DNA from: Planctomycetota bacterium
GTDB taxonomy: Bacteria > Planctomycetota > UBA1135 > GCA-002686595
Assembly (NCBI GenBank): GCA_029259595.1
Contig: JAJDEW010000058.1
Coordinates: 1-64,000 of the forward strand
Direction: 5' to 3'
Length of the DNA: 64,000 bases
Part shown: one piece after another, positions 1-64,000 of the stretch
How positions within the stretch are numbered: the stretch's first letter is position 1
Layout: every line of letters begins with the position of its first letter
Program-made: the position numbers and the translations under genes
The notes under the pieces: model-generated
The model's database searches: none
Seen by the model: only the letters and a program-made list of their open reading frames with translations
What the model was told of the DNA's origin: nothing

Positions 1-22
1 ATTTTTTGAATTGGAGACAAGC

Positions 23-784
23 ATGAAAGCAATGACCCCCAAGGATCGCGTCGAGTACGTCAAGAACCTGGAACTTGATCCGACTCCCCAGTCCGTCCTG
101 GATCTGCATCTCGCCCCAACGGTGACTGAAGACGACGAGCAAGCAGGCTACGTGGACGCAGGAAGTCTGGTCTCTTTCGTCGCAGGCGTAAGCGCTCTCC
201 ACAAGAGCGACGCTCTCAACACGACACTTCTGGCGCAACTCGCCGCCAACAAGAAGCATGACCGGGAAACTCAGACCGTCGAGTGGTACAAGTACTACCG
301 AAACGTGCTTGAAAACGTTGGTTGGGTCGTCCCGAGCTTCAATTTCCTGAAGTTCAAAGCTAGCGGGTCGACCTTCACCGTGGACGCGGTAATCGCGGAT
401 GTGCTGGAGGCCATCTCGACTCAGGACGATCGCCAGATCATCGACTCGACGATCAGCGCGGTCAAAGCACTCGACAATGGCGATGGCAGACTTGTCCTTT
501 GGGACCAGAACACGACGAGTCTGGACAGGGGCAACTTTCAGATCAGTGCATGCAGCGAGTCGGACGGCGTCCTGGTCATGAAGCTGGGCACCTTCTACTT
601 CCACACGGACAAGACAGTGACGAGTGTCCTGTGGTTCAGCTTCTCGTCCTCGAAGACGGAATTCTACAAGGGCGGCCAGACCGTCAACCTGAACGAAGAC
701 GTGTACAACAACGACCTTCGAGAGATGGTGATCAAGAAGCTAGGAAAGCGCGCCCAGGATTTTGTCGGCAACCTAGACATCTAG
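23..784 (+). CDS. Uncharacterised 253-residue protein
   Basis: I do not recognise this protein. The ATG at 23 was chosen because a GGAG sits at 13-16, six bases upstream; an in-frame TTG at 11 is the other option. The product has no signal peptide or membrane segment and looks soluble: a helical N-terminal half (residues about 1-140, acidic, with a VGWVVPSFNF stretch) and a C-terminal half with alternating polar/hydrophobic strands (SACSESDGVLVMKLGTFYFH, LWFSFSSSKTEFYKGGQ). By eye its codons are less GC-rich than those of neighbouring genes, which hints at transfer. The TAG stop lies inside the CTAG target of the adjacent insertion sequence, so the reading frame is intact. Its probable terminator is now stranded beyond the element at 2611-2640. 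The upstream context is outside the window. Confidence 0.75.
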   Translation: MKAMTPKDRVEYVKNLELDPTPQSVLDLHLAPTVTEDDEQAGYVDAGSLVSFVAGVSALHKSDALNTTLLAQLAANKKHDRETQTVEWYKYYRNVLENVGWVVPSFNFLKFKASGSTFTVDAVIADVLEAISTQDDRQIIDSTISAVKALDNGDGRLVLWDQNTTSLDRGNFQISACSESDGVLVMKLGTFYFHTDKTVTSVLWFSFSSSKTEFYKGGQTVNLNEDVYNNDLREMVIKKLGKRAQDFVGNLDI

Positions 785-803
785 CCCTGAAATAAGCGCT
801 CAG
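785..803 (+). repeat. Left terminal inverted repeat of the IS
   Basis: The 19-bp sequence CCCTGAAATAAGCGCTCAG is the exact reverse complement of 2577-2595. It is preceded by the CTAG target-site copy at 781-784. Confidence 0.92.
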
Positions 804-853
804 ACGGAAAGAGGCGCCGAAACGCGCCGATTCATGGGGTAACCACACCTTCC

Positions 854-2368
854 ATGGGTCGGAGCGAGGCGCCTCAAGTGAAGCAAACTACGGATCGAGT
901 TCGTGCGAGTCACGTCAATACGGGGACGGCCGTTTTCGGCGCGGAGTTGACCGAGGGAGGGCGGGGTGAACGCCAGCTCCGCCACCCCAAGCTGCGAGTC
1001 GAGATCGAGGCGACGGAGTCGACGGCCTACGGGGGCCTTGCTTTGGCGTCCAGTCTAGTCGCGAAGCTGCGGGTGTCTCAGGCGATCGACGAGCACCTCT
1101 CTTTGCTTCGGTCTCACCGTCCGTTTCACGAGTCCGATCACGTGCTGACGCACGTCTACAACCTGTTCGTGGGAGGGGGCGCGATCGAGGACATCGCCGA
1201 CCTACAGCACAGCGAACCTGTGCGCCGGATCCTGGGCGCCTCTCGCATCCCCGACCCCACGACGGCTGGCGACTTCCTGCGTCGCTTCGGGCAGGCGGAC
1301 ATCGTCGAGCTGGATCGAGCGATCGACGAGGTGCAGAGCCGGGCGTGGCGACTCACCCACGGATCACGCAAGGTCAAGCTGGGCGTGGTCGACTTGGACT
1401 CGCACGTGCGCCACGTTTTTGGCGACCAGAAGGAAGGTGCCGACTTCACCTACAAGGGCGGCTTCGGCTATCACCCGCTGGTGATCTCGCTGGCTGGCAC
1501 GCAGGAGTGTCTTCGGCTGGTCAACCGCCCTGGCAACGTCGCCTCGGCGGAGGGCGCTGCGAAGCACTTGGCGGAGCTGGTGTCGATGCTGAAGTCTCGC
1601 TTCAATAGGATCCTGGTGCGCGGCGACAGCGCCTTCGCACGCCAGGACATCTTCGACGTGTGCGACGAACACGGGCTGTACTTCGCGATGGTCTCACCGA
1701 CCCAGCCCAACTTCGCGGATCTGGCCGATTCGCTGCCGGAGCGGTGCTGGAAGCCGTTTCGCGCGAGCGACGCGAAGCCGTCGCGCGGTGGGCGGCGCCG
1801 CAAGCGCGGCGGGAACCGCCGTCGTCGCCGTGCTCGCGAGCGCGGCAAACGGAACCTCAAGCTGGAGAAGCAGTGGGTCGCCGAGCTCGACTACCGGCCT
1901 GTACGCAGCGAGCGGACCTATCGCCTGATCGTGCGGCGTCAAAGGATCGAGGAGTCCGCGCAAGGCGAGCTCTTCGAGCTCTGGCGCTATCGCTACGTGC
2001 TCACCAATCTGCCGAAGTCTGTCTCCGCCGAAGAGGTCGTGCGGGAAACCTACCGCCGCTGCGATCAGGAGAACGTGATCGAGCAGCTGCAGGGAGGCGT
2101 CGCGGCGATGCGCATGCCGACGGGTGGGCTGCTCGCCAACCACGCCTTCCTGGTGTGCGCTCGCCTCGCACACAACCTCAAGGCATGGCTGGCGATGCTG
2201 GCTCTGCCGGCCGAGGTGATGCGCTGGGAATGGAAGCGCTTCCGCAAGGCCTTCGTCTACATCGCGGCGCGCGTGGTGCTGACCGCGCGCATGCACGTGC
2301 TGCGACTGGCCGGCTCTCATCGATTCGCAGAAAGCATCCAGCGAGGGATCATCCGGCTGCAAACCTGA
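854..2368 (+). CDS. IS1380-family DDE transposase
   Basis: A full-length 504-residue transposase that would move the surrounding element by cut-and-paste. The N-terminal part (GGLALASSLVAKL..., SDHVLTHVYNLFVGG..., PDPTTAGDFLRRF) matches the conserved IS1380 layout. The RNase H-like core shows the first Asp in VVDLDSH (about D182), the second in VRGDSAF (about D258) and the Glu in CDQENVIEQ (E406 or E410). An unusually Arg-rich stretch lies at about residues 311-338. No good ribosome-binding site precedes the ATG at 854. A small hairpin, GGCGCCGAAACGCGCC, lies between the left end and the gene and could limit read-in transcription. The family call is firm; activity is inferred from the intact frame and ends. 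Confidence 0.92.
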   Translation: MGRSEAPQVKQTTDRVRASHVNTGTAVFGAELTEGGRGERQLRHPKLRVEIEATESTAYGGLALASSLVAKLRVSQAIDEHLSLLRSHRPFHESDHVLTHVYNLFVGGGAIEDIADLQHSEPVRRILGASRIPDPTTAGDFLRRFGQADIVELDRAIDEVQSRAWRLTHGSRKVKLGVVDLDSHVRHVFGDQKEGADFTYKGGFGYHPLVISLAGTQECLRLVNRPGNVASAEGAAKHLAELVSMLKSRFNRILVRGDSAFARQDIFDVCDEHGLYFAMVSPTQPNFADLADSLPERCWKPFRASDAKPSRGGRRRKRGGNRRRRRARERGKRNLKLEKQWVAELDYRPVRSERTYRLIVRRQRIEESAQGELFELWRYRYVLTNLPKSVSAEEVVRETYRRCDQENVIEQLQGGVAAMRMPTGGLLANHAFLVCARLAHNLKAWLAMLALPAEVMRWEWKRFRKAFVYIAARVVLTARMHVLRLAGSHRFAESIQRGIIRLQT

Positions 2369-2576
2369 CCGCTTGCGATAGGGCCGCGACCGCATCGATT
2401 CCGATGGCGGAGCTGTGCCCGTAGGACGCAAACGACCCCCTGGCGAAAGGCAAGGGTCACGCGACGACGAGCTCAGACGGGCTTCAACCCGAATCCAGCA
2501 CGCCGATTCTCCAACCCCAGCCAGCCAATCGGTCGATCACCACCGCCGAGGCACCGCTACGAGGGACAAGCGCTCG

Positions 2577-2595
2577 CTGAGCGCTTATTTCAGGG
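2577..2595 (-). repeat. Right terminal inverted repeat of the IS
   Basis: This is an exact 19-bp reverse complement of the left end (785-803). It is followed by CTAG at 2596-2599, the second copy of the target site. Confidence 0.92.
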
Positions 2596-2610
2596 CTAGG
2601 AGCTAGGGTC

Positions 2611-2640
2611 GGGGACGTCCTTCTTTCGAAGGGCGTCCCC
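2611..2640. terminator. Hairpin terminator separated from its gene by the IS
   Basis: A 12-bp stem (one T-G wobble) with the six-base loop CTTTCG joins GGGGACGTCCTT to AAGGGCGTCCCC. There is no strong T-run. If the IS is removed, this hairpin lies about a dozen bases after the stop codon at 784. On the other strand it follows prmA (stop at 2657), so it probably served both convergent genes. Confidence 0.7.
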
Positions 2641-2656
2641 GCTCGCGTCCAGGAGC

Positions 2657-3586
2657 TCACGACGGCACGCACTCGAGCGTCCGCCAGGCGCCGCGCGGTC
2701 GTTCGGCGACCACGGTGAGCCCCGCGGCGGCGAGGACGGGGCGCAGGCCGTCCAGGTGGCGGCGGTGGATGCCGCTCAGGAGGACGAAGCGGCGTGCGCA
2801 CGCCCGCAAGATCGTGGCCTGCGCGGCCAGGACATCGGCGTAGATGTTCGCGACGACGCCGTCGTATGGCTCGGATCCCACGAGCGAGTCGAAGCCACCG
2901 GTGCGGAAGTGACAGCGCTCGAGAACGCCGTTGTCGCGCGCGAGGTCGTTTGCCGCCGTCTCCGCGTTCGGGTCGAGATCGAATCCGTGCACCTCGCCCG
3001 CGCCGAGCAACGCGGACGCCACGGCCAGGACTCCGGAGCCGCTGCCCGCATCGAGCAGGCGGTCGCCGGGTCGGATCAGGGACTGCAGGCGTTCGAGACA
3101 GGTGCGCGTCGTCGGATGACGGCCCGTGCCGAACGAACCGCCCGGGGCGAGCCGCAGCGGGAGATCGGCAGGACGCAACTCGAGCTCGGACCAGGGTGGA
3201 ACGATGCACAGACGTCCGACGCGGAAGGCGCGCCAGCTCGCCTTCCAGGATTCCGCGTAGTCGCGCGCGGGAAGGTGCGTGAAGCCGACGGCCAGGTCGC
3301 GAAGCGCGGGCTCGGCGGCGCGCTCGGCCCGGGCTCGCACCGCGGCCGTGATCGCCTCGCGCACGACGGAAGAGTCCTCGCGCGCGGCGTAGAACGTGGT
3401 GACGTCGGTGAAGACCTCGCCGCCGCTGCCTTCGGGCGGCAAGGCGTCTTCGATCACCGCCTGCGTGCAGGGTTCGACGACGAGCGCCTCGGCGACCAGC
3501 TCGTGCCAGCCGAGCGGTACGCGAACGCGCACCTCGATCCAGCCGTCGGCCTGGGGCTCACCGACCTCGTCGTTCGCTCGTGTCAT
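2657..3586 (-). CDS. prmA: Ribosomal protein L11 methyltransferase family (PrmA)
   Basis: PrmA is a cytoplasmic SAM-dependent enzyme that methylates ribosomal protein L11. The 309-residue product has the family's GTGRHPTT signature (residues 153-160), the SAM-binding loop LLDAGSGSG (177-185), the acidic residue after strand 2 in GFDLDP, and VVANIYADVL in place of the usual NILA motif IV. An N-terminal substrate-recognition domain fills the first 90 residues or so. I chose the ATG at 3586; a TTG at 3622 would extend it by 12 residues to within 4 bp of the upstream gene. It is co-directional with and close to that gene (stop at 3626), so the two are probably co-transcribed. The motif IV difference leaves some doubt whether L11 is the real substrate. 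Confidence 0.85.
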   Translation of the reverse strand: MTRANDEVGEPQADGWIEVRVRVPLGWHELVAEALVVEPCTQAVIEDALPPEGSGGEVFTDVTTFYAAREDSSVVREAITAAVRARAERAAEPALRDLAVGFTHLPARDYAESWKASWRAFRVGRLCIVPPWSELELRPADLPLRLAPGGSFGTGRHPTTRTCLERLQSLIRPGDRLLDAGSGSGVLAVASALLGAGEVHGFDLDPNAETAANDLARDNGVLERCHFRTGGFDSLVGSEPYDGVVANIYADVLAAQATILRACARRFVLLSGIHRRHLDGLRPVLAAAGLTVVAERPRGAWRTLECVPS

Positions 3587-3625
3587 GGCGCGGAGCTTGC
3601 CCGGTCGCGCCAGCCGTGGCAACGC

Positions 3626-5857
3626 TCAGCCGCCTTGCACCTCGAGCGCATCGAAGGAGAGCAACGCCATCGCCGTGGCGTAGGCCTTGCCATAGCTGAA
3701 GCCCGAGTCCACGAAGCCGCCGTCGACTTCGGGCAGCTCGCAGAGCAGCTCGAACAGGCGCGCGCGTTCCTTCGCGAGCGGTCGGTCGGGATCGTCGACC
3801 GTCGCGAGGCAGGTCGCGAGGAAGTTGTGGAAGAAGAAGTAGCCCGCCGTCCCATCGAGGCTCGGGATGTGGAAGTTCGACTTGCGGCCCGGTTCGATCG
3901 CCGCGGGGTAGCTGTCGAGAAAGAGTTCGATGCCGTGCTCGACCGCCTTGCGCTCGACCCGTCCTTCGAGCGCGAGCACCCACTCGCAAAGCGGCTGGCG
4001 GCAGGCGGCGCCAGCCATCGTTCGGTTCACCTGCGGAGCATCGACGAGGTAGCCGAAGAGTCCTTGGTCACCGCCGCGTGCCCCTTCGAGGACATCCGCC
4101 GCCTTTGCGAAGACCTCTTCGTCGACGGCGAGCCCGACCTCGCGCGCACCGTGCAGGGCCAAGGCGCCCATCGCGGTCACGAACGTCGACGTGTACGTGT
4201 AATGGCTGAAGGGGCCGCCCGCTTCGGCCTGCTGGTCGACCAGGTACGCCACCCACTCCTCCATCGCGGCCTGGATCGCCTGCGGTCGCGCGTCGGCGTC
4301 GGGGTAGGCCCGCGCGAAGTGCAGGAGCCGCAGGATGTCGGCGTAGGACCAGATCACGCCTTCCCGGTCGACGAGCTCGTCGGCCAGGAGGAAGGCCTCG
4401 CCGCGCATCACGACGGCATCGGCTAGCTCGGGATCGAGCTCGCGCCAGGCGCGTACGGCCGAGCAAGCGACCGCGCTGATCGCGGTGTGGATGTTGCCGA
4501 GAGCTCCGCCGAGGACCTCCTCCGTCAGCACGCTTACGCCGTCGCCTCCCCAGCGCGAGCCGCGCCAGGACCCGTCGGACCGTTGCTGGCGAACCAGGAA
4601 GCGGAAGCCGTCCTGCAAGATCGCGCGCGCCTCCTTCGGCGTGCGGACGTAGTGCGTGTCGGGCGAAGCGTAGGCGGCCTCGTCGAGCCAGCGCAGGTCC
4701 TCCATGGCGCGCGTCAGCGGGCCTTCGCCGCGCTGACCGTCGCCGCCGATCGCAAGATAGGCGGCCGACTTGGCGGCCCAGGGGGAGCGGGGCTCGAGCT
4801 CGAGCGCGCGCCGCCAGGCCGCGAGGGCCTCGTCCTCGCGCCGGTCGAACCAGCGGACGGCGCCGAGGAAGTAGGCCGCCTCGGCCCGGCGCGCGTGTGG
4901 AACGTCCTTCGCGAGCGCAGCCTCGAGGTCGGCCTCGGCCGCACGGTCGGCGCCTCGACGCAACGCGAGGCGTGCGCGCTCGACCTGGACCAGTGCCTCC
5001 TGCTCCGCGTCGCTGGCCAAGCTCCAAGCCGCCTCCAAGGCCTGCGCGGCCTCCGCCGGACGGCGTTCGAGTCGAGCGAGGCGCGCGCGCAGGAGGCTCG
5101 CCTCGAAGCCGACGAGCCCCGTCAAGGCCGAGCGCGCGCTCGGGAACGCACCGTCGCGCAGAGCTTCGGTCGCGCAGGCCAGCGCCAGCGCGCCGTCCTT
5201 CGGTGCGGCCACCCAGGCCGCATGGGCTTCCTCGAAGCGCGCGTGCCGGTGCGCGTCGTCGCCCAAACCCTCGAGCACGGCGCGCAGCTTGGCCGCGAAC
5301 CAGTCGGCCTGGAAGGTGAAGATGCGATCGATGCGCAGCAGCTCTTCACCCGCGGGCGAGAACACCAGCAGACCGGGTTCCATGAAGGCCGGCATGGAAA
5401 GGCCGAAGCGAGCGCCCAGCTCTCCGGCCACGGGGCGCTGGATGGCCACGAAGCGCCGGTTGATCAGCTCGGACAGCTCGGGGTCCGAGAAGGGTCCGAC
5501 CTGCATGTAGCGATCGAGCAGGTGCGGCAAGATCATGTGCTGCCCTGCCACGGTCGGCACGTACCACAACAGCGGACGGCCGCGCTCCTTCGCCTCGGCC
5601 AGGCACTCCTCGAACGACGGAGCGACTTCGAGCGCGGCCGTGATCCACTCGACCGCATGCGCCTCGAGCCGTTGCTGCATGACCAGCTCCATCATCTGCG
5701 CCTCGGTGTTCACCACCTCGATCCGATCGAACCATCGGATCGTGTCGTAGCAGGCGCGCCAGGCCGGGACCTCGGCGGGCACTTCGACTTGGACTTGGGA
5801 CGAGGCGACGGCGGGAACGAAGGCAGGCAGCAGGAAGGCCAGTCGTGAGAGCTTCAT
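3626..5857 (-). CDS. Secreted thioredoxin-like / TPR / alpha-toroid protein
   Basis: A 743-residue exported protein with a signal peptide (MKLSRLAFLLPAFVPAVASSQ). Three parts can be seen. Residues about 90-200 resemble a thioredoxin-fold domain of the kind that begins with FEECLAEAKERGRPLLWYV, but without a CxxC. Residues about 200-370 are Ala-rich helical repeats typical of TPRs (EAAYFLGAVRWFDRREDEALAAWRRALELEP). Residues about 400-740 are helical repeats with QRSDGSWRG and FHNFLATCLATV-type motifs, resembling the alpha/alpha toroid of squalene cyclase and prenyltransferase folds. No catalytic acid motif of true cyclases is obvious, so it is more likely a binding or scaffold protein. It is transcribed divergently from the lipoprotein gene at 6045. 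The function is unknown; the domain reading rests on pattern and needs a profile search. Confidence 0.8.
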   Translation of the reverse strand: MKLSRLAFLLPAFVPAVASSQVQVEVPAEVPAWRACYDTIRWFDRIEVVNTEAQMMELVMQQRLEAHAVEWITAALEVAPSFEECLAEAKERGRPLLWYVPTVAGQHMILPHLLDRYMQVGPFSDPELSELINRRFVAIQRPVAGELGARFGLSMPAFMEPGLLVFSPAGEELLRIDRIFTFQADWFAAKLRAVLEGLGDDAHRHARFEEAHAAWVAAPKDGALALACATEALRDGAFPSARSALTGLVGFEASLLRARLARLERRPAEAAQALEAAWSLASDAEQEALVQVERARLALRRGADRAAEADLEAALAKDVPHARRAEAAYFLGAVRWFDRREDEALAAWRRALELEPRSPWAAKSAAYLAIGGDGQRGEGPLTRAMEDLRWLDEAAYASPDTHYVRTPKEARAILQDGFRFLVRQQRSDGSWRGSRWGGDGVSVLTEEVLGGALGNIHTAISAVACSAVRAWRELDPELADAVVMRGEAFLLADELVDREGVIWSYADILRLLHFARAYPDADARPQAIQAAMEEWVAYLVDQQAEAGGPFSHYTYTSTFVTAMGALALHGAREVGLAVDEEVFAKAADVLEGARGGDQGLFGYLVDAPQVNRTMAGAACRQPLCEWVLALEGRVERKAVEHGIELFLDSYPAAIEPGRKSNFHIPSLDGTAGYFFFHNFLATCLATVDDPDRPLAKERARLFELLCELPEVDGGFVDSGFSYGKAYATAMALLSFDALEVQGG

Positions 5858-6044
5858 GTCGGCGAGCCTACCGTCGTACGACCTGGGCGCGGAAGGCCCC
5901 TACGCAAGAGCTACGGCACTCGAATTCATACCTTTCCCAGACCCCTCGAGCGGACTTCACGTGCCTGACCGAAACCCAACGGACGCCCCCGAGCGAAGAC
6001 GCCGCGGGCTTGCCAAGCCGGCCGCGGGGAACGACGATGCCGCC

Positions 6045-6428
6045 ATGAGCCGGCCTGTCCTCTTCGTCCTTCTCGCCCTGCCCCTGTTCTCCTGTGCCTT
6101 CGCGCGCACCGTCGAGAACACACCCCTGGAAGCCCAGGCGATGGCCCAGCTGCAGCCGGGGACCTCGACGGCGCGGGACGTCGTGGAGACGCTCGGGGCC
6201 CCGACCGAGGTCGTTCAGCTCGGCAAGCGCAGCGCCTACCGCTACGACTTCACGACCACCAAGCGTGCCGTGCTGGTCCTGATCCTCATCGACTTCTTCA
6301 ACCAGGATTCGCGTTCCGATCGCGCCTGGTTCTTCTTCGACGAAAGCGACGTACTCACCCACGTCGGCGTCACGCTCGAGGGCGAGAAAGCACGCTATGC
6401 GATGCCCTGGCAGGACGTGCACGAGTGA
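6045..6428 (+). CDS. Small lipoprotein, SmpA/OmlA (BamE)-like
   Basis: A 127-residue lipoprotein. The ATG at 6045 gives a clean lipoprotein signal (MSRPVLFVLLALPLFSCAF, lipobox LFSC). The mature part begins with the pattern of the BamE/SmpA fold: LQPGTSTARDVVETLGAPTEV, then YRYDFTTTKR and a late WFFFDESDVLTHVG strand pair. An internal hydrophobic run (AVLVLILIDFF) is unusual for that family. The frame is open upstream to 5856, but the extension has no credible start. The next gene overlaps by 4 bp (GTGA), so the two lipoproteins are translationally coupled. The role is unknown; a beta-barrel assembly function should not be assumed. Confidence 0.82.
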   Translation: MSRPVLFVLLALPLFSCAFARTVENTPLEAQAMAQLQPGTSTARDVVETLGAPTEVVQLGKRSAYRYDFTTTKRAVLVLILIDFFNQDSRSDRAWFFFDESDVLTHVGVTLEGEKARYAMPWQDVHE

Positions 6429-6859
6429 AGAAGGCCACGGTGCTCTTCGCGCTCGCGTTTTGGTCGAGCGCCTGCATCCAGGCCGGCTGGACGCGTGAAA
6501 CCCGCGACAAACCCGTGCCTGCCGAGGCCCTGGTCGAGCTCGGTCCGGGCGCGGGACTCGACGCCTGCCTCGCGCGACTCGGCGCTCCCTTGCATGTGCA
6601 GGAAGTCGCCGTCGACGGGGCCCAGGGCGCGATGCTCGTCTACGGCTGGTACGAGAGCCGCGGCTGGGGCGTGGACGTGTCCGTACCGCTCCAAGAGCGC
6701 GCCTCGGCCTCGGTGTCCTATGACCAGGGGACCGAGCGGATGCGTGGCGTCGCCCTGGTCTTCGACGCCGACCTCTTGCTCGACCACTGGCGTGACGGTC
6801 TCGTCCGCGACCTGCTCGGCGAAGGCCAGCGCGTCCGGCCCCAACCGGTCGACGGCTGA
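6425..6859 (+). CDS. Small lipoprotein, second gene of the pair
   Basis: A 144-residue lipoprotein starting at a GTG that overlaps the previous stop (GTGA). The signal sequence MKKATVLFALAFWSSACIQ has lipobox SSAC. The body repeats the logic of its neighbour (VELGPGAGLDACLARLGAPLHVQEV, then VYGWYESRGWGVDVSVPL, then MRGVALVFDADLLLDHW), suggesting a second BamE-like fold and an old duplication of the pair. It converges with the DinB-like gene, whose stop is 4 bp away at 6864. Confidence 0.8.
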   Translation: MKKATVLFALAFWSSACIQAGWTRETRDKPVPAEALVELGPGAGLDACLARLGAPLHVQEVAVDGAQGAMLVYGWYESRGWGVDVSVPLQERASASVSYDQGTERMRGVALVFDADLLLDHWRDGLVRDLLGEGQRVRPQPVDG

Positions 6860-6863
6860 GGCT

Positions 6864-7403
6864 TCAGTCCGGTGCAGCAGCGATCTCGTCGATAATCGCG
6901 AGATGGTGGGCCGTGTGAGTGCGCGCGAAGCGTAGCCACAGGGGCGCCGAGAGATCGCCCAGAAGCTGGTGAGGAATGCCGTCCGGCGCGTCCGCCAGCT
7001 CGTCCAGCCGACGTCCCACCTGCTCGTGAAGCTGCCGCGCATCGCGCGCGAAGGTCTGCACGCTTTCGGGCTCGAAAGTCGCGGGCGGCGTCACGAAGCG
7101 TGGCGCCTGCGCCAGACCTCGCGGAATCGCCCCCGCCTCCAGCACCGCGGAGGCCTCCGCAGCAAGCGGCTGGCGCGGGCGGATCAAGAGCCCCTTGCGG
7201 TTCACCAGCGCCAGGGCGTTCTTCAGGCTGAGTTCGTTCGCGAGCGACAGGTGAAACAGGTGCCTGGCGATCTCCCAACCCGACACCGCCGGTACGACGC
7301 GGGTCAAGACCTCGACGTCACGCGCCAACCAGGCCTCGACCCGGTCCAGATCGGCGCCGAGGTCCGCGTGGTCGCGGGCGGCATTCGTCGTCAGGGTCGT
7401 CAT
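6864..7403 (-). CDS. DinB-like four-helix-bundle protein
   Basis: A 179-residue helical protein of the DinB/YfiT-like superfamily, whose members often bind a metal through three histidines and act in small-thiol chemistry. The visible histidines fit that layout: GWEIARHLFHLSLANELSL near residue 50 and FARTHTAHHLAIIDEI at the C-terminus. Its ATG overlaps the stop of the upstream M1-type peptidase gene by 4 bp (ATGA at 7403-7400), so it is translationally coupled to it. The superfamily call is good; substrate and partner are unknown. Confidence 0.82.
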   Translation of the reverse strand: MTTLTTNAARDHADLGADLDRVEAWLARDVEVLTRVVPAVSGWEIARHLFHLSLANELSLKNALALVNRKGLLIRPRQPLAAEASAVLEAGAIPRGLAQAPRFVTPPATFEPESVQTFARDARQLHEQVGRRLDELADAPDGIPHQLLGDLSAPLWLRFARTHTAHHLAIIDEIAAAPD

Positions 7404-9715
7404 TCGGACTGCTCGGCGGCGCGCGCCTTCTGCATCGGGTTCTTGCGCTCGGGGCGCTTGTTGAACTCGATCTTGGCCTCGACCGGCCGGCGCGGAAACT
7501 CGTTGTCGTAGAGGTCGACGTCGGCCGTCTCGCGGTGCGGGTCGAGCACGAAGCGCTCGATCACCTTGTCGCTCATGACCAACTTCGACACCTTGCGATC
7601 GTTGCGGCGCCAGATCTCGGCCGGGATCCGCAACTCGCTCGTCGAGCCGTCGTCGTAGTGCAGCTCCAGAATGACAGGCATGACCAGCCCGCCTTCGTTC
7701 ACGAGGTCCACGACGTAGAGCTTGCGGTCGAGCCCCAGGACCTCTTTCTCGTCGTCGTCCAGGTCTTCGATCAGCTTGGTGAACGACTCGCGATCCTCGT
7801 CGGTGATGTCGAGCTCGTCGTAGTCGTTGTAGAAGTCTCGCAGGCTCGGGTACGCGTCGAGACGCTTGGGCATCGAGGCGTTGCGGGCCTGGGACAAGGT
7901 GACGGGCTCGCTGTCGCGCTCGGCCTTCGCGAGCGGCCGCTCGACATCGGGATCGCGTGTGTCGATCCGGAAGAGCCGCACGCCATCGATCGAGATGTCC
8001 GTCTTGTCCGTGGTGAAGAACCAACCGTGCCAGAACCAGTCCAGATCGACGGCCGACGCGTCCTCGAGGGTTCGGAAGAGGTCGGCCGGCATCGGGCGCT
8101 TGAACATCCAACGCCGGCTGTATTCCTTGAAGGCGAAGTCGAAGAGCTCACGCCCCATCACCGTTTCGCGGAGCACGTTGAGGGCCGTCGCGGGCTTCGC
8201 GTACGCGTTCGCGCCGAACTGCAGGATCGATTCCGAGTTCGTCATGATCGGAACCTGCGCGCTCGACTCCATGTAGGACGTGATCTTCTGCGGCTCGCCG
8301 CGCCAGGAAGGATAGTCCTCTTCCCACTCCTGCTCGGCCAGGTACTGGAGGAAGGTGTTCAGTCCCTCGTCCATCCACGTCCACTGGCGCTCGTCCGAGT
8401 TGACGACCATCGGGAACCAGTTGTGCCCCACCTCGTGGATGATGACCGAGATCAGGCCGTACTTCGTCCGCGCGGAGTAGGTCCCGTCGTCCTCGGGCCG
8501 CGGGCCGTTGAAGCAGATCATCGGGTACTCCATCCCACCGACCGGGCCGTTGACGGAGATCGCGACGGGATAGGGGTAGGGAAAGGTGAACTTGGAGTAG
8601 ACGTCGAGCGTGTGCACGATCGAGTGCGTCGAGTACTTGCTCCAGAGCGGCTCGCCTTCGTTGGGGTAGTACGACATGGCCCAGACCGGGCGACCGCCTT
8701 CGACCTGGTGCAGCACCGCGTCCCAAATGAACTTGCGCGAGCTGGCGAAGGCGAAGTCGCGCACGTTCTTGGCCGCGAAGACCCAGGTCTTCGTGCCGCT
8801 GGGCGTCCCGGCCTCGTTCGCCTTGGCCTCCTCCGGAGTCACGATGAAGACGGGCTCGTCGGCCGTCTCGGCCTGCTCGAGGCGCTGGCGCCATTCGGGC
8901 TTGAGGACCTCGTCCGGGTTCTGCAAGACGCCGGTCGAGGCGACGACATGATCGTCGGGCACCGTGATCGCCACGTCGTAGTCGCCGAAGTCGAGCGTGA
9001 ACTCGCCGCGCCCCAAAAACTGCTTGTGCTGCCAACCGTTGACGTCGGTATAGGCGGCCATGCGCGGGAACCACTGCGCGATCTCGTAGAGCCAGTTGCC
9101 GTCGTCCTCGAAGTGCTCGGCCCCCGTGCGGCCGCGCACGTCGTCGGAAGCGTTGACCGTGTAGCTCCAGTCGATCCCGACCTGCGTGCTCTCTCCGGGG
9201 CGCAGCGGCTCGGCGATGTCCACGCGCATCATGGTGCCGACGATCGTATGGGGAAGCGGACCATCGTCCCCGTCGGCGACCTTGGTGATCTCGAGGCTGC
9301 CGTCGAACCGCTCCCGGGCCAGGATCGACTGGATCGTGCCGTAGCTCGGATTCGCGAGGTCGGGTGCGACCCCGGTGAGGACGGCGTGCGAGTCCGGCGC
9401 GAAGATGTTCGGATCGAGCTGCACCCAGAGGTAGCTCAGCGTGTCCGGCGAAGCGTTGTGGTAGGTGATCGACTCCGAGCCTCGGATCTTCTGCTCGCTG
9501 TCGTCGAGCTCGACGGCGATCGAATAGTCCGCGCGCTGCTGCCAGTAGCGATGGCCGGGTGCTCCCGACGCAGCCCTGTAGACGTTGGGCGTGGGCAGGA
9601 TCTCCTCGAGCTGCCGGAACTTGTCCGAACGTACTTCCGCGGTGCCGAAGGCGACTCCTACGGCGAGAAGTGAGGTGAACGGAACGGTGAGGAGGAGACG
9701 TCTGGAGGTCTTCAT
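7400..9715 (-). CDS. Exported M1-family (gluzincin) metallopeptidase
   Basis: A 771-residue zinc aminopeptidase-like protein. The start at 9715 has AGGA six bases upstream and yields a signal peptide (MKTSRRLLLTVPFTSLLAVGVAFG); an upstream open stretch to 9913 is not needed. The N-terminal beta-saddle begins with YSIAVELDDSEQKIRGSESI. The exopeptidase-type motif appears as VGGMEYP in place of GAMEN. The zinc site is HEVGH (H427, E428, H431) with the third ligand in MDEGLN (E450), the spacing expected for HExxH-18-E. A C-terminal beta-domain follows from about 620. It probably degrades peptides in the periplasm. The DinB-like gene downstream is coupled by ATGA overlap. Confidence 0.93.
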   Translation of the reverse strand: MKTSRRLLLTVPFTSLLAVGVAFGTAEVRSDKFRQLEEILPTPNVYRAASGAPGHRYWQQRADYSIAVELDDSEQKIRGSESITYHNASPDTLSYLWVQLDPNIFAPDSHAVLTGVAPDLANPSYGTIQSILARERFDGSLEITKVADGDDGPLPHTIVGTMMRVDIAEPLRPGESTQVGIDWSYTVNASDDVRGRTGAEHFEDDGNWLYEIAQWFPRMAAYTDVNGWQHKQFLGRGEFTLDFGDYDVAITVPDDHVVASTGVLQNPDEVLKPEWRQRLEQAETADEPVFIVTPEEAKANEAGTPSGTKTWVFAAKNVRDFAFASSRKFIWDAVLHQVEGGRPVWAMSYYPNEGEPLWSKYSTHSIVHTLDVYSKFTFPYPYPVAISVNGPVGGMEYPMICFNGPRPEDDGTYSARTKYGLISVIIHEVGHNWFPMVVNSDERQWTWMDEGLNTFLQYLAEQEWEEDYPSWRGEPQKITSYMESSAQVPIMTNSESILQFGANAYAKPATALNVLRETVMGRELFDFAFKEYSRRWMFKRPMPADLFRTLEDASAVDLDWFWHGWFFTTDKTDISIDGVRLFRIDTRDPDVERPLAKAERDSEPVTLSQARNASMPKRLDAYPSLRDFYNDYDELDITDEDRESFTKLIEDLDDDEKEVLGLDRKLYVVDLVNEGGLVMPVILELHYDDGSTSELRIPAEIWRRNDRKVSKLVMSDKVIERFVLDPHRETADVDLYDNEFPRRPVEAKIEFNKRPERKNPMQKARAAEQSE

Positions 9716-9947
9716 TGGCGTCCTGGCGGGCCGGGCTGGGGTCGAGGAGGGGCGGAAGATAGCACAGCCTTCCCCGCACGGCGATCCGCACGTCCCTGTG
9801 TCAAGGTTCCGTTCGAGCGAACGGGAACGAGCTTCCAGATTCGGCGCACGAACCGCCTTCGCCCGGTCTTCCCCCGGGTTTGCTTCAGCTCGACGAAGGC
9901 CCGGGGCGATCAAGCCTCGAACCCCGTCCGGAGGCCTGGATCACATC

Positions 9948-10760
9948 ATGAAATCACTTCTCTTCGCTGCCCCGCTCCTGCTCGCCGCTGTGCCCGCCAA
10001 CGGAGGGGACACGCCCGCGCTGACTCCCCACGAAAGCGTCGAAGCCGGCATCCACGCGATGCGGAACAACAAGCTGCACACCTTCCTCTTGCATACCTTC
10101 GGTGACTCGGCTGTCGCCGAGATGCGCACGGGCTGGAACAAGGAGCGCCAGAAGAAGGCCGGTGCGACCGAGTCGGCCGAGTTCACCGAATTCATCAACA
10201 AGCTGACGGCTCCGGGTGCGGAGCAGGCGCTCATGGAGGAGTTCCGGCCGCAGCTCGACGAGATGCGCCCGCAGATGACGATGATGGTCGGGATGTTCTC
10301 CGGACTCATCGGCGCCGCCCTCCAGGAAGACGAGAACCTGAGCACCGAGGAGAAGCGCAACGCCACGCAGATGATGGATGCGCTCTCACGCCACCTGATG
10401 ACGCACGACCTCTGCGATCCGCGCTCGGCCGAGAAGGCCATCGGCATCCTCTGCCGTAGCGCGCGCAAGCTGAAGCTCGAGAGCCTCCAGCAGGTTCACG
10501 ACCTCACCTTCGAAGCACTGCTCGGCAAGGGCGACATCGCCCTCGGCGCGCTTAAGGAGATCTTCGAGATCTACGGCTTCTCGATGGACCGTTGGCTCGA
10601 CTCCGTCAAAGCGGAGACCGTCCGCACCAGTGGGAGCAAGGCCACGGTCAAGGTCTCCTACGAGTTCCTGGGCATCAAGCAGTCGATGAACGCCGAGATG
10701 GTCCGGATCGGCAAGCGCTGGCTCCGCGAGGAAGCCGCCGCGATGATCGAAACGCGCTAG
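9948..10760 (+). CDS. Exported hypothetical protein
   Basis: A 270-residue protein with a short signal peptide (MKSLLFAAPLLLAAVPANGG). The mature part is mostly helical and Met/Glu-rich (HAMRNNKLHTFLLHTF, MTMMVGMFSGLIGAAL) and ends in a beta-rich segment, ATVKVSYEFLGIKQSMNAEM. I recognise no family. GGAGG at 9930-9934 is 13 bases from the start, rather far for a ribosome-binding site. An imperfect hairpin, GTTCCGTTCGAGCGAACGGGAAC (9806-9828), lies in the divergent promoter region shared with the peptidase gene. The gene is monocistronic and ends in a strong terminator. Confidence 0.8.
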   Translation: MKSLLFAAPLLLAAVPANGGDTPALTPHESVEAGIHAMRNNKLHTFLLHTFGDSAVAEMRTGWNKERQKKAGATESAEFTEFINKLTAPGAEQALMEEFRPQLDEMRPQMTMMVGMFSGLIGAALQEDENLSTEEKRNATQMMDALSRHLMTHDLCDPRSAEKAIGILCRSARKLKLESLQQVHDLTFEALLGKGDIALGALKEIFEIYGFSMDRWLDSVKAETVRTSGSKATVKVSYEFLGIKQSMNAEMVRIGKRWLREEAAAMIETR

Positions 10761-10783
10761 GCGAACAGACTCGCAGCGATCTG

Positions 10784-10822
10784 GAGCGCGGGGTGCCGAA
10801 CGGCGCCCCGCGCTCTTTTTTT
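10784..10822 (+). terminator. Strong intrinsic terminator
   Basis: A 14-bp stem (GAGCGCGGGGTGCC paired with GGCGCCCCGCGCTC, one T-G wobble) with loop GAAC is followed by seven T residues. It lies 23 bases after the stop of the exported protein gene and separates it from the ABC operon. Confidence 0.93.
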
Positions 10823-10882
10823 GGCGTCGGAGCCCCGCGGGTTCCTCGCAACGGGCGGGCGCCCAGTACGTACACTGCGCCC

Positions 10883-11833
10883 GTGCCGATCGCCCTAGAG
10901 ACCCGCTCGCTCACGAAGCGCTTTGGCGACGTCGTCGCGGTCCGCGACCTTTCCCTGCGGGTTCCGTCCGGGGAGATCTACGGGTTGCTCGGCCCCAACG
11001 GCTCGGGCAAGACGACGACCCTGGCTTGCGCCCTGGGCCTCATGCGTCCGACCGACGGGCACGCCCTCGTCCTCGGGACACCGGCGCACCGCATCGCCGA
11101 GACGCGCGGCGCCGTCAGCGTGGTCTTCGACGGTTCGGACCTGGTCGACGAGCTCTCGGCGCGCCAGAACCTCGAGTTTGCGCGCAGGCTCCTGGGACGG
11201 CCGCACGGGCGTGGCACACAGGAAGTGCTCGAGCTCGTGGGACTCACCGCGCTCGCGCGTCGCCGGGCGGCCCGGCTGTCCCTGGGCGAGCGGCGCCGGC
11301 TGGCGGTCGCACGCGCCCTGCTCGGCGACCCGCGTCTGCTCGTTCTCGACGAGCCGCTGTCCGGCCTCGACCCCGCGGGCGTCCGCACCATGCTCGCCCT
11401 GTTCCGCACGCTCGCCGGCGAGGGCCGCACGCTCTTCCTGTCCAGCCACAGGCTGCGCGAGCTGGAGACGGTGCTCACGCGCGGCGCGATCCTCAGCCAG
11501 GGCCGGCTGGCCGCGGAGGGCACGCTGGCGGAGCTCACCGGAGCCGACCGCCCCCGTTTGCGCGTCCGTGCGACCCCGCTCGAGCGGGCGCGGGAGGTGC
11601 TGTCGACACTCGAGACGCTACGCGTCGTTTCGGAAGAGCAGGACCTGCTCACGATCGAGCTCCGCAACGAGCTCGACGGTGGACTGGACGGGGCCGGCCT
11701 GAATCGCCGCCTCGTCGAAGCCGGCTGCGACGTGCACGAGCTGGCTCCTGAGCGGCGCGACCTCGCGAGCGCCTTCGACCTCTGGGTGGCCCGGGCCCGC
11801 GAGACGGACCGCCGCCAGGAGTTGCGCGCGTGA
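10883..11833 (+). CDS. ABC transporter ATP-binding protein
   Basis: A 316-residue ATPase, first gene of a five-gene operon. The GTG at 10883 is the only start that matches the domain boundary (PIALETRSLTKRFG). The motifs are complete: Walker A GPNGSGKTT, Q-loop region replaced by VVFDG, signature LSLGERRRLAVA, Walker B LLVLDEPLSGLDP and switch His in SSHRL. About 95 residues follow the ABC core, as in exporters of the CcmA/NatA type. It should power the membrane protein encoded next, overlapping by 4 bp. The substrate is unknown; the exported products of the same operon are candidate cargo or partners. Confidence 0.92.
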   Translation: MPIALETRSLTKRFGDVVAVRDLSLRVPSGEIYGLLGPNGSGKTTTLACALGLMRPTDGHALVLGTPAHRIAETRGAVSVVFDGSDLVDELSARQNLEFARRLLGRPHGRGTQEVLELVGLTALARRRAARLSLGERRRLAVARALLGDPRLLVLDEPLSGLDPAGVRTMLALFRTLAGEGRTLFLSSHRLRELETVLTRGAILSQGRLAAEGTLAELTGADRPRLRVRATPLERAREVLSTLETLRVVSEEQDLLTIELRNELDGGLDGAGLNRRLVEAGCDVHELAPERRDLASAFDLWVARARETDRRQELRA

Positions 11834-12681
11834 AGGGCACGCTGCGCGTCGCTCACTCCGAGCTCTTCCGCCTCGTGCGCTCGCGTTCCGGCCTCGTCGC
11901 GCTCGTCGTCCTCGCGCTGGTCTCCGGCGTACGCGTCGTCGCCGCACGGTTGGCGGGCGGGTTGCCCGACGCGCGGGCACTCGCGACCGGAGCCGGACCC
12001 GAGCCGCACGCTACGAACGCTTGGGCGCCCTTCATCGACGGCTGGAGCATGGGCCTCGAGCTCGGAACCCTCCTCTTGCTCGTCCATGCTGCGCGCTCGC
12101 TCGCAGCGGACAGAACCAACGGTGTCGTGCGCCTGTCCGTGACGCGCAGCTCGAGCCGCGCGGCCCTGGTGCTGGGTCGCGCGCTCCTGGCACCCCTTCC
12201 GATCGTCGCGGTGGTCGCGGTCACCGGCGCCAGCGCCTTCCTGGCGGCTCGGACCCTGTTCACGTTCGGGCCGATCGTCGTGGACGGCTACGAACTGATC
12301 GCGACCCACGAGCTCGTGTTCGAGCTACGCCGCACGCTCCTCGCCACCGGCTTGCCGCTGTTCGCGACCTTTGCCTTCGGGCTCTTCGTCTCCTGCGCGG
12401 CTCGAACTCCCGCCGGTGCCGTGACGACGGCGCTCACGACATGGTTGGCCTTCGACCTGTTCAAGGACGCGCTGGGCCCCGCGCGCATTTGGATCTTCGC
12501 CACCTTCGCGCCCACGCTGCTCGACCGCTCGGCCTGGAGCGAGTTCGCGGGAGTCGCGCGCGGCTACTCGGACGCCGGCCTGTCGGAGGAGCTGTGGCGG
12601 ATGAACCTCTTCGTTCCCGGGCCGTGGGCGCTCCTGTGGCTCGCCCTCGCCTGCAACCTCGTCGCACGCCGAGCGCTGTGA
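11830..12681 (+). CDS. ABC-2 type membrane permease
   Basis: A 283-residue inner-membrane protein starting at a GTG within GTGA of the ATPase stop. About six hydrophobic segments can be seen, including LVALVVLALVSGVRVVAARL, LELGTLLLLVHAARSLA, IVAVVAVTGASAFLAAR and ALLWLALACNLVA near the C-terminus. The N-terminal SELFRLVRSRSG and SLAADRTNGVVRLSVTR segments are typical of ABC-2 exporters with an amphipathic coupling helix. It pairs with the preceding ATPase. Confidence 0.85.
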   Translation: MKGTLRVAHSELFRLVRSRSGLVALVVLALVSGVRVVAARLAGGLPDARALATGAGPEPHATNAWAPFIDGWSMGLELGTLLLLVHAARSLAADRTNGVVRLSVTRSSSRAALVLGRALLAPLPIVAVVAVTGASAFLAARTLFTFGPIVVDGYELIATHELVFELRRTLLATGLPLFATFAFGLFVSCAARTPAGAVTTALTTWLAFDLFKDALGPARIWIFATFAPTLLDRSAWSEFAGVARGYSDAGLSEELWRMNLFVPGPWALLWLALACNLVARRAL

Positions 12682-13658
12682 TGCGGCGCCACCCTTCCCA
12701 CGAGTCGATCCGACGCATGTCGTCCCTCCGCTTCCATACGCTTCGCTTCGCTTGCGCCGTCCTCGCTTCGAGCGCCGCGGCCTGCCTCAGCGTCGGACAC
12801 GAGCCCGTTCCCGATCCGCTGCCGGAGACCGGGATCTTCGAAGAGGGGCGCCCCGGCCGTGACGAACCGGCCGCTTGGCTCGGCCTGCGGACGCGCGAGA
12901 ATCTGGCCGGGGGGCTCGACGCGCTCGCTTTCCGTCCCGGTCTCGTGGTGACGGACGTCGTCCTGGCCTCGCCCGCCTGGAGCGCGGGCCTGCGTGCGGG
13001 CGACCTGCTTCTGCGCTGGAATGCCACCGACACGAACGACGTGGTCACACTCGAGACCCTCGTCGCCCAGGCGCCGCCAGGTGAAACCGTCGCGCTGCGA
13101 GTCCAGCGCGGTGACACCGTCTTCGCCGTGCGAGTCGAACCCGTGACGGCCCCGGCGACCTCCGAGCGAACGGCGGAGGCCCTCTGGCTGAAGGACTCGG
13201 CCCGTTCTCGCGCCGCCTGGAGCACGTCCGAGGGCGGCGTTCGACTCGTGAGCTCGGTCGCGGACGGCCCCTTCCCGAAGGGCGGAGTCGCGGTCGGAAG
13301 CGTCGTCTCCGCAATCGACGGCGCGCCCCTCGTCAGCGCCCGTGGATTGCTCCGCGCCCTCGCCGCGCGGGCTCCAGGGGAAAGGGTCGACGTCACCTTC
13401 CAGAGTCCCGACGGCAAGCCGGGGACGGCACGCGTCACGCTCCATCGGCCGCGGCGGCACGTGAGCGAGCTCGCGGTTCCGATCCTCGGGCGCTACGCCC
13501 ACGATCCGACCGAGGACACGACGTCGTTCGTCCTGTGTGACCTTTGGTTGATCTCGCTCTTGCGCTACGAGCGCGACGGCGAGGAGCGCCGCTGGCGGAT
13601 CTTGCGCTTCCTGCGCTTCTCGACAGGACTCGGCGAGCTCGGGGAGCTCGGGCGATGA
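12681..13658 (+). CDS. PDZ-domain lipoprotein
   Basis: A 325-residue protein whose ATG shares one base with the permease stop (TGATG); an in-frame ATG at 12717 is also possible. The signal sequence ends in SSAAACLSVG, a lipobox-like site. Two PDZ domains are visible: residues about 65-155 (WLGLRTRENLAGG, VLASPAWSAGLRAGDLLLRW) and about 185-265 (VRLVSSVADGPFPKGGVAVG). There is no protease domain, so it is likely an adaptor that binds peptide C-termini outside the cytoplasm. Its place between an ABC exporter and two exported propellers suggests a role in handling or sorting them. Confidence 0.82.
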   Translation: MRRHPSHESIRRMSSLRFHTLRFACAVLASSAAACLSVGHEPVPDPLPETGIFEEGRPGRDEPAAWLGLRTRENLAGGLDALAFRPGLVVTDVVLASPAWSAGLRAGDLLLRWNATDTNDVVTLETLVAQAPPGETVALRVQRGDTVFAVRVEPVTAPATSERTAEALWLKDSARSRAAWSTSEGGVRLVSSVADGPFPKGGVAVGSVVSAIDGAPLVSARGLLRALAARAPGERVDVTFQSPDGKPGTARVTLHRPRRHVSELAVPILGRYAHDPTEDTTSFVLCDLWLISLLRYERDGEERRWRILRFLRFSTGLGELGELGR

Positions 13659-15223
13659 CCGCCTGGGCTCCACTCCTCGCGCTGGGGGTCGCTCTGCCGA
13701 GCGGGCTCGACGTCCGCTTCGTGCCCACGACGCTCGAGCCCGTCGGCGACTTGCTCGGCGCCGAGCTGGTCGACGTCTTCGGCGACCGCCGTCCCGAGGC
13801 CGTTTTGGCCGTCCGGACACCGCAGGGTCGCCGTGAGCTCCGCCTGCACGAAATCGGTCCAGCCGGCCTCGTCCAGGTTCCGCTCGTGACGGTCGAGATC
13901 CTCGACGAGGTCATCGCCTGGGGAGTGGCCGAGCTGCGCCCTGAACCCGGGCGAGAGCTCTTCTTCCTCACGCGCGCGGGCGCCTACTCGTTTTCGACGA
14001 CCAAGCCCGGCTACCGCGACAACGTCGCCCGCTTCGTCGACGCGCCCCTGCTCTACGACATCGCCGACCCCGAGGCGCTGCCCTACTGGCCCTACGTCCT
14101 CGCGACCGGCGCGGGCGAGCGTCTGCTCCTCCCGACGCTGACGGGACCGGTCTTGTACGGTCCGGACGAGCGGCCCGAGAACGGCGACGGGCTCTGGAAG
14201 CCCGAGGTGCGCATCGAAGAGAGCGTCACCGAGGCTGCGCAACCTCCCCGCGACCGGGCCGCGGCCGTCTCCTTCAGTGCGGCCGGCTTCTCCGCCAGCG
14301 CCTCCCTGTCCGGTGGCCGCCGGCTCCTCCTGGATGGCGACCCCGAACCCGCGCGCCTGCTCGCGAGCCGTCGCTCCTACGCCGCGCCCACCTTGCTCGA
14401 CGTCGATGGGGACGGGGCGCAGGACCTGGTCTTCGAACACGAGGAGGCTCTCCACGTCCACCTCGCGCGCGCGGGGCGCTTCGCGCTCGAGCCTGATCGG
14501 CGCGAGGCGTTTCCGGACTACCTGAAGCACGAGGACGACGAAAACGTCGCGACGGAACTCCAGCTCGTCGACCTCGACGGCGACGGCGATGCCGACGTGA
14601 TCGCACGCCGACGCCGCGACGGAGACGGCCTCGAGAATGCGGACATCAACCTGCTCTTGCTGCGCAACGACGGCAAGCGCCTCTTCCCCGAGCAACCGAC
14701 CCAGGTGCTGCGCTTCGAGGCGGCCGTGCTGCGCGTCGACGTCGCCGACGCGAACGGCGACGGGCGGCCCGACCTGGTCCTGCGCAAGTTCGAGCTGCCC
14801 GGCCTGCTGGGAACGGTGACGGGGCTCGAGTTCACGCTGACCCACCTCGTCTTCTTCGGGGAGAAGGGTGCGCGCTTCTTCGAACGCAAGCCGGCGCTCG
14901 AGCAGAAGCGGACCTTCGACGAGTCGACGATCCAGGAGGCCATCGCGAACCGCTCGATGCGACTCGACGCCGATGGGGACGGGCTCGCCGACCTGGTCGA
15001 GGTCGACCTCGCGGGCCGCATCGCGATCCGTAGGCTGCGCAAGGACAAGGGCTTCTTCACGGGCACGACGTGGACGCTGGACGAGTCACCGTGGAAGCGC
15101 TTCGGCAATGTCGGCAGCATCGAGTCGCTGGAAGTGGACGACTGGAACGGCGACGGCCTCGTCGACATCGCGAGCCGTGGGTCCACCGGATTCACCCTGA
15201 TCCTGTCACGGAGGTCGCCGTGA
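13655..15223 (+). CDS. Secreted FG-GAP/VCBS-type beta-propeller protein
   Basis: A 522-residue exported protein whose ATG overlaps the PDZ gene stop by 4 bp. Signal peptide: MTAWAPLLALGVALPSG. Calcium-loop repeats of the FG-GAP/VCBS type recur along the chain: DVDGDGAQDLVFE, DLDGDGDADVIARR, DANGDGRPDLVLRK, DADGDGLADLVEVD and DWNGDGLVDIASRG. These indicate a propeller that binds Ca ions, usual in cell-surface adhesion or binding proteins. No lipobox and no C-terminal sorting motif were seen. It is followed without a gap by a similar gene, so the two probably arose by duplication and may work as a pair. Confidence 0.87.
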   Translation: MTAWAPLLALGVALPSGLDVRFVPTTLEPVGDLLGAELVDVFGDRRPEAVLAVRTPQGRRELRLHEIGPAGLVQVPLVTVEILDEVIAWGVAELRPEPGRELFFLTRAGAYSFSTTKPGYRDNVARFVDAPLLYDIADPEALPYWPYVLATGAGERLLLPTLTGPVLYGPDERPENGDGLWKPEVRIEESVTEAAQPPRDRAAAVSFSAAGFSASASLSGGRRLLLDGDPEPARLLASRRSYAAPTLLDVDGDGAQDLVFEHEEALHVHLARAGRFALEPDRREAFPDYLKHEDDENVATELQLVDLDGDGDADVIARRRRDGDGLENADINLLLLRNDGKRLFPEQPTQVLRFEAAVLRVDVADANGDGRPDLVLRKFELPGLLGTVTGLEFTLTHLVFFGEKGARFFERKPALEQKRTFDESTIQEAIANRSMRLDADGDGLADLVEVDLAGRIAIRRLRKDKGFFTGTTWTLDESPWKRFGNVGSIESLEVDDWNGDGLVDIASRGSTGFTLILSRRSP

Positions 15224-16890
15224 TCCTGGTCCTCCTTGCTTGCGTCGCGCTGCAGTCCACGACGAACGATGCGCCGCCGGCGCGCAGCGTCACGACGGTC
15301 GGACTGGGAGCGGAGGGCGTGCTCGCGGTGCGGGACCTCGACGGCGACGGCGATCGCGATCTCGTGCTCGTGCGATCGGACGGCTTCGTCGCCCGACGCT
15401 TCGTGGACGGGGTCTGGGAGAAGGCCGGCCCCCTACTCCCGTGGCCCGGCGAGAACGTCGCCTGGGACGTCGTCGACGCGGATGAGAACGGCGCGAGCGA
15501 GATCGTCGTCTTCTCCGACGGCCTGGTGCAGGCCTGGAGACCGGATGCGGAGGCAGGTTGGACGGCGCGAACGATCGCCGTCGCCGCCGGTGACGTGCCG
15601 CGCGGGATCTTCCGCATGAATCTCCTGCGGGACGTGAACGGCGACGGCCTGCGCGACCTCGTGCTACCCGCCTTCGGGCACTTCGACGTGCGCCTGCGCC
15701 GGGCCGGCGCAGACTTCGACGTACCCGTGCGCGTGGCGCTCGACGCTCACATCCACCACGATGTGGGCGACCCGCGCTCGCTGAATTCGACCTTCGGTCA
15801 GGTCGTCTCGGTGCCCTGGTTCTCGATCGAGGATGCCGACGGCGACGGCGCGGTCGACCTCGTGGCAACGACGGAGCGGGAAGTCGCCTTCCACCTCGCG
15901 ACTCCGGGCCCGTCGCCCTCGATCGCCAGTGAGCCCACGTGGACGCTGGATCTCGAGGGCCTGCGGGCCGAGCTGCCCGAGCTCGGTGGGCTGCAACTGA
16001 ACGACCTCTTCATCCACGGCGGCCAGCGCGTCGCCTGGCGCCTCGCGGAACTCGATGGAGAGGGACCGCGGGACCTCGTCGTGCAGATCGGATCGAAGCT
16101 GCGCATCTACGCCGGCGGCGCTCGAACCGGCGCCGGGAGCGAGCCGACCCAGGTCCTGCTCTCCAGCGGCAACGTGTTGTTCTTCCTCCTGCGAGACGTC
16201 CTCGGTGACGGTCGTCCGGACCTGCAGCTCATCCGCGGCGAGGGCCTCTCGCTCGGACGCATCCTGCGCTGGCTCGTCTTGCCGGGGTCGCTCGACCTCG
16301 AGTTGTACACGTACGAGAACCGGGGTGGCCGCTTCTCCTCGAAACCGGTGCGCCGCAACGAGCTCGTGATCCGGATTCCGCGCTTGCTCTCGTTCGCCAA
16401 CGAATTCGAAGGCCTGGCGGAGACGCTGGAGGCGGAGAGCGACATCCCCGCGGTCCGCGTCGCCTTCGGAGCGGATGCGGTCGCCAACGACGTCGTCGAC
16501 GTGCTCGACGGTCGTCTGGTCGTAGCGCTCGATTGCGCTGTCGACGTCGCACAGAGTCTCCTGAACGAGACGCGTCCGGACGACATGGACGAGCTCGAAA
16601 TTCTCGAGCGCTTGATTCTCGCGGACCTCGATCGCCTGGGTCCCGGAGGCCGCAAGACGCTCGACCTCGGCGAGATCGACACGTGGAACGTGTTCCCAGG
16701 CGCGCTGCTGCGGAGGGCGGCGCACGGCGCTCCGCTCGGGCTCGACCAACCCTTGCCCGCCCCTCTCGATGAGCCCCGGATCTTCGTCCGCGACCTCGAC
16801 GGTGACGGCCGCCCGGATTTCCTGGTGCTGGCTCAGGATGCGGACGAGGGCCACGCCGTGCATCTCGTTCTCTCCCCCGCCGATTCCTGA
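15220..16890 (+). CDS. Second secreted FG-GAP/VCBS-type beta-propeller protein
   Basis: A 556-residue protein starting at a GTG in GTGA overlap with the previous gene and preceded by GGAGG at about 15210-15214. The short hydrophobic leader MILVLLACVALQS may be a signal peptide; its LLAC could be an atypical lipobox. Propeller loops: DLDGDGDRDLVLVR, DVNGDGLRDLVLPA, DADGDGAVDLVATT and, at the end, DLDGDGRPDFLVLA. The middle loops are degenerate (DADENGASEIVV, LDGEGPRDLVVQ). It is the last gene of the ABC operon; the next gene starts 77 bp later with its own leader. Confidence 0.87.
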   Translation: MILVLLACVALQSTTNDAPPARSVTTVGLGAEGVLAVRDLDGDGDRDLVLVRSDGFVARRFVDGVWEKAGPLLPWPGENVAWDVVDADENGASEIVVFSDGLVQAWRPDAEAGWTARTIAVAAGDVPRGIFRMNLLRDVNGDGLRDLVLPAFGHFDVRLRRAGADFDVPVRVALDAHIHHDVGDPRSLNSTFGQVVSVPWFSIEDADGDGAVDLVATTEREVAFHLATPGPSPSIASEPTWTLDLEGLRAELPELGGLQLNDLFIHGGQRVAWRLAELDGEGPRDLVVQIGSKLRIYAGGARTGAGSEPTQVLLSSGNVLFFLLRDVLGDGRPDLQLIRGEGLSLGRILRWLVLPGSLDLELYTYENRGGRFSSKPVRRNELVIRIPRLLSFANEFEGLAETLEAESDIPAVRVAFGADAVANDVVDVLDGRLVVALDCAVDVAQSLLNETRPDDMDELEILERLILADLDRLGPGGRKTLDLGEIDTWNVFPGALLRRAAHGAPLGLDQPLPAPLDEPRIFVRDLDGDGRPDFLVLAQDADEGHAVHLVLSPADS

Positions 16891-16967
16891 GCCGAAGTCG
16901 CGACCCGGTTTCGGAGCAACGGCGCGGGATTCAGTTCGGCGCCCCTCCCGGATAAAGTCGGCGCGCG

Positions 16968-18539
16968 ATGAGCACCACTACCGCCAAGAAAATCACGTTC
17001 CTGGAGCGCGTCGAGCGCTTCGGCAACGCCTTGCCCGACCCGATGACCCTGTTCGTCCTCGGTGCGGCGCTCGTCTTCCTCGTGTCCGCACTCGCGGCCG
17101 GGCAGGGCTGGACCAGCGAGCTTTCGAACGCAAAGGGCGAGCTGTTGCGCTCGGAGTCTGCACGCAACCTGCTCTCCGCCGAGGGCTTTCGCTGGTTGTT
17201 CCAGAACCTGATCCGCATCTTCGTCGAGTTCCGTCCGCTCGGGATGGTGCTCGCAGCCGGGATCGGAATCGCCGTCGCCGAGCGTTCGGGCTTCATCAGC
17301 ACGGCCCTCAAGGGAATCCTCGTTTACGTCCCGCGCCAGCTCCTGACTCCCGCGACCTTCTTCGCCGGGATCATGAGCTCGATGGCGATCGACGCCGGCT
17401 ACATCGTCCTGCCGCCGCTCGCCGGCGCGATCTACAAGGCGGTCGGCCGCTCACCGGTCGTCGGCATCGCCGCCGTGTCCGCCGGCGTCGCTTCGGGCTT
17501 CAACGCAAACCTCTTGGTCACCGGGCTCGATCCCCTGCTCGCCGGATTCACCGAGAGCGCCGCACGCATCCTGTCACCCGACTACGCGGTCAATCCGGCC
17601 TGCAACCTGTATTTCATGATCGCCTCGACGATCATGATCACGCTGCTCGGCTGGGCGCTGACCGTCTGGTACGTGGAGCCGCGGCTCGCAGCGCGCTACC
17701 CGGCCGACAAGCTCGCGGGCGAGGACTCGACCGGACCCGCCGCGCTCGAGATCGCGCCGCGGGAACGGCGCGGCCTCATGCTCGCCTTCCTGTCGACGCT
17801 CGTCGCGGCCGCCTTCCTGTGGGCCTGCCAGCACTATCCCTGGGGCTTTCTCTACGACGCGCCCGGCAGCATCGGCACCGGCGAGGGTCAGACGCCCTTC
17901 CCGACCTACATCAGCGTCATCGTGCCGCTCCTGATCGTGCTCTTCCTCGTGCCGGGCCTGACCTACGGCCTCGTCACGGGCACGGTCCGTTCGGATCGCG
18001 ACGTCGTCAAGATGATGAGCGACTACATGGCGCTCATGGGCAACTACGTCGTGCTGGCGTTCTTCGCCGCGATCTTCGTCGAGGCCTTCGCACACTCGAA
18101 CCTCGGCATCATGGTCGCGATCGAAGGGGGCAACTTCCTGCGCTCGTTCGAGCTGTCGAGCTGGGCCCACATGCTGGCCTTCATCGTCGTCGTGGCCTTC
18201 ATCAACATGTTCGTCGGTTCGATGTCGGCCAAGTGGGCCATGCTCGCGACCGTCTTCGTGCCGATGTTCATGACGATCGGCATCAGCCCCGAGCTGACCC
18301 AGGTCACCTACCGTATCGGCGACTCCGTCACGAACAGCGTGACGCCCCTGAACCCTTACTTCGTCGTGCTGCTCGTGTTCATGCGCCAGTACGTCAAGAA
18401 CGCCGGCCTCGGCACGCTGATCTCGGCACTCCTGCCCTACGCCGTCGTCTTCGGCATCGCCTGGTCCGTCTTGCTCGTGCTGTGGATCCAGGCCGGCTTG
18501 CCCCTCGGCCCGGACGGGCCGCTGACCTTCACGCCTTGA
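16968..18539 (+). CDS. AbgT-family transporter
   Basis: A 523-residue inner-membrane protein of the AbgT family (p-aminobenzoyl-glutamate importers and related sulfonamide exporters, proton-coupled). Family features: N-terminal FLERVERFGNALPDPMTLFVLGAA, the FRPLGMVLAAGIGIAVAERSG segment, MSSMAIDAGYIVLPPLA, and C-terminal PLNPYFVVLLVFMRQY. About eleven hydrophobic segments plus re-entrant hairpins can be counted. The length is normal. It appears monocistronic and ends at the hairpin at 18551-18576. The substrate cannot be told from sequence. Confidence 0.92.
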   Translation: MSTTTAKKITFLERVERFGNALPDPMTLFVLGAALVFLVSALAAGQGWTSELSNAKGELLRSESARNLLSAEGFRWLFQNLIRIFVEFRPLGMVLAAGIGIAVAERSGFISTALKGILVYVPRQLLTPATFFAGIMSSMAIDAGYIVLPPLAGAIYKAVGRSPVVGIAAVSAGVASGFNANLLVTGLDPLLAGFTESAARILSPDYAVNPACNLYFMIASTIMITLLGWALTVWYVEPRLAARYPADKLAGEDSTGPAALEIAPRERRGLMLAFLSTLVAAAFLWACQHYPWGFLYDAPGSIGTGEGQTPFPTYISVIVPLLIVLFLVPGLTYGLVTGTVRSDRDVVKMMSDYMALMGNYVVLAFFAAIFVEAFAHSNLGIMVAIEGGNFLRSFELSSWAHMLAFIVVVAFINMFVGSMSAKWAMLATVFVPMFMTIGISPELTQVTYRIGDSVTNSVTPLNPYFVVLLVFMRQYVKNAGLGTLISALLPYAVVFGIAWSVLLVLWIQAGLPLGPDGPLTFTP

Positions 18540-18550
18540 AGGCCAGCGGG

Positions 18551-18576
18551 CCGGTGAACCGCGAACGGTTCACCGG
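18551..18576. terminator. Bidirectional hairpin terminator
   Basis: A perfect 11-bp stem (CCGGTGAACCG paired with CGGTTCACCGG) with loop CGAA lies between the convergent AbgT and peroxiredoxin genes. There is no T-run on either side. Confidence 0.8.
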
Positions 18577-18585
18577 TTCGAGCAT

Positions 18586-19221
18586 TCAGCGGTTGGGCTG
18601 GGGCGTGACGCGCAGGTAGGGCTTCAAGGTCTTGAAGCCCTTCGGGAACTTCTTCTTGGCCTCGTCGTCGGACAGGCTCGGCACCACGATCACGTCTTCG
18701 CCGTCCTTCCAGTTCACCGGCGTCGCGACCTGATACTTGGCCGTCAGCTGGAGCGAATCGATGACGCGCAGGACCTCGTCGAAGTTGCGACCGGTGCTGG
18801 CCGGATACGTGATCATCAGCTTGACCTTCTTGTCGGGGCCGATGACGAAGAGCGAGCGCACAGTCAGCGTGTCGTTCGCGTTCGGATGGATCATCCCGTA
18901 CTTGTCGGCGACCTTGTGGTCGGGGTCACCGATCAGGGGGTAATTCAGCGCGGCGCCCTGCGTCTCCTCGATGTCTCCGATCCAAGCGTTGTGGCTCTCG
19001 ACCGAATCGACGGAGACGCCGATCATCTTCACGTTGCGCTTGTCGAACTCCGACTTGAGCTTGGCCGCCATCCCCAACTCGGTCGTGCAAACGGGCGTGA
19101 AGTCCTTGGGGTGCGAAAAGAGCACGCCCCAACTGTTCCCCAGCCAGGAGTGAAACTCGATGTCCCCTTGCGTCGTCGGGGCGGTGAAGTTCGGGGCTTC
19201 GTCTCCAAGTCGTATCGTCAT
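18586..19221 (-). CDS. 1-Cys peroxiredoxin (Prx6 type)
   Basis: A 211-residue thiol peroxidase that reduces hydrogen peroxide and organic hydroperoxides in the cytoplasm. The start at 19221 has GGAG six bases upstream. The peroxidatic Cys is C45 in PKDFTPVCTTELG, and it is the only cysteine in the protein, which defines the 1-Cys class. The long C-terminal extension with VATPVNWKDGEDVIVVPSLS and TLKPYLRVTPQP is diagnostic of the Prx6 subfamily. The length is normal. No reductase partner is encoded nearby. Confidence 0.96.
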   Translation of the reverse strand: MTIRLGDEAPNFTAPTTQGDIEFHSWLGNSWGVLFSHPKDFTPVCTTELGMAAKLKSEFDKRNVKMIGVSVDSVESHNAWIGDIEETQGAALNYPLIGDPDHKVADKYGMIHPNANDTLTVRSLFVIGPDKKVKLMITYPASTGRNFDEVLRVIDSLQLTAKYQVATPVNWKDGEDVIVVPSLSDDEAKKKFPKGFKTLKPYLRVTPQPNR

Positions 19222-19369
19222 GGTCGTCTCCAGCGTTTGCTGCTTCTTGGGGTCATGGCGGCCGGGCAGTCGCAACTCCCGTCCCCGCCGTCGAGCCATT
19301 GTGCCGCGATTCTTCCGGGCATCCACCCGTAGTCCGCGACCCGCGCTGGCTCGGGCGTCGGCGCGAGCG

Positions 19370-22300
19370 TCAGGGCGCCGACGGAAGCTCGGCTCCGATC
19401 GCGCGACGCCAGGCCGCCAGGGCGCGGGCGTGCTCGGCGCGGGCCGCCAGCTCGGCCACCTGCGCCGTCGCCAGCCGCTCCTGACGCCCCAGCTTCAGGG
19501 CCAGGAACTCGGGCGTGAGCACGCTGCGGGCCGCTTCCTCGACCAGGATCGTCCGCAGGTTCTCCGTCTCGGCCAGGCGCGTGGCCCGGGTCGCGACGAC
19601 GAGCTCGGTACGGGTCGCGACGTCCCGCAGGGCGACCTTCACCTCGGCCACGACCGTGCGAAGCGTCTCCTCGTAGGCCAGCAGGACCTGGCGCGTTTGC
19701 AAGCGTGCCTGACGCTCGGCGGCCCGACCGGCGCGCGCGCCGAAGGGCTGGGCGAGCTCGAAGCCGAGCAGGGCCGTCCATTCGTCGTCCTTCGCCAGCG
19801 AATCCAACGAATCGGAGACGGTCTCGTCGAGTCCGGCCACGGAGACGCTCGCAAAGAGGTCGACCTGGGGGCGCTTGGCGTCCGCGGCGAGCCGCTCCCG
19901 CAGCTCGGCGTCCTCGATCGCGAGCAACGCCGAGTGCACGTCCGGGCGGGCTTCGAACGCCCGGGCCAGCGCGGCCCGGACGTCGATGTCGAGCGCCTCG
20001 GGGGCCGCGTCGGTCGAGGGCATGTGGGCGGGCTCGAGCAGGATCTCGTCCGCAAGCGGGAGCTCGGGATCGTTCATGACCGACTTCAGCCGATCCGACG
20101 CGGCGCGCACGACACGGCGCGCGCGCAGGACGTCGGACTCGCGCCGACGCAGCGTCGCGAGCGCATCGGCATAGGCCGCCTGGTTGGCGTCGAAGTCGAG
20201 CCGTGCGCGCAGAACGCGCTCGACCGCGTCGCCCTGGTCCCTGAGGCGCTGGAACACGCGCAGGACGGCCCAGGACTCGACGAGGTCCTGGTAGGCGTCC
20301 TCGGTCAGCTCGCGCAGCAAGAGCGCCGCAAAAGCCAGGTCGTCGTCCGCCTTCTCGGATCGCCGCCGCGCGAGCTCGATCTCGGCCTGGTTGACGAGCG
20401 AACCGAAGCCGCGCAGCAAGGGTTGGGCGACCTCGAAGGCGAGCCCGGACTGCCACGCGGGGTCGGGCACGAAGTCGATCCCGTCCGTCCGGTTCTTCAG
20501 GCGTTCGAAGAAGGCCGAGAGCGAAACGGTCGCGCCTCCAGCGAGACGACGGCGCAGTCCGAGCCGTAGGAGCGCACGATCCTGCGCGCTGTTCGGCGTT
20601 CCGATCGTAATGCCGTTGATGACCGGCACCCGATTCGGGATGCTGGCGGTCTCGCCCTCGACCGTGCCAAAGCCCTCGGTATCGAAGGCCGCCTCGGCGA
20701 CCGTGATGCCTTCGCGATCGACGTCGGTCTGCAGGCGTGTCACTTCGAGCGCGAGATTGGAGCCGAGCGAGCGCTGTACGGCCTCCGCCACGGTCAGCGA
20801 GGCGCGCCGTTGCACGGCGCCGTCCAGGTCGCGACCGAGATCGACGTCGACGTTCCACGACGACGGTCCGCCCAGCTCCTCGAGCTCGGCCAGCCGCGGA
20901 CCGAAGGCTTCCTCGAGCTTCGAGCCTTCGTCGGCGGGCACGGGCAGGCGCTGGCCGACCTCGAGCTGAGCGAGCTCGGCCCGCAGGACGTCCGCCGCGA
21001 GCTCGCGCACGGGTGTCCGACGGGGTGCAGGTGCCCCGCACCCCGGCAAGACCAGGAGTCCGAGGACCAAGAGCGCCAAGGTCGTCCCGAAGCGGGCCGT
21101 CGTTGCTCCGCCGCGAACCATCGCATCCTCGCTCTCCTTCGACCCCGGCAAGAGGCCGAGGCGTGCCTGCACGTCGAAGGCCAGCGACAAGAGCAATGGC
21201 ACCAGCAACAAGGTGAACACCGTGGAGACCAACAGGCCTCCCACCACGACGCTGCCGAGTCCCCGATACAGCTCGGAGCCCGCCCCCGGCATGAAGATCA
21301 GCGGTGACATGCCGAGCACCGACGTCATCGTGCCCATGAAGATCGGGCGCACGCGGGTGCGCACCGCTTCGGTGATCGCGCGTTGCGGTGTCATCGGCTC
21401 GTCCGCGTGCCTCCCCTTCGCATCCCCGATGTCACCTTCGCCGCGCAGGAACTGCAGAGCCTGGTGAACGATCAGGATGGCGTTGTTCACGACGATGCCG
21501 ATCAGGATGACGAAGCCCAGCATCGTGAGCACGTCGAGGTTCTGGGCCGGCATGTAGGGATCGGACTGGCTCCAGACGTGAACGCCGTAGAGCCCCGCGA
21601 ACCCGCCGAGCGTCGCCAGCGGCACGCTGAACATGATGATCAGGGGCTGCAAGAAGCTCTGGAACAGGACGCACATCAGGAGGTAGACGACCAGCAGGGC
21701 GAGGATGAGCGAGCTTCCCAGCATGCCAGCGAGCGTCCCGTCGCCGAGCATGGCCGCCTTTACCGCGTCGAGCTTGCTGGCCGAGCCGGAGAAGCTGGTC
21801 TCGACGTCGAACGGGATCACGCCGGCCGCCCGCCCGCGCTCCAAGGTCGACTGGACGCTCGCGATCGCCGCACCGAGCGGCATCCCCGGCGGAGGCGTGA
21901 ACTGGAGACTGACCGAGCGCTGGCGTCCGGTGCGGTTGACCTGACCGGGAGCGTTGACGCGCCGCAACTCGGCCACCGCGGAGAGCGGTACGACGTCGCC
22001 ACGCGGGGTCGCCAGCGGCTGCTCACCGAGGAGGGCCAGCGGAGCGTCCGACAGTGAATCTCGTGCGACGAGCTTCAGGTCGATCGTCTGGCTGCCCACG
22101 ACGTAGTCTCCGAGGAAGGCCCCGTCGCCCAAGGCCTGCACCGCGATCCCGAGCTCGGTCGGCGTCAGACCGACCTCGCCCAAGCGCTCGAGGTTCGGAA
22201 TGATCTGCAACTCGGGCGTCGGCAAGTCGAAGTTCGACGGATCGGGCTGCAGGCTGAACGGCCCGTACTCCTGCATCATCTGCAGGAAAATGGTCTGCGC

Positions 22301-24487
22301 CGCAGCGGTCACCTGCCCGAGATCGTCGCCCGAGAAGTTGATCGCGACAGCCGAACCGCTGCGTCCGCCCAAGCGGAAGAGCGGCACCTGGAAGGCGAAG
22401 GCCATCACACCGGGCAGGACGTCCGATCGCGTCACGTGGCGGAAGAGCGGCTGCAAGTCGGCGACTCGCTCGGGCTCGGCACCGATGCCGCCGTGGAACA
22501 TCGAGCCCGGAAAGGCCACGAGGAAGTAGTTTTCGAGCGGCGGCGGGACGATCGGCGCGCCCGGACTCATCGTCGCGAAATCGAAGGTCGGGACCGGCGG
22601 CACCGCTGCCGCGGCTTCCTCGTACTCCCTCGTTCCCCGCTCGTAGTGCCCCGCCTCGAAGTAGGGCCGCATCCCCTCCTCGATCCGCAGGCCGAGCGTC
22701 TCCTGTTGCTCGACGCTCATGCCCGGCGGCGGAATGATCAAGCCGAACACGAGGTTGCGGTTGCCGACGGGCAAGTAGTCGAGCGGCGGCATCAAGAGCC
22801 AGGTCCCTGCCAAGCTCGCGGCCGTGAGCGCGACGACGATGCCGATCCGTGCCAACACGCTGCGCGAGAGCCAGCCGATCAGCCCGGCGATCGCGTCCGG
22901 GATACCCCGCAGGGGTGCCGAGAGACGCTTCAGGATCCCGCCGGGGCCGGCCTTGGACTCGACGGGGCGCAAGAGTCGCGCCGCGGCGGTCGGGATGACC
23001 GTGACGGAAACCAGCAGGCTGAGCGAAACGGCCGCGACGATGGCGAGTGCGATGTCGCGGAAGAGCTGCCCCGCCTCTTCCTCGATCAACAGGATCGGCA
23101 GGAACACGACGACCGTGGTCAAGGTCGCCGCGATGACGGCGCCGAACACTTCGCGCGTCCCGTCGTAGGCCGCCTGCATCGGCGTCTTGCCCATCTCGAG
23201 GTGTCGAAACACGTTCTCGAGCACGACGATCGCGTTGTCGACCACCATGCCGACCGCGAAGGCCATCCCGGCCAGGCTGATGACGTTCACGCTCCGACCG
23301 AGCGACACCAGGAAGACGACGGCTCCGATCACCGAGATCGGAATCGAGAGAGCGATGATGCCCGAGCTACGCAACGACCGCAGGAACAGGTACAGAACGA
23401 GGATGGCGAGCCCGCCGCCGATCCAGATATTGCTGCGAACCAGCGCGAGCGCGTCGTCGATGTAGATCGTCTGGTCGTAGACCTGTTCGAGCGTGAAGAT
23501 CCCTTCGAGCCCGCGTTGACGCGCGTAGGAGTCCAGCACGCCGCCCGGCGCGTTGAGACGGTCCACGCCTTCCTGCAGGCCGTTCATGACCTCCATGACG
23601 TTCGCGCCGACCTCGCGCTGGGCGTTGATCGCGATCACGGGCCGGCCGCGCGAACGAACGAAGCCCGTGGGCTCCTTGAACGTCTCGACGACCTCGGCCA
23701 CGTCCCTGACGTAGACGGTCCCGGCGTCGGTCTCGGCGACGAGGGTGTTCAGCACCTGCTGGACGTTCTCGTACTGGCTGACCATCCGCAGGCGCACTTC
23801 CGTGCGCGACTCGTCGAGGGCTCCAGCCGAGACGTTGTCGTTCGTGCGACGCAACGCGGCCGCGAGCGCGTCGATCGGAACGCCGACCTCGGCCAGCTGC
23901 ACGGGATCGAAGCGCACTTGCGTCTCTCGCTCGCGCCCTCCGAGGACGTTGATCTCGGACACGCCGGAGACGCGCTCGAGCGCCGGCTTGATGCGGTCTT
24001 CCGCGAAATCCTGGAGCTGGCGCACGTCGATCGCGGGGTCGGTGCAGTCGAAGACGAACCAGGCGATGAAGTCACGGTTCTCGGGGTCCGAGGCCTCGAC
24101 CACGGGCTCGTCGACGTTCTCCGGGTAGCTCGGCACCTCGCGCAGTTTGTCGCTCACCTCGCGCAGCGCGACTTCCTTCGGTGTCCCGACATCGAACTCG
24201 AGCCGGATCGAGCCCGTACCTTGCTGCAACGTGCTGGTGATCCGCTTGAGGCCGGTGATGCCCTGCAGGCGTTCCTCCTGGGGATCGACGAGGTCCTGTT
24301 CGACCTCCTGCGGGCTCGCGCCCTCCCAGCGGGTCGTGACGGCGATGATCGTGTCTTCGACGTTAGGCGTCAGCTGGATCGGGATCCGCTGTAGCGCGAG
24401 AACGCCTGCGAGGAGCACGAGCACGACGCCGACGACCACGGTCACCGGTTGACGGATGGCGGAGCGAACGGGATCCATCGTCGTCAC
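19370..24487 (-). CDS. RND efflux pump fused in frame to a TolC-like outer-membrane lipoprotein
   Basis: One uninterrupted 1705-codon frame encodes what are normally two proteins. Residues 1 to about 1105 are a complete RND permease of the HAE1 type: first membrane segment after IRQPVTVVVG, porter domains, the TM4 motif AVGMVVDNAIVVLEN (D417 followed by N418, not the usual Asp pair), and a C-terminal LLLVPLLLSLAFDV helix. Residues 1123-1705 are an outer-membrane efflux (TolC-type) protein. They begin at an internal Met, with their own lipoprotein signal (LLVLGLLVLPGCGAP, Cys about 1150) and the OMF pattern ASLTVAEAVQRSLGSNLALEV. Either this is a real fusion, with the lipoprotein signal acting as a thirteenth membrane helix that places the OMF in the periplasm, or the second half is made separately from the ATG at 21121. 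The upstream gene encodes the adaptor protein. Confidence 0.88.
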   Translation of the reverse strand: MTTMDPVRSAIRQPVTVVVGVVLVLLAGVLALQRIPIQLTPNVEDTIIAVTTRWEGASPQEVEQDLVDPQEERLQGITGLKRITSTLQQGTGSIRLEFDVGTPKEVALREVSDKLREVPSYPENVDEPVVEASDPENRDFIAWFVFDCTDPAIDVRQLQDFAEDRIKPALERVSGVSEINVLGGRERETQVRFDPVQLAEVGVPIDALAAALRRTNDNVSAGALDESRTEVRLRMVSQYENVQQVLNTLVAETDAGTVYVRDVAEVVETFKEPTGFVRSRGRPVIAINAQREVGANVMEVMNGLQEGVDRLNAPGGVLDSYARQRGLEGIFTLEQVYDQTIYIDDALALVRSNIWIGGGLAILVLYLFLRSLRSSGIIALSIPISVIGAVVFLVSLGRSVNVISLAGMAFAVGMVVDNAIVVLENVFRHLEMGKTPMQAAYDGTREVFGAVIAATLTTVVVFLPILLIEEEAGQLFRDIALAIVAAVSLSLLVSVTVIPTAAARLLRPVESKAGPGGILKRLSAPLRGIPDAIAGLIGWLSRSVLARIGIVVALTAASLAGTWLLMPPLDYLPVGNRNLVFGLIIPPPGMSVEQQETLGLRIEEGMRPYFEAGHYERGTREYEEAAAAVPPVPTFDFATMSPGAPIVPPPLENYFLVAFPGSMFHGGIGAEPERVADLQPLFRHVTRSDVLPGVMAFAFQVPLFRLGGRSGSAVAINFSGDDLGQVTAAAQTIFLQMMQEYGPFSLQPDPSNFDLPTPELQIIPNLERLGEVGLTPTELGIAVQALGDGAFLGDYVVGSQTIDLKLVARDSLSDAPLALLGEQPLATPRGDVVPLSAVAELRRVNAPGQVNRTGRQRSVSLQFTPPPGMPLGAAIASVQSTLERGRAAGVIPFDVETSFSGSASKLDAVKAAMLGDGTLAGMLGSSLILALLVVYLLMCVLFQSFLQPLIIMFSVPLATLGGFAGLYGVHVWSQSDPYMPAQNLDVLTMLGFVILIGIVVNNAILIVHQALQFLRGEGDIGDAKGRHADEPMTPQRAITEAVRTRVRPIFMGTMTSVLGMSPLIFMPGAGSELYRGLGSVVVGGLLVSTVFTLLLVPLLLSLAFDVQARLGLLPGSKESEDAMVRGGATTARFGTTLALLVLGLLVLPGCGAPAPRRTPVRELAADVLRAELAQLEVGQRLPVPADEGSKLEEAFGPRLAELEELGGPSSWNVDVDLGRDLDGAVQRRASLTVAEAVQRSLGSNLALEVTRLQTDVDREGITVAEAAFDTEGFGTVEGETASIPNRVPVINGITIGTPNSAQDRALLRLGLRRRLAGGATVSLSAFFERLKNRTDGIDFVPDPAWQSGLAFEVAQPLLRGFGSLVNQAEIELARRRSEKADDDLAFAALLLRELTEDAYQDLVESWAVLRVFQRLRDQGDAVERVLRARLDFDANQAAYADALATLRRRESDVLRARRVVRAASDRLKSVMNDPELPLADEILLEPAHMPSTDAAPEALDIDVRAALARAFEARPDVHSALLAIEDAELRERLAADAKRPQVDLFASVSVAGLDETVSDSLDSLAKDDEWTALLGFELAQPFGARAGRAAERQARLQTRQVLLAYEETLRTVVAEVKVALRDVATRTELVVATRATRLAETENLRTILVEEAARSVLTPEFLALKLGRQERLATAQVAELAARAEHARALAAWRRAIGAELPSAP
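21127..21139 (-). promoter_or_regulatory. Possible internal ribosome-binding site for the TolC half
   Basis: Reading on the minus strand, AAGGAG (21139-21134) and GAGG (21130-21127) precede the in-frame ATG at 21121 by 12 and 5 bases. This is where a separate outer-membrane factor gene would be expected to start. It would permit independent translation of the C-terminal 583 residues. Confidence 0.5.
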
Positions 24488-25641
24488 TCCCCGCTCGTCA
24501 CGCCGGAGTCAGCGGTCGGGACGGCGTCGATCGGTTGGACGGGCGCCATCGGATAGAGCCGTTGCTTGCCCTCCACGATCGCGGCGTCGCCCGCCTTCAG
24601 GGGACCGCGGACGACGGCACGCCCGCCCTCGCGCCACAGCACCTCGACCTGCACCGGACGAGCGTTCCAAGGACTGCCTTCGGTGCCCGGGACGGCCACG
24701 AAGAGATAGGGACCGAGCTCGTTCTGCAGCAGCGCGTCCACCGCGACCGTCTTGTGATCGGCTCGCTCGGCGATCGGGACCCAGGCCACGGCCGACATGC
24801 CGGGCGCGAGCGCCGGGTTCGGCGCCAGCGAAGCGATGACCGTCAGCATGCGCGCCCCCGGATCGACGTCCGGAACGACGCGCCACAGCTCCGACTCGAA
24901 GGCGGACGTACCGGCGGCGGCGGTCACGGACAGCGGTCCCTTGGGAACACGCAACGCGGCGAGGTGACGCTGGGGCACCTCGACCCAGACCTCGAGCTCG
25001 TCGGAGACCAGCTCGGCCACGGAACTCCCGGCCGCCAGCCATTCCCCGGCTTCGACCGCGACCGACGCGATCGTGCCTGCGAAGGGGGCGTGCACTTCGG
25101 TGTCGGCCACGCGATCGACGAGCAGCTTCGTTCGCTCCACGAGGACGGCACGCTCCTGCTCGGCCTGTGCAAGCCGCGCTTGCGCCTCGGCCACGGCCGT
25201 CTCGGCGTCCGCGAGCTCCTTGGCGTTCGTGGCGTCGCGCTCCACGAGGCGTCGCACGGCTTCGAGGTCGCGATGCTCCTGGGTCAAGGCATGGCCGCGC
25301 TCGTCCACGAGCGCCTCGGCTACGGCCGTTTGCGCCGTCAGGACCGAGAGCTCGAGCTCGAGCCGGGTCGCGTCGATCCGCGCGAGCACGGCCCCGCGCT
25401 CCACGCGAGTGCCCTCGTCCACCAACAGCTCGACGATGCGGCCGGCCTCCTCGCCTGCCACGTGGGACCGACGGGCCGCACGCAGCTCACCGTTCGCGAA
25501 GCGTCGATCTTGGAGGGAAGCGATCTGCACGGGGTCGGTCCGGACCATCGAGGGCTGCCCCTGCAGAGGGGGCGGGACGGCGACGGTCGCAGGCGCGGCG
25601 AGGACAGGAGAGAGAGAGAGGAAGACGGAGAGCAAAGTCAT
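24484..25641 (-). CDS. RND efflux membrane-fusion (periplasmic adaptor) protein
   Basis: A 385-residue adaptor that would join the RND pump to its outer-membrane channel. The signal peptide is MTLLSVFLSLSPVLAAPA. Order of domains: barrel-sandwich first half (AGEEAGRIVELLVDEGTRVERGAVLARID), an alpha-helical hairpin at about 105-170 (Ala/Glu-rich), barrel-sandwich second half (VHAPFAGTIASVAVEAGEWLAAG), then beta-barrel and membrane-proximal parts. Its stop overlaps the pump gene start by 4 bp (24484-24487), so the system is one transcription unit. The drug or metal exported cannot be predicted. Confidence 0.92.
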   Translation of the reverse strand: MTLLSVFLSLSPVLAAPATVAVPPPLQGQPSMVRTDPVQIASLQDRRFANGELRAARRSHVAGEEAGRIVELLVDEGTRVERGAVLARIDATRLELELSVLTAQTAVAEALVDERGHALTQEHRDLEAVRRLVERDATNAKELADAETAVAEAQARLAQAEQERAVLVERTKLLVDRVADTEVHAPFAGTIASVAVEAGEWLAAGSSVAELVSDELEVWVEVPQRHLAALRVPKGPLSVTAAAGTSAFESELWRVVPDVDPGARMLTVIASLAPNPALAPGMSAVAWVPIAERADHKTVAVDALLQNELGPYLFVAVPGTEGSPWNARPVQVEVLWREGGRAVVRGPLKAGDAAIVEGKQRLYPMAPVQPIDAVPTADSGVTSGE

Positions 25642-26034
25642 ACGGTGGGGTCGCGAACCGGTTGGACGCGGAGAGGATCGCCGAACAGTGAACCGGGGGA
25701 GTGCCGGGACCTGGACGCGGCAGGTGCGCGATTCGCGCGAAGCCGGAGGTTAACGCCTCCATGACCGCAACGATCCGAGCACGCCGGGAATCCTCCCCGC
25801 GACCTCTCTACGCCCAGGGACCGTTGGCGTCCCCGCTCCATCCCGAAAAGCGTGCCAGAACCTTGGCGCGGACCGCCCGATCGCCTTCCGCACCGGCCCC
25901 GTTGCGGCGAACCCCGCTCGCGACCCGCTTCGTAACAGTTTCTTATCCGTGGGCGGGAAAACGAACCGGCGCCGAGGCGGGACCGGGGTCCAGCATCAGC
26001 GCCGGGGCTTCTCGGAGGTCGAGCCTCCTCGTGG
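25642..26034. other. Non-coding stretch upstream of the efflux operon
   Basis: About 390 bp between the adaptor gene start and the stop of the next minus-strand gene. I see no convincing gene. A weak hairpin, GGAGG-TTAACG-CCTCC (25745-25760), is present. The promoter of the efflux operon must lie here on the minus strand, but no clear -35/-10 pair is visible. Long open frames in this GC-rich stretch have no start signals and look like chance. Confidence 0.5.
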
Positions 26035-28827
26035 TCAGCGGCGGAGAGTCAGGTGGAACGGTTCCGCGGAGCTTCCCGCGCTCACGGAGACTGACGTTCC
26101 GAGCGGTTGACCGCCGTTTTCGAGGGACCAGGTCGCCCCGTTGCAGACGGCCGCGTAGAGCGCGTTCGTGTCGTCGACGATCAGGGCCAAGAGCCGGTTC
26201 TCGTTCGGCACCGCGAAGGCCTCGGCGAACTGGATCTCACCGATGCCGGCGAGCAGCGTGTCGGGCTGGATGGTCCAGCCTCCCGAGGTGTAGAGCGCCC
26301 AGTCGAAGCCCGGTCCGTCGATTCCGCGCCAGAGGATGACCGCCTGACCGGAATTGCCGAGCCACCCGACGATGAGATCGCGCTGGTTCAAGACGCTGTT
26401 CAGGTCCATCTCGGCGATGTTCCCCCAGGCGTTCCCGTCCCAGATCATGCCGACCGTGTCGTCCTGGAACGTGCCTTCGCACACGCCGGCGACGATGCGA
26501 TTGGAGATCGGATCCGGCACGAGCCGGAAGACCGCACCGACCGCGTCCGTGCTGTGCGCTTGAGCCACCGACCACACGCCGGTACCGGCGGCGCGCGTCG
26601 CGTAGCGTGTCTCCTCGATCAGGTTCGTGTGACCGTAGGCCACGAGCAGGTCGCCGGACAGCGTCTCATAGGCTGCGTCGTAGGCCTTCGACTCGGTCGT
26701 CGTGATGATCTGCGTGTCGAGGAGTTGACCGGCGTCCCAGCTCGTGCCGTCCCAGATCCTCGTCACGAGATTCTGGTCCGCGTCGAGCGTCACGAGCGCG
26801 AGCTCGTTGGTTCCGGGTCGGGACACGAGCTCGACCCATAGGATTGCCCCGGTCGAGATCGGAGCTCCGGTGACCGCGGCCTCGGCGCTCCAGGTCCCGT
26901 CGAAGGTCTGGAAGATCGGAACGTTGGAGCCGTCGGTGAAGACCAACATGATCTCGCCCGAAGAGTCCTCGAAGGCCAGGTCGAAGCCGCGCTGATCTGC
27001 GCTGGAAGAAGGGATGCGGCCGACGAGCGCCGTGTCCGCGTCGTAGTCCGTCCACTGGGCACCGTCATAGGTCCGGACGACGAGGTCGGTCTGAACGCCG
27101 TCGTCGGACAGGACCGCGATGATCTCCTGCGCATTGGCGAGCGGCGAAACCTCGCTGACGACCCACTTGATGCGGGCGTTCGCTCCTACGGTGCGAGTCG
27201 TGCTGGTCGCCCATTGCCGCGTCGTGCCGTTGCGCGAGCGGCTGAAGACCCGTGCGTCATCGTCGCGGCCGAAGAAGACGCGCGAATCGAGCAGCGAGAG
27301 CGGGGCCGTCTCGTCCAAGGCCGCCGGCACGTGAGCGCCGAGGTTCAGGACGTCGCCATCCGCGCCGTCTCCCTCGACCACACCGGTCGCGATCGTGATC
27401 CAGTTCGTCAGGGCGCCGCCGTACCGCAGGTAGCGCGTCGAAGCGGTCGCATCGCCGCTGTCCAGGCTAGGGCTGAGGGCGCTGACCCGGAAGTCGTCGT
27501 CCGCGCCCTGGGCTCCGCCCAGGAAGCCGTCCGCCCCGTTGGGATTCTGGTAGATCGGGGAGGCGCTGCCACTCGGTCCGGACTCGACGCCGCTGTTGCC
27601 GTAGGTCAGCTCGAGCCCACCGTTCCCGAAGACCAGGTTGGTGGTCTCGGTCAGCGGCGAGCCTGTCGCGAGCCGAATCCCGTTGGCGATGCCCGAAGTG
27701 ACGAGGCTGTTCGTGATGGCGCCCGTGTTGGTCGCCACTTCCTCGCGGATCTGATCGCCCCCGTTGAGATAGAACGTGCACAGATCGATCGCGAGGTTCG
27801 TGCACCCGCCGGTGATCTGCACTCCGTAGCGCCCGTTGTTGTAGACGAACGTATTGACCAGCGTGAAGTCGGTCGTATCCGTCACGGACAGGCCGTCGGA
27901 GCCCACGCCGAGGTTGTTCGAGATTCGGTTGCTCTCGACCAGGACGCGCGTCGCGCCTTCGCTCAGGATTCCGAGCGTGTTGCCATAGATCGAGTTCTCG
28001 AGCAGGGCGACGTCGCTCGCCCCGTCGACCCAAATCCCCGCTCCCGTGGCGGTCGGCATCGCACCGATGATCTGGAAGCCGCGCAGGGTGACGAAGTCCG
28101 AGCCGTTCAGATGGAAGGCGAAGTCGCCGCCGGCCGCATCGACGAGGACGGTTCCGGCGTCGCCCGTGAAGCGCCCCTCCGGATCCGCACGGAAGACGAT
28201 CGGGTCGACCGCGGTACCGGAGACCGTGAGCTCGGCAGCCTCGGTGTAGGTGCCTCCACCGACGAAAACGGTCTGGCCGGGGCTGACCTGGGTGGCCGCG
28301 AACGTAATCGTGGCCCAGGCGTCGGCCGGGCTCGTGCCGGTGTTCGCGTCGGAACCGCCGGTGCGGACGAAGCGACCGCCCGCGGGCAGGTTCACGAATT
28401 CGGTCGTGGCGGTCTGGACCACCGGGACCGTGCCGGTCGTCGTGATGATCGTCGCGGTGATCGAGTGGACCCCGGGCACGGCGGAGCGCAGCGTCCCTGT
28501 CGCCACGCCGAGCGCATCGGTCAGCGCGGCAGGCTGCGTCAGCGTTCCGCCGACGCCGGTGGCAGCGAGCTGGACGAACTGACCGGCGACGACATCGCCG
28601 GCCGTATCGCGCACCGTCACCGTGATCGTGACGAGAGCCGCGCCGTTGGCCGCGGTTCCGAAGGTCGAGCTGACGTCGAGGGTCGAATTGGTCCCGCTGA
28701 TGGCCGGACCACCGCCGCCGCCACCGCCGCCGCCACCCCCTCCACCGCCGCCGCCTCCGCAGGCGGGAACGAGGGTCAGTCCCAGGGCGAGGAAAATGGA
28801 CGAGACGGTCCTTTGAAGGGAATTCAA
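26035..28827 (-). CDS. Large lipoprotein: poly-Gly linker, Ig-like domain, beta-helix, C-terminal propeller-like region
   Basis: A 930-residue exported lipoprotein. The start is a TTG at 28827 with GGAG seven bases upstream. Signal: MNSLQRTVSSIFLALGLTLVPAC with lipobox VPAC. Immediately after the Cys come 17 consecutive glycines, a flexible tether. Residues about 50-145 form a bacterial Ig-like (Big_1/invasin) domain (TLDVSSTFGTAANGAALVTITVTVRDTAGD region). Residues about 155-480 form a right-handed parallel beta-helix of the DUF1565/PbH1 type (RFVRTGGSDANTGTSPADAW, then repeated N-x-I-x-x-N turns). The rest consists of repeated strand motifs such as VTRIWDGTSWDAG and VGMIWDGNAWGN that suggest a propeller. 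It is probably a cell-surface glycan-binding or polysaccharide-acting protein; no catalytic residues could be assigned. Confidence 0.85.
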   Translation of the reverse strand: MNSLQRTVSSIFLALGLTLVPACGGGGGGGGGGGGGGGGGPAISGTNSTLDVSSTFGTAANGAALVTITVTVRDTAGDVVAGQFVQLAATGVGGTLTQPAALTDALGVATGTLRSAVPGVHSITATIITTTGTVPVVQTATTEFVNLPAGGRFVRTGGSDANTGTSPADAWATITFAATQVSPGQTVFVGGGTYTEAAELTVSGTAVDPIVFRADPEGRFTGDAGTVLVDAAGGDFAFHLNGSDFVTLRGFQIIGAMPTATGAGIWVDGASDVALLENSIYGNTLGILSEGATRVLVESNRISNNLGVGSDGLSVTDTTDFTLVNTFVYNNGRYGVQITGGCTNLAIDLCTFYLNGGDQIREEVATNTGAITNSLVTSGIANGIRLATGSPLTETTNLVFGNGGLELTYGNSGVESGPSGSASPIYQNPNGADGFLGGAQGADDDFRVSALSPSLDSGDATASTRYLRYGGALTNWITIATGVVEGDGADGDVLNLGAHVPAALDETAPLSLLDSRVFFGRDDDARVFSRSRNGTTRQWATSTTRTVGANARIKWVVSEVSPLANAQEIIAVLSDDGVQTDLVVRTYDGAQWTDYDADTALVGRIPSSSADQRGFDLAFEDSSGEIMLVFTDGSNVPIFQTFDGTWSAEAAVTGAPISTGAILWVELVSRPGTNELALVTLDADQNLVTRIWDGTSWDAGQLLDTQIITTTESKAYDAAYETLSGDLLVAYGHTNLIEETRYATRAAGTGVWSVAQAHSTDAVGAVFRLVPDPISNRIVAGVCEGTFQDDTVGMIWDGNAWGNIAEMDLNSVLNQRDLIVGWLGNSGQAVILWRGIDGPGFDWALYTSGGWTIQPDTLLAGIGEIQFAEAFAVPNENRLLALIVDDTNALYAAVCNGATWSLENGGQPLGTSVSVSAGSSAEPFHLTLRR
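28708..28758 (-). repeat. Trinucleotide tract encoding 17 glycines
   Basis: Seventeen consecutive GGN codons, mostly GGC and GGT with some GGA/GGG, lie directly after the lipobox Cys codon of the lipoprotein gene. The mixed codons suggest selection for glycine, not only slippage, but the tract may vary in length between strains. Confidence 0.9.
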
Positions 28828-29069
28828 TGCCTTGCTCCGCTATCGTTTCGTCGATGGGAGCGATTGCACCCCGCCCCACCGTCTTCGTGATCCTATCTTG
28901 CCAATATTCCCCATGATCGTTGACGAGGTCGGGGAAAGCAGCGTTTCCCTCGGTTCGCGCGCCGCGCTCGCGGGTGGCAACGACGGGGCGTGAGCTCCGG
29001 GACTCACGAGAAGATCTTTCGGCAGCCGGACCACGAGAACTGGAGTCTTCCGCCCGACATTGCGGACGT
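28828..29069. other. Divergent intergenic region, left part
   Basis: About 240 bp upstream of the beta-helix lipoprotein gene and before the dispersed repeat at 29070. It is noticeably less GC-rich near 28890-28920 (CCTATCTTGCCAATATTCCCC), a plausible promoter zone for the minus-strand gene. No gene was seen. Confidence 0.4.
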
Positions 29070-29238
29070 CCAGGGGCCCGTTGATACAGTGCTTCGGATG
29101 CCAGGACTGTCGGCATCCGCCGGGGGAGGGCCAACGGGCAACGCGGGCGAAGCCGTGGATTCATCGAGGCTCTCGGGTGTCGCACCACGGCGGAAGACGT
29201 CGTCCGGGCCCCGGATGACTTGTTCAACGTGCTCCTGG
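29070..29238 (+). repeat. Dispersed structured repeat, copy A
   Basis: About 169 bp related to copies at 39014, 60341 and 63397. Shared blocks: an end similar to the 39014 element (AGTGCTTCGGATGC), a GGATGCC-GGCATCC inverted repeat, GTCGGCATCCGC, CGCACC..GGAAGACGTC (as in the 60341 copy), and GGATGACTTGTTCA near the right end. It ends 25 bp before the GTG of the MFS gene. Confidence 0.75.
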
Positions 29239-29263
29239 GATCCGGGGGCCACCGGAGACGGCC

Positions 29264-30520
29264 GTGCCCACGACCCCAACGCCTGAACCCCGAGCGAACG
29301 CCCGACCGCCGGATGCGGCCTCGGACCAGGTAGCGGCCCGCGGCCAGGAGCCCCTCCTGGCCTGGGTCCTCGCCGCCACCTTCCTCCTGATCCCGGTGAC
29401 GCTGCCCGTCGCCGTGCTGCGGCCGCTCGTCCAGGACCGCTTCGGGGCCGGCGACTTCGCGACCGCCTTGTTCATGTCGGCCAACATGATCGGCGCGCTC
29501 CTCTTCGCTCCGATCGGGGGTGCCCTGGCCGACCGCTACGGGCGGCCTCGCCTCCTGATCACGACGGGGCTCGTTGTCGATGCGCTGGCGTTCCTGGCGA
29601 TGACGGCGGACGTCCCGCTCGGCGTCTTCCTGGGCCTGCGCTTCGTGCAGGGCTGCGCGCACATCACCACGCTGTCGGTCCTCCTGGGCCTGGCCGCTTC
29701 GGGCACGAGCCGGCGCGGACGGACGCTAGGGCTCATGGGCGCCGGCATGATGCTAGGGGTCGCGATCGGCGCACCGCTCGGAGGTTGGCTCGGTGCCGAG
29801 GACCCGCTCTTGCCGCTGCGGGTCGCTCCGTTGATCCTGCTCGCTTCGCTCGTGGCGACACGCACTCTACCGCGCGGCGAGTTCGAACCGCGTCGGCGGG
29901 CCTCCTTGGCGTTCCTGTTGAGTTCGGTGCTGTCCGATCGCAACCTGCGGCTGCCCTTCGCCTTCGCCTTCGCGGATCGCTTCACCGTCGGTTTCCTGAC
30001 GACGGCCTTTCCGCTCTACATGTCGCAAGTGCTCGGCGCCGAACCGAAGACGATCGGGCTCTTGCTCGCCTGCTTTCTCTTTCCCTTCGCGGGGCTCTCC
30101 TATCCGCTCGGGCGACTGGCGGACCGGGATCCGCTCGGCAAGTCGTCCGTACTCGTGTTCGTCCTCCTGGGAAGTTCGATCTACGGCCTGCTCTTGTCCT
30201 CGCTCACGCTCTGGTCGCGGTCGACACTCCCGGTGCTCATGCTCGCGATGGGACTCGCGTCGGCGGTCATGTTCGTACCTTCGATGCTGCTCGTCACGAA
30301 CGTGGCCAGCCCGGAGCGTCGCTCGTCCGCCCTCGGCGGCTTCAATGCTGCCGGCTCGCTCGGCTTCCTGCTCGGTCCGCTCGTCGCCGGATCCGTGCTC
30401 GAGTGGTGGCCTCGGGACGCCTTCGTTCGCAGCCACACGCTGGCCTTCGTGATCGCCGGGGCCTCGCAGCTCGCCTGTGTGGCGATCGCCAGCGCGCGCC
30501 GCTGGCGCCGCGCCGGCTGA
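29264..30520 (+). CDS. MFS transporter
   Basis: A 418-residue inner-membrane transporter of the major facilitator superfamily. The GTG at 29264 has GGAG a few bases upstream. Twelve hydrophobic segments fit. The family A-motif appears after TM2 as GGALADRYGRPRLL, and a partial copy in the second half as GRLADRDPLGKSS. A proline/alanine-rich N-terminal tail of about 30 residues precedes TM1. The mid-protein GMMLGVAIGAPLGGWLG is the TM5 motif of drug:H+ antiporters, so an exporter is likely. The substrate is unknown. A dispersed repeat lies just upstream and may carry its promoter. Confidence 0.9.
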   Translation: MPTTPTPEPRANARPPDAASDQVAARGQEPLLAWVLAATFLLIPVTLPVAVLRPLVQDRFGAGDFATALFMSANMIGALLFAPIGGALADRYGRPRLLITTGLVVDALAFLAMTADVPLGVFLGLRFVQGCAHITTLSVLLGLAASGTSRRGRTLGLMGAGMMLGVAIGAPLGGWLGAEDPLLPLRVAPLILLASLVATRTLPRGEFEPRRRASLAFLLSSVLSDRNLRLPFAFAFADRFTVGFLTTAFPLYMSQVLGAEPKTIGLLLACFLFPFAGLSYPLGRLADRDPLGKSSVLVFVLLGSSIYGLLLSSLTLWSRSTLPVLMLAMGLASAVMFVPSMLLVTNVASPERRSSALGGFNAAGSLGFLLGPLVAGSVLEWWPRDAFVRSHTLAFVIAGASQLACVAIASARRWRRAG

Positions 30521-30605
30521 TCCGTGCCCTCGAACGGGCCCGCAAGCGCGTGCGCAAAATGGCATGATCTCCGCTCGCCATCCGCGCTCCCCGTCCGAGC
30601 CCCCC

Positions 30606-32477
30606 ATGACTTCCGCCGTTGCGCCCCGCCTCCGCGAGCTGACCACCGTCCTGTTGGCCCCGTTCTTCGCCCTGCTCGCCGCGGCCCCGGCCTGCGCCTC
30701 GCCCACGCCGAGCGTTCGCTCCCGGCAGGAGGCGTCGGAAGCCGAGCCCGGGGGGCTGCGTGCGCTGCTCGAGCGCTATTCGACCGACGCACGCGCCCTG
30801 CGAAGCTTCTATGACATCGAGCCGTCACCGACGCGGTTCGAACGGCTCGAGCGCTTCGACGCGACCTGGCGTGAACGGCTCGCGCGGCTCGACGCCACCG
30901 ACCTCGACGTCGATGGCCGCATCGACGCGGTCCTGCTCGCGCACGAACTCGAGCACGATCACACCGAACGGATGCGTCGCGCCGCGGACATCGCGGCGGT
31001 ACGTGCCTGGCTCCCACGCTACGAGGAGATCGTCGCGCTCGAAGAAGCGCGCTGGCAGCTCGAACCGGTCGACGCCGAACAGGCCGCCGGGCTCTTGAGC
31101 GCCTTTGCCGAGGAACTCGAAGCGCAACTCGAAGCCGTCCTTGGCGACGATGAGGCGCCCGATTCGCGCCTTCTCACCCCCACCCGAGCGCTTCGCATCG
31201 AACGCATCCTGGATTCGCTCGAAGACGCCCTCGAGCGCTGGTACGACCACCATGCACCCTTCGTTCCCGCCTTCGCCTGGTGGGTGGAAGGACCCCGCGA
31301 CGACGCCGTCGAGGCCCTCGACGCCTTCGCGAAACACCTCCGCGAGGAGATCGCCGGCCAGAAGGACGAGGACGACGATCCCCTCGTCGGCGAGCCGATC
31401 GGGCGCGAGGCGCTGATCGCCGGGCTCGCGCGCGAGTTCATCCCCTATACGCCCGAAGAGTTGATCACGATCGGTGAGTCGCAGTTCGCCTGGTGCGAAA
31501 CCGAGCTCGCCCAGGCGTCCGCCGAACTCGGTCACGGCGCGGATTGGAAGGCGGCCCTCGAGCAGGTCAAGGCGCTCTCCGTTCCACCCGGCGAACAAGG
31601 CGCACTGGTCGCCGATCAGGCGCACGAGATGATCGCCTTCCTCGAGGAGCGTGAGCTGGTCACGATTCCCGACCTTTGCAAGGAGACCTGGCGCGTCGAG
31701 ATGCTGTCGCGTGAGTCCCAGCGCTTCCTGCCCTTCGCGGCCTACGGCGGACAGAAAGTGTTGGTCGCCTATCCGACGGGCGACATGGATCACGCCTCGA
31801 AGGAGATGGCGTTGCGCGGCAACAACCGCCACTTCACTCGCTGCGTCACACCGCACGAGCTGATCCCGGGCCACCACTTGCAAGGCTTCATGGCCCAACG
31901 CCATCGCACGTACCGGCGACCCTTCTCGACGCCGTTCTACGGTGAAGGTTGGGCCCTGTACTGGGAGATGGTCGAGTGGGACCTGGGCTGGCCGCGCGGT
32001 CCGGAGGATCGCATCGGGATGCTCTTCTGGCGCATGCATCGCGCCGCCCGCATCATCGTCTCGTTGCGCTTCCATCTCGGCTGGATGACCCCCGACGAGA
32101 TGATCGCCTTCCTGGTCGAGCGCGTCGGCCACGAGAAGGACGGCGCCACGAGCGAAGTGCGTCGCTACATCGCCGGCAACTACGGCCCCTTGTACCAGTG
32201 CGCTTACATGCTCGGCGGCCTGCAGCTCTACGCCCTTCGCCAGGAGCTCGTCGTGAACGGGTCGCTGAGCGAGCGAGTCTTCCACGACACGATCCTTCAA
32301 CAGAACTCGATTCCGATCGAGCTGGTCCGCGCGGCCCTGCGTGGCGATGAGCTTGCCCTCGATCACAGCGCATCCTGGCGTTTTGCGGGCAGCGTCACGC
32401 CCGCGCGGGGCCCGGGCCCGGACGCCCAGCAGGCTCCCGACGACCAAGCGGACGAGGACGTGGAGGACGGACGTTGA
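30606..32477 (+). CDS. Exported DUF885-family metallopeptidase-like protein
   Basis: A 623-residue protein with a signal peptide (LTTVLLAPFFALLAAAPACA, possibly a lipoprotein at APAC). It belongs to the DUF885 family of predicted zinc peptidases: the HELIPGHHLQ motif (first His near residue 417) supplies HExxxGH, and GEGWALYWEM supplies the downstream acidic ligand. Helices dominate the rest. The ATG at 30606 was chosen to give the signal peptide. The gene downstream starts at a TTG overlapping its stop by 4 bp (TTGA), so this exported peptidase is coupled to a cytoplasmic enzyme operon, an odd combination. Confidence 0.88.
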   Translation: MTSAVAPRLRELTTVLLAPFFALLAAAPACASPTPSVRSRQEASEAEPGGLRALLERYSTDARALRSFYDIEPSPTRFERLERFDATWRERLARLDATDLDVDGRIDAVLLAHELEHDHTERMRRAADIAAVRAWLPRYEEIVALEEARWQLEPVDAEQAAGLLSAFAEELEAQLEAVLGDDEAPDSRLLTPTRALRIERILDSLEDALERWYDHHAPFVPAFAWWVEGPRDDAVEALDAFAKHLREEIAGQKDEDDDPLVGEPIGREALIAGLAREFIPYTPEELITIGESQFAWCETELAQASAELGHGADWKAALEQVKALSVPPGEQGALVADQAHEMIAFLEERELVTIPDLCKETWRVEMLSRESQRFLPFAAYGGQKVLVAYPTGDMDHASKEMALRGNNRHFTRCVTPHELIPGHHLQGFMAQRHRTYRRPFSTPFYGEGWALYWEMVEWDLGWPRGPEDRIGMLFWRMHRAARIIVSLRFHLGWMTPDEMIAFLVERVGHEKDGATSEVRRYIAGNYGPLYQCAYMLGGLQLYALRQELVVNGSLSERVFHDTILQQNSIPIELVRAALRGDELALDHSASWRFAGSVTPARGPGPDAQQAPDDQADEDVEDGR

Positions 32478-33892
32478 GCGTGTTGCGTCTGCGCGCGACC
32501 GACGTCTCGCTGTTTCTCACCGACTGCCACACACGCCTCCCCTTCCGCTTCGGCATCGCCACACTCGAGCATGCTCCGCTCTGCCTCGCGCGTCTGCGTG
32601 CCGTTACGGAGGACGGTGAGCGCGTCGAGGGCTTTTCCTCGGACCTCCTGGTCCCGCGCTGGTTCCGCAAGGACCCGCAGCGCAGCGTCGGCCAGGACAT
32701 CGAGGAGTTGCTCGCGAGCGCACGGGGTGCCGCCGACGCTCTGACGGCTTTGCCCGAGGACACCGTCTTCGGCCTGTGGCGAGCGACCTACGCCGCGCGC
32801 AGCGCGACCGAGCCCGTTCCGTGCGACCGCTTGGTGCCAGGCTTCGGTGTGGCCCTCGTCGAGCGCGCGCTGATCGACGCCGCCTGCCGAGCCCGTGGAA
32901 TCTCGTTCTTCCAGGCCTTGAAGAGCGACGTCCTGGGCTTTCGCCCGAATGCGCTCGTTCCCGCGCTGGAAGGAGTCGACGGCACGGCCGGGCTCGTCGA
33001 CACGCCGACCTCCGTTCACGTCCGCCACACCGTCGGGCTCGCGGATCCGCTCGAAGCGAGCGATGTCTCCGATGGCGAGCGTCCGCGCGACGGGTTGCCC
33101 GTGACCTTCGAAGAGGACCTGCGTCGGTATGGCCTGACGCATTTCAAGCTGAAGGTCGTGGGCCGCGTGGCGGAGGACGCCGAGCGCCTCGGCCGGATCG
33201 CGCGGATCCTGCGATCCGAGGGCCGCCACGAGGCCGCGATCTCGCTCGACGGCAACGAACAGTTCGCCTCGCTCGAAGAGCTCGCGACGCTCCTGGAGCG
33301 CCTGGAGGCCTCGCCCGAGGGAGCCTTCCTGCTCGAGCGCCTCACACACATCGAGCAGCCGCTCGCGCGCGCGCACTCCTTCGATCCCGAGCGCTTGCGC
33401 GGGCTCGAACGGGTCATACGGACTGCGCCGTTGATCATCGACGAGGCCGACTACGGCCTCGAAGCCTTTCCACGCGCGATCGCTTGCGGCTACGACGGCG
33501 TCTCGATCAAGAACTGCAAGGGCGTCTTTCGGGCGCTCTTGAACCGCGTGCTCGCCTCGCGCGACGCGCGGCTCTTCCAGACCGGCGAGGACCTGACGAA
33601 CCTGCCGCTCGTCGCGTTGCAGCAGGATCTGGCGACGATGGCGGCGCTCGGCATGACCCACGTCGAGCGCAACGGCCATCACTACTTCTCCGGGCTGCGG
33701 CACCTGCCGCCGGTCGAAGTCTCCGCTGCGCTCGAACGACACGGCGACCTGTACGAACCCGACGACGAAGGTGCCGTGCTGTCGATCCGCGACGGACAAC
33801 TCGCGCTGGGAAGCCTCGCATGCCAAGGTTACGCCTTCGACGTGGAACCCCGGACGACGGACCGCGTCTCCGCGAGAGACTGGCGCCCATGA
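32474..33892 (+). CDS. Enolase-superfamily (mandelate racemase-like) enzyme
   Basis: A 472-residue cytoplasmic enzyme. The start is a TTG at 32474 overlapping the previous stop. Enolase-superfamily features: N-terminal capping domain (TDCHTRLPFRFGIATLEHAPLC), the KxK pair in THFKLKVVG, and metal ligands in order SLDGNEQF (Asp), THIEQPLAR (Glu) and LIIDEADYG (Glu/Asp), followed by SIKNCKG where the second catalytic Lys or its neighbour lies. Such enzymes abstract a proton alpha to a carboxylate, giving racemisation, dehydration or cycloisomerisation. It is longer than usual (family about 370-400), with insertions around 170-210. First enzyme of a four-gene coupled operon; the substrate is unknown, probably a sugar acid or similar. 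Confidence 0.85.
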   Translation: MSVLRLRATDVSLFLTDCHTRLPFRFGIATLEHAPLCLARLRAVTEDGERVEGFSSDLLVPRWFRKDPQRSVGQDIEELLASARGAADALTALPEDTVFGLWRATYAARSATEPVPCDRLVPGFGVALVERALIDAACRARGISFFQALKSDVLGFRPNALVPALEGVDGTAGLVDTPTSVHVRHTVGLADPLEASDVSDGERPRDGLPVTFEEDLRRYGLTHFKLKVVGRVAEDAERLGRIARILRSEGRHEAAISLDGNEQFASLEELATLLERLEASPEGAFLLERLTHIEQPLARAHSFDPERLRGLERVIRTAPLIIDEADYGLEAFPRAIACGYDGVSIKNCKGVFRALLNRVLASRDARLFQTGEDLTNLPLVALQQDLATMAALGMTHVERNGHHYFSGLRHLPPVEVSAALERHGDLYEPDDEGAVLSIRDGQLALGSLACQGYAFDVEPRTTDRVSARDWRP

Positions 33893-35361
33893 AGGTCGAA
33901 TTCACCCCTCCCGGTCGTCACAAGAGCCTAACGAGCTTTCGGAAGGAGCTGGCGCGCGTCGCGCCGGAGCTGAGCTGCGATGCCGAACTCGAGGGCCGCG
34001 GTGGCCCACTCGGCAAGCCGCTCGAGGCCTTCGGCACGACGCTCTCGAACCGTTTTGCGATCCACCCCATGGAGGGTTGGGACGGGAACGTGGACGGGAC
34101 GCCGAGCGAGCTCACGCTCGCGCGCTGGCGCAACTTCGGCGTGAGCGGTGCCGCCCTGATCTGGGGCGGCGAGGCCTTCGCCGTTCAAGCGGACGGGCGC
34201 GCCAATCCGAACCAGCTGTGGCTGAACCCGGCCGCCGACGTCGCGGCTGGCATGGCGGCCTTGCGCAACGCCCTCGACGAGGGGCGTCGGGACTCGAGCG
34301 TCGAGGACCGTTTCGTCGCCGGTCTGCAGCTGACACACTCGGGACGCTTCGCGCGGCCGACGGCCGCCGGTCCCGCGCCACGCATCGCCCACCACCATCC
34401 CATCCTGGACGGACGCCTCGGACTCGACGCGCAGACGCCCCTCTTGACCGACGGGGAGCTCGAGGGAATCGGCGTGAACTACGTGCGGGCCGCCGAACAT
34501 GCGCAGGCGGCCGGCTTCGACTTCGTCGACGTCAAGGCTTGTCACGGCTACCTGATGCACGAGCTACTGGCGGCCCGTACGCGCCCGGGACCGTACGGTG
34601 GATCCTTCGAAGGTCGCACGCGCTTGTTCCGTCGCATCGTCGCGGGCATCCGCCGCGACTGCCCGGGGCTCGGGATCGCGACACGCGTCTCCATCGCCGA
34701 CGTCATACCGTTCACGAAGGACGCCGAGAGTGGACGGGGTACGCCCGCGTCCGACGCGGAAGGACTTCCCTACCAACACGGCTTCGGCGTCGATCCCGAG
34801 CAACCCTGCACGTTCGCACTCGAAGAGCCGTTTCTGTTCCTCGAGCTCTGTCGCGAGCTTGGCCTCCGCGAGATCAGCATCACCGCCGGGTCGCCCTACA
34901 CGTGTCCGCATCTCCAGCGCCCGGCCACGTATCCGCCGAGCGACGGCTACCTCCCACCGGCGGATCCGCTGATCGACGTCGCACGACACCTGAGCCTCGT
35001 GCGCGCCTGCAAGCGCGCCTTCCCCGAGCTCGTGTTCGTCGGCGCCGGTTACACCTACTTCCAGGACTACCTGCTGCACGTCGCCCAGCACGAGCTGCGC
35101 GCCGGCCACGTCGACCTGGTCGGTCTGGGGCGCATGGTGTTGTCCTATCCGACGCTCCCGGCCGACGCCCTGAACGGCCTCGTCCCGGCGCGCAAGCGCA
35201 TCTGCCGCACGTTCAGCGACTGCACGACCGCTCCCCGACATGGGCTCGTGAGCGGCTGCTACCCGCTCGATCCGCGCTACAAGGCGCTGCCCGAGGCGGC
35301 CGAGGTCCGACGCATCAAGGACGCGTTGGCCGGACGTTCGGCGAAGCGGGACGACGCGTGA
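33889..35361 (+). CDS. Old-Yellow-Enzyme-like flavin oxidoreductase
   Basis: A 490-residue protein of the NADH:flavin oxidoreductase/OYE family, expected to bind FMN in a TIM barrel and reduce activated C=C bonds or oxidise related substrates. Family features: NRFAIHPMEGWDG at strand 1, QLTHSGRFARP (active-site His region), DFVDVKACHGYLMHELLA (the usual hGYLxxxFL) and TRPGPYGGSFEGRTRL. Near the C-terminus, RICRTFSDC and VSGC place three cysteines where dienoyl-CoA-reductase relatives hold an Fe-S cluster, but the spacing is not canonical. The large C-terminal FAD domain of those relatives is absent. The ATG overlaps the enolase-type gene stop by 4 bp, so it works in the same pathway. Confidence 0.87.
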   Translation: MKVEFTPPGRHKSLTSFRKELARVAPELSCDAELEGRGGPLGKPLEAFGTTLSNRFAIHPMEGWDGNVDGTPSELTLARWRNFGVSGAALIWGGEAFAVQADGRANPNQLWLNPAADVAAGMAALRNALDEGRRDSSVEDRFVAGLQLTHSGRFARPTAAGPAPRIAHHHPILDGRLGLDAQTPLLTDGELEGIGVNYVRAAEHAQAAGFDFVDVKACHGYLMHELLAARTRPGPYGGSFEGRTRLFRRIVAGIRRDCPGLGIATRVSIADVIPFTKDAESGRGTPASDAEGLPYQHGFGVDPEQPCTFALEEPFLFLELCRELGLREISITAGSPYTCPHLQRPATYPPSDGYLPPADPLIDVARHLSLVRACKRAFPELVFVGAGYTYFQDYLLHVAQHELRAGHVDLVGLGRMVLSYPTLPADALNGLVPARKRICRTFSDCTTAPRHGLVSGCYPLDPRYKALPEAAEVRRIKDALAGRSAKRDDA

Positions 35362-36773
35362 GTCCGCAACACGAGGAGGAGTACCGGGCCGGGCTCCGGA
35401 TGGCCCGACCTCCCGCGCCCGAGCTGCTCGAGGCCGAGCGCGCGCAGCTCCGCAGGCTCGCCTCGCGCGCCTGGCCCGAACGCTCGTTGGGGTACTTGAA
35501 GCTCGTCGGCCCCGGCTACATGCAGAGCGCGATGACGCTGGGCGGTGGCACCGCGGCGGCCTCGCTCTTCGCCGGCGCGGTCTTCGGCTACCGGCTCTTG
35601 TGGGTGGCGCCGCTCGCGATGCTGTTCGGGATCCTGATGCTGTCGGCCGTCTCGCATCAGACCCTGTCGACAGGCCTGCGTCCGTTCGAGGCCATGCGTC
35701 GCTTCGCTGGGGCGCCGCTGGCATGGGCCTGGGCGCTCGGCGCGCTCCTGTCGTCGATCATCTGGCACTTCCCGCAGTACTCGCTCGCTTCCGCCGTCCT
35801 GTGCGACATGGGCGACGTGCTTGGCTTTTCCGACTGGAAGCCCGAGGTCGTGAGCTTCTTCGTCCTGGCCTGGTCGATCGCCTTTTCCATGCTGTACGGC
35901 ACGTCGCCACGCATGGTCCGGTGGTACGAACGGGCGCTGAAGTACATGGTGTGGAGCATCGTCCTCTGCTTCGGCTTGGTCGTCCTGCGCACGGGCATCT
36001 CGGATTGGGGTGCGCTCTGGCGCGGCTTTCTGCAACCGAGCATCCCGGGCGAACGCAACGGTACTGCGGGCGGCGTCGTCGTCCTCTCGGGGCTGTCTGC
36101 CGCGGTCGGCGTGAACATGCTCTTCTTGTACCCCTACTCGCTGCTCGCACGTGGCTGGGGTCGCGAGCATCGTGCCCTCGCGCGCTTCGACCTCCTAACG
36201 GGCATGTTCCTTCCCTACGCCCTGGCGACCAGCCTGATGGTCATCGCCACGGCGAACACGATCTACCTCGATGGCGACTTCCAGGCTCGCAGCCTGCCGC
36301 CGATCGAGGCCGCGCGCTCGCTCGCTGACGTCGCAGGTCCCACGGTCGGGCGCGTCATTTTCAACCTCGGCGTCCTCAGCATGGCTTTGAGCTCGATCAC
36401 GCTGCAAATGCTGACGACGGGCTTCGTCGGCGTCGAGTGGTTCGGCTTCGCCGCGGGCTCGTGGAAGTACCGCTTGATGTGTCTCGTTCCGATACCGGGC
36501 GTGCTGGCGCCCTTCTTCTGGAAGGAGATGGCGGTCTGGGTCGCGGTGCCGACGAACATCGTCTGCGGCCTCTTCCTGCCGGCGGCCTACGTCGGCTTCA
36601 TCCTCCTGCAGCGCAAGCGAGCCTATCTCGGTGATGACCTACCGCGCGGTCCGAAGGGGCTGGCGTGGATCTCGGGCATGGTGGTCGCCACGGCGATCCT
36701 GACCGCATCCCTGATCTGGGGCGTGTGGACCAAGGGGCCCGACTACGTGCGGCAGCTCGTCGAGGGCTTTTGA
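35358..36773 (+). CDS. Nramp-fold membrane transporter, divergent
   Basis: A 471-residue inner-membrane protein starting at a GTG in GTGA overlap with the previous gene. Eleven or so hydrophobic segments and the opening LKLVGPGYMQSAMTLGGGTAAASLF resemble Nramp (SLC11) transporters. However, the metal-binding DPGN of TM1 is replaced by a TLGGGT-like stretch, and the TM6 MPHN-type motif by GVNMLFLYPYSLLARGW. The residues that bind Mn or Fe in Nramp are therefore not recognisable. Set in a catabolic operon, it may carry an organic substrate or a different ion. It is co-transcribed with the enzymes on both sides. Confidence 0.82.
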   Translation: MSPQHEEEYRAGLRMARPPAPELLEAERAQLRRLASRAWPERSLGYLKLVGPGYMQSAMTLGGGTAAASLFAGAVFGYRLLWVAPLAMLFGILMLSAVSHQTLSTGLRPFEAMRRFAGAPLAWAWALGALLSSIIWHFPQYSLASAVLCDMGDVLGFSDWKPEVVSFFVLAWSIAFSMLYGTSPRMVRWYERALKYMVWSIVLCFGLVVLRTGISDWGALWRGFLQPSIPGERNGTAGGVVVLSGLSAAVGVNMLFLYPYSLLARGWGREHRALARFDLLTGMFLPYALATSLMVIATANTIYLDGDFQARSLPPIEAARSLADVAGPTVGRVIFNLGVLSMALSSITLQMLTTGFVGVEWFGFAAGSWKYRLMCLVPIPGVLAPFFWKEMAVWVAVPTNIVCGLFLPAAYVGFILLQRKRAYLGDDLPRGPKGLAWISGMVVATAILTASLIWGVWTKGPDYVRQLVEGF

Positions 36774-36774
36774 G

Positions 36775-37941
36775 GTGGCTGTCGCCATCGTCGAGTTGCG
36801 CGGCGAGCGCTTCGAGCTGCGCGACGACGTCCTGGCGCCTTTCCGGGCCGAGCTCGATGCGCTCGGCCGGGCGGAACGCACGCGCGTCGTCTATGCCGCG
36901 GCCCACATCGTCCTCCGTGGCAACGACGGCGAGGAGATCGACTGGCCGGCGACCGAGGCCCTGCGTACGCGGCTCGATGCGCACGGCTTCGGCATTGCGG
37001 AGGCGATGGACACGGCCCAACGCTTCGAGCTCGCGTGGCCGGACACGGAACGCCTGCTCGCTTCGACGGCTCGGGCCGGGCTGACGAACGGCTTCGTCGG
37101 CGGCGCTGGCGCGGACCACGTGCGAGAGATCACGAACCGGACGCGGTTGATCGACGCGGTGCTCGAGCAGGTCGAACGGATCCACGCCGCGCACGGCCTT
37201 CCGATCGTTCTGCCGCTACCGTGGCTGCCGCGCTCCGGCGCTGACGAAGCGGACTACGTGGAGGTCTACGGCGCGATCGCGCGGGGCTTTGAGGGGCCAC
37301 TGCTCGTGCACTGGCTCGGTCCCGCCTTCCATCCGGAGATGGAGCACTACTTCCCGGGCACCAGCTTCGAAACCATCTTGCGCGACAACCCCGAGCGTAT
37401 CCGCGGCGCCAAGCTGTCGTTGCTCGACGCCCCCCGCGAGGTCCGGATCCGCCGTGCTGCACTCGCGCGCGACCAGATCGTCTTGACCGGTGACGACTTC
37501 TCGTTCGGCTCCTTGCTGCGCGGTGGTGAAGCGACGGAAGCGGGCCCCGTCGCCGCCCCTTTGCGCTGGACCGAGATCGGCGGACGGCGCTTCGCACTGG
37601 GCGACTTCAGTCACGGCTTGCTCGGAATCTTCGACGCCATCGCGGCACCCGCTGCGCTGGCCCTGCGCTTCCTGGATCACGGCAACGCTCGCCGCGCGCA
37701 ACAACTGTTCGGTCCCTGCGAGGCGCTCTCACGTCGCGTGTTCGAGCCGCCGACGTCCTGCTACAAGGCCGGGCTCGCCTTTCTGGCCTGGCTGAACGGC
37801 TGGCAGGAGAACCCGCGCCTGATCGGCGCCCTGGAGCGCGCGCGTGACCTCGCGCACTACACGGCCTTGGCCCGCCTCGCCTCGGCGGCCGGCGTGCTCG
37901 AAGACGCACCGCTCGCGGCCGAGCGCCTCGCGACCCTGTAG
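36775..37941 (+). CDS. DUF993-family protein (DapA-like TIM barrel)
   Basis: A 388-residue cytoplasmic protein starting at a GTG one base after the transporter stop. It matches my recollection of the DUF993 family: RVVYAAAHIVLRG near the start, FGIAEAMDTAQRFELAWPD, FVGGAGADHV, HWLGPAFHPEMEHYFPGTSF and LTGDDFSFGSLL. The family is distantly related to dihydrodipicolinate-synthase-like aldolases and occurs in predicted sugar-catabolic clusters. A retro-aldol or dehydration step in the pathway of the preceding enzymes is a reasonable guess, not shown. Last gene of the operon; it converges with the gene at 37957. Confidence 0.78.
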   Translation: MAVAIVELRGERFELRDDVLAPFRAELDALGRAERTRVVYAAAHIVLRGNDGEEIDWPATEALRTRLDAHGFGIAEAMDTAQRFELAWPDTERLLASTARAGLTNGFVGGAGADHVREITNRTRLIDAVLEQVERIHAAHGLPIVLPLPWLPRSGADEADYVEVYGAIARGFEGPLLVHWLGPAFHPEMEHYFPGTSFETILRDNPERIRGAKLSLLDAPREVRIRRAALARDQIVLTGDDFSFGSLLRGGEATEAGPVAAPLRWTEIGGRRFALGDFSHGLLGIFDAIAAPAALALRFLDHGNARRAQQLFGPCEALSRRVFEPPTSCYKAGLAFLAWLNGWQENPRLIGALERARDLAHYTALARLASAAGVLEDAPLAAERLATL

Positions 37942-37956
37942 ACGCGTCCAAGCGGC

Positions 37957-39012
<1,056 letters not shown>

Positions 39013-39013
39013 C

Positions 39014-39180
39014 CTAGCAGTCTGATGAAAAAGTCATCCGGCGCGCTGTATGCGTCCGGAAAGCCCGGCCGGCACACGAGAGCCTCGCCGAATCGACCGA
39101 TTCGCCTGCGTTCTCGCGCACCCGCCGGGCCTCCCGGTCCCATGCATCGCATCCGAAGCACTTTTCCATCAGGCTGCTAG
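39014..39180 (-). repeat. Dispersed structured repeat, copy D, with transposon-like ends
   Basis: This is the most complete copy: 159 bp between two CTAG sites (39014-39017 and 39177-39180). Its ends are inverted repeats: CAGTCTGATGAAAAAGT at the left and, as reverse complement, CAGCCTGATGGAAAAGT at the right (15 of 17 identical). Internal features are a CGAATCGGTCGATTCG-type palindrome and a TCCGG...CCGGA hairpin. There is no room for a transposase, so it would be a non-autonomous (MITE-like) element. It starts 2 bp upstream of the ATG of the FGE gene. Confidence 0.82.
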
Positions 39181-39249
39181 CGCGCAGCCCCGAGCTCGCG
39201 CGACGATCCGGCCTGACCCGCCGACTTCATCGGCCTCTTTCGGGACCTT

Positions 39250-39293
39250 GGAAAAAAGGCGGGCCTGGACGCGCTCCGACACGCGTCCAGGCC
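39250..39293 (-). terminator. Intrinsic terminator, minus strand
   Basis: A perfect 13-bp stem (39260-39272 with 39281-39293, GGGCCTGGACGCG) with an 8-base loop. On the minus strand it is followed by GCC and six T residues (39256-39251). It marks the end of a minus-strand transcript and supports the small gene at 39358-39636. Confidence 0.88.
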
Positions 39294-39357
39294 CGGGGGA
39301 GGGATGGCCTCGATCGGGGCTGTGCTCTCGGGCTCCGCGCCGACGGAGCCCTGCCCT

Positions 39358-39636
39358 TCACCAGACCCTGGGGAACAACCGAACCCCTCGCTCCGCTCGA
39401 TCCGCCGTCCCGGAAGTCTTGGGCTTCCGCGGGACGACCACGAGCGCAGGGCGTGCGCCTGTCCGCTCCGGTTGGAGGGAGGGGCGCGGTAGCCAGGGCG
39501 CCGGAAGGGCCCGCCGCAGGGCCGTGATCCAGCGCGGAGGAGTGCTTCGATCGACCGTCATGTCCTCTATCGCGTTCGAAATCGGGGCACCTCCCCCTTC
39601 GACAATCGCGACTCGAATCCGGGTCGGTCCCGGCAC
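39358..39636 (-). CDS. Small hypothetical protein
   Basis: A possible 92-residue protein beginning at a GTG: MPGPTRIRVAIVEGGGAPIS..., with a basic C-terminal half rich in Pro and Arg. I recognise no family. Support comes from position: it is the only minus-strand frame that runs into the strong terminator at 39250-39293, about 65 bases past its stop. It lies divergently and close to the next gene. No clear ribosome-binding site is visible, so it could instead be a non-coding transcript. Confidence 0.4.
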   Translation of the reverse strand: MPGPTRIRVAIVEGGGAPISNAIEDMTVDRSTPPRWITALRRALPAPWLPRPSLQPERTGARPALVVVPRKPKTSGTADRAERGVRLFPRVW

Positions 39637-39681
39637 CCACAGGCTTTGCGAACGCTATTGTGGGGCGTTCGTCGCCGCACG

Positions 39682-42375
39682 ATGGGCGGCGCAAAGGAAC
39701 TTGGATTCGAACACCGAACACAGGAGCGGGCGGCGAAGAAGTCGCGCGCGGGCCGCGGGCGCTCGGGCGTGCGGCGATCCGGGTCTCGCCGCGTGACGCC
39801 GCAGACCTCGAGGGGCAGGACCGTGGGCGGGCGTTGGCTCGGGCTCCTCGGGCTCGCGCTGCTCGCCGCGACCGGGCTCCTGCTCTTCCTCCGCCCGAGC
39901 GTGCGCGAGGCTCGGCCCCTGGTGCCTGCGACCGAGCCTGGAGCGGCGAGCGGCCGTGGTTCGCCGCACGCGTGGGCGCCGTCCGCGCTCGACGGCCGCG
40001 CAGCGGGCCCCTCCCGCAACGAAGCGCTCGGCCCGAACACGACCGCCCCGGATACCGCGCTCCGGACGGGGCCGGACGCAAGGAGCGCCGAAGCGATCGA
40101 GTTTCGGCTCACCGCGCGGGTCGTCGACGACAACGGGCGGCCGATCGTGGGCGCCACGCTCGAAATCTCCGATACGAGCCCGCCCCACGTCGTAGACCGC
40201 ACCGGTCCCGAAGGAACGATCGATCGTCCCATCGCGTGGAACCGGGTGCTCGAGGGGCTTGTCGGCCAGCGCTTTGCGATCGCGCCCGGGCGGGTCGAGT
40301 TGACGGTGTTCGCCGACGGCTTCCGCGGGCACGAGCTCGCGATCGAAACGCGCGCCGGTAGCCGCGTCGACCTCGGCACGATCGTGCTCGCACCCGGCGC
40401 TCGCGTGCACGGCTTCGTCCTGGACAGCGAAGGGCGGCATTTGGCCGAGGCCGACGTCCGCTGGGCCGACGCGTCCGATTTTCCGGACGACATCGAGAGC
40501 GTCCGCCAGCGCGGGTTCTGGAGTCGAAACCTTCCGTATCGACCGCGAACGGTGACCGGTCCGGACGGTGCCTTCCAGCTACGCGGCATTCCACCCGGCG
40601 ACGGGCTCGTGCTGGGGCACGGACGGGGTACCGAATGGGCCTGGACCGCACCGTTCCCGTTGCAGGCCAACGACGTGCGTGAGGTCGAACTGGTGCTTCC
40701 ACGAGTCGAAGCGCTCGTCGAACTTCGGGGGCGAGTGCTGGACCCGACGGGGAGACCCGTGCCGGACGCAGAGGTCGTTCTCGTCTCGAACGAGAGCGAG
40801 TGGAGCTGGCGGGACGCCGCCCCCGACGGTTCGTTCGTGTTCCCGACTCGCCCTGGCCGCACCTACGACGTCCACGCACACTCGCAGAGCGAGAGCCACG
40901 GCCCGGTCAAGCTGGAAGAGCTCTCCGCCGATGCGACGAACGTAGTCGTGACCCTGACCGAGGCGGCCTTCCTGGACGTCGTCCTGGAGGACTCGAGCGG
41001 GGCACGAGTCGCCTGGGGACACGTGCGCGGGCGCCTGACGCATTCGAACCTGTTTCCGACGATCCCCATGACGCCGACCGGTGAGGACGGCGTCGCCCGC
41101 ATTCCCTATCCGCGCGGTCGCTTCGAGCTCTCGGCCTTCGCTCCCGGCTATCGAACGAAGACGCTCGTGGGCCAACCGGACGACCTGGACTCTACGCTGA
41201 TCGTCACGCTCGAGCCGGGACAAGCCGTCGCGGGACGCGTTCTCCACGAAGGGCGGCCGGTCGGCGGTGCGGCGATCGGAATCGGTCGCAGCTTCGCGGA
41301 CGGCCAATTCGCCCATGGCCGCGACGTGGCGCCTCCGGACCACCCGTTTCACGTGCTCACCACCGCTCCGCTCGGCAGGACGGATGCGACGACCGATGAG
41401 AGCGGCAGCTTCGTCGCGACGCTCCACGCGGCTGGCTGGCACACGCTCCTCGTGGAAGCGGAGGGCTTTCCGCTGACCCGCTTCGGCCCCTGGGACTTCG
41501 AGCTCGAGAACGGAGTGCACGCGCTCGAACTCGAGCTCGTGCGCGGTGGTGCGATCGAGGGACGCGTGCTCTTCCCGCCCGAACGACAGGGGAAAGCGAG
41601 CTTCGTCGCCGCCTCGAACGGTTCGGGCATCGCCTGGTCCACGACGGTCGACGAGGACGGGGCCTTCCGCTTCGACGAGCTGGCTCCCGGCGACTGGCAG
41701 CTGCGTCCGACGACCTCGCCGATCTCGTCGCCCCGCACCGTGACCCCTTGGTTTCCGACCCACCCGCTCGCGGGTCCGATGCCGTACGACTGCCGCGTCG
41801 AGGCGGGTCAGACCGTCCGCTGCGACCTCGACCGTCGGACCGAGGGCGAAAACATCCTCGAGGGTCGAATCCGCTTCGGCGATCACGATCCGAGCGCTTG
41901 GCGGGCACGCCTGCTCGAAGGCAAGGCCACCGGCGGACGACGCGACCGGTCGCTCGGCTCGACCGCGATCGGCGCGGACGGGACTTTCCGGCTGGCCGTC
42001 TCGCAGGGCGGAGCGTATGTCCTCGAGATCGTCGGAGGGGCCTGGAGCCTCTACCGTCCGATCGAGCTGACGCCCGGCACGACGCGCCACGATCTCGTGC
42101 TGGAGACGGGCAGCATCCGGCTCGCGGGCCCGAATCCCGCAGCCCGCGGTGTGGAGGCCTACCGTTGGCTGGGACCGGAAGGCCTCGTCTTTTCGGCGCG
42201 GGTCCTCACCCGCAAGGACGCAGGGGGCGTGCTCCTGCAGCAGGTGCCCGCCGGGCCGGGCGCGTTCGTGCGCATGACGCTGCCGGAGGGCGGCGGCAGC
42301 CTGGACCCGGGCTGGGAGAGCGTGCTCGACGCCGACGTCCCGCGCGGTGTGGAACTCTCGATCGTGGTTCCCTGA
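39682..42375 (+). CDS. Membrane-anchored protein with carboxypeptidase-regulatory-like beta-sandwiches
   Basis: A protein of about 897 residues. The first 45 residues are strongly basic, followed by one membrane segment (WLGLLGLALLAATGLLLFL), so the long C-terminal part should lie outside the cytoplasm. That part consists of repeated beta-sandwich units of the CarboxypepD_reg/SpaA kind, each with an RVVDDNGRPIVGATLE-like start: FRLTARVVDDNGRPIVGATL, ELRGRVLDPTGRPVPDAEV, GQAVAGRVLHEGRPVGGAAI and GGAIEGRVLFPPERQGKA. No enzymatic domain was found. The start is uncertain: ATG 39682 was used, a TTG at 39646 is possible, and neither has a ribosome-binding site. A structural or binding role at the cell surface is likely. 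Confidence 0.83.
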   Translation: MGGAKELGFEHRTQERAAKKSRAGRGRSGVRRSGSRRVTPQTSRGRTVGGRWLGLLGLALLAATGLLLFLRPSVREARPLVPATEPGAASGRGSPHAWAPSALDGRAAGPSRNEALGPNTTAPDTALRTGPDARSAEAIEFRLTARVVDDNGRPIVGATLEISDTSPPHVVDRTGPEGTIDRPIAWNRVLEGLVGQRFAIAPGRVELTVFADGFRGHELAIETRAGSRVDLGTIVLAPGARVHGFVLDSEGRHLAEADVRWADASDFPDDIESVRQRGFWSRNLPYRPRTVTGPDGAFQLRGIPPGDGLVLGHGRGTEWAWTAPFPLQANDVREVELVLPRVEALVELRGRVLDPTGRPVPDAEVVLVSNESEWSWRDAAPDGSFVFPTRPGRTYDVHAHSQSESHGPVKLEELSADATNVVVTLTEAAFLDVVLEDSSGARVAWGHVRGRLTHSNLFPTIPMTPTGEDGVARIPYPRGRFELSAFAPGYRTKTLVGQPDDLDSTLIVTLEPGQAVAGRVLHEGRPVGGAAIGIGRSFADGQFAHGRDVAPPDHPFHVLTTAPLGRTDATTDESGSFVATLHAAGWHTLLVEAEGFPLTRFGPWDFELENGVHALELELVRGGAIEGRVLFPPERQGKASFVAASNGSGIAWSTTVDEDGAFRFDELAPGDWQLRPTTSPISSPRTVTPWFPTHPLAGPMPYDCRVEAGQTVRCDLDRRTEGENILEGRIRFGDHDPSAWRARLLEGKATGGRRDRSLGSTAIGADGTFRLAVSQGGAYVLEIVGGAWSLYRPIELTPGTTRHDLVLETGSIRLAGPNPAARGVEAYRWLGPEGLVFSARVLTRKDAGGVLLQQVPAGPGAFVRMTLPEGGGSLDPGWESVLDADVPRGVELSIVVP

Positions 42376-42448
42376 GCTCGCTTTCCCACCGAGAGGTCAA
42401 CACGATCGCCAACAGCGCCCGAGCCGTGGATCGCATGCGGTGCTGAAA

Positions 42449-42490
42449 ATGCGAAGGACGTTCCCCGTTGCCGGAAAACGCCCTTCGCAT
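42449..42490. terminator. Hairpin between convergent genes
   Basis: A 9-bp stem, ATGCGAAGG (42449-42457) with CCTTCGCAT (42482-42490), and inner complementarity CGTT/AACG. It lies in the 284-bp gap between the beta-sandwich gene and the response regulator gene, which converge. It has no T-run, so termination is plausible but not certain. Nothing else was seen in the gap. Confidence 0.5.
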
Positions 42491-42659
42491 GTAAGGACGA
42501 CCTTGGGCGGAAACGTCGGCACTCCTCTCCCCGGTGGGGCACGTCTCCAGGCCACCCTTCTCCCTCTCTCAGGAGGCCTCTATCTAAGCCTGATTCGGCG
42601 CCGAGGACCATCCGGGAAAACCCTGAATCGGACCGGGGAAACCCCTGAGTCGAACGCGC

Positions 42660-43304
42660 TCAACCTTCCAGGGAGGTCAGCCCTTCGCGGACGGCGTACT
42701 TGGTCAACTCCGCCACGCTGTGCAGGTCGAGCTTGCGCATGATGTTGCGCCGATGGGTCTCGACGGTCTTGGCGGAGAGGTGCAATTCCTTCGCGATCGC
42801 CTTGGACGTCTTGCCCTCGGCGAGCAGCTGAAGCACTTCGCGTTCGCGATCACCCAGTACGTCGTAGGCGGAACCGGGCAGCTGACCCCGGTCCTTGTAG
42901 TGTTCGAGAACCACGCCGGTGATCTCCGGACTCAGGTACTTCTTTCCGGCGCTCACGCTCTTCAAGGCCAGCACGAGATCGTCGCTCGCCGCCTCCTTGA
43001 GGACGTAGCCCGATGCCCCCGCGTCGATCATCCCGAGCACGTAGCGCTTGTCGGAGTGGGTCGAGAGCGCCACGATCTGAACGCGCGGTGCTGCGTCCTT
43101 GATCCGACGCGTGGCTTCGATCCCGTTCAGATCCGCCATGCCGACGTCCATGACCACGATGTCGGGTTCGAGCTTCTGCACCGCGATCACGGCAGCGCGC
43201 CCGTTGTCGGCATCGCCGACGATCTCGATCCCGGGGCGCGTCGACAGGATGGCCCGAAGGCCGTCGCGCACCATGCGGTGATCGTCGACGAGAAGGACCT
43301 TCAT
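42660..43304 (-). CDS. NarL/FixJ-type response regulator
   Basis: A 214-residue DNA-binding regulator. The receiver domain occupies residues 1-120, with acidic pocket DD (7-8), phosphorylation site D53 in VVMDVGM, a Thr/Ser in ALSTHS and Lys in YVLKEA. The C-terminal LuxR-type helix-turn-helix is LGDREREVLQLLAEGKTSKAIAKELHLSAKTVETH. Its ATG overlaps the stop of the histidine kinase gene by 4 bp, so the two form an operon and a cognate pair. Its target genes are unknown; the divergent Gfo/Idh-sulfatase genes next to the kinase are candidates. Confidence 0.96.
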   Translation of the reverse strand: MKVLLVDDHRMVRDGLRAILSTRPGIEIVGDADNGRAAVIAVQKLEPDIVVMDVGMADLNGIEATRRIKDAAPRVQIVALSTHSDKRYVLGMIDAGASGYVLKEAASDDLVLALKSVSAGKKYLSPEITGVVLEHYKDRGQLPGSAYDVLGDREREVLQLLAEGKTSKAIAKELHLSAKTVETHRRNIMRKLDLHSVAELTKYAVREGLTSLEG

Positions 43305-44944
43305 GCGGATTCACCGGGGGAGGCTTGGGCCGCCAAGGGGGCCTCGAGCGTAGCTGTCGTCCCCGTGCCGGGGGCCGAGCGGATTTCCATCTGGCCGCCG
43401 AGATGGCTGAGTCGCTCACGGATGCTGGACAGGCCGATGCCGCGCGTGCCCACGACCGTCGGGTCGAAGGCGACCCCGTCGTCCTCGACCGAGATTCGGA
43501 GCGTGCGCTCGCCTCTCTCGAGGCTGACCCGCGCCGAGGTCGCACGGGCGTGCTTCGCCACGTTGATCAGGAGCTCGCGCACCGCACGATACAGGAGCAC
43601 GCGGACGCGTTCGTCGAGTTCCGACCTGCCTCCCGCTTCCTGGAAGGTGATCGTGAGGCCGTAGGTCTTCTGAACGTCCTCGACCAGCCACTGGACCGCC
43701 GGTTCGAAGCCGAGGTCGTGCAAGATGGGAGGGCTGAGCTGGAACGTCAACGAGCGCACGGACTGGTTTGCCGTGCGAACAAGGGCGAAAAGGTCCTCCA
43801 GCTCGGGCTGCAGCTCCGGGTCGGCGCGCTTGATGAGCTCACCGAGTTTGATCTGCGCCAGGGTCACGGTCTGGTTGAGTCCGTCGTGGAGATCGATCGC
43901 GAGCTGACGACGTTCGCGCTCCTCGGCCAGGAGGAGATCGGATGTGAGGGAACGAACCTGGCTCTGGCGGCGCATCTCGAGCTCGTCGCGCGCTTGGCGG
44001 AGCTCTTGCTCGACGTTCTTGCGCTCGGTCATGTCCTCGGAGAGTCCGGCCACGCGATACGCGCGGCCTTCCCGGTCGTAGACCGGGAAGGCGCGATCGT
44101 GGATCCAGCGGATCTCACCATCGGGGCGGATGATCCGGTACTCGAGGTCGTACGCACCCGAAGAGGCCTGCCCGAAGGCCGCGGTCGCCGCCGCGCGGTC
44201 CTCCGGATGGAGGTCGTAGGACCAACTCTTCGGGTCATCGTAGAGGCTCTGACAACTGCGCCCCCATACGGTTTCGTAGGCAGGACTGACGTAGAGAACC
44301 ACCTGGTCGACCCAATCGGTCAACCAGAAGACCTCGCGCACGTTCTCCGCGAGCTGACGGAAGAGCTCCTCGGAGTGGCGCAAGCTAGCGACGTCCCGGT
44401 TGCGCTCGATCGCGAGGCCGGCGATCTCGGCCGAATTCTCGATGAACTCCAGCTCGGCCGGCGTCGGCTCGCGCGGCTCGTCGTAGTACATCGCGAAGGT
44501 CCCCAGGACGACCCCATTCTGGGACAGGATCGGCTCCGACCAGCACGCGCTGATTCCAGCGGCTTCGATGAACTCGCCGTACTCCGTCCAGTTCGGGTGG
44601 TCGTGGACGTCGGCAACGACGACGCGCTCGCCGTGGAAAGCTGCCGCGCCGCACGAGCCCACGTGAGGACCGATCTCCAGGCCGTCGATCAGGGCCAGGC
44701 TGGCCTTCGGAAGGGCCGGAGCGACGCAGCTCCGCAGGTGCTTGTGCTCCTCGTCGAGCAACATCACGGAGCAGCGCAGGCCGGGACTGGATTCCTCGGC
44801 AGAGAGGGCGAGGCGCATGAGAACCGCATCGAGCGGAGCCCCACTGGCGAGGTCCTGAAGCGTCTTGGCCCGCCCCTGAAGGATTCGCTCACTCCTCGAT
44901 TCCGTTGACTGAAGATCCATGGTTAAGCTCGCAGGCATCACCAT
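43301..44944 (-). CDS. GAF-PAS sensor histidine kinase (HisKA_3 type)
   Basis: A soluble sensor kinase of about 547 residues. Order of domains: GAF at about 25-180 (CSVMLLDEEHKHLRSCVAPALP, GPHVGSCGAAAFHGERVVVADV), PAS/PAC at about 190-310 (LFRQLAENVREVFWLTDW, YRIIRPDGEIRWIHDRAF), dimerisation and phosphoacceptor helix RRQLAIDLHDGLNQTV (His about 353), and HATPase_c at about 440-530 (RELLINVAKHARA, GIGLSSIRERLSHLGG). There is no membrane segment, so it senses a cytoplasmic signal. Several starts are possible (44944, 44938, 44920); I chose 44944 because an AGGGA lies about 11 bases upstream. It acts with the response regulator encoded next. Confidence 0.93.
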   Translation of the reverse strand: MVMPASLTMDLQSTESRSERILQGRAKTLQDLASGAPLDAVLMRLALSAEESSPGLRCSVMLLDEEHKHLRSCVAPALPKASLALIDGLEIGPHVGSCGAAAFHGERVVVADVHDHPNWTEYGEFIEAAGISACWSEPILSQNGVVLGTFAMYYDEPREPTPAELEFIENSAEIAGLAIERNRDVASLRHSEELFRQLAENVREVFWLTDWVDQVVLYVSPAYETVWGRSCQSLYDDPKSWSYDLHPEDRAAATAAFGQASSGAYDLEYRIIRPDGEIRWIHDRAFPVYDREGRAYRVAGLSEDMTERKNVEQELRQARDELEMRRQSQVRSLTSDLLLAEERERRQLAIDLHDGLNQTVTLAQIKLGELIKRADPELQPELEDLFALVRTANQSVRSLTFQLSPPILHDLGFEPAVQWLVEDVQKTYGLTITFQEAGGRSELDERVRVLLYRAVRELLINVAKHARATSARVSLERGERTLRISVEDDGVAFDPTVVGTRGIGLSSIRERLSHLGGQMEIRSAPGTGTTATLEAPLAAQASPGESA

Positions 44945-45073
44945 TAGAAACGCGATCCCTCGGATCTTCCACCGCCCTTGTCGCAAGCTTCTTCCCGAAG
45001 GAAGGAAATCGTGCGCACGGGCGGCAAGCGCCCCTGTCCCCGACTCTCCAGGGACACGAATTCAGGAGCTGAC

Positions 45074-46372
45074 ATGACCCCTCTCTTTCGACTTTCCGAC
45101 CGGCGTACCTTCCTCAAGAGCTCGTCCACCCTCGTCGGAGCGGCTGCCCTCGCGTCCCGACCGTTCGCCGCGGACACCGACGAAGACGTCCTCCGGATCG
45201 CCCTGATCGGTTGCGGCGGGCGCGGGACCGGAGCGGCGAACCAGGCCCTGGCGGCGGACCCGAATACGCGCCTGGTCGCCGTCGCCGACGCATTCCGGGA
45301 CCGCATCGACAGCAGCCTCGCTGCGCTCGAGACGGAGGCCCCCGGCCGCATCGACGTTCCGGAAGACAGGAAGTTCGTGGGCTTCGACGCCTATGCAAGG
45401 GCCCTCGACGTGGACGTCGACGTCGTGATCCTGGCTACACCCCCCGGCTTTCGTCCAGCGCACTTCGAAGCAGCCGTCGAGCGCGGGCGGCACGTCTTCA
45501 TGGAGAAGCCGGTCGCCGTCGACGGCCCCGGAGTGCGGCGCGTGTTGGCTGCTGCCAAGAAGGCCAAGTCGAAGAACCTCAAGGTCGGGGTCGGACTCCA
45601 GCGCCACCACGAGGCGCGCTACCTCGAGACCGTGCGTCGCATCCGTGAAGGTGCCATCGGCAACGTGCTCGTCTACCGCTGTTACTGGAACAGCGGTGGC
45701 GTGTGGGTGAAGGACCGTCTGCCCGACATGACCGAAATGGAGTACCAGATGCGCAACTGGTACTACTTCAACTGGCTGTGCGGCGATCACATCGTCGAGC
45801 AGCACATCCACAACCTCGACGTCTGCAACTGGATCGAGGGAGACTACCCCACCGAAGCTCGAGGACAAGGCGGCCGCCAGGTCCGTACGGGCCGCGAGTT
45901 CGGCGAGATCTACGACCACCACTTCGTCGAGTTCAGCTATGCGAGCGGCGCCAAGATGTTCAGCCAGTGTCGCCACCAGCAAGGCTGCTGGAACAGCGTC
46001 TCCGAACACGCGCACGGCACGCTCGGCACGGCCGACGTCAGTCGCGGGGTCATCAAGAAGCACGCCGGGGGTGACTGGATGTTCGAGGGCGACAACCCCA
46101 ACCCCTACCAGGTCGAGCACGATCGCCTGTTCGCCGCCATCCGTTCCGACCAACCCCACATGGAGGCGGAGAACGGCGCGAGGAGCACCTTGACGGCGAT
46201 CCTCGGACGCATGGCGACCTACTCGGGCAAGGTCGTGACCTTCGACGAAGCCCTGAACTCGGAACTCGCGCTCGTTCCGACGGCGTATACCTGGGACGCC
46301 GAGCCGCCGACCACTCCCGACTCTGACGGGCGCTATCCGATTCCGATGCCCGGGATCTCGCGTGCCTTCTGA
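45074..46372 (+). CDS. Tat-exported Gfo/Idh/MocA-family oxidoreductase
   Basis: A 432-residue NAD(P)-dependent oxidoreductase-family protein. AGGAG precedes the ATG by about six bases. The leader has a twin-arginine motif (SDRRTFLKSSSTLVGAAALAS), so it is exported folded, as is usual for this family in Planctomycetota. The Rossmann part shows IALIGCGGRGTGAANQAL and the family's HVFMEKPVAVD (EKP motif). The C-terminal domain contains DHIVEQHIHNLDVCNWI, with the His residues used in catalysis. It probably acts on a sugar or cyclitol. The sulfatase gene begins within its last codons (11-bp overlap), so the two are co-expressed and may treat the same sulfated glycan. Confidence 0.93.
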   Translation: MTPLFRLSDRRTFLKSSSTLVGAAALASRPFAADTDEDVLRIALIGCGGRGTGAANQALAADPNTRLVAVADAFRDRIDSSLAALETEAPGRIDVPEDRKFVGFDAYARALDVDVDVVILATPPGFRPAHFEAAVERGRHVFMEKPVAVDGPGVRRVLAAAKKAKSKNLKVGVGLQRHHEARYLETVRRIREGAIGNVLVYRCYWNSGGVWVKDRLPDMTEMEYQMRNWYYFNWLCGDHIVEQHIHNLDVCNWIEGDYPTEARGQGGRQVRTGREFGEIYDHHFVEFSYASGAKMFSQCRHQQGCWNSVSEHAHGTLGTADVSRGVIKKHAGGDWMFEGDNPNPYQVEHDRLFAAIRSDQPHMEAENGARSTLTAILGRMATYSGKVVTFDEALNSELALVPTAYTWDAEPPTTPDSDGRYPIPMPGISRAF

Positions 46373-47825
46373 GTCGAGCGCGAGGCGCATTTTCGCCACG
46401 CTACAGTTCTGTGTCGCACTCTTGCTCGGTTCCGCACTCGCCTGTCGGGCGAGCGGAACGGGGAGCACGAACGCGCGTCCGCCGAACGTCGTCTTCATCA
46501 TGGCCGACGACCTCGGCTGGAGTGAACTCGGTAGCTATGGCCAACAGAAGATCGAGACACCGCGACTCGATCGACTGGCCCGCGAAGGCCTGCGCTTCAC
46601 GCAGTTCTACGCGGGAGCACCGGTCTGCGCGCCCTCTCGTTGTGTCCTGCTCACCGGCCGACATCCCGGTCACGCGATCGTCCGCGACAACTTCGAGCGC
46701 GGCGGCTGGGGCCCGAACGAACCCGAGGGGCAATTCCCGCTACCGCCTGGAACGGAGACGCTCGGCACCGCTTTCCAGCGTGGGGGATTCGCCACCGCTG
46801 CGATCGGCAAGTGGGGCCTCGGGGGACCGGGCACGAGCGGCGAGCCGAACCGTCAGGGCTTCGACCTCTTCTACGGCTACCTGTGCCAGCGCGTCGCGCA
46901 CAACCTGTTTCCGACGCACCTGTGGCGGAACACGGAACGCGAAGACCTGCCCGGCAACACGTGGGGCAATGCGGTCGGCGAGACCTACGCCCACGACCGG
47001 ATGACGGAAGAGGCCCTCGCCTTCGTTCGCGCTCAGCGCGAGCGGCCCTTCTTCCTTTACCTGCCCTACCACCTGCCCCACCTCGCCCTGCAGGCCCCAC
47101 AGGACGCCCTCGAACCCTACGTCGGTCGCTGGGACGATCCCCCCTACGACGGCAAGAAGGGCTACCTTCCGCATCCGACGCCGCGCGCTGCCTACGCCGC
47201 GATGGTCATGCGCATCGACCGCGACGTCGGACGGCTGCTCGATCTGTTGCACGAGCTCGGGCTCGAAGAGAACACGGCCGTCTTCTTCACCAGCGACAAC
47301 GGCGCGACGTACGACGTCGGTGGCGCCGACTCCCCGTTCTTCGACAGCGCCGGCCCCTTGCGGGGAGCGAAGGGCAGCGTCTACGAGGGTGGACTGCGGG
47401 TACCCCTCATCGTTCGCTGGCCGGGTCACGTTCCGGTCGGGGCGACGACCGATCGCATCGCGGCCTTCTATGACGTGCTGCCGACCTTGACCGAGCTGGC
47501 GGGCCTCCCCGCGCCCACCACGAGCGACGGCGAGAGCTTTTTGCCCACGCTGCTCGGCCGCGAGCAGGAGGCCCGCGGCCCGGTCTACTGGGAGTTTCCC
47601 GGCTACGGAGGCCAACAGGCCGTCCGTCACGGCCGCTGGAAGGCGGTACGCCGCAACCTGCGGGAGGGCAAGCTCACGCTCGCGCTCTACGACCTCGAGA
47701 ACGACGTTGGGGAGCGGATCGACGTCGCCGCTCAACATCCTGATCTCGTCCGGCGAATGGAAGCGCTGATGCGATCGGAGCACGTCGCTTCGACCGACTT
47801 TCCGCTACCGCTGTTGGACGATTGA
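46362..47825 (+). CDS. Type I (formylglycine) sulfatase, lipoprotein
   Basis: A 487-residue arylsulfatase-family hydrolase that removes sulfate esters, here probably from a polysaccharide. The GTG at 46362 overlaps the Gfo/Idh gene by 11 bp. The signal sequence ends in LLLGSALACRASG (lipobox ALAC). Active-site features: PNVVFIMADDLGW (metal Asp pair), the formylglycine motif CAPSR in GAPVCAPSRCVLLTGRHPG, AIGKWGLG, YLPYHLPH and FTSDNGA. The CxPxR Cys requires FGE for maturation; an FGE with intact cysteines is encoded at 37957-39012. Length is normal. Confidence 0.95.
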   Translation: MPSESSARRIFATLQFCVALLLGSALACRASGTGSTNARPPNVVFIMADDLGWSELGSYGQQKIETPRLDRLAREGLRFTQFYAGAPVCAPSRCVLLTGRHPGHAIVRDNFERGGWGPNEPEGQFPLPPGTETLGTAFQRGGFATAAIGKWGLGGPGTSGEPNRQGFDLFYGYLCQRVAHNLFPTHLWRNTEREDLPGNTWGNAVGETYAHDRMTEEALAFVRAQRERPFFLYLPYHLPHLALQAPQDALEPYVGRWDDPPYDGKKGYLPHPTPRAAYAAMVMRIDRDVGRLLDLLHELGLEENTAVFFTSDNGATYDVGGADSPFFDSAGPLRGAKGSVYEGGLRVPLIVRWPGHVPVGATTDRIAAFYDVLPTLTELAGLPAPTTSDGESFLPTLLGREQEARGPVYWEFPGYGGQQAVRHGRWKAVRRNLREGKLTLALYDLENDVGERIDVAAQHPDLVRRMEALMRSEHVASTDFPLPLLDD

Positions 47826-47934
47826 CGGCGAGACGCCACCTTCCGGACCTCGTACGCAATCGGAACGCGCTTCCGTCCTGGCTTGCGCCATGATGGAGGG
47901 TTCACGGAGCGACCCCGTACCCCGAGCTCATTCC

Positions 47935-49656
47935 ATGTCGAAGCCCCTCGCGCTCCTTCTCGCGCTCTTCCTGACTTCCGCCGCGCAAGCGACGTCCCCC
48001 GACCTCGCTCGAGCACGTGAGCACATGCGCACGCAAGCGTGGAGCTCCGCCATCGAAGTCCTCGAGCACGCCACGACGGAGCGGCCCGGAGATGCCCAAG
48101 CCTGGTATCTGCTGGGCTATTGTCTGCACGCCGCCGGCGAGTACGAGCGCGCCCTGGAGGCTCACACCAAGGCCGCGAAGTTCCCGTCGACGGTCGTCAA
48201 CGCGACCTACAACGCGGCCTGCGCAAGCGCCCTGTTGGGTAAGGACGACGAGGCCATCGCCTGGTTGAAGCGCGCCTTCGCGGCAGGCTTTTCGAACGTC
48301 GCGCAGGTGCAGGGCGACGCGGATCTGGCCTCGCTCCATGACGACCCGCGCTTCGCGGCCCTCGTTCCGATGCCCGGCAGCGCGGTGACCTTCTTGCAGG
48401 AGCTCCGGCCTTCCCTCGAGTTGCGAGGTGAAGCCGCCGGCGACCAGTTCGGCTGGATCGGCCGCAACGCCGGCGACGCCGACGGGGACGGCGTGACGGA
48501 CATCCTCACCTCGGCTCCTTTCAAGTCGATCGGTGGCCCGAACGCGGGACGCGTCTACGTCTATTCGGGACGCACGGGCGAGCTCCTCTTCCAGAAGGAC
48601 GGTCAACCAGGTGATACGCTCGGCATTGGCATCGAGAGCGCCGGGGACGTCGACGGCGACGGACACGCGGACATCCTTGCCGGCGCCGCGGGGGCAGCCG
48701 GAACGGGAGCGGCGTTCGTCTGGTCCGGCAAGACCGGCGCACTGCTCTACGAGTGGTTCGGCGAGGGCAACGGCGACTCGTTTGGTCGCAAGGTTGCGGG
48801 TGTCGGCGACTGGAACGATGACGGCCACTCCGACGTGATCGTCGGCGCACCGGGCTTCGACGGCGTGGGCGCCGATTCCGGCAAGGCCTACGTTTTCTCG
48901 GGCAAGGACGGCGACCTCTTGGTCGCGCTCGAGGGTGAGCGTCAAGGCATCCGCTTCGGCAGCGCCGTCGATGGTTCGTGCCGGGCGGACGACAGGATCC
49001 TCGTGATCGGGGCACAGAACGACGGAGCGGGGGGAACCGGAGCCGTTCTCGTCTACCGCGCGGCGCAGGGCGAAGACGAGCCCGAGCTCGGCTTTCGGAT
49101 CGACTCGCGCACGGACGACGTCAACCTCGGGCGCATGTTCGTGTCGGCTGTCGGCGACGTCGACGGAGATGGTCGCATGGACGTCTATGCCTCGGACTGG
49201 GAGAGCAACGCCAACGGGCTCCCCGGCTCCGGGCGGATCTACGTGCACTCGGGGGCAAGTGGTGAGCTCCTGCACGCACTCGCGGGCGAAGCCACGGGTG
49301 ACGGCTTCGGAATCGGTACGGCCGAGGCCGGCGACGTGGACGGAGACGGTTGCGACGATCTCCTGATCGGCGCCTGGCAGAACGACGAAGGCGCTCCCGG
49401 CGGCGGGAAGTGCTACCTCTACTCCGGCAAGAGCGGCGCGCTGCTCGCCACCTACACCTGCGCCACGGCCGGTGAGACGTTTGGCTTCGACACGACGGGC
49501 CTGGGGGACATGGACAACGATGGCAAGCTCGAGTTCTTGATCACGAACGCCTACAGCTGGGTCGCCGGACGTCAATCGGGACGGATCCTCGTCCTCGAGG
49601 CCGACCTCTCGACCGCTCCTGTGCAAACGCGCGCGGCGGAATCGCCCTTGCGCTGA
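47935..49656 (+). CDS. Exported TPR plus FG-GAP (integrin-alpha-like) protein
   Basis: A 573-residue exported protein with signal peptide MSKPLALLLALFLTSAAQAT; the frame is open upstream to 47890, but this ATG gives the clean signal. Residues about 20-150 are TPR-like helices (WYLLGYCLHAAGEYERALEAHTKAA). Residues about 160-565 form a seven-bladed FG-GAP propeller of the integrin alpha type, with repeated FG.....DVDGDG.DI..GA pieces: NAGDADGDGVTDILTSAPF, SAGDVDGDGHADILAGA, GVGDWNDDGHSDVIVGAPG, AVGDVDGDGRMDVYASDW, EAGDVDGDGCDDLLIGAW and GLGDMDNDGKLEFLIT. A calcium-binding surface or secreted interaction protein. Confidence 0.9.
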   Translation: MSKPLALLLALFLTSAAQATSPDLARAREHMRTQAWSSAIEVLEHATTERPGDAQAWYLLGYCLHAAGEYERALEAHTKAAKFPSTVVNATYNAACASALLGKDDEAIAWLKRAFAAGFSNVAQVQGDADLASLHDDPRFAALVPMPGSAVTFLQELRPSLELRGEAAGDQFGWIGRNAGDADGDGVTDILTSAPFKSIGGPNAGRVYVYSGRTGELLFQKDGQPGDTLGIGIESAGDVDGDGHADILAGAAGAAGTGAAFVWSGKTGALLYEWFGEGNGDSFGRKVAGVGDWNDDGHSDVIVGAPGFDGVGADSGKAYVFSGKDGDLLVALEGERQGIRFGSAVDGSCRADDRILVIGAQNDGAGGTGAVLVYRAAQGEDEPELGFRIDSRTDDVNLGRMFVSAVGDVDGDGRMDVYASDWESNANGLPGSGRIYVHSGASGELLHALAGEATGDGFGIGTAEAGDVDGDGCDDLLIGAWQNDEGAPGGGKCYLYSGKSGALLATYTCATAGETFGFDTTGLGDMDNDGKLEFLITNAYSWVAGRQSGRILVLEADLSTAPVQTRAAESPLR

Positions 49657-49711
49657 CTCCCCCACGACGGATGCGGGGCGCAGACTCCGACCGGTGCTGC
49701 CTCCGCGACCG

Positions 49712-51091
49712 TCAGTCCTGCGGCCAGTAGAGCGAGTCGATCTCGTCGTCCGTCAGGTCGCGACCCTCGTTCCACTGCACCTTTCTCGGCGTGTTCCAAC
49801 CTCGATAGCCGGAAACGGGGTCCTCGACCAGAAAGCGAACGCGTCCGTTCGGCCAGGCCAGCTGGCGGAATTCGAAGGCGGTGCGATTGCCGGCAATCAG
49901 GAACTCGTCAACATGCACGGAGCGGGCCCCGCTGATCGTCAAGTGGCTACGATCCGCATTCGGAGCCCAGACTCGGAAGTTGTCGAGAATGACGGGACCG
50001 TTCGCGAAACCGTCGGAATCGAAGTGCGCTCCGTGCTCCGGTGAGTCGTCGACCCAGATCGCCAGGGCGCCATGCGAGCCTCCCGGCTTCTCGAGGACCG
50101 TACAGTCGCGAAAAACGATCCCGCCCAGGTGCCCGGCGACCGTGAAGGCCGAACCGCCTTCACCGAAGCAGCCATAGGCCAGCATGTTCTCGAACAGGAG
50201 TGTGCCGTAGCCCGACGGCCCCGGATTGTCGACCCTTCGGTTTACGATCTGCACCATCGTGCGCCAGGATCCCTCCATCGTGCAATCGATGAAGTAGGAG
50301 TTGCCCGACGGTGAATCGATGTAGAAGACGTGCTCCTGAACCGGAGCGGCGTGCACGCGACGGATGTCCCATTGCATGCGCCCGGAGGCACGGATGCCCC
50401 ACCTGTAGCCCAGGCCGTCATAGCTGCCGTCCTCCGCGCCCTCGAAGTCGACGTCGTAGATCTGAACCAGGCCGAACGAGTCCGAGCCTTTCGGAACACC
50501 GATGCAGCGCGTGCTCGAGTCGGAGGATTGAATCGTCAAGTTCTGGAGACGGATTCGCCCCACGCCTCCCGTCCGCTCGCCGTTGTTCAAGTTCTTGTGG
50601 AGGTACAACGAACGGATTTGGCTTTGCCGATTCGCGCGGAGCCCGACGATCGTCACGTCGATCGGTGTCATTCCCCAGTGCGCGCGATAGAGCTTCAGAC
50701 CGGCGTCGCCACCTCCGATCTGCAAGTTGTCACCGGGAATCGAACCATCGACACCGATGACCGCACCCGGGCGAGCCAGGAGCAGGGCCTCGATCAGCGG
50801 ATAGGCACCGGCCGCATGGACGACGTTGTCGTCGGGCCCGGGACCGTTGAGCTCGATGACCTCGTTCGGCCGGACGACGTGGGTCAGGGGTCCCACGCCC
50901 TCGATCGAGGGTGCGGCGAACTGCCTCAGATCCTCGATGGACTGGACGTGCTGCTGTGGCGCCCGGACGGCCGCCCGAGCGGGGTCAGCCAAGAGGACGA
51001 GTCCCGCCAACGCCAACCCCTCGACGAGCCGTCCGAAGGGAGTCGGCCCGGGCGCTCGCAGGTGTCGGGGCTCGGGTTGTGCGGATCGCAT
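49712..51091 (-). CDS. Exported parallel beta-helix protein
   Basis: A 459-residue protein. The ATG at 51091 gives a twin-region leader with hydrophobic core LVEGLALAGLVLLADPARA. The mature protein has the repeated short strands and Asn/Gly turns of a right-handed beta-helix (TIVGLRANRQSQIRSLYLH, RIRLQNLTIQSSDSSTRCIG, GIVFRDCTVLEKPGGSHGALAI, GPVILDNFRVWAPNADRSHLTI), the fold used by pectate lyases and related glycan enzymes. No catalytic triad was assigned. It is divergent from the threonine dehydratase gene, with about 115 bp between the two starts. Confidence 0.83.
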   Translation of the reverse strand: MRSAQPEPRHLRAPGPTPFGRLVEGLALAGLVLLADPARAAVRAPQQHVQSIEDLRQFAAPSIEGVGPLTHVVRPNEVIELNGPGPDDNVVHAAGAYPLIEALLLARPGAVIGVDGSIPGDNLQIGGGDAGLKLYRAHWGMTPIDVTIVGLRANRQSQIRSLYLHKNLNNGERTGGVGRIRLQNLTIQSSDSSTRCIGVPKGSDSFGLVQIYDVDFEGAEDGSYDGLGYRWGIRASGRMQWDIRRVHAAPVQEHVFYIDSPSGNSYFIDCTMEGSWRTMVQIVNRRVDNPGPSGYGTLLFENMLAYGCFGEGGSAFTVAGHLGGIVFRDCTVLEKPGGSHGALAIWVDDSPEHGAHFDSDGFANGPVILDNFRVWAPNADRSHLTISGARSVHVDEFLIAGNRTAFEFRQLAWPNGRVRFLVEDPVSGYRGWNTPRKVQWNEGRDLTDDEIDSLYWPQD

Positions 51092-51207
51092 TGCGGCGCA
51101 ACAGGATTGCAACAACGCCCGTATCTAGCAAGTCGTTTTCAGGGCCGAGCCCCCTTCCGGCGGCCTCTGCCTTCCCCGGAGCAGCTCCGCATGCTCCGCT
51201 GGACGCC

Positions 51208-52455
51208 ATGACTCTCCAGCTCGTCCCCTTCGAGCGCGCGCGCGACCTGGCCGCCACCCACTCTCGTATCCTCAGCGCGAGAGCGCGGCTCGCACCCTAC
51301 CTACGCGCGACGCCCGCGATCCTCTCGCACACGTTCTCGAAGACCGCCGAACGCGAGGTCGTGCTCAAGCTGGAGAATCTGCAGCGCACGGGTTCCTTCA
51401 AGATCCGTGGCGCGCTGAACAAGATCCTGAGCCTCCCGGAAGCCGCGCGCGAGCAGGGACTTGTTGCGGCCTCGGCCGGCAACCACGCGCAGGGTGTTGC
51501 GCTGGCCGCGCAACAGCTCGGCGTACCGGCCACGGTCGTGATGCCGACGGCGACCGCCATGATCAAGGTCCGCAGGACCGAACAGTATGGCGCCCGCGTC
51601 GTCCTGTTCGGCCGCAACTGGAACGAAGCGCAGGCCAAGGCCCTCGAGCTCGAGGCTGAACACGGCTGGACCGCGGTCCACCCCTTCGACGACTACGACG
51701 TCATCGAAGGCCAGGGAACCCTCGGCCTGGAGCTGGTCGACGAGGTCGAAGGGCTCGAAGCGGTCGTCGTTCCGGTCGGCGGCGGCGGTCTGCTGGCCGG
51801 CGTCGCGGCCGCGATCAAGCACGAGCACCCCGACATCCGCGTCTACGGGATCCAGGCGGAAGGCGCCGATCCGATGGTGCGCTCCTTCCATTCGGGGACT
51901 CCCGAGACCGTCGCATCACCAACCACGATCGCCGAAGGCATCCGCGTCGGAACCGTGGGGCGCCATACGTTCCCGATGATCCGAGAGCTGGTCGACGACA
52001 TGATCACGGTCAGCGACGAGGACATCACCGACGCGATCATCGTGACCATGGAGCGCATCAGCATCGTCGCCGAGACCGCCGCGGTGGTCGGAATCGCCGC
52101 CCTCGCCGCCGATCGCATCCCGGGCTCGGGGCGCGTGTGCGCAGTCATTTCCGGCGGTAACATCGACCTGTCTTCGCTCGGCCGTCTGATCGAAACGGGG
52201 CTCACGCGAGCGGGGTTCTATCGCCCCGTTCGGGTCCGCATCGAGGATCTGCCGGGCGCTCTGCGCGCGGTGCTCGACGTCTTCGCCGAGGGCAAGACGA
52301 ACGTGCTCGACGTCTGGCACCACCGCACGGGGTGGCGCATCCCGATCGGATTCGTCGACGTCGAGATCCTCGCGGAGACGAAGACGGTCCGACAAGGGGA
52401 CGAGATCGTGGCCCTCCTGCGCGCAAAGGGCTACGAGGTCTTCGAATCGACCTGA
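51208..52455 (+). CDS. ilvA: Threonine ammonia-lyase (PLP, with ACT domain)
   Basis: A 415-residue PLP enzyme that would convert threonine to 2-oxobutanoate and ammonia, feeding isoleucine synthesis or threonine breakdown. PLP-binding Lys is K65 in RTGSFKIRGALNK; the phosphate loop is VPVGGGGLLAG; SAGNHAQGVA is the substrate loop. Residues about 335-415 form one ACT-like regulatory domain (RPVRVRIEDLPGALRAVLDVFAE), as in the short biosynthetic or allosteric forms. Serine could also be a substrate. It is one of three fold-type II dehydratases within 5.2 kb and the most canonical of them. It ends at the hairpin at 52475. Confidence 0.92.
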   Translation: MTLQLVPFERARDLAATHSRILSARARLAPYLRATPAILSHTFSKTAEREVVLKLENLQRTGSFKIRGALNKILSLPEAAREQGLVAASAGNHAQGVALAAQQLGVPATVVMPTATAMIKVRRTEQYGARVVLFGRNWNEAQAKALELEAEHGWTAVHPFDDYDVIEGQGTLGLELVDEVEGLEAVVVPVGGGGLLAGVAAAIKHEHPDIRVYGIQAEGADPMVRSFHSGTPETVASPTTIAEGIRVGTVGRHTFPMIRELVDDMITVSDEDITDAIIVTMERISIVAETAAVVGIAALAADRIPGSGRVCAVISGGNIDLSSLGRLIETGLTRAGFYRPVRVRIEDLPGALRAVLDVFAEGKTNVLDVWHHRTGWRIPIGFVDVEILAETKTVRQGDEIVALLRAKGYEVFEST

Positions 52456-52474
52456 GCCGCTTCGGCACGAAGAA

Positions 52475-52503
52475 AGCCGGACGATCGACAGGACCGTCCG
52501 GCT
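52475..52503. terminator. Hairpin between convergent genes
   Basis: A perfect 9-bp stem, AGCCGGACG (52475-52483) with CGTCCGGCT (52495-52503), between the threonine dehydratase gene and the convergent DUF2959 lipoprotein gene. No T-run. Confidence 0.7.
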
Positions 52504-52531
52504 CGTGCTCTCGCGCGTGAGAACGCGTCGA

Positions 52532-53221
52532 CTACTTCAGCGGCGCTTCTTCCCGCTGCGAAGCCTCGCCCTCCGTGAGGTCGAGGAACTGGTCCGAGGC
52601 CTGAACGGCCTCGTTCAGCTTGCTGCGCAGACGGCCGACGCGCTTGCGAAGATCGTCCAGCGTGTCCCCCAGCGATGCGATCGCGCGGGGGTTCAGGTTT
52701 TGATCGAGGAAGAGGTCGTAGTCCGACAAGGAGGCCTGCACGGGCTCCATGGACTTCTGGCAGGAGCGATAGCTCGCGAGGAGCGTATTGAAGCTGTCCT
52801 GCGTCTCGACCAGCATCTGCTCGCTCTTCTGGCGGAGCGTCTGACTGGAGTACTCGTCGAGCTCGGTCCGCCATTCGGCAAACAGGGACGTCGAGTCCCG
52901 CTCGAGTGTCACGATCGCCTTGGCCAAACGCTTCGACAGGCTGCTGAAGTCCTCAGTGTCGTCCTGGAAGCGTTTGTAGATCTCTTCGAGCTCGGCGCTC
53001 TCGGAAGTCTTCGTCATCAGCGCGAAGGCCTCCATCGCCGCGTTGAGCTTCTCGCGTGTCTCGATATGCAGCTCCCGGCTGACGTGCACGCGTTCCACGA
53101 GTACGTCTTTGCGGTCGCCACCACCGAAGTTCAGAAACGAAGTGAAGCCCGTCCCGTTACAGGAGACGGAGCCGAACAGAAGAAGGAGAGCGGGAACTCC
53201 CTTCAGAATCGCTTGAAGCAT
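52532..53221 (-). CDS. DUF2959-family lipoprotein
   Basis: A 229-residue lipoprotein. GGAGG lies six bases before the ATG. The leader MLQAILKGVPALLLLFGSVSCNG has lipobox SVSC. The rest is almost entirely helical and matches the DUF2959 pattern as I recall it: DVLVERVHVSRELHIETREKL, FKSxxR-like long helices, SMEPVQASLSDYDLFLDQNLNPRAIASL and a C-terminal LRKRVGRLRSKL. A coiled-coil periplasmic protein of unknown function. Its own transcription unit. Confidence 0.83.
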   Translation of the reverse strand: MLQAILKGVPALLLLFGSVSCNGTGFTSFLNFGGGDRKDVLVERVHVSRELHIETREKLNAAMEAFALMTKTSESAELEEIYKRFQDDTEDFSSLSKRLAKAIVTLERDSTSLFAEWRTELDEYSSQTLRQKSEQMLVETQDSFNTLLASYRSCQKSMEPVQASLSDYDLFLDQNLNPRAIASLGDTLDDLRKRVGRLRSKLNEAVQASDQFLDLTEGEASQREEAPLK

Positions 53222-53361
53222 GGGTTTCCTCCCGAGCCGCGTTGGCGACTCGTGCTGTGCCAGAGATCAGGGTCGGATCGATCTTCGCCCCGGCTTGAGG
53301 CTGCCGGCGGTTTTGGGCCCAGAGGAGAAGGAAGTTCCACACTCCCTTTCGCATGCGCGCG

Positions 53362-54327
53362 TCAGGACCCCGTCAGGATCTCGGCGAGCTTGGCAGGATC
53401 GATGCTGCCCCCGGTGACGATGCAGACCGCGGTCCCCACTCGGGAGTCACACTCGGCGAGCGCCGCGGCCAACGCCAGGGCACCCGACGGTTCCGCAACC
53501 AGCTTGTCCTCGAGTGCCAGCTTCCGGACGGCGGAGCGGACCGCGTCGTCCGAGACGAGGCGGCACTCGTCCGTCAGGTCCGCGAGCAGCGGAAACATCT
53601 CTTCGGTGATGTAGGGCACCGCCACACCGTCGCAGATCGTGTTGCAGGACACCGAGCTCGGCGCCCCGCGCGCGAGCGAACGGTGAAGCGCCGGACAGCC
53701 CTCTGGCTCGACCGCGACAATGCGGATCCCGGGCTTCATCTCCCGCAGAGCCCCTCCCACGCCTCCGAGCAATCCGCCACCACCGACCGGAATGTAGACA
53801 CAGTCGACATCGGGTCGGTCCGCCAGAATCTCGAGCCCGAGCGTGCCGTGGCCGATGCGCACGTCCGGATCCGTCCACGGATGAACGAAGGTGTCCTCGT
53901 CCGCCTCCCAGCCCCGCTCTCGGAGGTAGCGAAACACCTCCGCCACCGGTACGAGCTCGGCACGCCCTCCCCAGGCCTCGACCGCCGCGATCTTCGTCGC
54001 AGGAGCCGTGTCCGGCATGATGCTGCGCGTGGGCACGCCGAAGTGCCGGCCGCACCAGGCGAGCGCCTGAGCGGTATTGCCGGCGCTGACGGTGCAGAGC
54101 CCGCGCGCTCGCTCGGACGGCTCGAGGCGCGCCACCGCGTGGAACACGCCGCGCAGCTTGAACGACCCGACCGGCTGGAAGGTCTCCGGCTTCAAGAGGA
54201 GGTTGCGCCCCGAGCCGCCTCCCTCGACGTCGTGCACGGGCAGGAGCGGCGTTCGGACCGTGATGCCTTCCAAGACGACCGCGGCGGCTTCGTAGGCGTT
54301 GCGGTCCGGGTGCGGATCCAGGGTCAT
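53362..54327 (-). CDS. Threonine/serine dehydratase-like PLP enzyme
   Basis: A 321-residue fold-type II PLP enzyme without an ACT domain. PLP Lys is K57 in FQPVGSFKLRGVFHA; the substrate loop is SAGNTAQALAW, with Thr where canonical enzymes have His; the phosphate loop is IPVGGGGLLGG; and the C-terminal VTGGSIDP is in place of the usual SGGN. These differences suggest a substrate other than threonine, for example another beta-hydroxy amino acid. It is transcribed divergently (84 bp apart) from the OCD-like gene, a typical arrangement for dehydratase plus imine reductase sets. Confidence 0.86.
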   Translation of the reverse strand: MTLDPHPDRNAYEAAAVVLEGITVRTPLLPVHDVEGGGSGRNLLLKPETFQPVGSFKLRGVFHAVARLEPSERARGLCTVSAGNTAQALAWCGRHFGVPTRSIMPDTAPATKIAAVEAWGGRAELVPVAEVFRYLRERGWEADEDTFVHPWTDPDVRIGHGTLGLEILADRPDVDCVYIPVGGGGLLGGVGGALREMKPGIRIVAVEPEGCPALHRSLARGAPSSVSCNTICDGVAVPYITEEMFPLLADLTDECRLVSDDAVRSAVRKLALEDKLVAEPSGALALAAALAECDSRVGTAVCIVTGGSIDPAKLAEILTGS

Positions 54328-54411
54328 GATCGAGGAGGTCTCCTGCCCGCAGTGTGCCAGAGTCGCCGTTTTGGAGGCCAGTCCCCGACTTCGTACGTCA
54401 AACTGGTCGCC

Positions 54412-55410
54412 ATGTCGACGATCGTCCTCTCGCAAGCCGAAGTCCGCCGCTTGCTTCCGATGCGAACGTGCATCGAACTCGTCGCGAGCGCACTCGCCGA
54501 GCTCGGTCGCGACGAAGGCTGGAACCCTCTGCGTCAGGCCGCGCGGCTGCGGACCGGCTCGGGCTTGCTCGGCATGATGCCCGGACACCTCGAGGCCTCG
54601 GCAACCCTCGGTCTGAAGGTCGTCTGCGTCATGGCACAGGGCTCGGGCTCGCGGCACGACTCGCACCAGGGTCTCGTCGTGCTGTTCTCGACCGAAAACG
54701 GCACCCCCCTCGGCATCTTCGAGGCCAGCGAGATCACGTCGATCCGTACGGCAGCGGCGAGCGCCGTCGCGACGCGCGCGCTCGCACGGGCAGGTTCGAG
54801 GACGCTCGGGTTGCTCGGCACCGGCATCCAAGCTCGAGCCCATCTCGAAGCCATGCTGCTCGTTCGTCCGTTCGAGCGGGTCCTGGCCTTCAGCCCTGAC
54901 CGTGCGAGCTGCGCCACCTTCGCCCGAACGGCCACGGATCGCCATGGTGTCTCGGTCGAAGCCGTCGCCTCCGCGCGCGAAGCCGTCCGCGAATCGGATG
55001 TCGTTTGCACGGTGACCTCATCCTCTTCACCCGTTCTGCAGGGAACCTGGCTGCGGGCAGGAACCCACGTCAATGCGGTCGGAGCATGCATGCGCCATGC
55101 GCGTGAACTGGACGGAGATGCCGTGCGCCGTTGTCGTCTCTTCGTCGACCGGCTCGAGTCTGCGCGCGAGGAGTCCGGCGACTTCCTGCTCGCGGTCGAG
55201 GAGGGCTGCATCGGGCCGGATCACATCGTTGGCGAGCTCGGCGACGTATTGCTCCAGCGCCTCCCGGGTCGCCGCAACGAGGACGAGATCACGCTTTTCG
55301 ACTCGGTCGGCCTCGCCATCGAGGACCTCGCGGCCGCGCGCCACCTCCTGGAGCGCGCCGAACAGGAGGGAGCCGGCACGCGCGTCGACCTCACGGGTCT
55401 TCGCGGATGA
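54412..55410 (+). CDS. Ornithine cyclodeaminase/mu-crystallin family enzyme
   Basis: A 332-residue NAD(P)-dependent enzyme. The family is seen in the N-terminal LSQAEVRRLLPMRTCIELVASALAEL, the substrate part LGLKVVCVMAQGSGSRHDSHQGLVVLFS, GIFEASEITSIRTAAASAVAT, the dinucleotide loop LGLLGTGIQARAHLEAM and HVNAVGACMRHARELDGDAV. Members include ornithine cyclodeaminase, alanine dehydrogenase of archaea, ketimine reductases, EutC of hydroxyectoine use and BhcD (iminosuccinate reductase). Its stop overlaps the next gene, a dehydratase, by 4 bp. Reduction of the enamine or imine made by that enzyme is the best guess from context. Confidence 0.9.
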   Translation: MSTIVLSQAEVRRLLPMRTCIELVASALAELGRDEGWNPLRQAARLRTGSGLLGMMPGHLEASATLGLKVVCVMAQGSGSRHDSHQGLVVLFSTENGTPLGIFEASEITSIRTAAASAVATRALARAGSRTLGLLGTGIQARAHLEAMLLVRPFERVLAFSPDRASCATFARTATDRHGVSVEAVASAREAVRESDVVCTVTSSSSPVLQGTWLRAGTHVNAVGACMRHARELDGDAVRRCRLFVDRLESAREESGDFLLAVEEGCIGPDHIVGELGDVLLQRLPGRRNEDEITLFDSVGLAIEDLAAARHLLERAEQEGAGTRVDLTGLRG

Positions 55411-56375
55411 CGAGCCTCCGCGCACCGGACCGCGCCGCGATCGAGACGGCCCGCGAGCGGATCGAAGGCGTCGCCCTTCGATCGCCCCTCGTTCCGCTGC
55501 CCGGACTTCCCCCTTCCGCTCCCCGCATCTTCCTCAAGCTCGAGAACCTGCAGCCGATCGGTTCTTTCAAGCTCCGCGGCGCGGCCAACCGGGTGGGTGC
55601 CGCATCGAGTGCGGAGCTCGCCCGCGGTCTCCTCGCGGCGAGCGCGGGCAACTGGGCCCAAGGCGTCGCCTGGATGGCGCGCGCGCGGGGCGTCCCGGCC
55701 ACGATCGTCGTGCCCGACTCCGCCCCGCGCGCCAAGCTCGCGGCGATCGAACGACTCGGTGCACGGGCGGTCACGGTGCCCTACGAACGTTGGTGGCAGA
55801 CCATGCTCGAACGCTGCCACCCTGGACTCGAAGGCCTCTTCCTCCACCCCGTCTGCGACCCGGAAGTGCTCGCCGGCAACGCGACGATCGGGCTGGAGAT
55901 CCTGGAGGAGCTCCCCGACGTCGATACGATCGTCGCCCCCTGGGGCGGCGGAGGATTGGCCTGCGGGATCGCCGCGGCCGTCAGAATCCATCGTCCAGCC
56001 GTTCGCGTCTTCGCCGCCGAGGTCGACACGGCGGCACACCTGGCGGCCTCGCTGGCAAGCGGCGCCCCTTCGAACGTGGGTTGGCGACCGTCCTTCGTCG
56101 ACGGGATCGGTGGCAAGGGCCTGCTCGAGGAGATGTGGCCCCTGGCGCAAGAGCTCTTGACGGGTTCGATTCCCTGCCCGGTGCCCGCCATCGCCGCGGC
56201 TCTTCGGCGCATCGCCCTGGACGCGAAGGTCGTCAGCGAAGGAGCCGGCGCGGCGTCCGTGGCCGCGGCCCTCGCAGGCGGCGCGGGGACAGGAACGATC
56301 GCCTGCGTCGTGTCCGGAGGGAATGTCGACGCCACCGTTCTCGCGACCCTGTTGCGTGGCGAGCTTCCGGACTGA
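55407..56375 (+). CDS. Threonine dehydratase-like PLP enzyme coupled to the OCD gene
   Basis: A 322-residue fold-type II PLP enzyme in ATGA overlap with the OCD-like gene. PLP Lys is K55 in LQPIGSFKLRGAANR; the substrate loop is SAGNWAQGVAW, with Trp where canonical enzymes have His; the phosphate loop is APWGGGGLACG; and the C-terminus is VVSGGNVDA. No ACT domain. The Trp in the substrate loop marks it as different from both other dehydratases here. Similar pairs are EutB-EutC and BhcB-BhcD, so a beta-elimination on a hydroxylated amino acid is likely. Its stop lies 4 bp from the convergent SNF2 gene. Confidence 0.88.
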   Translation: MTSLRAPDRAAIETARERIEGVALRSPLVPLPGLPPSAPRIFLKLENLQPIGSFKLRGAANRVGAASSAELARGLLAASAGNWAQGVAWMARARGVPATIVVPDSAPRAKLAAIERLGARAVTVPYERWWQTMLERCHPGLEGLFLHPVCDPEVLAGNATIGLEILEELPDVDTIVAPWGGGGLACGIAAAVRIHRPAVRVFAAEVDTAAHLAASLASGAPSNVGWRPSFVDGIGGKGLLEEMWPLAQELLTGSIPCPVPAIAAALRRIALDAKVVSEGAGAASVAAALAGGAGTGTIACVVSGGNVDATVLATLLRGELPD

Positions 56376-56379
56376 CGGG

Positions 56380-58788
56380 CTAGACTCCCCCAACCGACGC
56401 CTGGCGTTCGCGCTCCTCTTCCAGCACGCGCCGCTGCAAGCTCTCGGGCGGCAGTCCCGCTCCCTTGAGTTCGGTATCGCGCGCAAATGCGTCGAACAGA
56501 TCGCGCTTTGCCGACAAGAGATCGACCAAGCGCTCATCGACCGTAGCGCGGGCCAGCAGTCGGTGCACGATCACGCGTTGCGTCTGCCCCATGCGATGCG
56601 CACGCGCGATCGCTTGGTCCTCGGTCGTCGGCTTCACCTGGGGCTCCATCAGCACGACGACCGAAGCCGCTTGGAGATTCAAGCCCGTTCCGGCCGCGTC
56701 GATCTGGCAGGCGAGCAACGCGAAGCCGTCGAGGGCGCTGAAACGTTCGACGAGTTCGATGCGGGCCTTCGGGTCGACGTCGCCACGGATCGTGCCGACC
56801 GCACCGAAGCGTCGAGCCACGGCGTCCAGCACCGCAAGGAAGGTGGAGAAGACCAGGACCTTGCGCCCCGACTCTCGGTGATCGGCCAGGAGGTCCTCGA
56901 GGTGCTCGAGCTTGGACGCGGTCTCTGACGAGCCGATCGAGGTCGCGGAGCGCATCCCCATGAAATCCGACCGCCTGACAGCCGCGCGATAGAGCTCGAG
57001 CTCGGTCCCGGAGAGCTCGACCCACTCTTCGACCTCGATGCGATCGGGCAACTCCTGCAGCACCTCCGCCTGATTCCGCCGCAGATAGACGCCCGCGACC
57101 TCACGCTGGAAGGCGCCGGACAGGTCGCGGAGGGCCGCGCGTGCGTCCTGCTCGAAGTCGCCGGCGCGATGCAACTTCGCGGCTACGACAGGCTGTGCGA
57201 CTCGAATCAGGTTCAGGAACTCGCGCGGGTGGTTCTCCTGCGGCGTCCCGGTCAGCAGGCAGACGAGCTCTGCTTGCTCTGCGAGGCCGACGGCCGCTCG
57301 TGTGCGCTTGGCGTCGGGGTTCTTCATGTAGTGAGCTTCGTCCGCCGCGAAGAAGTCCAGCTCGACATCGGGAAGCTCCCCGTCCGCGACCAGGTTTCGC
57401 AGGGTCGCGTAGGAGGTGACCGCGAGCCCACCGTCGCGCTGCCACGCGAGCAGCGTGTCCGGTGCATCGGATCCGTGGATCGCCCAGGCCGCAAAGGGAG
57501 CCCGCCGCTCGACCTCGCGCTTCCAGTTCCAGATCAGGCCCGCGGGCGCCACGACGAAGAAGTGCGCACACCTTGCATCGCTGCGAGCGAGCTCCCAGAG
57601 ATGCGTCATGGCGGCCAGCACTTGGATCGTCTTGCCCAACCCCATCTCGTCTCCGAGAATCGTACGTCGCTGTACGAGCAGGTACTTGGCACCGAATTCC
57701 TGGTACGCGCGCAAGGTCACCCGAAGCGAAGAGCACTCGAGCGGCGCCCCTTGGACGCGCTCGACGATCTCATCGGTGAGGCCTCCACGAATCGCCTGAT
57801 CGCCATCCGGCGCGCCGAAACCGAGCCTCGTGAAGCTCTGCGCGACGAGGGCCAGGAAGTCGGAGAAGCACAGTTCGATTTCGGCCCGGACGTAATCGGG
57901 CTCGCGAGCCTCATGTCGCTCCGTCGCCAGCTTCTTCCAGTTCGTCTCGAGGTCGGCGAGCAGTGAGGAACGGCCGAGAGCATCCAGCTCATCCAGTAAG
58001 GCGCGCAGCCCTGTGCGGGTTTCCTCCGCACGCTCCCGTGCGAAGACTTCGAACAGCCACGAGGAGAGTCCCGCGCGAGGCGACCACTGGGCGCGCAGCG
58101 ACTGAAGCCGGGCCAGCTGGTTCCGAAGCGACCCGAAGGGCTCCCCCAGGGCGTCGCGCCACTGGAGCACGAGGAGCGCGTCGCGCGCCAGATCCATGGC
58201 CGAGTTCGAACCCAGCTCGACCCCGGGAGCGGTCGGCGGCTTCTCGCGCTCCCGTTGCGCGCTGCGCTTGACCGCCGCCGCAATGCGGGGCGCTGTCGTG
58301 GCGCCCACTCCCTTCACACGCGCGATTCGCAGGGCCGACATCCCGTGCAAGTCTGCCACGGTGCGTAGACCCTCGTCTCGCAAGGCGCCCCAGCGCACGC
58401 GCTTGGCTCCTTCGTCCTTGAGAGAGTCGAGGGACAAGGACCGCATCCGTTCGAGCACCTGCGCCTCGACGTAGGAGCGGGCGGAGGCATCCAGCGCTCG
58501 GTCGAGCTCCTGCAGATCCCGACCGATGGCGCGAACGAGTCGGCGCGGAGCACGCATGCGCTTGCGGATCCGCCTCCGGAGTCGACCGGCCGGAGACAGC
58601 GCCCAGGCGCAAGCGACCCCCACGAACAGGAGGATGACGGCGAGCACGACCGTCAGACCCACGGCGACGGCGAAAACCCAGGGTTCGACTCCGCTCGAAT
58701 CGACGTCGAACCTCCACGGCAGAACGCGCGTGTCCTGCTCGAGCGTGAGGACGCAGACGAGGAATACGGAGGGCAACGGAGCACGCAT
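56380..58788 (-). CDS. SNF2-family ATPase with N-terminal membrane segment
   Basis: An 802-residue protein. The C-terminal two thirds are a complete SNF2/Rad54-type helicase-like ATPase: motif I ILGDEMGLGKTIQVLAA (Lys about 386), motif II AADEAHYMKN (about 483-486), motif III LLTGTPQENHP, motif V AGTGLNLQAAS and motif VI QAIARAHRMGQTQRV. Preceding this are helical parts and a helix-hairpin-helix-like stretch (LHGMSALRIARVKGVGATTAPRIAAA, about 147-172), which may bind DNA. The N-terminus is unusual: a short hydrophobic run (6-16) and a clear membrane helix at about 37-64 (WVFAVAVGLTVVLAVILLFVG...), followed by LRRRIRKRMR, a stop-transfer-like charge cluster. The ATPase would face the cytoplasm, tethered to the membrane. 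The start at 58788 was chosen because it is the first plausible ATG. Confidence 0.9.
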   Translation of the reverse strand: MRAPLPSVFLVCVLTLEQDTRVLPWRFDVDSSGVEPWVFAVAVGLTVVLAVILLFVGVACAWALSPAGRLRRRIRKRMRAPRRLVRAIGRDLQELDRALDASARSYVEAQVLERMRSLSLDSLKDEGAKRVRWGALRDEGLRTVADLHGMSALRIARVKGVGATTAPRIAAAVKRSAQREREKPPTAPGVELGSNSAMDLARDALLVLQWRDALGEPFGSLRNQLARLQSLRAQWSPRAGLSSWLFEVFARERAEETRTGLRALLDELDALGRSSLLADLETNWKKLATERHEAREPDYVRAEIELCFSDFLALVAQSFTRLGFGAPDGDQAIRGGLTDEIVERVQGAPLECSSLRVTLRAYQEFGAKYLLVQRRTILGDEMGLGKTIQVLAAMTHLWELARSDARCAHFFVVAPAGLIWNWKREVERRAPFAAWAIHGSDAPDTLLAWQRDGGLAVTSYATLRNLVADGELPDVELDFFAADEAHYMKNPDAKRTRAAVGLAEQAELVCLLTGTPQENHPREFLNLIRVAQPVVAAKLHRAGDFEQDARAALRDLSGAFQREVAGVYLRRNQAEVLQELPDRIEVEEWVELSGTELELYRAAVRRSDFMGMRSATSIGSSETASKLEHLEDLLADHRESGRKVLVFSTFLAVLDAVARRFGAVGTIRGDVDPKARIELVERFSALDGFALLACQIDAAGTGLNLQAASVVVLMEPQVKPTTEDQAIARAHRMGQTQRVIVHRLLARATVDERLVDLLSAKRDLFDAFARDTELKGAGLPPESLQRRVLEEERERQASVGGV

Positions 58789-58976
58789 CGGTGGGGCGAT
58801 AATAGGGTCGGCGGAGATCCTGACCAGGGGCAGACCTCCACGGCCTCTGGTCCGTTGCGGGCACGGTTCACGAGGGTTCACGGCGCGCGACTCGTGACCT
58901 TGCGGTTCACCGGGGCGGCTCTACCCCCGCACGTCGGCGACCTCGACCGAGACGCTGACGACGGAAGGAGGAGTTC
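58789..58976. other. Intergenic region upstream of the SNF2 gene
   Basis: About 190 bp with no recognised gene. GGTTCAC occurs three times (near 58865, 58875 and 58904); spacing and orientation do not suggest a defined operator. The SNF2 promoter should lie here on the minus strand. Confidence 0.35.
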
Positions 58977-59093
58977 GTGTTCCGCTCTTGGCCAGCTGGC
59001 CCGGGCCAGGAGCTGGCGGACGAACTCGGACGTTGGCTGCACAGCGAGGCCCAGACGCCGGTCGTGAAGGCGACCGGTCAGCCCGCGCCGTAG
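58977..59093 (+). CDS. Candidate 38-residue small protein
   Basis: A short frame starting at GTG, MFRSWPAGPGQELADELGRWLHSEAQTPVVKATGQPAP, with a near-ideal Shine-Dalgarno AAGGAGGAG (58965-58973) three to five bases upstream and an in-frame stop at 58956 that rules out a longer version. The hairpin at 59128 follows 35 bases after its stop. Residues 8-26 could form one amphipathic helix. I recognise no family. The strong ribosome-binding site is the main argument; it may be chance. Confidence 0.4.
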   Translation: MFRSWPAGPGQELADELGRWLHSEAQTPVVKATGQPAP

Positions 59094-59127
59094 CCGAGAG
59101 GCCGCAGTCGCTCTGAAATACGAAAGA

Positions 59128-59153
59128 GGCCGCCGGCACCCCTGCCGGCGGCC
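59128..59153. terminator. Intrinsic terminator of the coiled-coil gene
   Basis: A perfect 11-bp stem, GGCCGCCGGCA with TGCCGGCGGCC, loop four bases. On the minus strand it is followed by TCTTTCG, about 30 bases after the stop at 59184. It may also end a plus-strand transcript from the small frame at 58977. Confidence 0.85.
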
Positions 59154-59183
59154 TTCCTTCGGACTACGAGAGTCCGCGAGCGC

Positions 59184-60104
59184 TCAGTCCCGCAGGACGC
59201 GAACGCTAGCGGAGTAAGGCATGTCGCGGAGCTCGCTTCCGAGCTCGCTCACCTTGGCCTCGAGGGCCTCACCGGCCAGCTGCATGCGGGCCAGGTCCTC
59301 GTAGTCCCCCTGCTCTTGACTCTGGGCCAGGACGTCGAGCTCCGCTTCCTGACGGCTGCGGACCTCGGCCAGGCGACCGGAGATCTGGTCCAAGCTGATC
59401 GCTTCGTAGCGGCTGCACTCTTCGATCGTGCGGTTGCGCTTCTCGAGCAGGCCGATGAGACGCTCGTTGCGGGCGATGGCGTCGACCTGACGCGAGAGGG
59501 CCTGGATCTGCGAACGGAACTGAGCACGCTCGTTCTCGAGCTGGAGCAAGAGCTCGCTCATCCGTTCGGACTGTTGCTCGAGGTACGCGAGATCGTGCTG
59601 GGCGTCCGCCATGCGGTTGGCATAGGCGATCTTCGTGTTGCGGACCTGGTTGATACGGAGGGTCGCGCGTTCGACGCTGAGAGGCCGGTTTTCCACGCGG
59701 ACGGAAACGAGCCGGCTGCTGCCTTCGACTTCGGCGCGGGCCGTCGCCTCTTGGAAGCCGCTCTCGAGGGCGGCCAGATCCGAATCGGCCAGTTCGACGA
59801 CGCGTTGGGCGATTTCTCTCTCACGGTCGAGCTGACGAATCTGCTCGTTCAGCTCGGCGAGGTCTCCGCGCACTTGCGAGATGCGAGCCGGGTATTCCTT
59901 CTCCATCTCGCGCAGCTGGGCCCGGAGCGCTGTCGGGTCATCGATCGCGTGATCGATGTGGTCGAGGACCTGGCCGTGGACCTGATCGATGACGGCCTTG
60001 GTACGGTTGGGACCGGCCACGAACACCGCGGCGCCTGCGGCAGTGCCTACGAGGAGCGTCGCGATCACGCCGGTCCGGAAGATTTTCTTGAGGAAGCACA
60101 TCAT
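59184..60104 (-). CDS. Membrane-anchored coiled-coil protein
   Basis: A 306-residue protein. AGGAG lies about 11 bases before the first of two adjacent ATGs (60104 and 60101). One hydrophobic segment near the N-terminus (TGVIATLLVGTAAGAAVFVAG) follows a basic start (FLKKIFR), so it is an anchor or signal with the rest outside. Almost all of residues 45-295 is heptad-rich helix (LREMEKEYPARISQVRGDLAEL, LDREREIAQRVVELADSDLAAL, LENERAQFRSQIQALSRQV). I recognise no family beyond coiled coil; it is not an obvious PspA. It is divergent from the sigma factor-kinase pair, which may regulate it or respond to it. Confidence 0.82.
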   Translation of the reverse strand: MMCFLKKIFRTGVIATLLVGTAAGAAVFVAGPNRTKAVIDQVHGQVLDHIDHAIDDPTALRAQLREMEKEYPARISQVRGDLAELNEQIRQLDREREIAQRVVELADSDLAALESGFQEATARAEVEGSSRLVSVRVENRPLSVERATLRINQVRNTKIAYANRMADAQHDLAYLEQQSERMSELLLQLENERAQFRSQIQALSRQVDAIARNERLIGLLEKRNRTIEECSRYEAISLDQISGRLAEVRSRQEAELDVLAQSQEQGDYEDLARMQLAGEALEAKVSELGSELRDMPYSASVRVLRD

Positions 60105-60340
60105 TGTGGTTTTTGCTCCTATTCGAGCGGACGAGCCGCGGAACGGACTTCGATGGCGGCCCGTCTCGGGCCTATGCGGGGTTGTTGGGAATCGTCGGGG
60201 AGCCATTTCGCCGTCCGAGCGGGCTCCCGAACGGAGCCCGGACAAGGCGTAGGCCCCGATCCGGCCCCCCCACCCGGCTCGAGGCGAAGTCGACCGCGCG
60301 CATCGGCCGCATTTGAGGAATACTGTCCCCGGTCTCGAGT
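60105..60340. other. Divergent intergenic region, left part
   Basis: About 235 bp between the coiled-coil gene start and repeat copy B. The promoter of the coiled-coil gene should lie here on the minus strand. No gene, clear -35/-10 pair or perfect hairpin was seen. Confidence 0.4.
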
Positions 60341-60500
60341 TTAGGAGCCCTCGAGCAAGCGCATCGGATGCCGGGGCGTCGGCATCCGCTTCGGTGAGGC
60401 AACTGGAAGGCGATTCCCTGGATGCGGCGACGCTTTCAGGTGCCGCACCGCAGTGGAAGACGTCCCTTGGCGCCGAAAGACTTGTTCCATGTGCTCTCGG
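60341..60500 (+). repeat. Dispersed structured repeat, copy B
   Basis: About 160 bp in the same orientation as copies A and C. It carries GGATGCCGGGGCGTCGGCATCC (hairpin), GCTTCGGTGAGGC (shared with copy C), CGCACCGCAGTGGAAGACGTC and GACTTGTTC..TGTGCTC (shared with copy A). It ends 37 bp before the ATG of the sigma factor gene. With copy C it brackets the sigma factor-kinase pair as direct repeats. Confidence 0.75.
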
Positions 60501-60536
60501 GGCCCTGAACCGCCACGCCGCTCCCCTTCCTGAACG

Positions 60537-61319
60537 ATGCTCAACGACGTCACCACCGGATTCGTCGGTCGCCTGCGCGCCCGAGAACCCGCCGCCTGGT
60601 TCGAACTCTGGGAGAACTTCGGCCCGATCCTGCGCAACCAACTCTCGCGCTGGGGCCGCGGAAGGATCGGGGCCGAGACGGTTGCCGACCTCTCCCAGGA
60701 GACCCTCACCGCCCTGGCCGGAGCGATCGACCGGCACGACCCCAATCGGGGAGCTCGCTTTTCCACATGGCTGCTCGCGATCGCACGCCACACCTTGGGA
60801 GACGAGATCGATCGCCGCATGGCCCAGAAGCGGGGCTCCGGTCGCAAGGCGCTCTCGATCGATGACCACGACCCGGGCGCCGGATCGACCGAGACGCCGG
60901 ACGAGACCTACGAACAGGCCGTCTTCGACGCCAAGGTGGCGGCAGCGCTGCGCGCGGTCGAGCGCGACTGTGGCTTCAGCGAGTTCACCGTTTTTCGCCA
61001 GCGCATCCTCGAGGGCCGCTCCGGCAAGGATGTCGCCGCGAGCCTCGGAACCAGCGAGCCGACCGTGAGTCGCCGCCTGGCGACCATCCGCGGACGCCTC
61101 CGCGACCACTTGCAGGAGGTCTTTTCCAAGTACAGCTTCACGGACGAGGAGTGGGAGGAGCTTTCCCGAAATGGCCTGGACCTGTTTCCCAGCAAGAAGA
61201 GCGAAGCCGCCTTCGATGAGGCCGTAGCCGACGTGTACCACCGGCTGAACGAGCAGAGAGGAGGATCGGCCCCACATTCCGGCGGATCGAGCTCACTCGG
61301 CCGCTCGACGAACCCATGA
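60537..61319 (+). CDS. ECF-type RNA polymerase sigma factor
   Basis: A 260-residue sigma-70-family protein. Region 2 occupies about 15-85 (AWFELWENFGPILRNQL, DLSQETLTALAGAID, RFSTWLLAIARHTLGDEI) and region 4 about 125-185 (FTVFRQRILEGRSGKDVAASLGTSEPTVSRRLATIRGRLRDHL). It is longer than typical ECF factors, with about 70 extra C-terminal residues (FTDEEWEELSRNGLDLF...). The Ser/Thr kinase gene follows after 26 bp; the family includes kinase-linked ECF groups in Planctomycetota in which phosphorylation, not an anti-sigma factor, is thought to control activity. No anti-sigma gene is seen nearby. A dispersed repeat lies directly upstream. Confidence 0.92.
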   Translation: MLNDVTTGFVGRLRAREPAAWFELWENFGPILRNQLSRWGRGRIGAETVADLSQETLTALAGAIDRHDPNRGARFSTWLLAIARHTLGDEIDRRMAQKRGSGRKALSIDDHDPGAGSTETPDETYEQAVFDAKVAAALRAVERDCGFSEFTVFRQRILEGRSGKDVAASLGTSEPTVSRRLATIRGRLRDHLQEVFSKYSFTDEEWEELSRNGLDLFPSKKSEAAFDEAVADVYHRLNEQRGGSAPHSGGSSSLGRSTNP

Positions 61320-61345
61320 GGCCTTCCAGGCTCGGTTGAGGCGCG

Positions 61346-63400
61346 ATGAGCATTCCCATCTCGATGTTGGCCCTCTTGGCCGTGACGGCAGGCGGATATC
61401 TCGTCTTCAAGCTCCTCCGGGGCATCTTCTGGCTGCTCGGCAAGCTGTTCTGCGGCATCGGCCTCTTCCTGGGTCACGTCCTCGGCCTCGTCAAGAACAT
61501 CCTCAGGGACACGGTGCACTGTGCGGGAGCCCTGGTCACGGGCATCGCCATCGCCCCGCTGGCGCTCGGCAACCTCCTGATCGCTCGCCCCTCCCAGGCG
61601 GGCTACTACGGACGTGCCGCGGAGGACGAGCTGATCAACGCCTTGCTGTCGGTGTATCGCGTCGTGCTCGGACACCCGCTGCGATTCCTGGGCTTGCGAG
61701 CGCTCGTCGACGGGCTCGAGCGACGCCTGCCCGACCTGGTCGACCGTGCGCCCCGCGTCGCGAAGAAGGGTGGCGGGGACGCGGAGCACTTCCCGGGCTA
61801 CACAATCGTGCGTGGCCTGCCCGAGGGTGGCTCGGGAGCGCGGCTCTTCGTCGCCCGTCCTCGCCCCGAGAAGGCCTCACAGCTGCGGGAGACCGGACGC
61901 TTCGTTCCGGCCGAGGTCGTCATCAAGGCCTTCGCCATCGAGCGCGGCTCGACGTTGCCCCAGATCGTTCGGGAGTCCCGCGCCCTGGAAGCCGCGCGCA
62001 AGCTGGGGCTCGTCCTGGAGCACCATCTGAGCGAAGACCGCTTCCATTACGTGATGCCGTATGTCCGCGGTGAGGAGCTGGACGCGACGATCCAGCGCTT
62101 GCACGCCCAGTCCGGTCCGGCGGGATTGTCGGACGCCGCGCTGGCGAGCGGCCTGTCGTACGGCCAGGACATCCTCTACAACCTCGAGCGGTTCCACCTC
62201 GGTGGCCTCTGGCACAAGGACATCAAGCCCGCCAACTTGATCATCAGCGAGGAGCGCGCCTACCTCGTGGACTTCGGACTCGTGACGCCGCTCCAGTCGG
62301 CCATGACGCTCACGACGCACGGAACCGAGTACTACCGCGATCCCGAGATGGTCCGCCAGGCCCTGCAGGGCGTGAAGGTCCACGAGATCGACGGGGTCAA
62401 GTTCGACCTCTACAGCGCGGGCGCGGTCCTGTACTCGATCATCGAGAACTCCTTCCCCGCCCACGGCAGCCTCTCGCGTGTCACGAAGCGCTGCCCCGAG
62501 GCCCTCGAGTGGATCGTGCGTCGTTCCATGGCCGACATCGGTCAGCGCTACGCCTCCGCCCGTGAGATGCGCAACGACCTCGCGACTTTGGCTGCGAGCC
62601 CGGATCCGTTCGCTGTGCGGCCGGCCGATCTCCCCTCCTTCCACGGTCGCGGTATGGCGGCTGCGGCCACCGTGGCTGCACCGCCCCCGCCGTCGCCGGC
62701 CTGGAGTCCGTCGCTGGGCGCCGAGGAGCCCGCACAACCGACGCGTGAGCCGCACGTCCGCCGCCGCCGCCGTCGCCGTGGCCTGGCCGCGGTCCTGGCG
62801 CTCATCGTGTCCCTGGTGTTGCTCGATGCCACGCTCGAGACCGACAACCGGCATCGCAACGCCTACGTTCACTCGGCGCAAGGCACCCCCGCTCAGCGAT
62901 CGGTGGCGTTCGCGGAGGAGTTCCTCGAGGAAGCCAAGGCCAGTCCGCTCTTCACGGACGACGGGAGTTGGGACCCCTACCTCGACCCGCGCCTGTCGAC
63001 GAAGTCCGAGGACGATCGCACGGGCCTGGAACGCGTGCTGGTCCTCGATGACCTGGGCAACCCCGGCACGTCACCGCTTCTCGGCTCGCTCTTCTCGACG
63101 CTCGAGGCGCGAGGCTACGAGGTGCTGGGCAGCTTCTCGGACTCCCTCGACGACGCAGCGGGACTGCAGCTGATCGCGGGTGCCAAGAAGACGGTAGGCC
63201 TGAGCGACCCGAACGACGTCGAAGCCGTCCGCCGGCTCCAGTCCTACCTCGACGGATGTGACGACCTCGATGCCATCGTCTGGATCTCGCAACAGGACGA
63301 CGAAACGCACGTACTGCGCTGCCTCATCCAGAGCTTCCTCGGCGAGAACGCCGCAGAGATTCGGCTCGACAACATCCTCGCCGGGGGCTCGGACGTTTAG
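61346..63400 (+). CDS. Transmembrane Ser/Thr protein kinase
   Basis: A 684-residue Hanks-type kinase. Hydrophobic segments at about 5-48 and 58-80 precede the kinase domain (about 150-420): ATP Lys K194 in EVVIKAF, helix-C Glu E210, catalytic loop HKDIKPANLI (D292, N297; Lys replaces the usual Arg of HRD), and DFG at 309-311. A Pro/Ala-rich linker and an Arg-rich stop-transfer (about 471-478) lead to a membrane helix (GLAAVLALIVSLVLLDATL) and about 185 residues outside, which may sense a signal. The segment FAEEFLEEAKASPLF...LERVLVLDDLGN may resemble lipoprotein-like sensor folds, but I could not assign it. The likely partner is the sigma factor encoded 26 bp upstream. The stop codon lies on the first bases of repeat copy C. 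Confidence 0.92.
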   Translation: MSIPISMLALLAVTAGGYLVFKLLRGIFWLLGKLFCGIGLFLGHVLGLVKNILRDTVHCAGALVTGIAIAPLALGNLLIARPSQAGYYGRAAEDELINALLSVYRVVLGHPLRFLGLRALVDGLERRLPDLVDRAPRVAKKGGGDAEHFPGYTIVRGLPEGGSGARLFVARPRPEKASQLRETGRFVPAEVVIKAFAIERGSTLPQIVRESRALEAARKLGLVLEHHLSEDRFHYVMPYVRGEELDATIQRLHAQSGPAGLSDAALASGLSYGQDILYNLERFHLGGLWHKDIKPANLIISEERAYLVDFGLVTPLQSAMTLTTHGTEYYRDPEMVRQALQGVKVHEIDGVKFDLYSAGAVLYSIIENSFPAHGSLSRVTKRCPEALEWIVRRSMADIGQRYASAREMRNDLATLAASPDPFAVRPADLPSFHGRGMAAAATVAAPPPPSPAWSPSLGAEEPAQPTREPHVRRRRRRRGLAAVLALIVSLVLLDATLETDNRHRNAYVHSAQGTPAQRSVAFAEEFLEEAKASPLFTDDGSWDPYLDPRLSTKSEDDRTGLERVLVLDDLGNPGTSPLLGSLFSTLEARGYEVLGSFSDSLDDAAGLQLIAGAKKTVGLSDPNDVEAVRRLQSYLDGCDDLDAIVWISQQDDETHVLRCLIQSFLGENAAEIRLDNILAGGSDV

Positions 63401-63533
63401 GAGTCCGTCGATCGGATGCCAGGGCGTCGGCATCCGCTTTGGTGAGGCGAGCAGGCGAATCCATGGATTCGGCGTGTGCCGGGCATTCCGGACGCGGGCA
63501 GCGCGCCGGATGACTGTTTCAGTGGGCAGCTAG
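63397..63533 (+). repeat. Dispersed structured repeat, copy C
   Basis: About 137 bp. It begins at TTAG, whose TAG is the kinase stop codon, and ends at CTAG (63530-63533), 3 bp before the stop of the convergent gene. Internal features: GGATGCCAGGGCGTCGGCATCC (7-bp stem), the perfect palindrome CGAATCCATGGATTCG, and TCCGGACGCG...CGCGCCGGA. It resembles copy D most in the right half (CAGCGCGCCGGATGACT). Confidence 0.8.
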
Positions 63534-63536
63534 CCT

Positions 63537-64000
63537 TCAGAACGTCCCGAAGGTGACGTCGAGCGCGTTCAGGAACTCGATCGCACCGCTGCCGATCGTG
63601 AAGGAAGCAGCCTGCGTCGCGAACGTGAAGCCCACGAGGACGCACTGGTTGGGGACATCGATCGCATGCTCGCCGAAGCCCGAGTCGAGGATCACGGGGG
63701 GTGCGATCAAGAGTTCGCCGAAGGGCAGGAAGATACCGGACGTCGCGCCGGTCAGGCTGACGGCGACGAAGCTCACGTGTCCGCCCGTGCCGGAGAGGTC
63801 GACCGCGGTCTCCCACGTTCCTCCCACGATGCCCGGCGAAACCTGGGTATAGGCGAGGAGGTTCGCTCCCGAGCCGTTGCGTACCGAAGCGACGGCCTGG
63901 GACGAGCAACCGACGATCCGCATCGCGGGAGGCGGAACGCTCGGAAGTTCCCAGAGGTAGTCGAACTCGGAGACGTAGAGGCTCCAGCCGGTCGTGCTGC
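63537..64000 (-). CDS. C-terminal part of an exported-type protein, cut by the window edge
   Basis: The last 154 or so codons of a gene whose start lies beyond 64000. The frame is open up to the edge (STTGWSLYVSEFDYLWELPS...), so the ATG at 63923 is internal. The visible part is beta-rich with small residues (GTWETAVDLSGTGGHVSFVAVSLTG, VLVGFTFATQAASFTIG) and reads like the C-terminal beta-sandwich found at the ends of secreted proteins in this type of genome. No family was assigned. Confidence 0.7.
   Translation of the reverse strand, partial: STTGWSLYVSEFDYLWELPSVPPPAMRIVGCSSQAVASVRNGSGANLLAYTQVSPGIVGGTWETAVDLSGTGGHVSFVAVSLTGATSGIFLPFGELLIAPPVILDSGFGEHAIDVPNQCVLVGFTFATQAASFTIGSGAIEFLNALDVTFGTF

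Follow-up and report, generated by a model that had tools for sequence, protein, structure and literature searches.

Tripartite efflux pumps of the HAE type, such as MdtABC-TolC, MexAB-OprM and AcrAB-TolC, are built from an RND permease, a periplasmic adaptor and an outer-membrane factor (OMF), the RND and the OMF being separate proteins. RND proteins have 12 membrane helices, and their N- and C-termini both lie in the cytoplasm. The planctomycete DNA analyzed here, a stretch of 64,000 nucleotides (contig JAJDEW010000058.1) referred to below as the window, encodes the same three components, but its RND permease and its OMF, which folds like TolC and OprM, share one reading frame. An earlier note on this DNA had pointed out that no stop separates the RND C-terminus, at about residue 1105, from an OMF with its own lipoprotein signal, and had offered two alternatives, a true fusion or two products obtained through an internal start. 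The locus raises the questions of whether the joint is real and of which mature proteins the gene specifies.

One reading frame for permease and channel

The frame is open through all of its 1705 codons (Table 1), as the earlier note had read it, and Pfam recognizes ACR_tran from residue 8 and OEP at residues 1505-1698. ACR_tran homology extends over the full length of the RND part (E 3e-185), which has 12 membrane helices in two repeats, as judged from hydropathy peaks and from the alignment with MdtB, the nearest solved structure (PDB 9lyq, E 2.6e-82). The best match in the NCBIfam library is NF033617 for multidrug RND permeases, with 555.6 bits, under its curated cut-off of 1250; the CusA/CzcA model TIGR00914 scores 276.8 bits, under its curated cut-off of 701. 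The canonical proton-relay residues of AcrB, Asp407, Asp408 and Lys940, do not recur as a set in any of the fusions that cover these sites: TM4 reads VVDN, with one Asp (residues 417-418 in the window), and TM10 reads VNNAILIV, with no Lys (residues 1001-1002). Judged from these motifs, energy coupling in the fused RND may differ from that of AcrB.

The OMF part matches OEP with 39.1 bits against a cut-off of 22. An AlphaFold model of the C-terminal 623 residues has the strand-helix topology of OMFs, with the OMF part well modelled (mean pLDDT 74.7), and Foldseek searches of the PDB match it to TolC (E 1.8e-15), OprN, OprM and CusC, down to about 1e-12. The adaptor gene lies directly upstream of the fused gene and overlaps the RND start in the sequence GTGA. 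This position is conserved in the relatives, and in four of their genomes a TetR-type regulator, its family assigned by eye, stands upstream of the adaptor. Further along the minus strand of the window, positions 26035-28827 encode a putative lipoprotein whose mature N-terminus, after the Cys, is a stretch of some 17 glycines interrupted by one PA pair.

Table 1. Features of the fused gene and its neighbour in the window
Feature	Positions	Strand	Remarks
RND-OMF fused ORF	19370..24487	-	1705 aa; GTG start, later ATG at residue 4; orthologous fused frames in relatives
RND permease part, residues 1-1104, HAE/MdtB-like	21176..24487	-	Pfam ACR_tran; NF033617; PDB MdtB 9lyq
Linker after helix 12, residues 1105-1134, predicted cytoplasmic; variable in length and sequence	21086..21175	-	
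Hydrophobic segment 13, predicted h-region of internal lipoprotein signal, residues 1135-1149, ends LPG	21041..21085	-	Hydropathy; model helix
Lipobox Cys1150, where Lgt is predicted to lipidate and Lsp to cut	21038..21040	-	Cys in 11 of 11 fusions
OMF part, residues 1150-1705, TolC/OprM-type outer-membrane channel	19373..21040	-	Pfam OEP; AlphaFold and Foldseek
Internal ATG, unconserved	21119..21121	-	Linker comparison among fusions
Periplasmic adaptor (MFP) gene, completes tripartite pump	24484..25641	-	TIGR01730 above cut-off; HlyD families

The window's contig comes from a draft assembly that is fragmented into 186 contigs, a circumstance that favours the notion of an assembly or sequencing artefact having deleted a stop. 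A first search of 61 genomes returned full-length, stop-free products from four genera besides the window's own and an incomplete one from another genus, at 56-63% identity. A single-protein query in the first scan of named genomes gave no match; the second scan of named records found the joint in the complete chromosome of an isolate, Planctomycetes bacterium Pla163 (CP036290.1), and in several MAGs, and a search of the phylum added one more fusion, on a contig that starts within the RND part (L217). The joint is present in one frame in 11 genomes, the window's included, from six family-level planctomycete lineages. The linker between helix 12 and the Cys varies fast, from 46 to 75 residues in length, and in every case the frame is preserved, so that the joint is neither a product of chance nor a frame error. 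The earlier note had proposed looking for the same joint in relatives, and had held that a frame error in the assembly, or relatives with a stop codon at the joint, would undo the fusion. The joint was found in frame in ten other genomes and a stop in none of the 11 fusions; since independent assemblies, including the closed Pla163 chromosome, share it, assembly error is excluded for the fusion as such, with a residual probability that is practically nil. The in-frame RND-OMF fusion is therefore real.

In a tree of RND sequences the fused genes group together with one unfused member (L119) nested inside, several forks being weakly supported; the tree points to an apparent single origin of the planctomycete fusion, followed by what looks like one loss of the OMF. 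At the unfused locus (8001-11372) a stop lies 18 codons past the RND, and no OMF is present within 5 kb. At one contig end (JAUIEE010000156.1; L094/L053) the RND frame continues into a sequence that resembles, by eye, a TRAP-transporter membrane subunit; this is probably a chimeric end. Other long RND frames of the window's genome (1441 and 1197 aa) were considered as further fusions and rejected, their length being due to upstream read-through only, with no OMF. The same genome carries a tandem pair of RND genes, whose frames are open over 1197 and 1882 aa (G000:C42:44638-51557).

The internal signal and the source of the channel

Past the last RND helix the hydropathy plot has an extra segment at residues 1136-1154, and the AlphaFold model places a helix just ahead of the Cys, at model residues 47-62, where its confidence is <50 to 55. 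In an alignment of six fusions, no residue between Leu1102 and Leu1202 is invariant except Gly1134, Gly1149 and Cys1150. All 11 fusions have a hydrophobic stretch ending in Cys, with Gly, Ala or Ser just before it, and in all 11 the elements of a lipoprotein signal, a positive n-region, a hydrophobic h-region and a lipobox Cys, are present in an internal position, the n-region being weakly positive in several. Cysteine is otherwise nearly absent from these proteins: those of Pla163 and L109 each have just two among about 1700 residues, the lipobox Cys and one other. The earlier note had placed a lipoprotein signal here with its Cys at about residue 1150, which is correct to the residue, and had suggested that the signal could act as a thirteenth helix with the OMF in the periplasm. 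Hydropathy, alignment and model together support the view that segment 13 is placed to do so.

The window's genome encodes both lspA and lgt. Among 21 lipoproteins from about 460 kb of this genome, one has an N-terminal LPGC box like that of the fusion, and four have Pro at position -2. Given these enzymes and these lipoboxes, lipidation by Lgt and a cut by Lsp at Cys1150 would be expected.

OMFs that match a profile of the fused OMF occur in 147 of the 154 genomes of the window's class, the best unfused one with E about 1e-55, and the stand-alone OMFs of the class that were inspected have signal-peptidase-I signals and no Cys. These OMFs were considered as the source of the fused one and set aside, because they form a different subfamily; the true sister group consists of lipoproteins. 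A profile search of the whole phylum found closer kin in stand-alone OMF genes of other Planctomycetota (E 1e-70 to 1e-178), which overturned the idea that the subfamily exists only in fused form. At 19 such loci (L216 and L218-L235; E 1e-91 to 1e-158) the unfused OMF belongs to the same subfamily and has a lipobox Cys equivalent to Cys1150, but its lipoprotein signal is N-terminal, in 19 of 19, and it is encoded by a separate gene that does not adjoin an RND. In the stretches of 9-19 kb around these loci no RND or adaptor of the fusion's family was found. An RND homologue is present in 17 of 23 genomes searched, the fused G400 being one of the 23, and stands apart from the OMF gene in 16, the two lying about 14 kb apart in G478. 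Since these unfused kin carry an N-terminal lipoprotein signal and have their genes at a distance from the pump, the fusion took in the gene of an OMF lipoprotein, signal peptide included. It brought together two genes that normally stand apart and whose products presumably cooperate.

Parallel fusions in Bacteroidota

The earlier note had described RND, adaptor and OMF as normally separate proteins. Taken as a rule without exception this is too strong, since fusions of CusA/CzcA with an OMF are common in public records from Bacteroidota plasmids, where about 40 records cover nearly the whole query. These proteins (for example WP_079466130.1 and WP_013931245.1, about 1436-1482 aa) are annotated as 'CusA/CzcA family heavy metal efflux RND transporter'. 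We checked the architecture by Pfam in two of them and examined the joint in 19. Like the planctomycete fusions, they combine ACR_tran and a C-terminal OEP in a single frame and have an internal, signal-peptide-like helix 13. In 19 of 19 an Ala-Gln or Ser-Gln pair lies no more than a few residues past the hydrophobic segment; these fusions are related to one another, and the 19 do not represent 19 independent events. In the OMF parts, Ala, Gly or Ser followed by Gln starts at about 2.3% of positions; by our own estimate, which ignores relatedness, such a pair would therefore occur by chance within a dozen residues in about one sequence in four. A Gln directly after the cut marks signal-peptidase-I substrates in Bacteroidetes, the Q-rule (Bochtler et al., PMC5837995).

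The two groups differ in that the Bacteroidota fusions have a heavy-metal RND (TIGR00914), an adaptor gene downstream and a putative signal-peptidase-I site with Gln at +1, whereas the planctomycete fusions have an RND of another family, the adaptor upstream and a lipobox. Since RND family and gene order differ, and the phylum as well, the two most likely arose separately. A split version is found on a plasmid of Hymenobacter sp. BRD128 (NZ_CP053910.1; L170), in which the genes for the RND and a TolC family protein lie in different frames and overlap by 37 bases; this OMF has its own signal peptide.

Neither RND-OMF fusions nor internal lipoboxes turned up as a described subject in our searches of the open literature, most subscription papers lying outside their reach. 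Excerpts of a 2016 survey (PMC4827864) describe outer-membrane pore proteins as rarely fused to other domains and name no RND case. The RND-OMF architecture itself is already in public records; what is new in the planctomycete form is the RND family and the internal lipobox.

A predicted polyprotein, its alternatives and its meaning

We consider it probable that the gene encodes an RND-OMF polyprotein that is cleaved by signal peptidase into an RND of 13 helices and a separate OMF. Translation would yield a 12-helix RND whose C-terminal tail leads into the internal lipoprotein signal peptide, which would insert as a thirteenth helix, N-in/C-out, and take the OMF across the inner membrane. Cys1150 would then be lipidated by Lgt, and signal peptidase II (Lsp) would cleave just before it, leaving the signal peptide on the RND as helix 13 and releasing the OMF as a free lipoprotein to be sorted to the outer membrane. 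RND and OMF would be made 1:1, a possible advantage that fits the 3:3 ratio of known tripartite pumps, and would assemble with the separately encoded adaptor. There is a precedent in the cytochrome b/c1 precursor of Bradyrhizobium japonicum (fbcH), a polytopic protein with an internal signal peptide at which signal peptidase cuts it into two subunits; that case involves signal peptidase I and a respiratory complex, and no lipidation.

If the fusion were never cut, helix 13 would be a permanent tether in a single chain of 180 kDa, and the approximately 100 residues after Cys1150 would bridge the periplasm to the OMF barrel. The single frame and the topology of segment 13 suit this reading, and the segment between Cys and OMF, variable in sequence, is long enough to make a tether possible; the retained Cys could also serve lipidation or packing without cleavage. 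A tether, however, requires neither an invariant Cys nor the Ala-Gln or Ser-Gln retained in Bacteroidota, the cell has lspA and lgt, and the relatives of the OMF are normal lipoproteins of the outer-membrane type, so that we regard an uncut chain as unlikely. We give still less credit to two products arising by initiation at the ATG at 21121, the absent stop being incidental. This ATG is indeed preceded by Shine-Dalgarno-like sequences (AAGGAG..GAGG), as the earlier note had observed, but only the window has it. In L078 and L109 the stretch from helix 12 to the hydrophobic core of segment 13 contains no ATG, GTG or TTG: the sole candidate start of L078 is a TTG within that core, and L109 has start codons inside helix 12 only. 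This rules out a second start as the general mechanism. Separate starts would moreover predict stops or frame changes in the fast-varying linker, and the 11 genomes have none. Of the two alternatives in the earlier note, the in-frame fusion stands and the internal start is disfavoured, and the evidence favours a third, translation as one chain followed by cleavage at the lipobox.

Extended to both phyla, the cleavage reading becomes somewhat less secure, and we lean towards it: RND-OMF fusions would be convergent membrane polyproteins cut at an internal signal, by signal peptidase II in planctomycetes and by signal peptidase I in Bacteroidota, each yielding a 13-helix RND and a stoichiometric OMF. 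This polyprotein reading would be the surprising part, if proven. It predicts a rarely considered activity of Lgt and Lsp on a signal deep within a polytopic protein, some 1150 residues in, and implies that many entries named only 'CusA/CzcA RND transporter' encode two mature proteins. For a tripartite pump, whose parts a cell has to balance and match across two membranes, a polyprotein with a conserved internal signal would be a direct answer, at which two separate lineages would have arrived. The fusion suggests that the cell produces pump and channel as one chain, and so in equal numbers, and separates them afterwards by cleavage.
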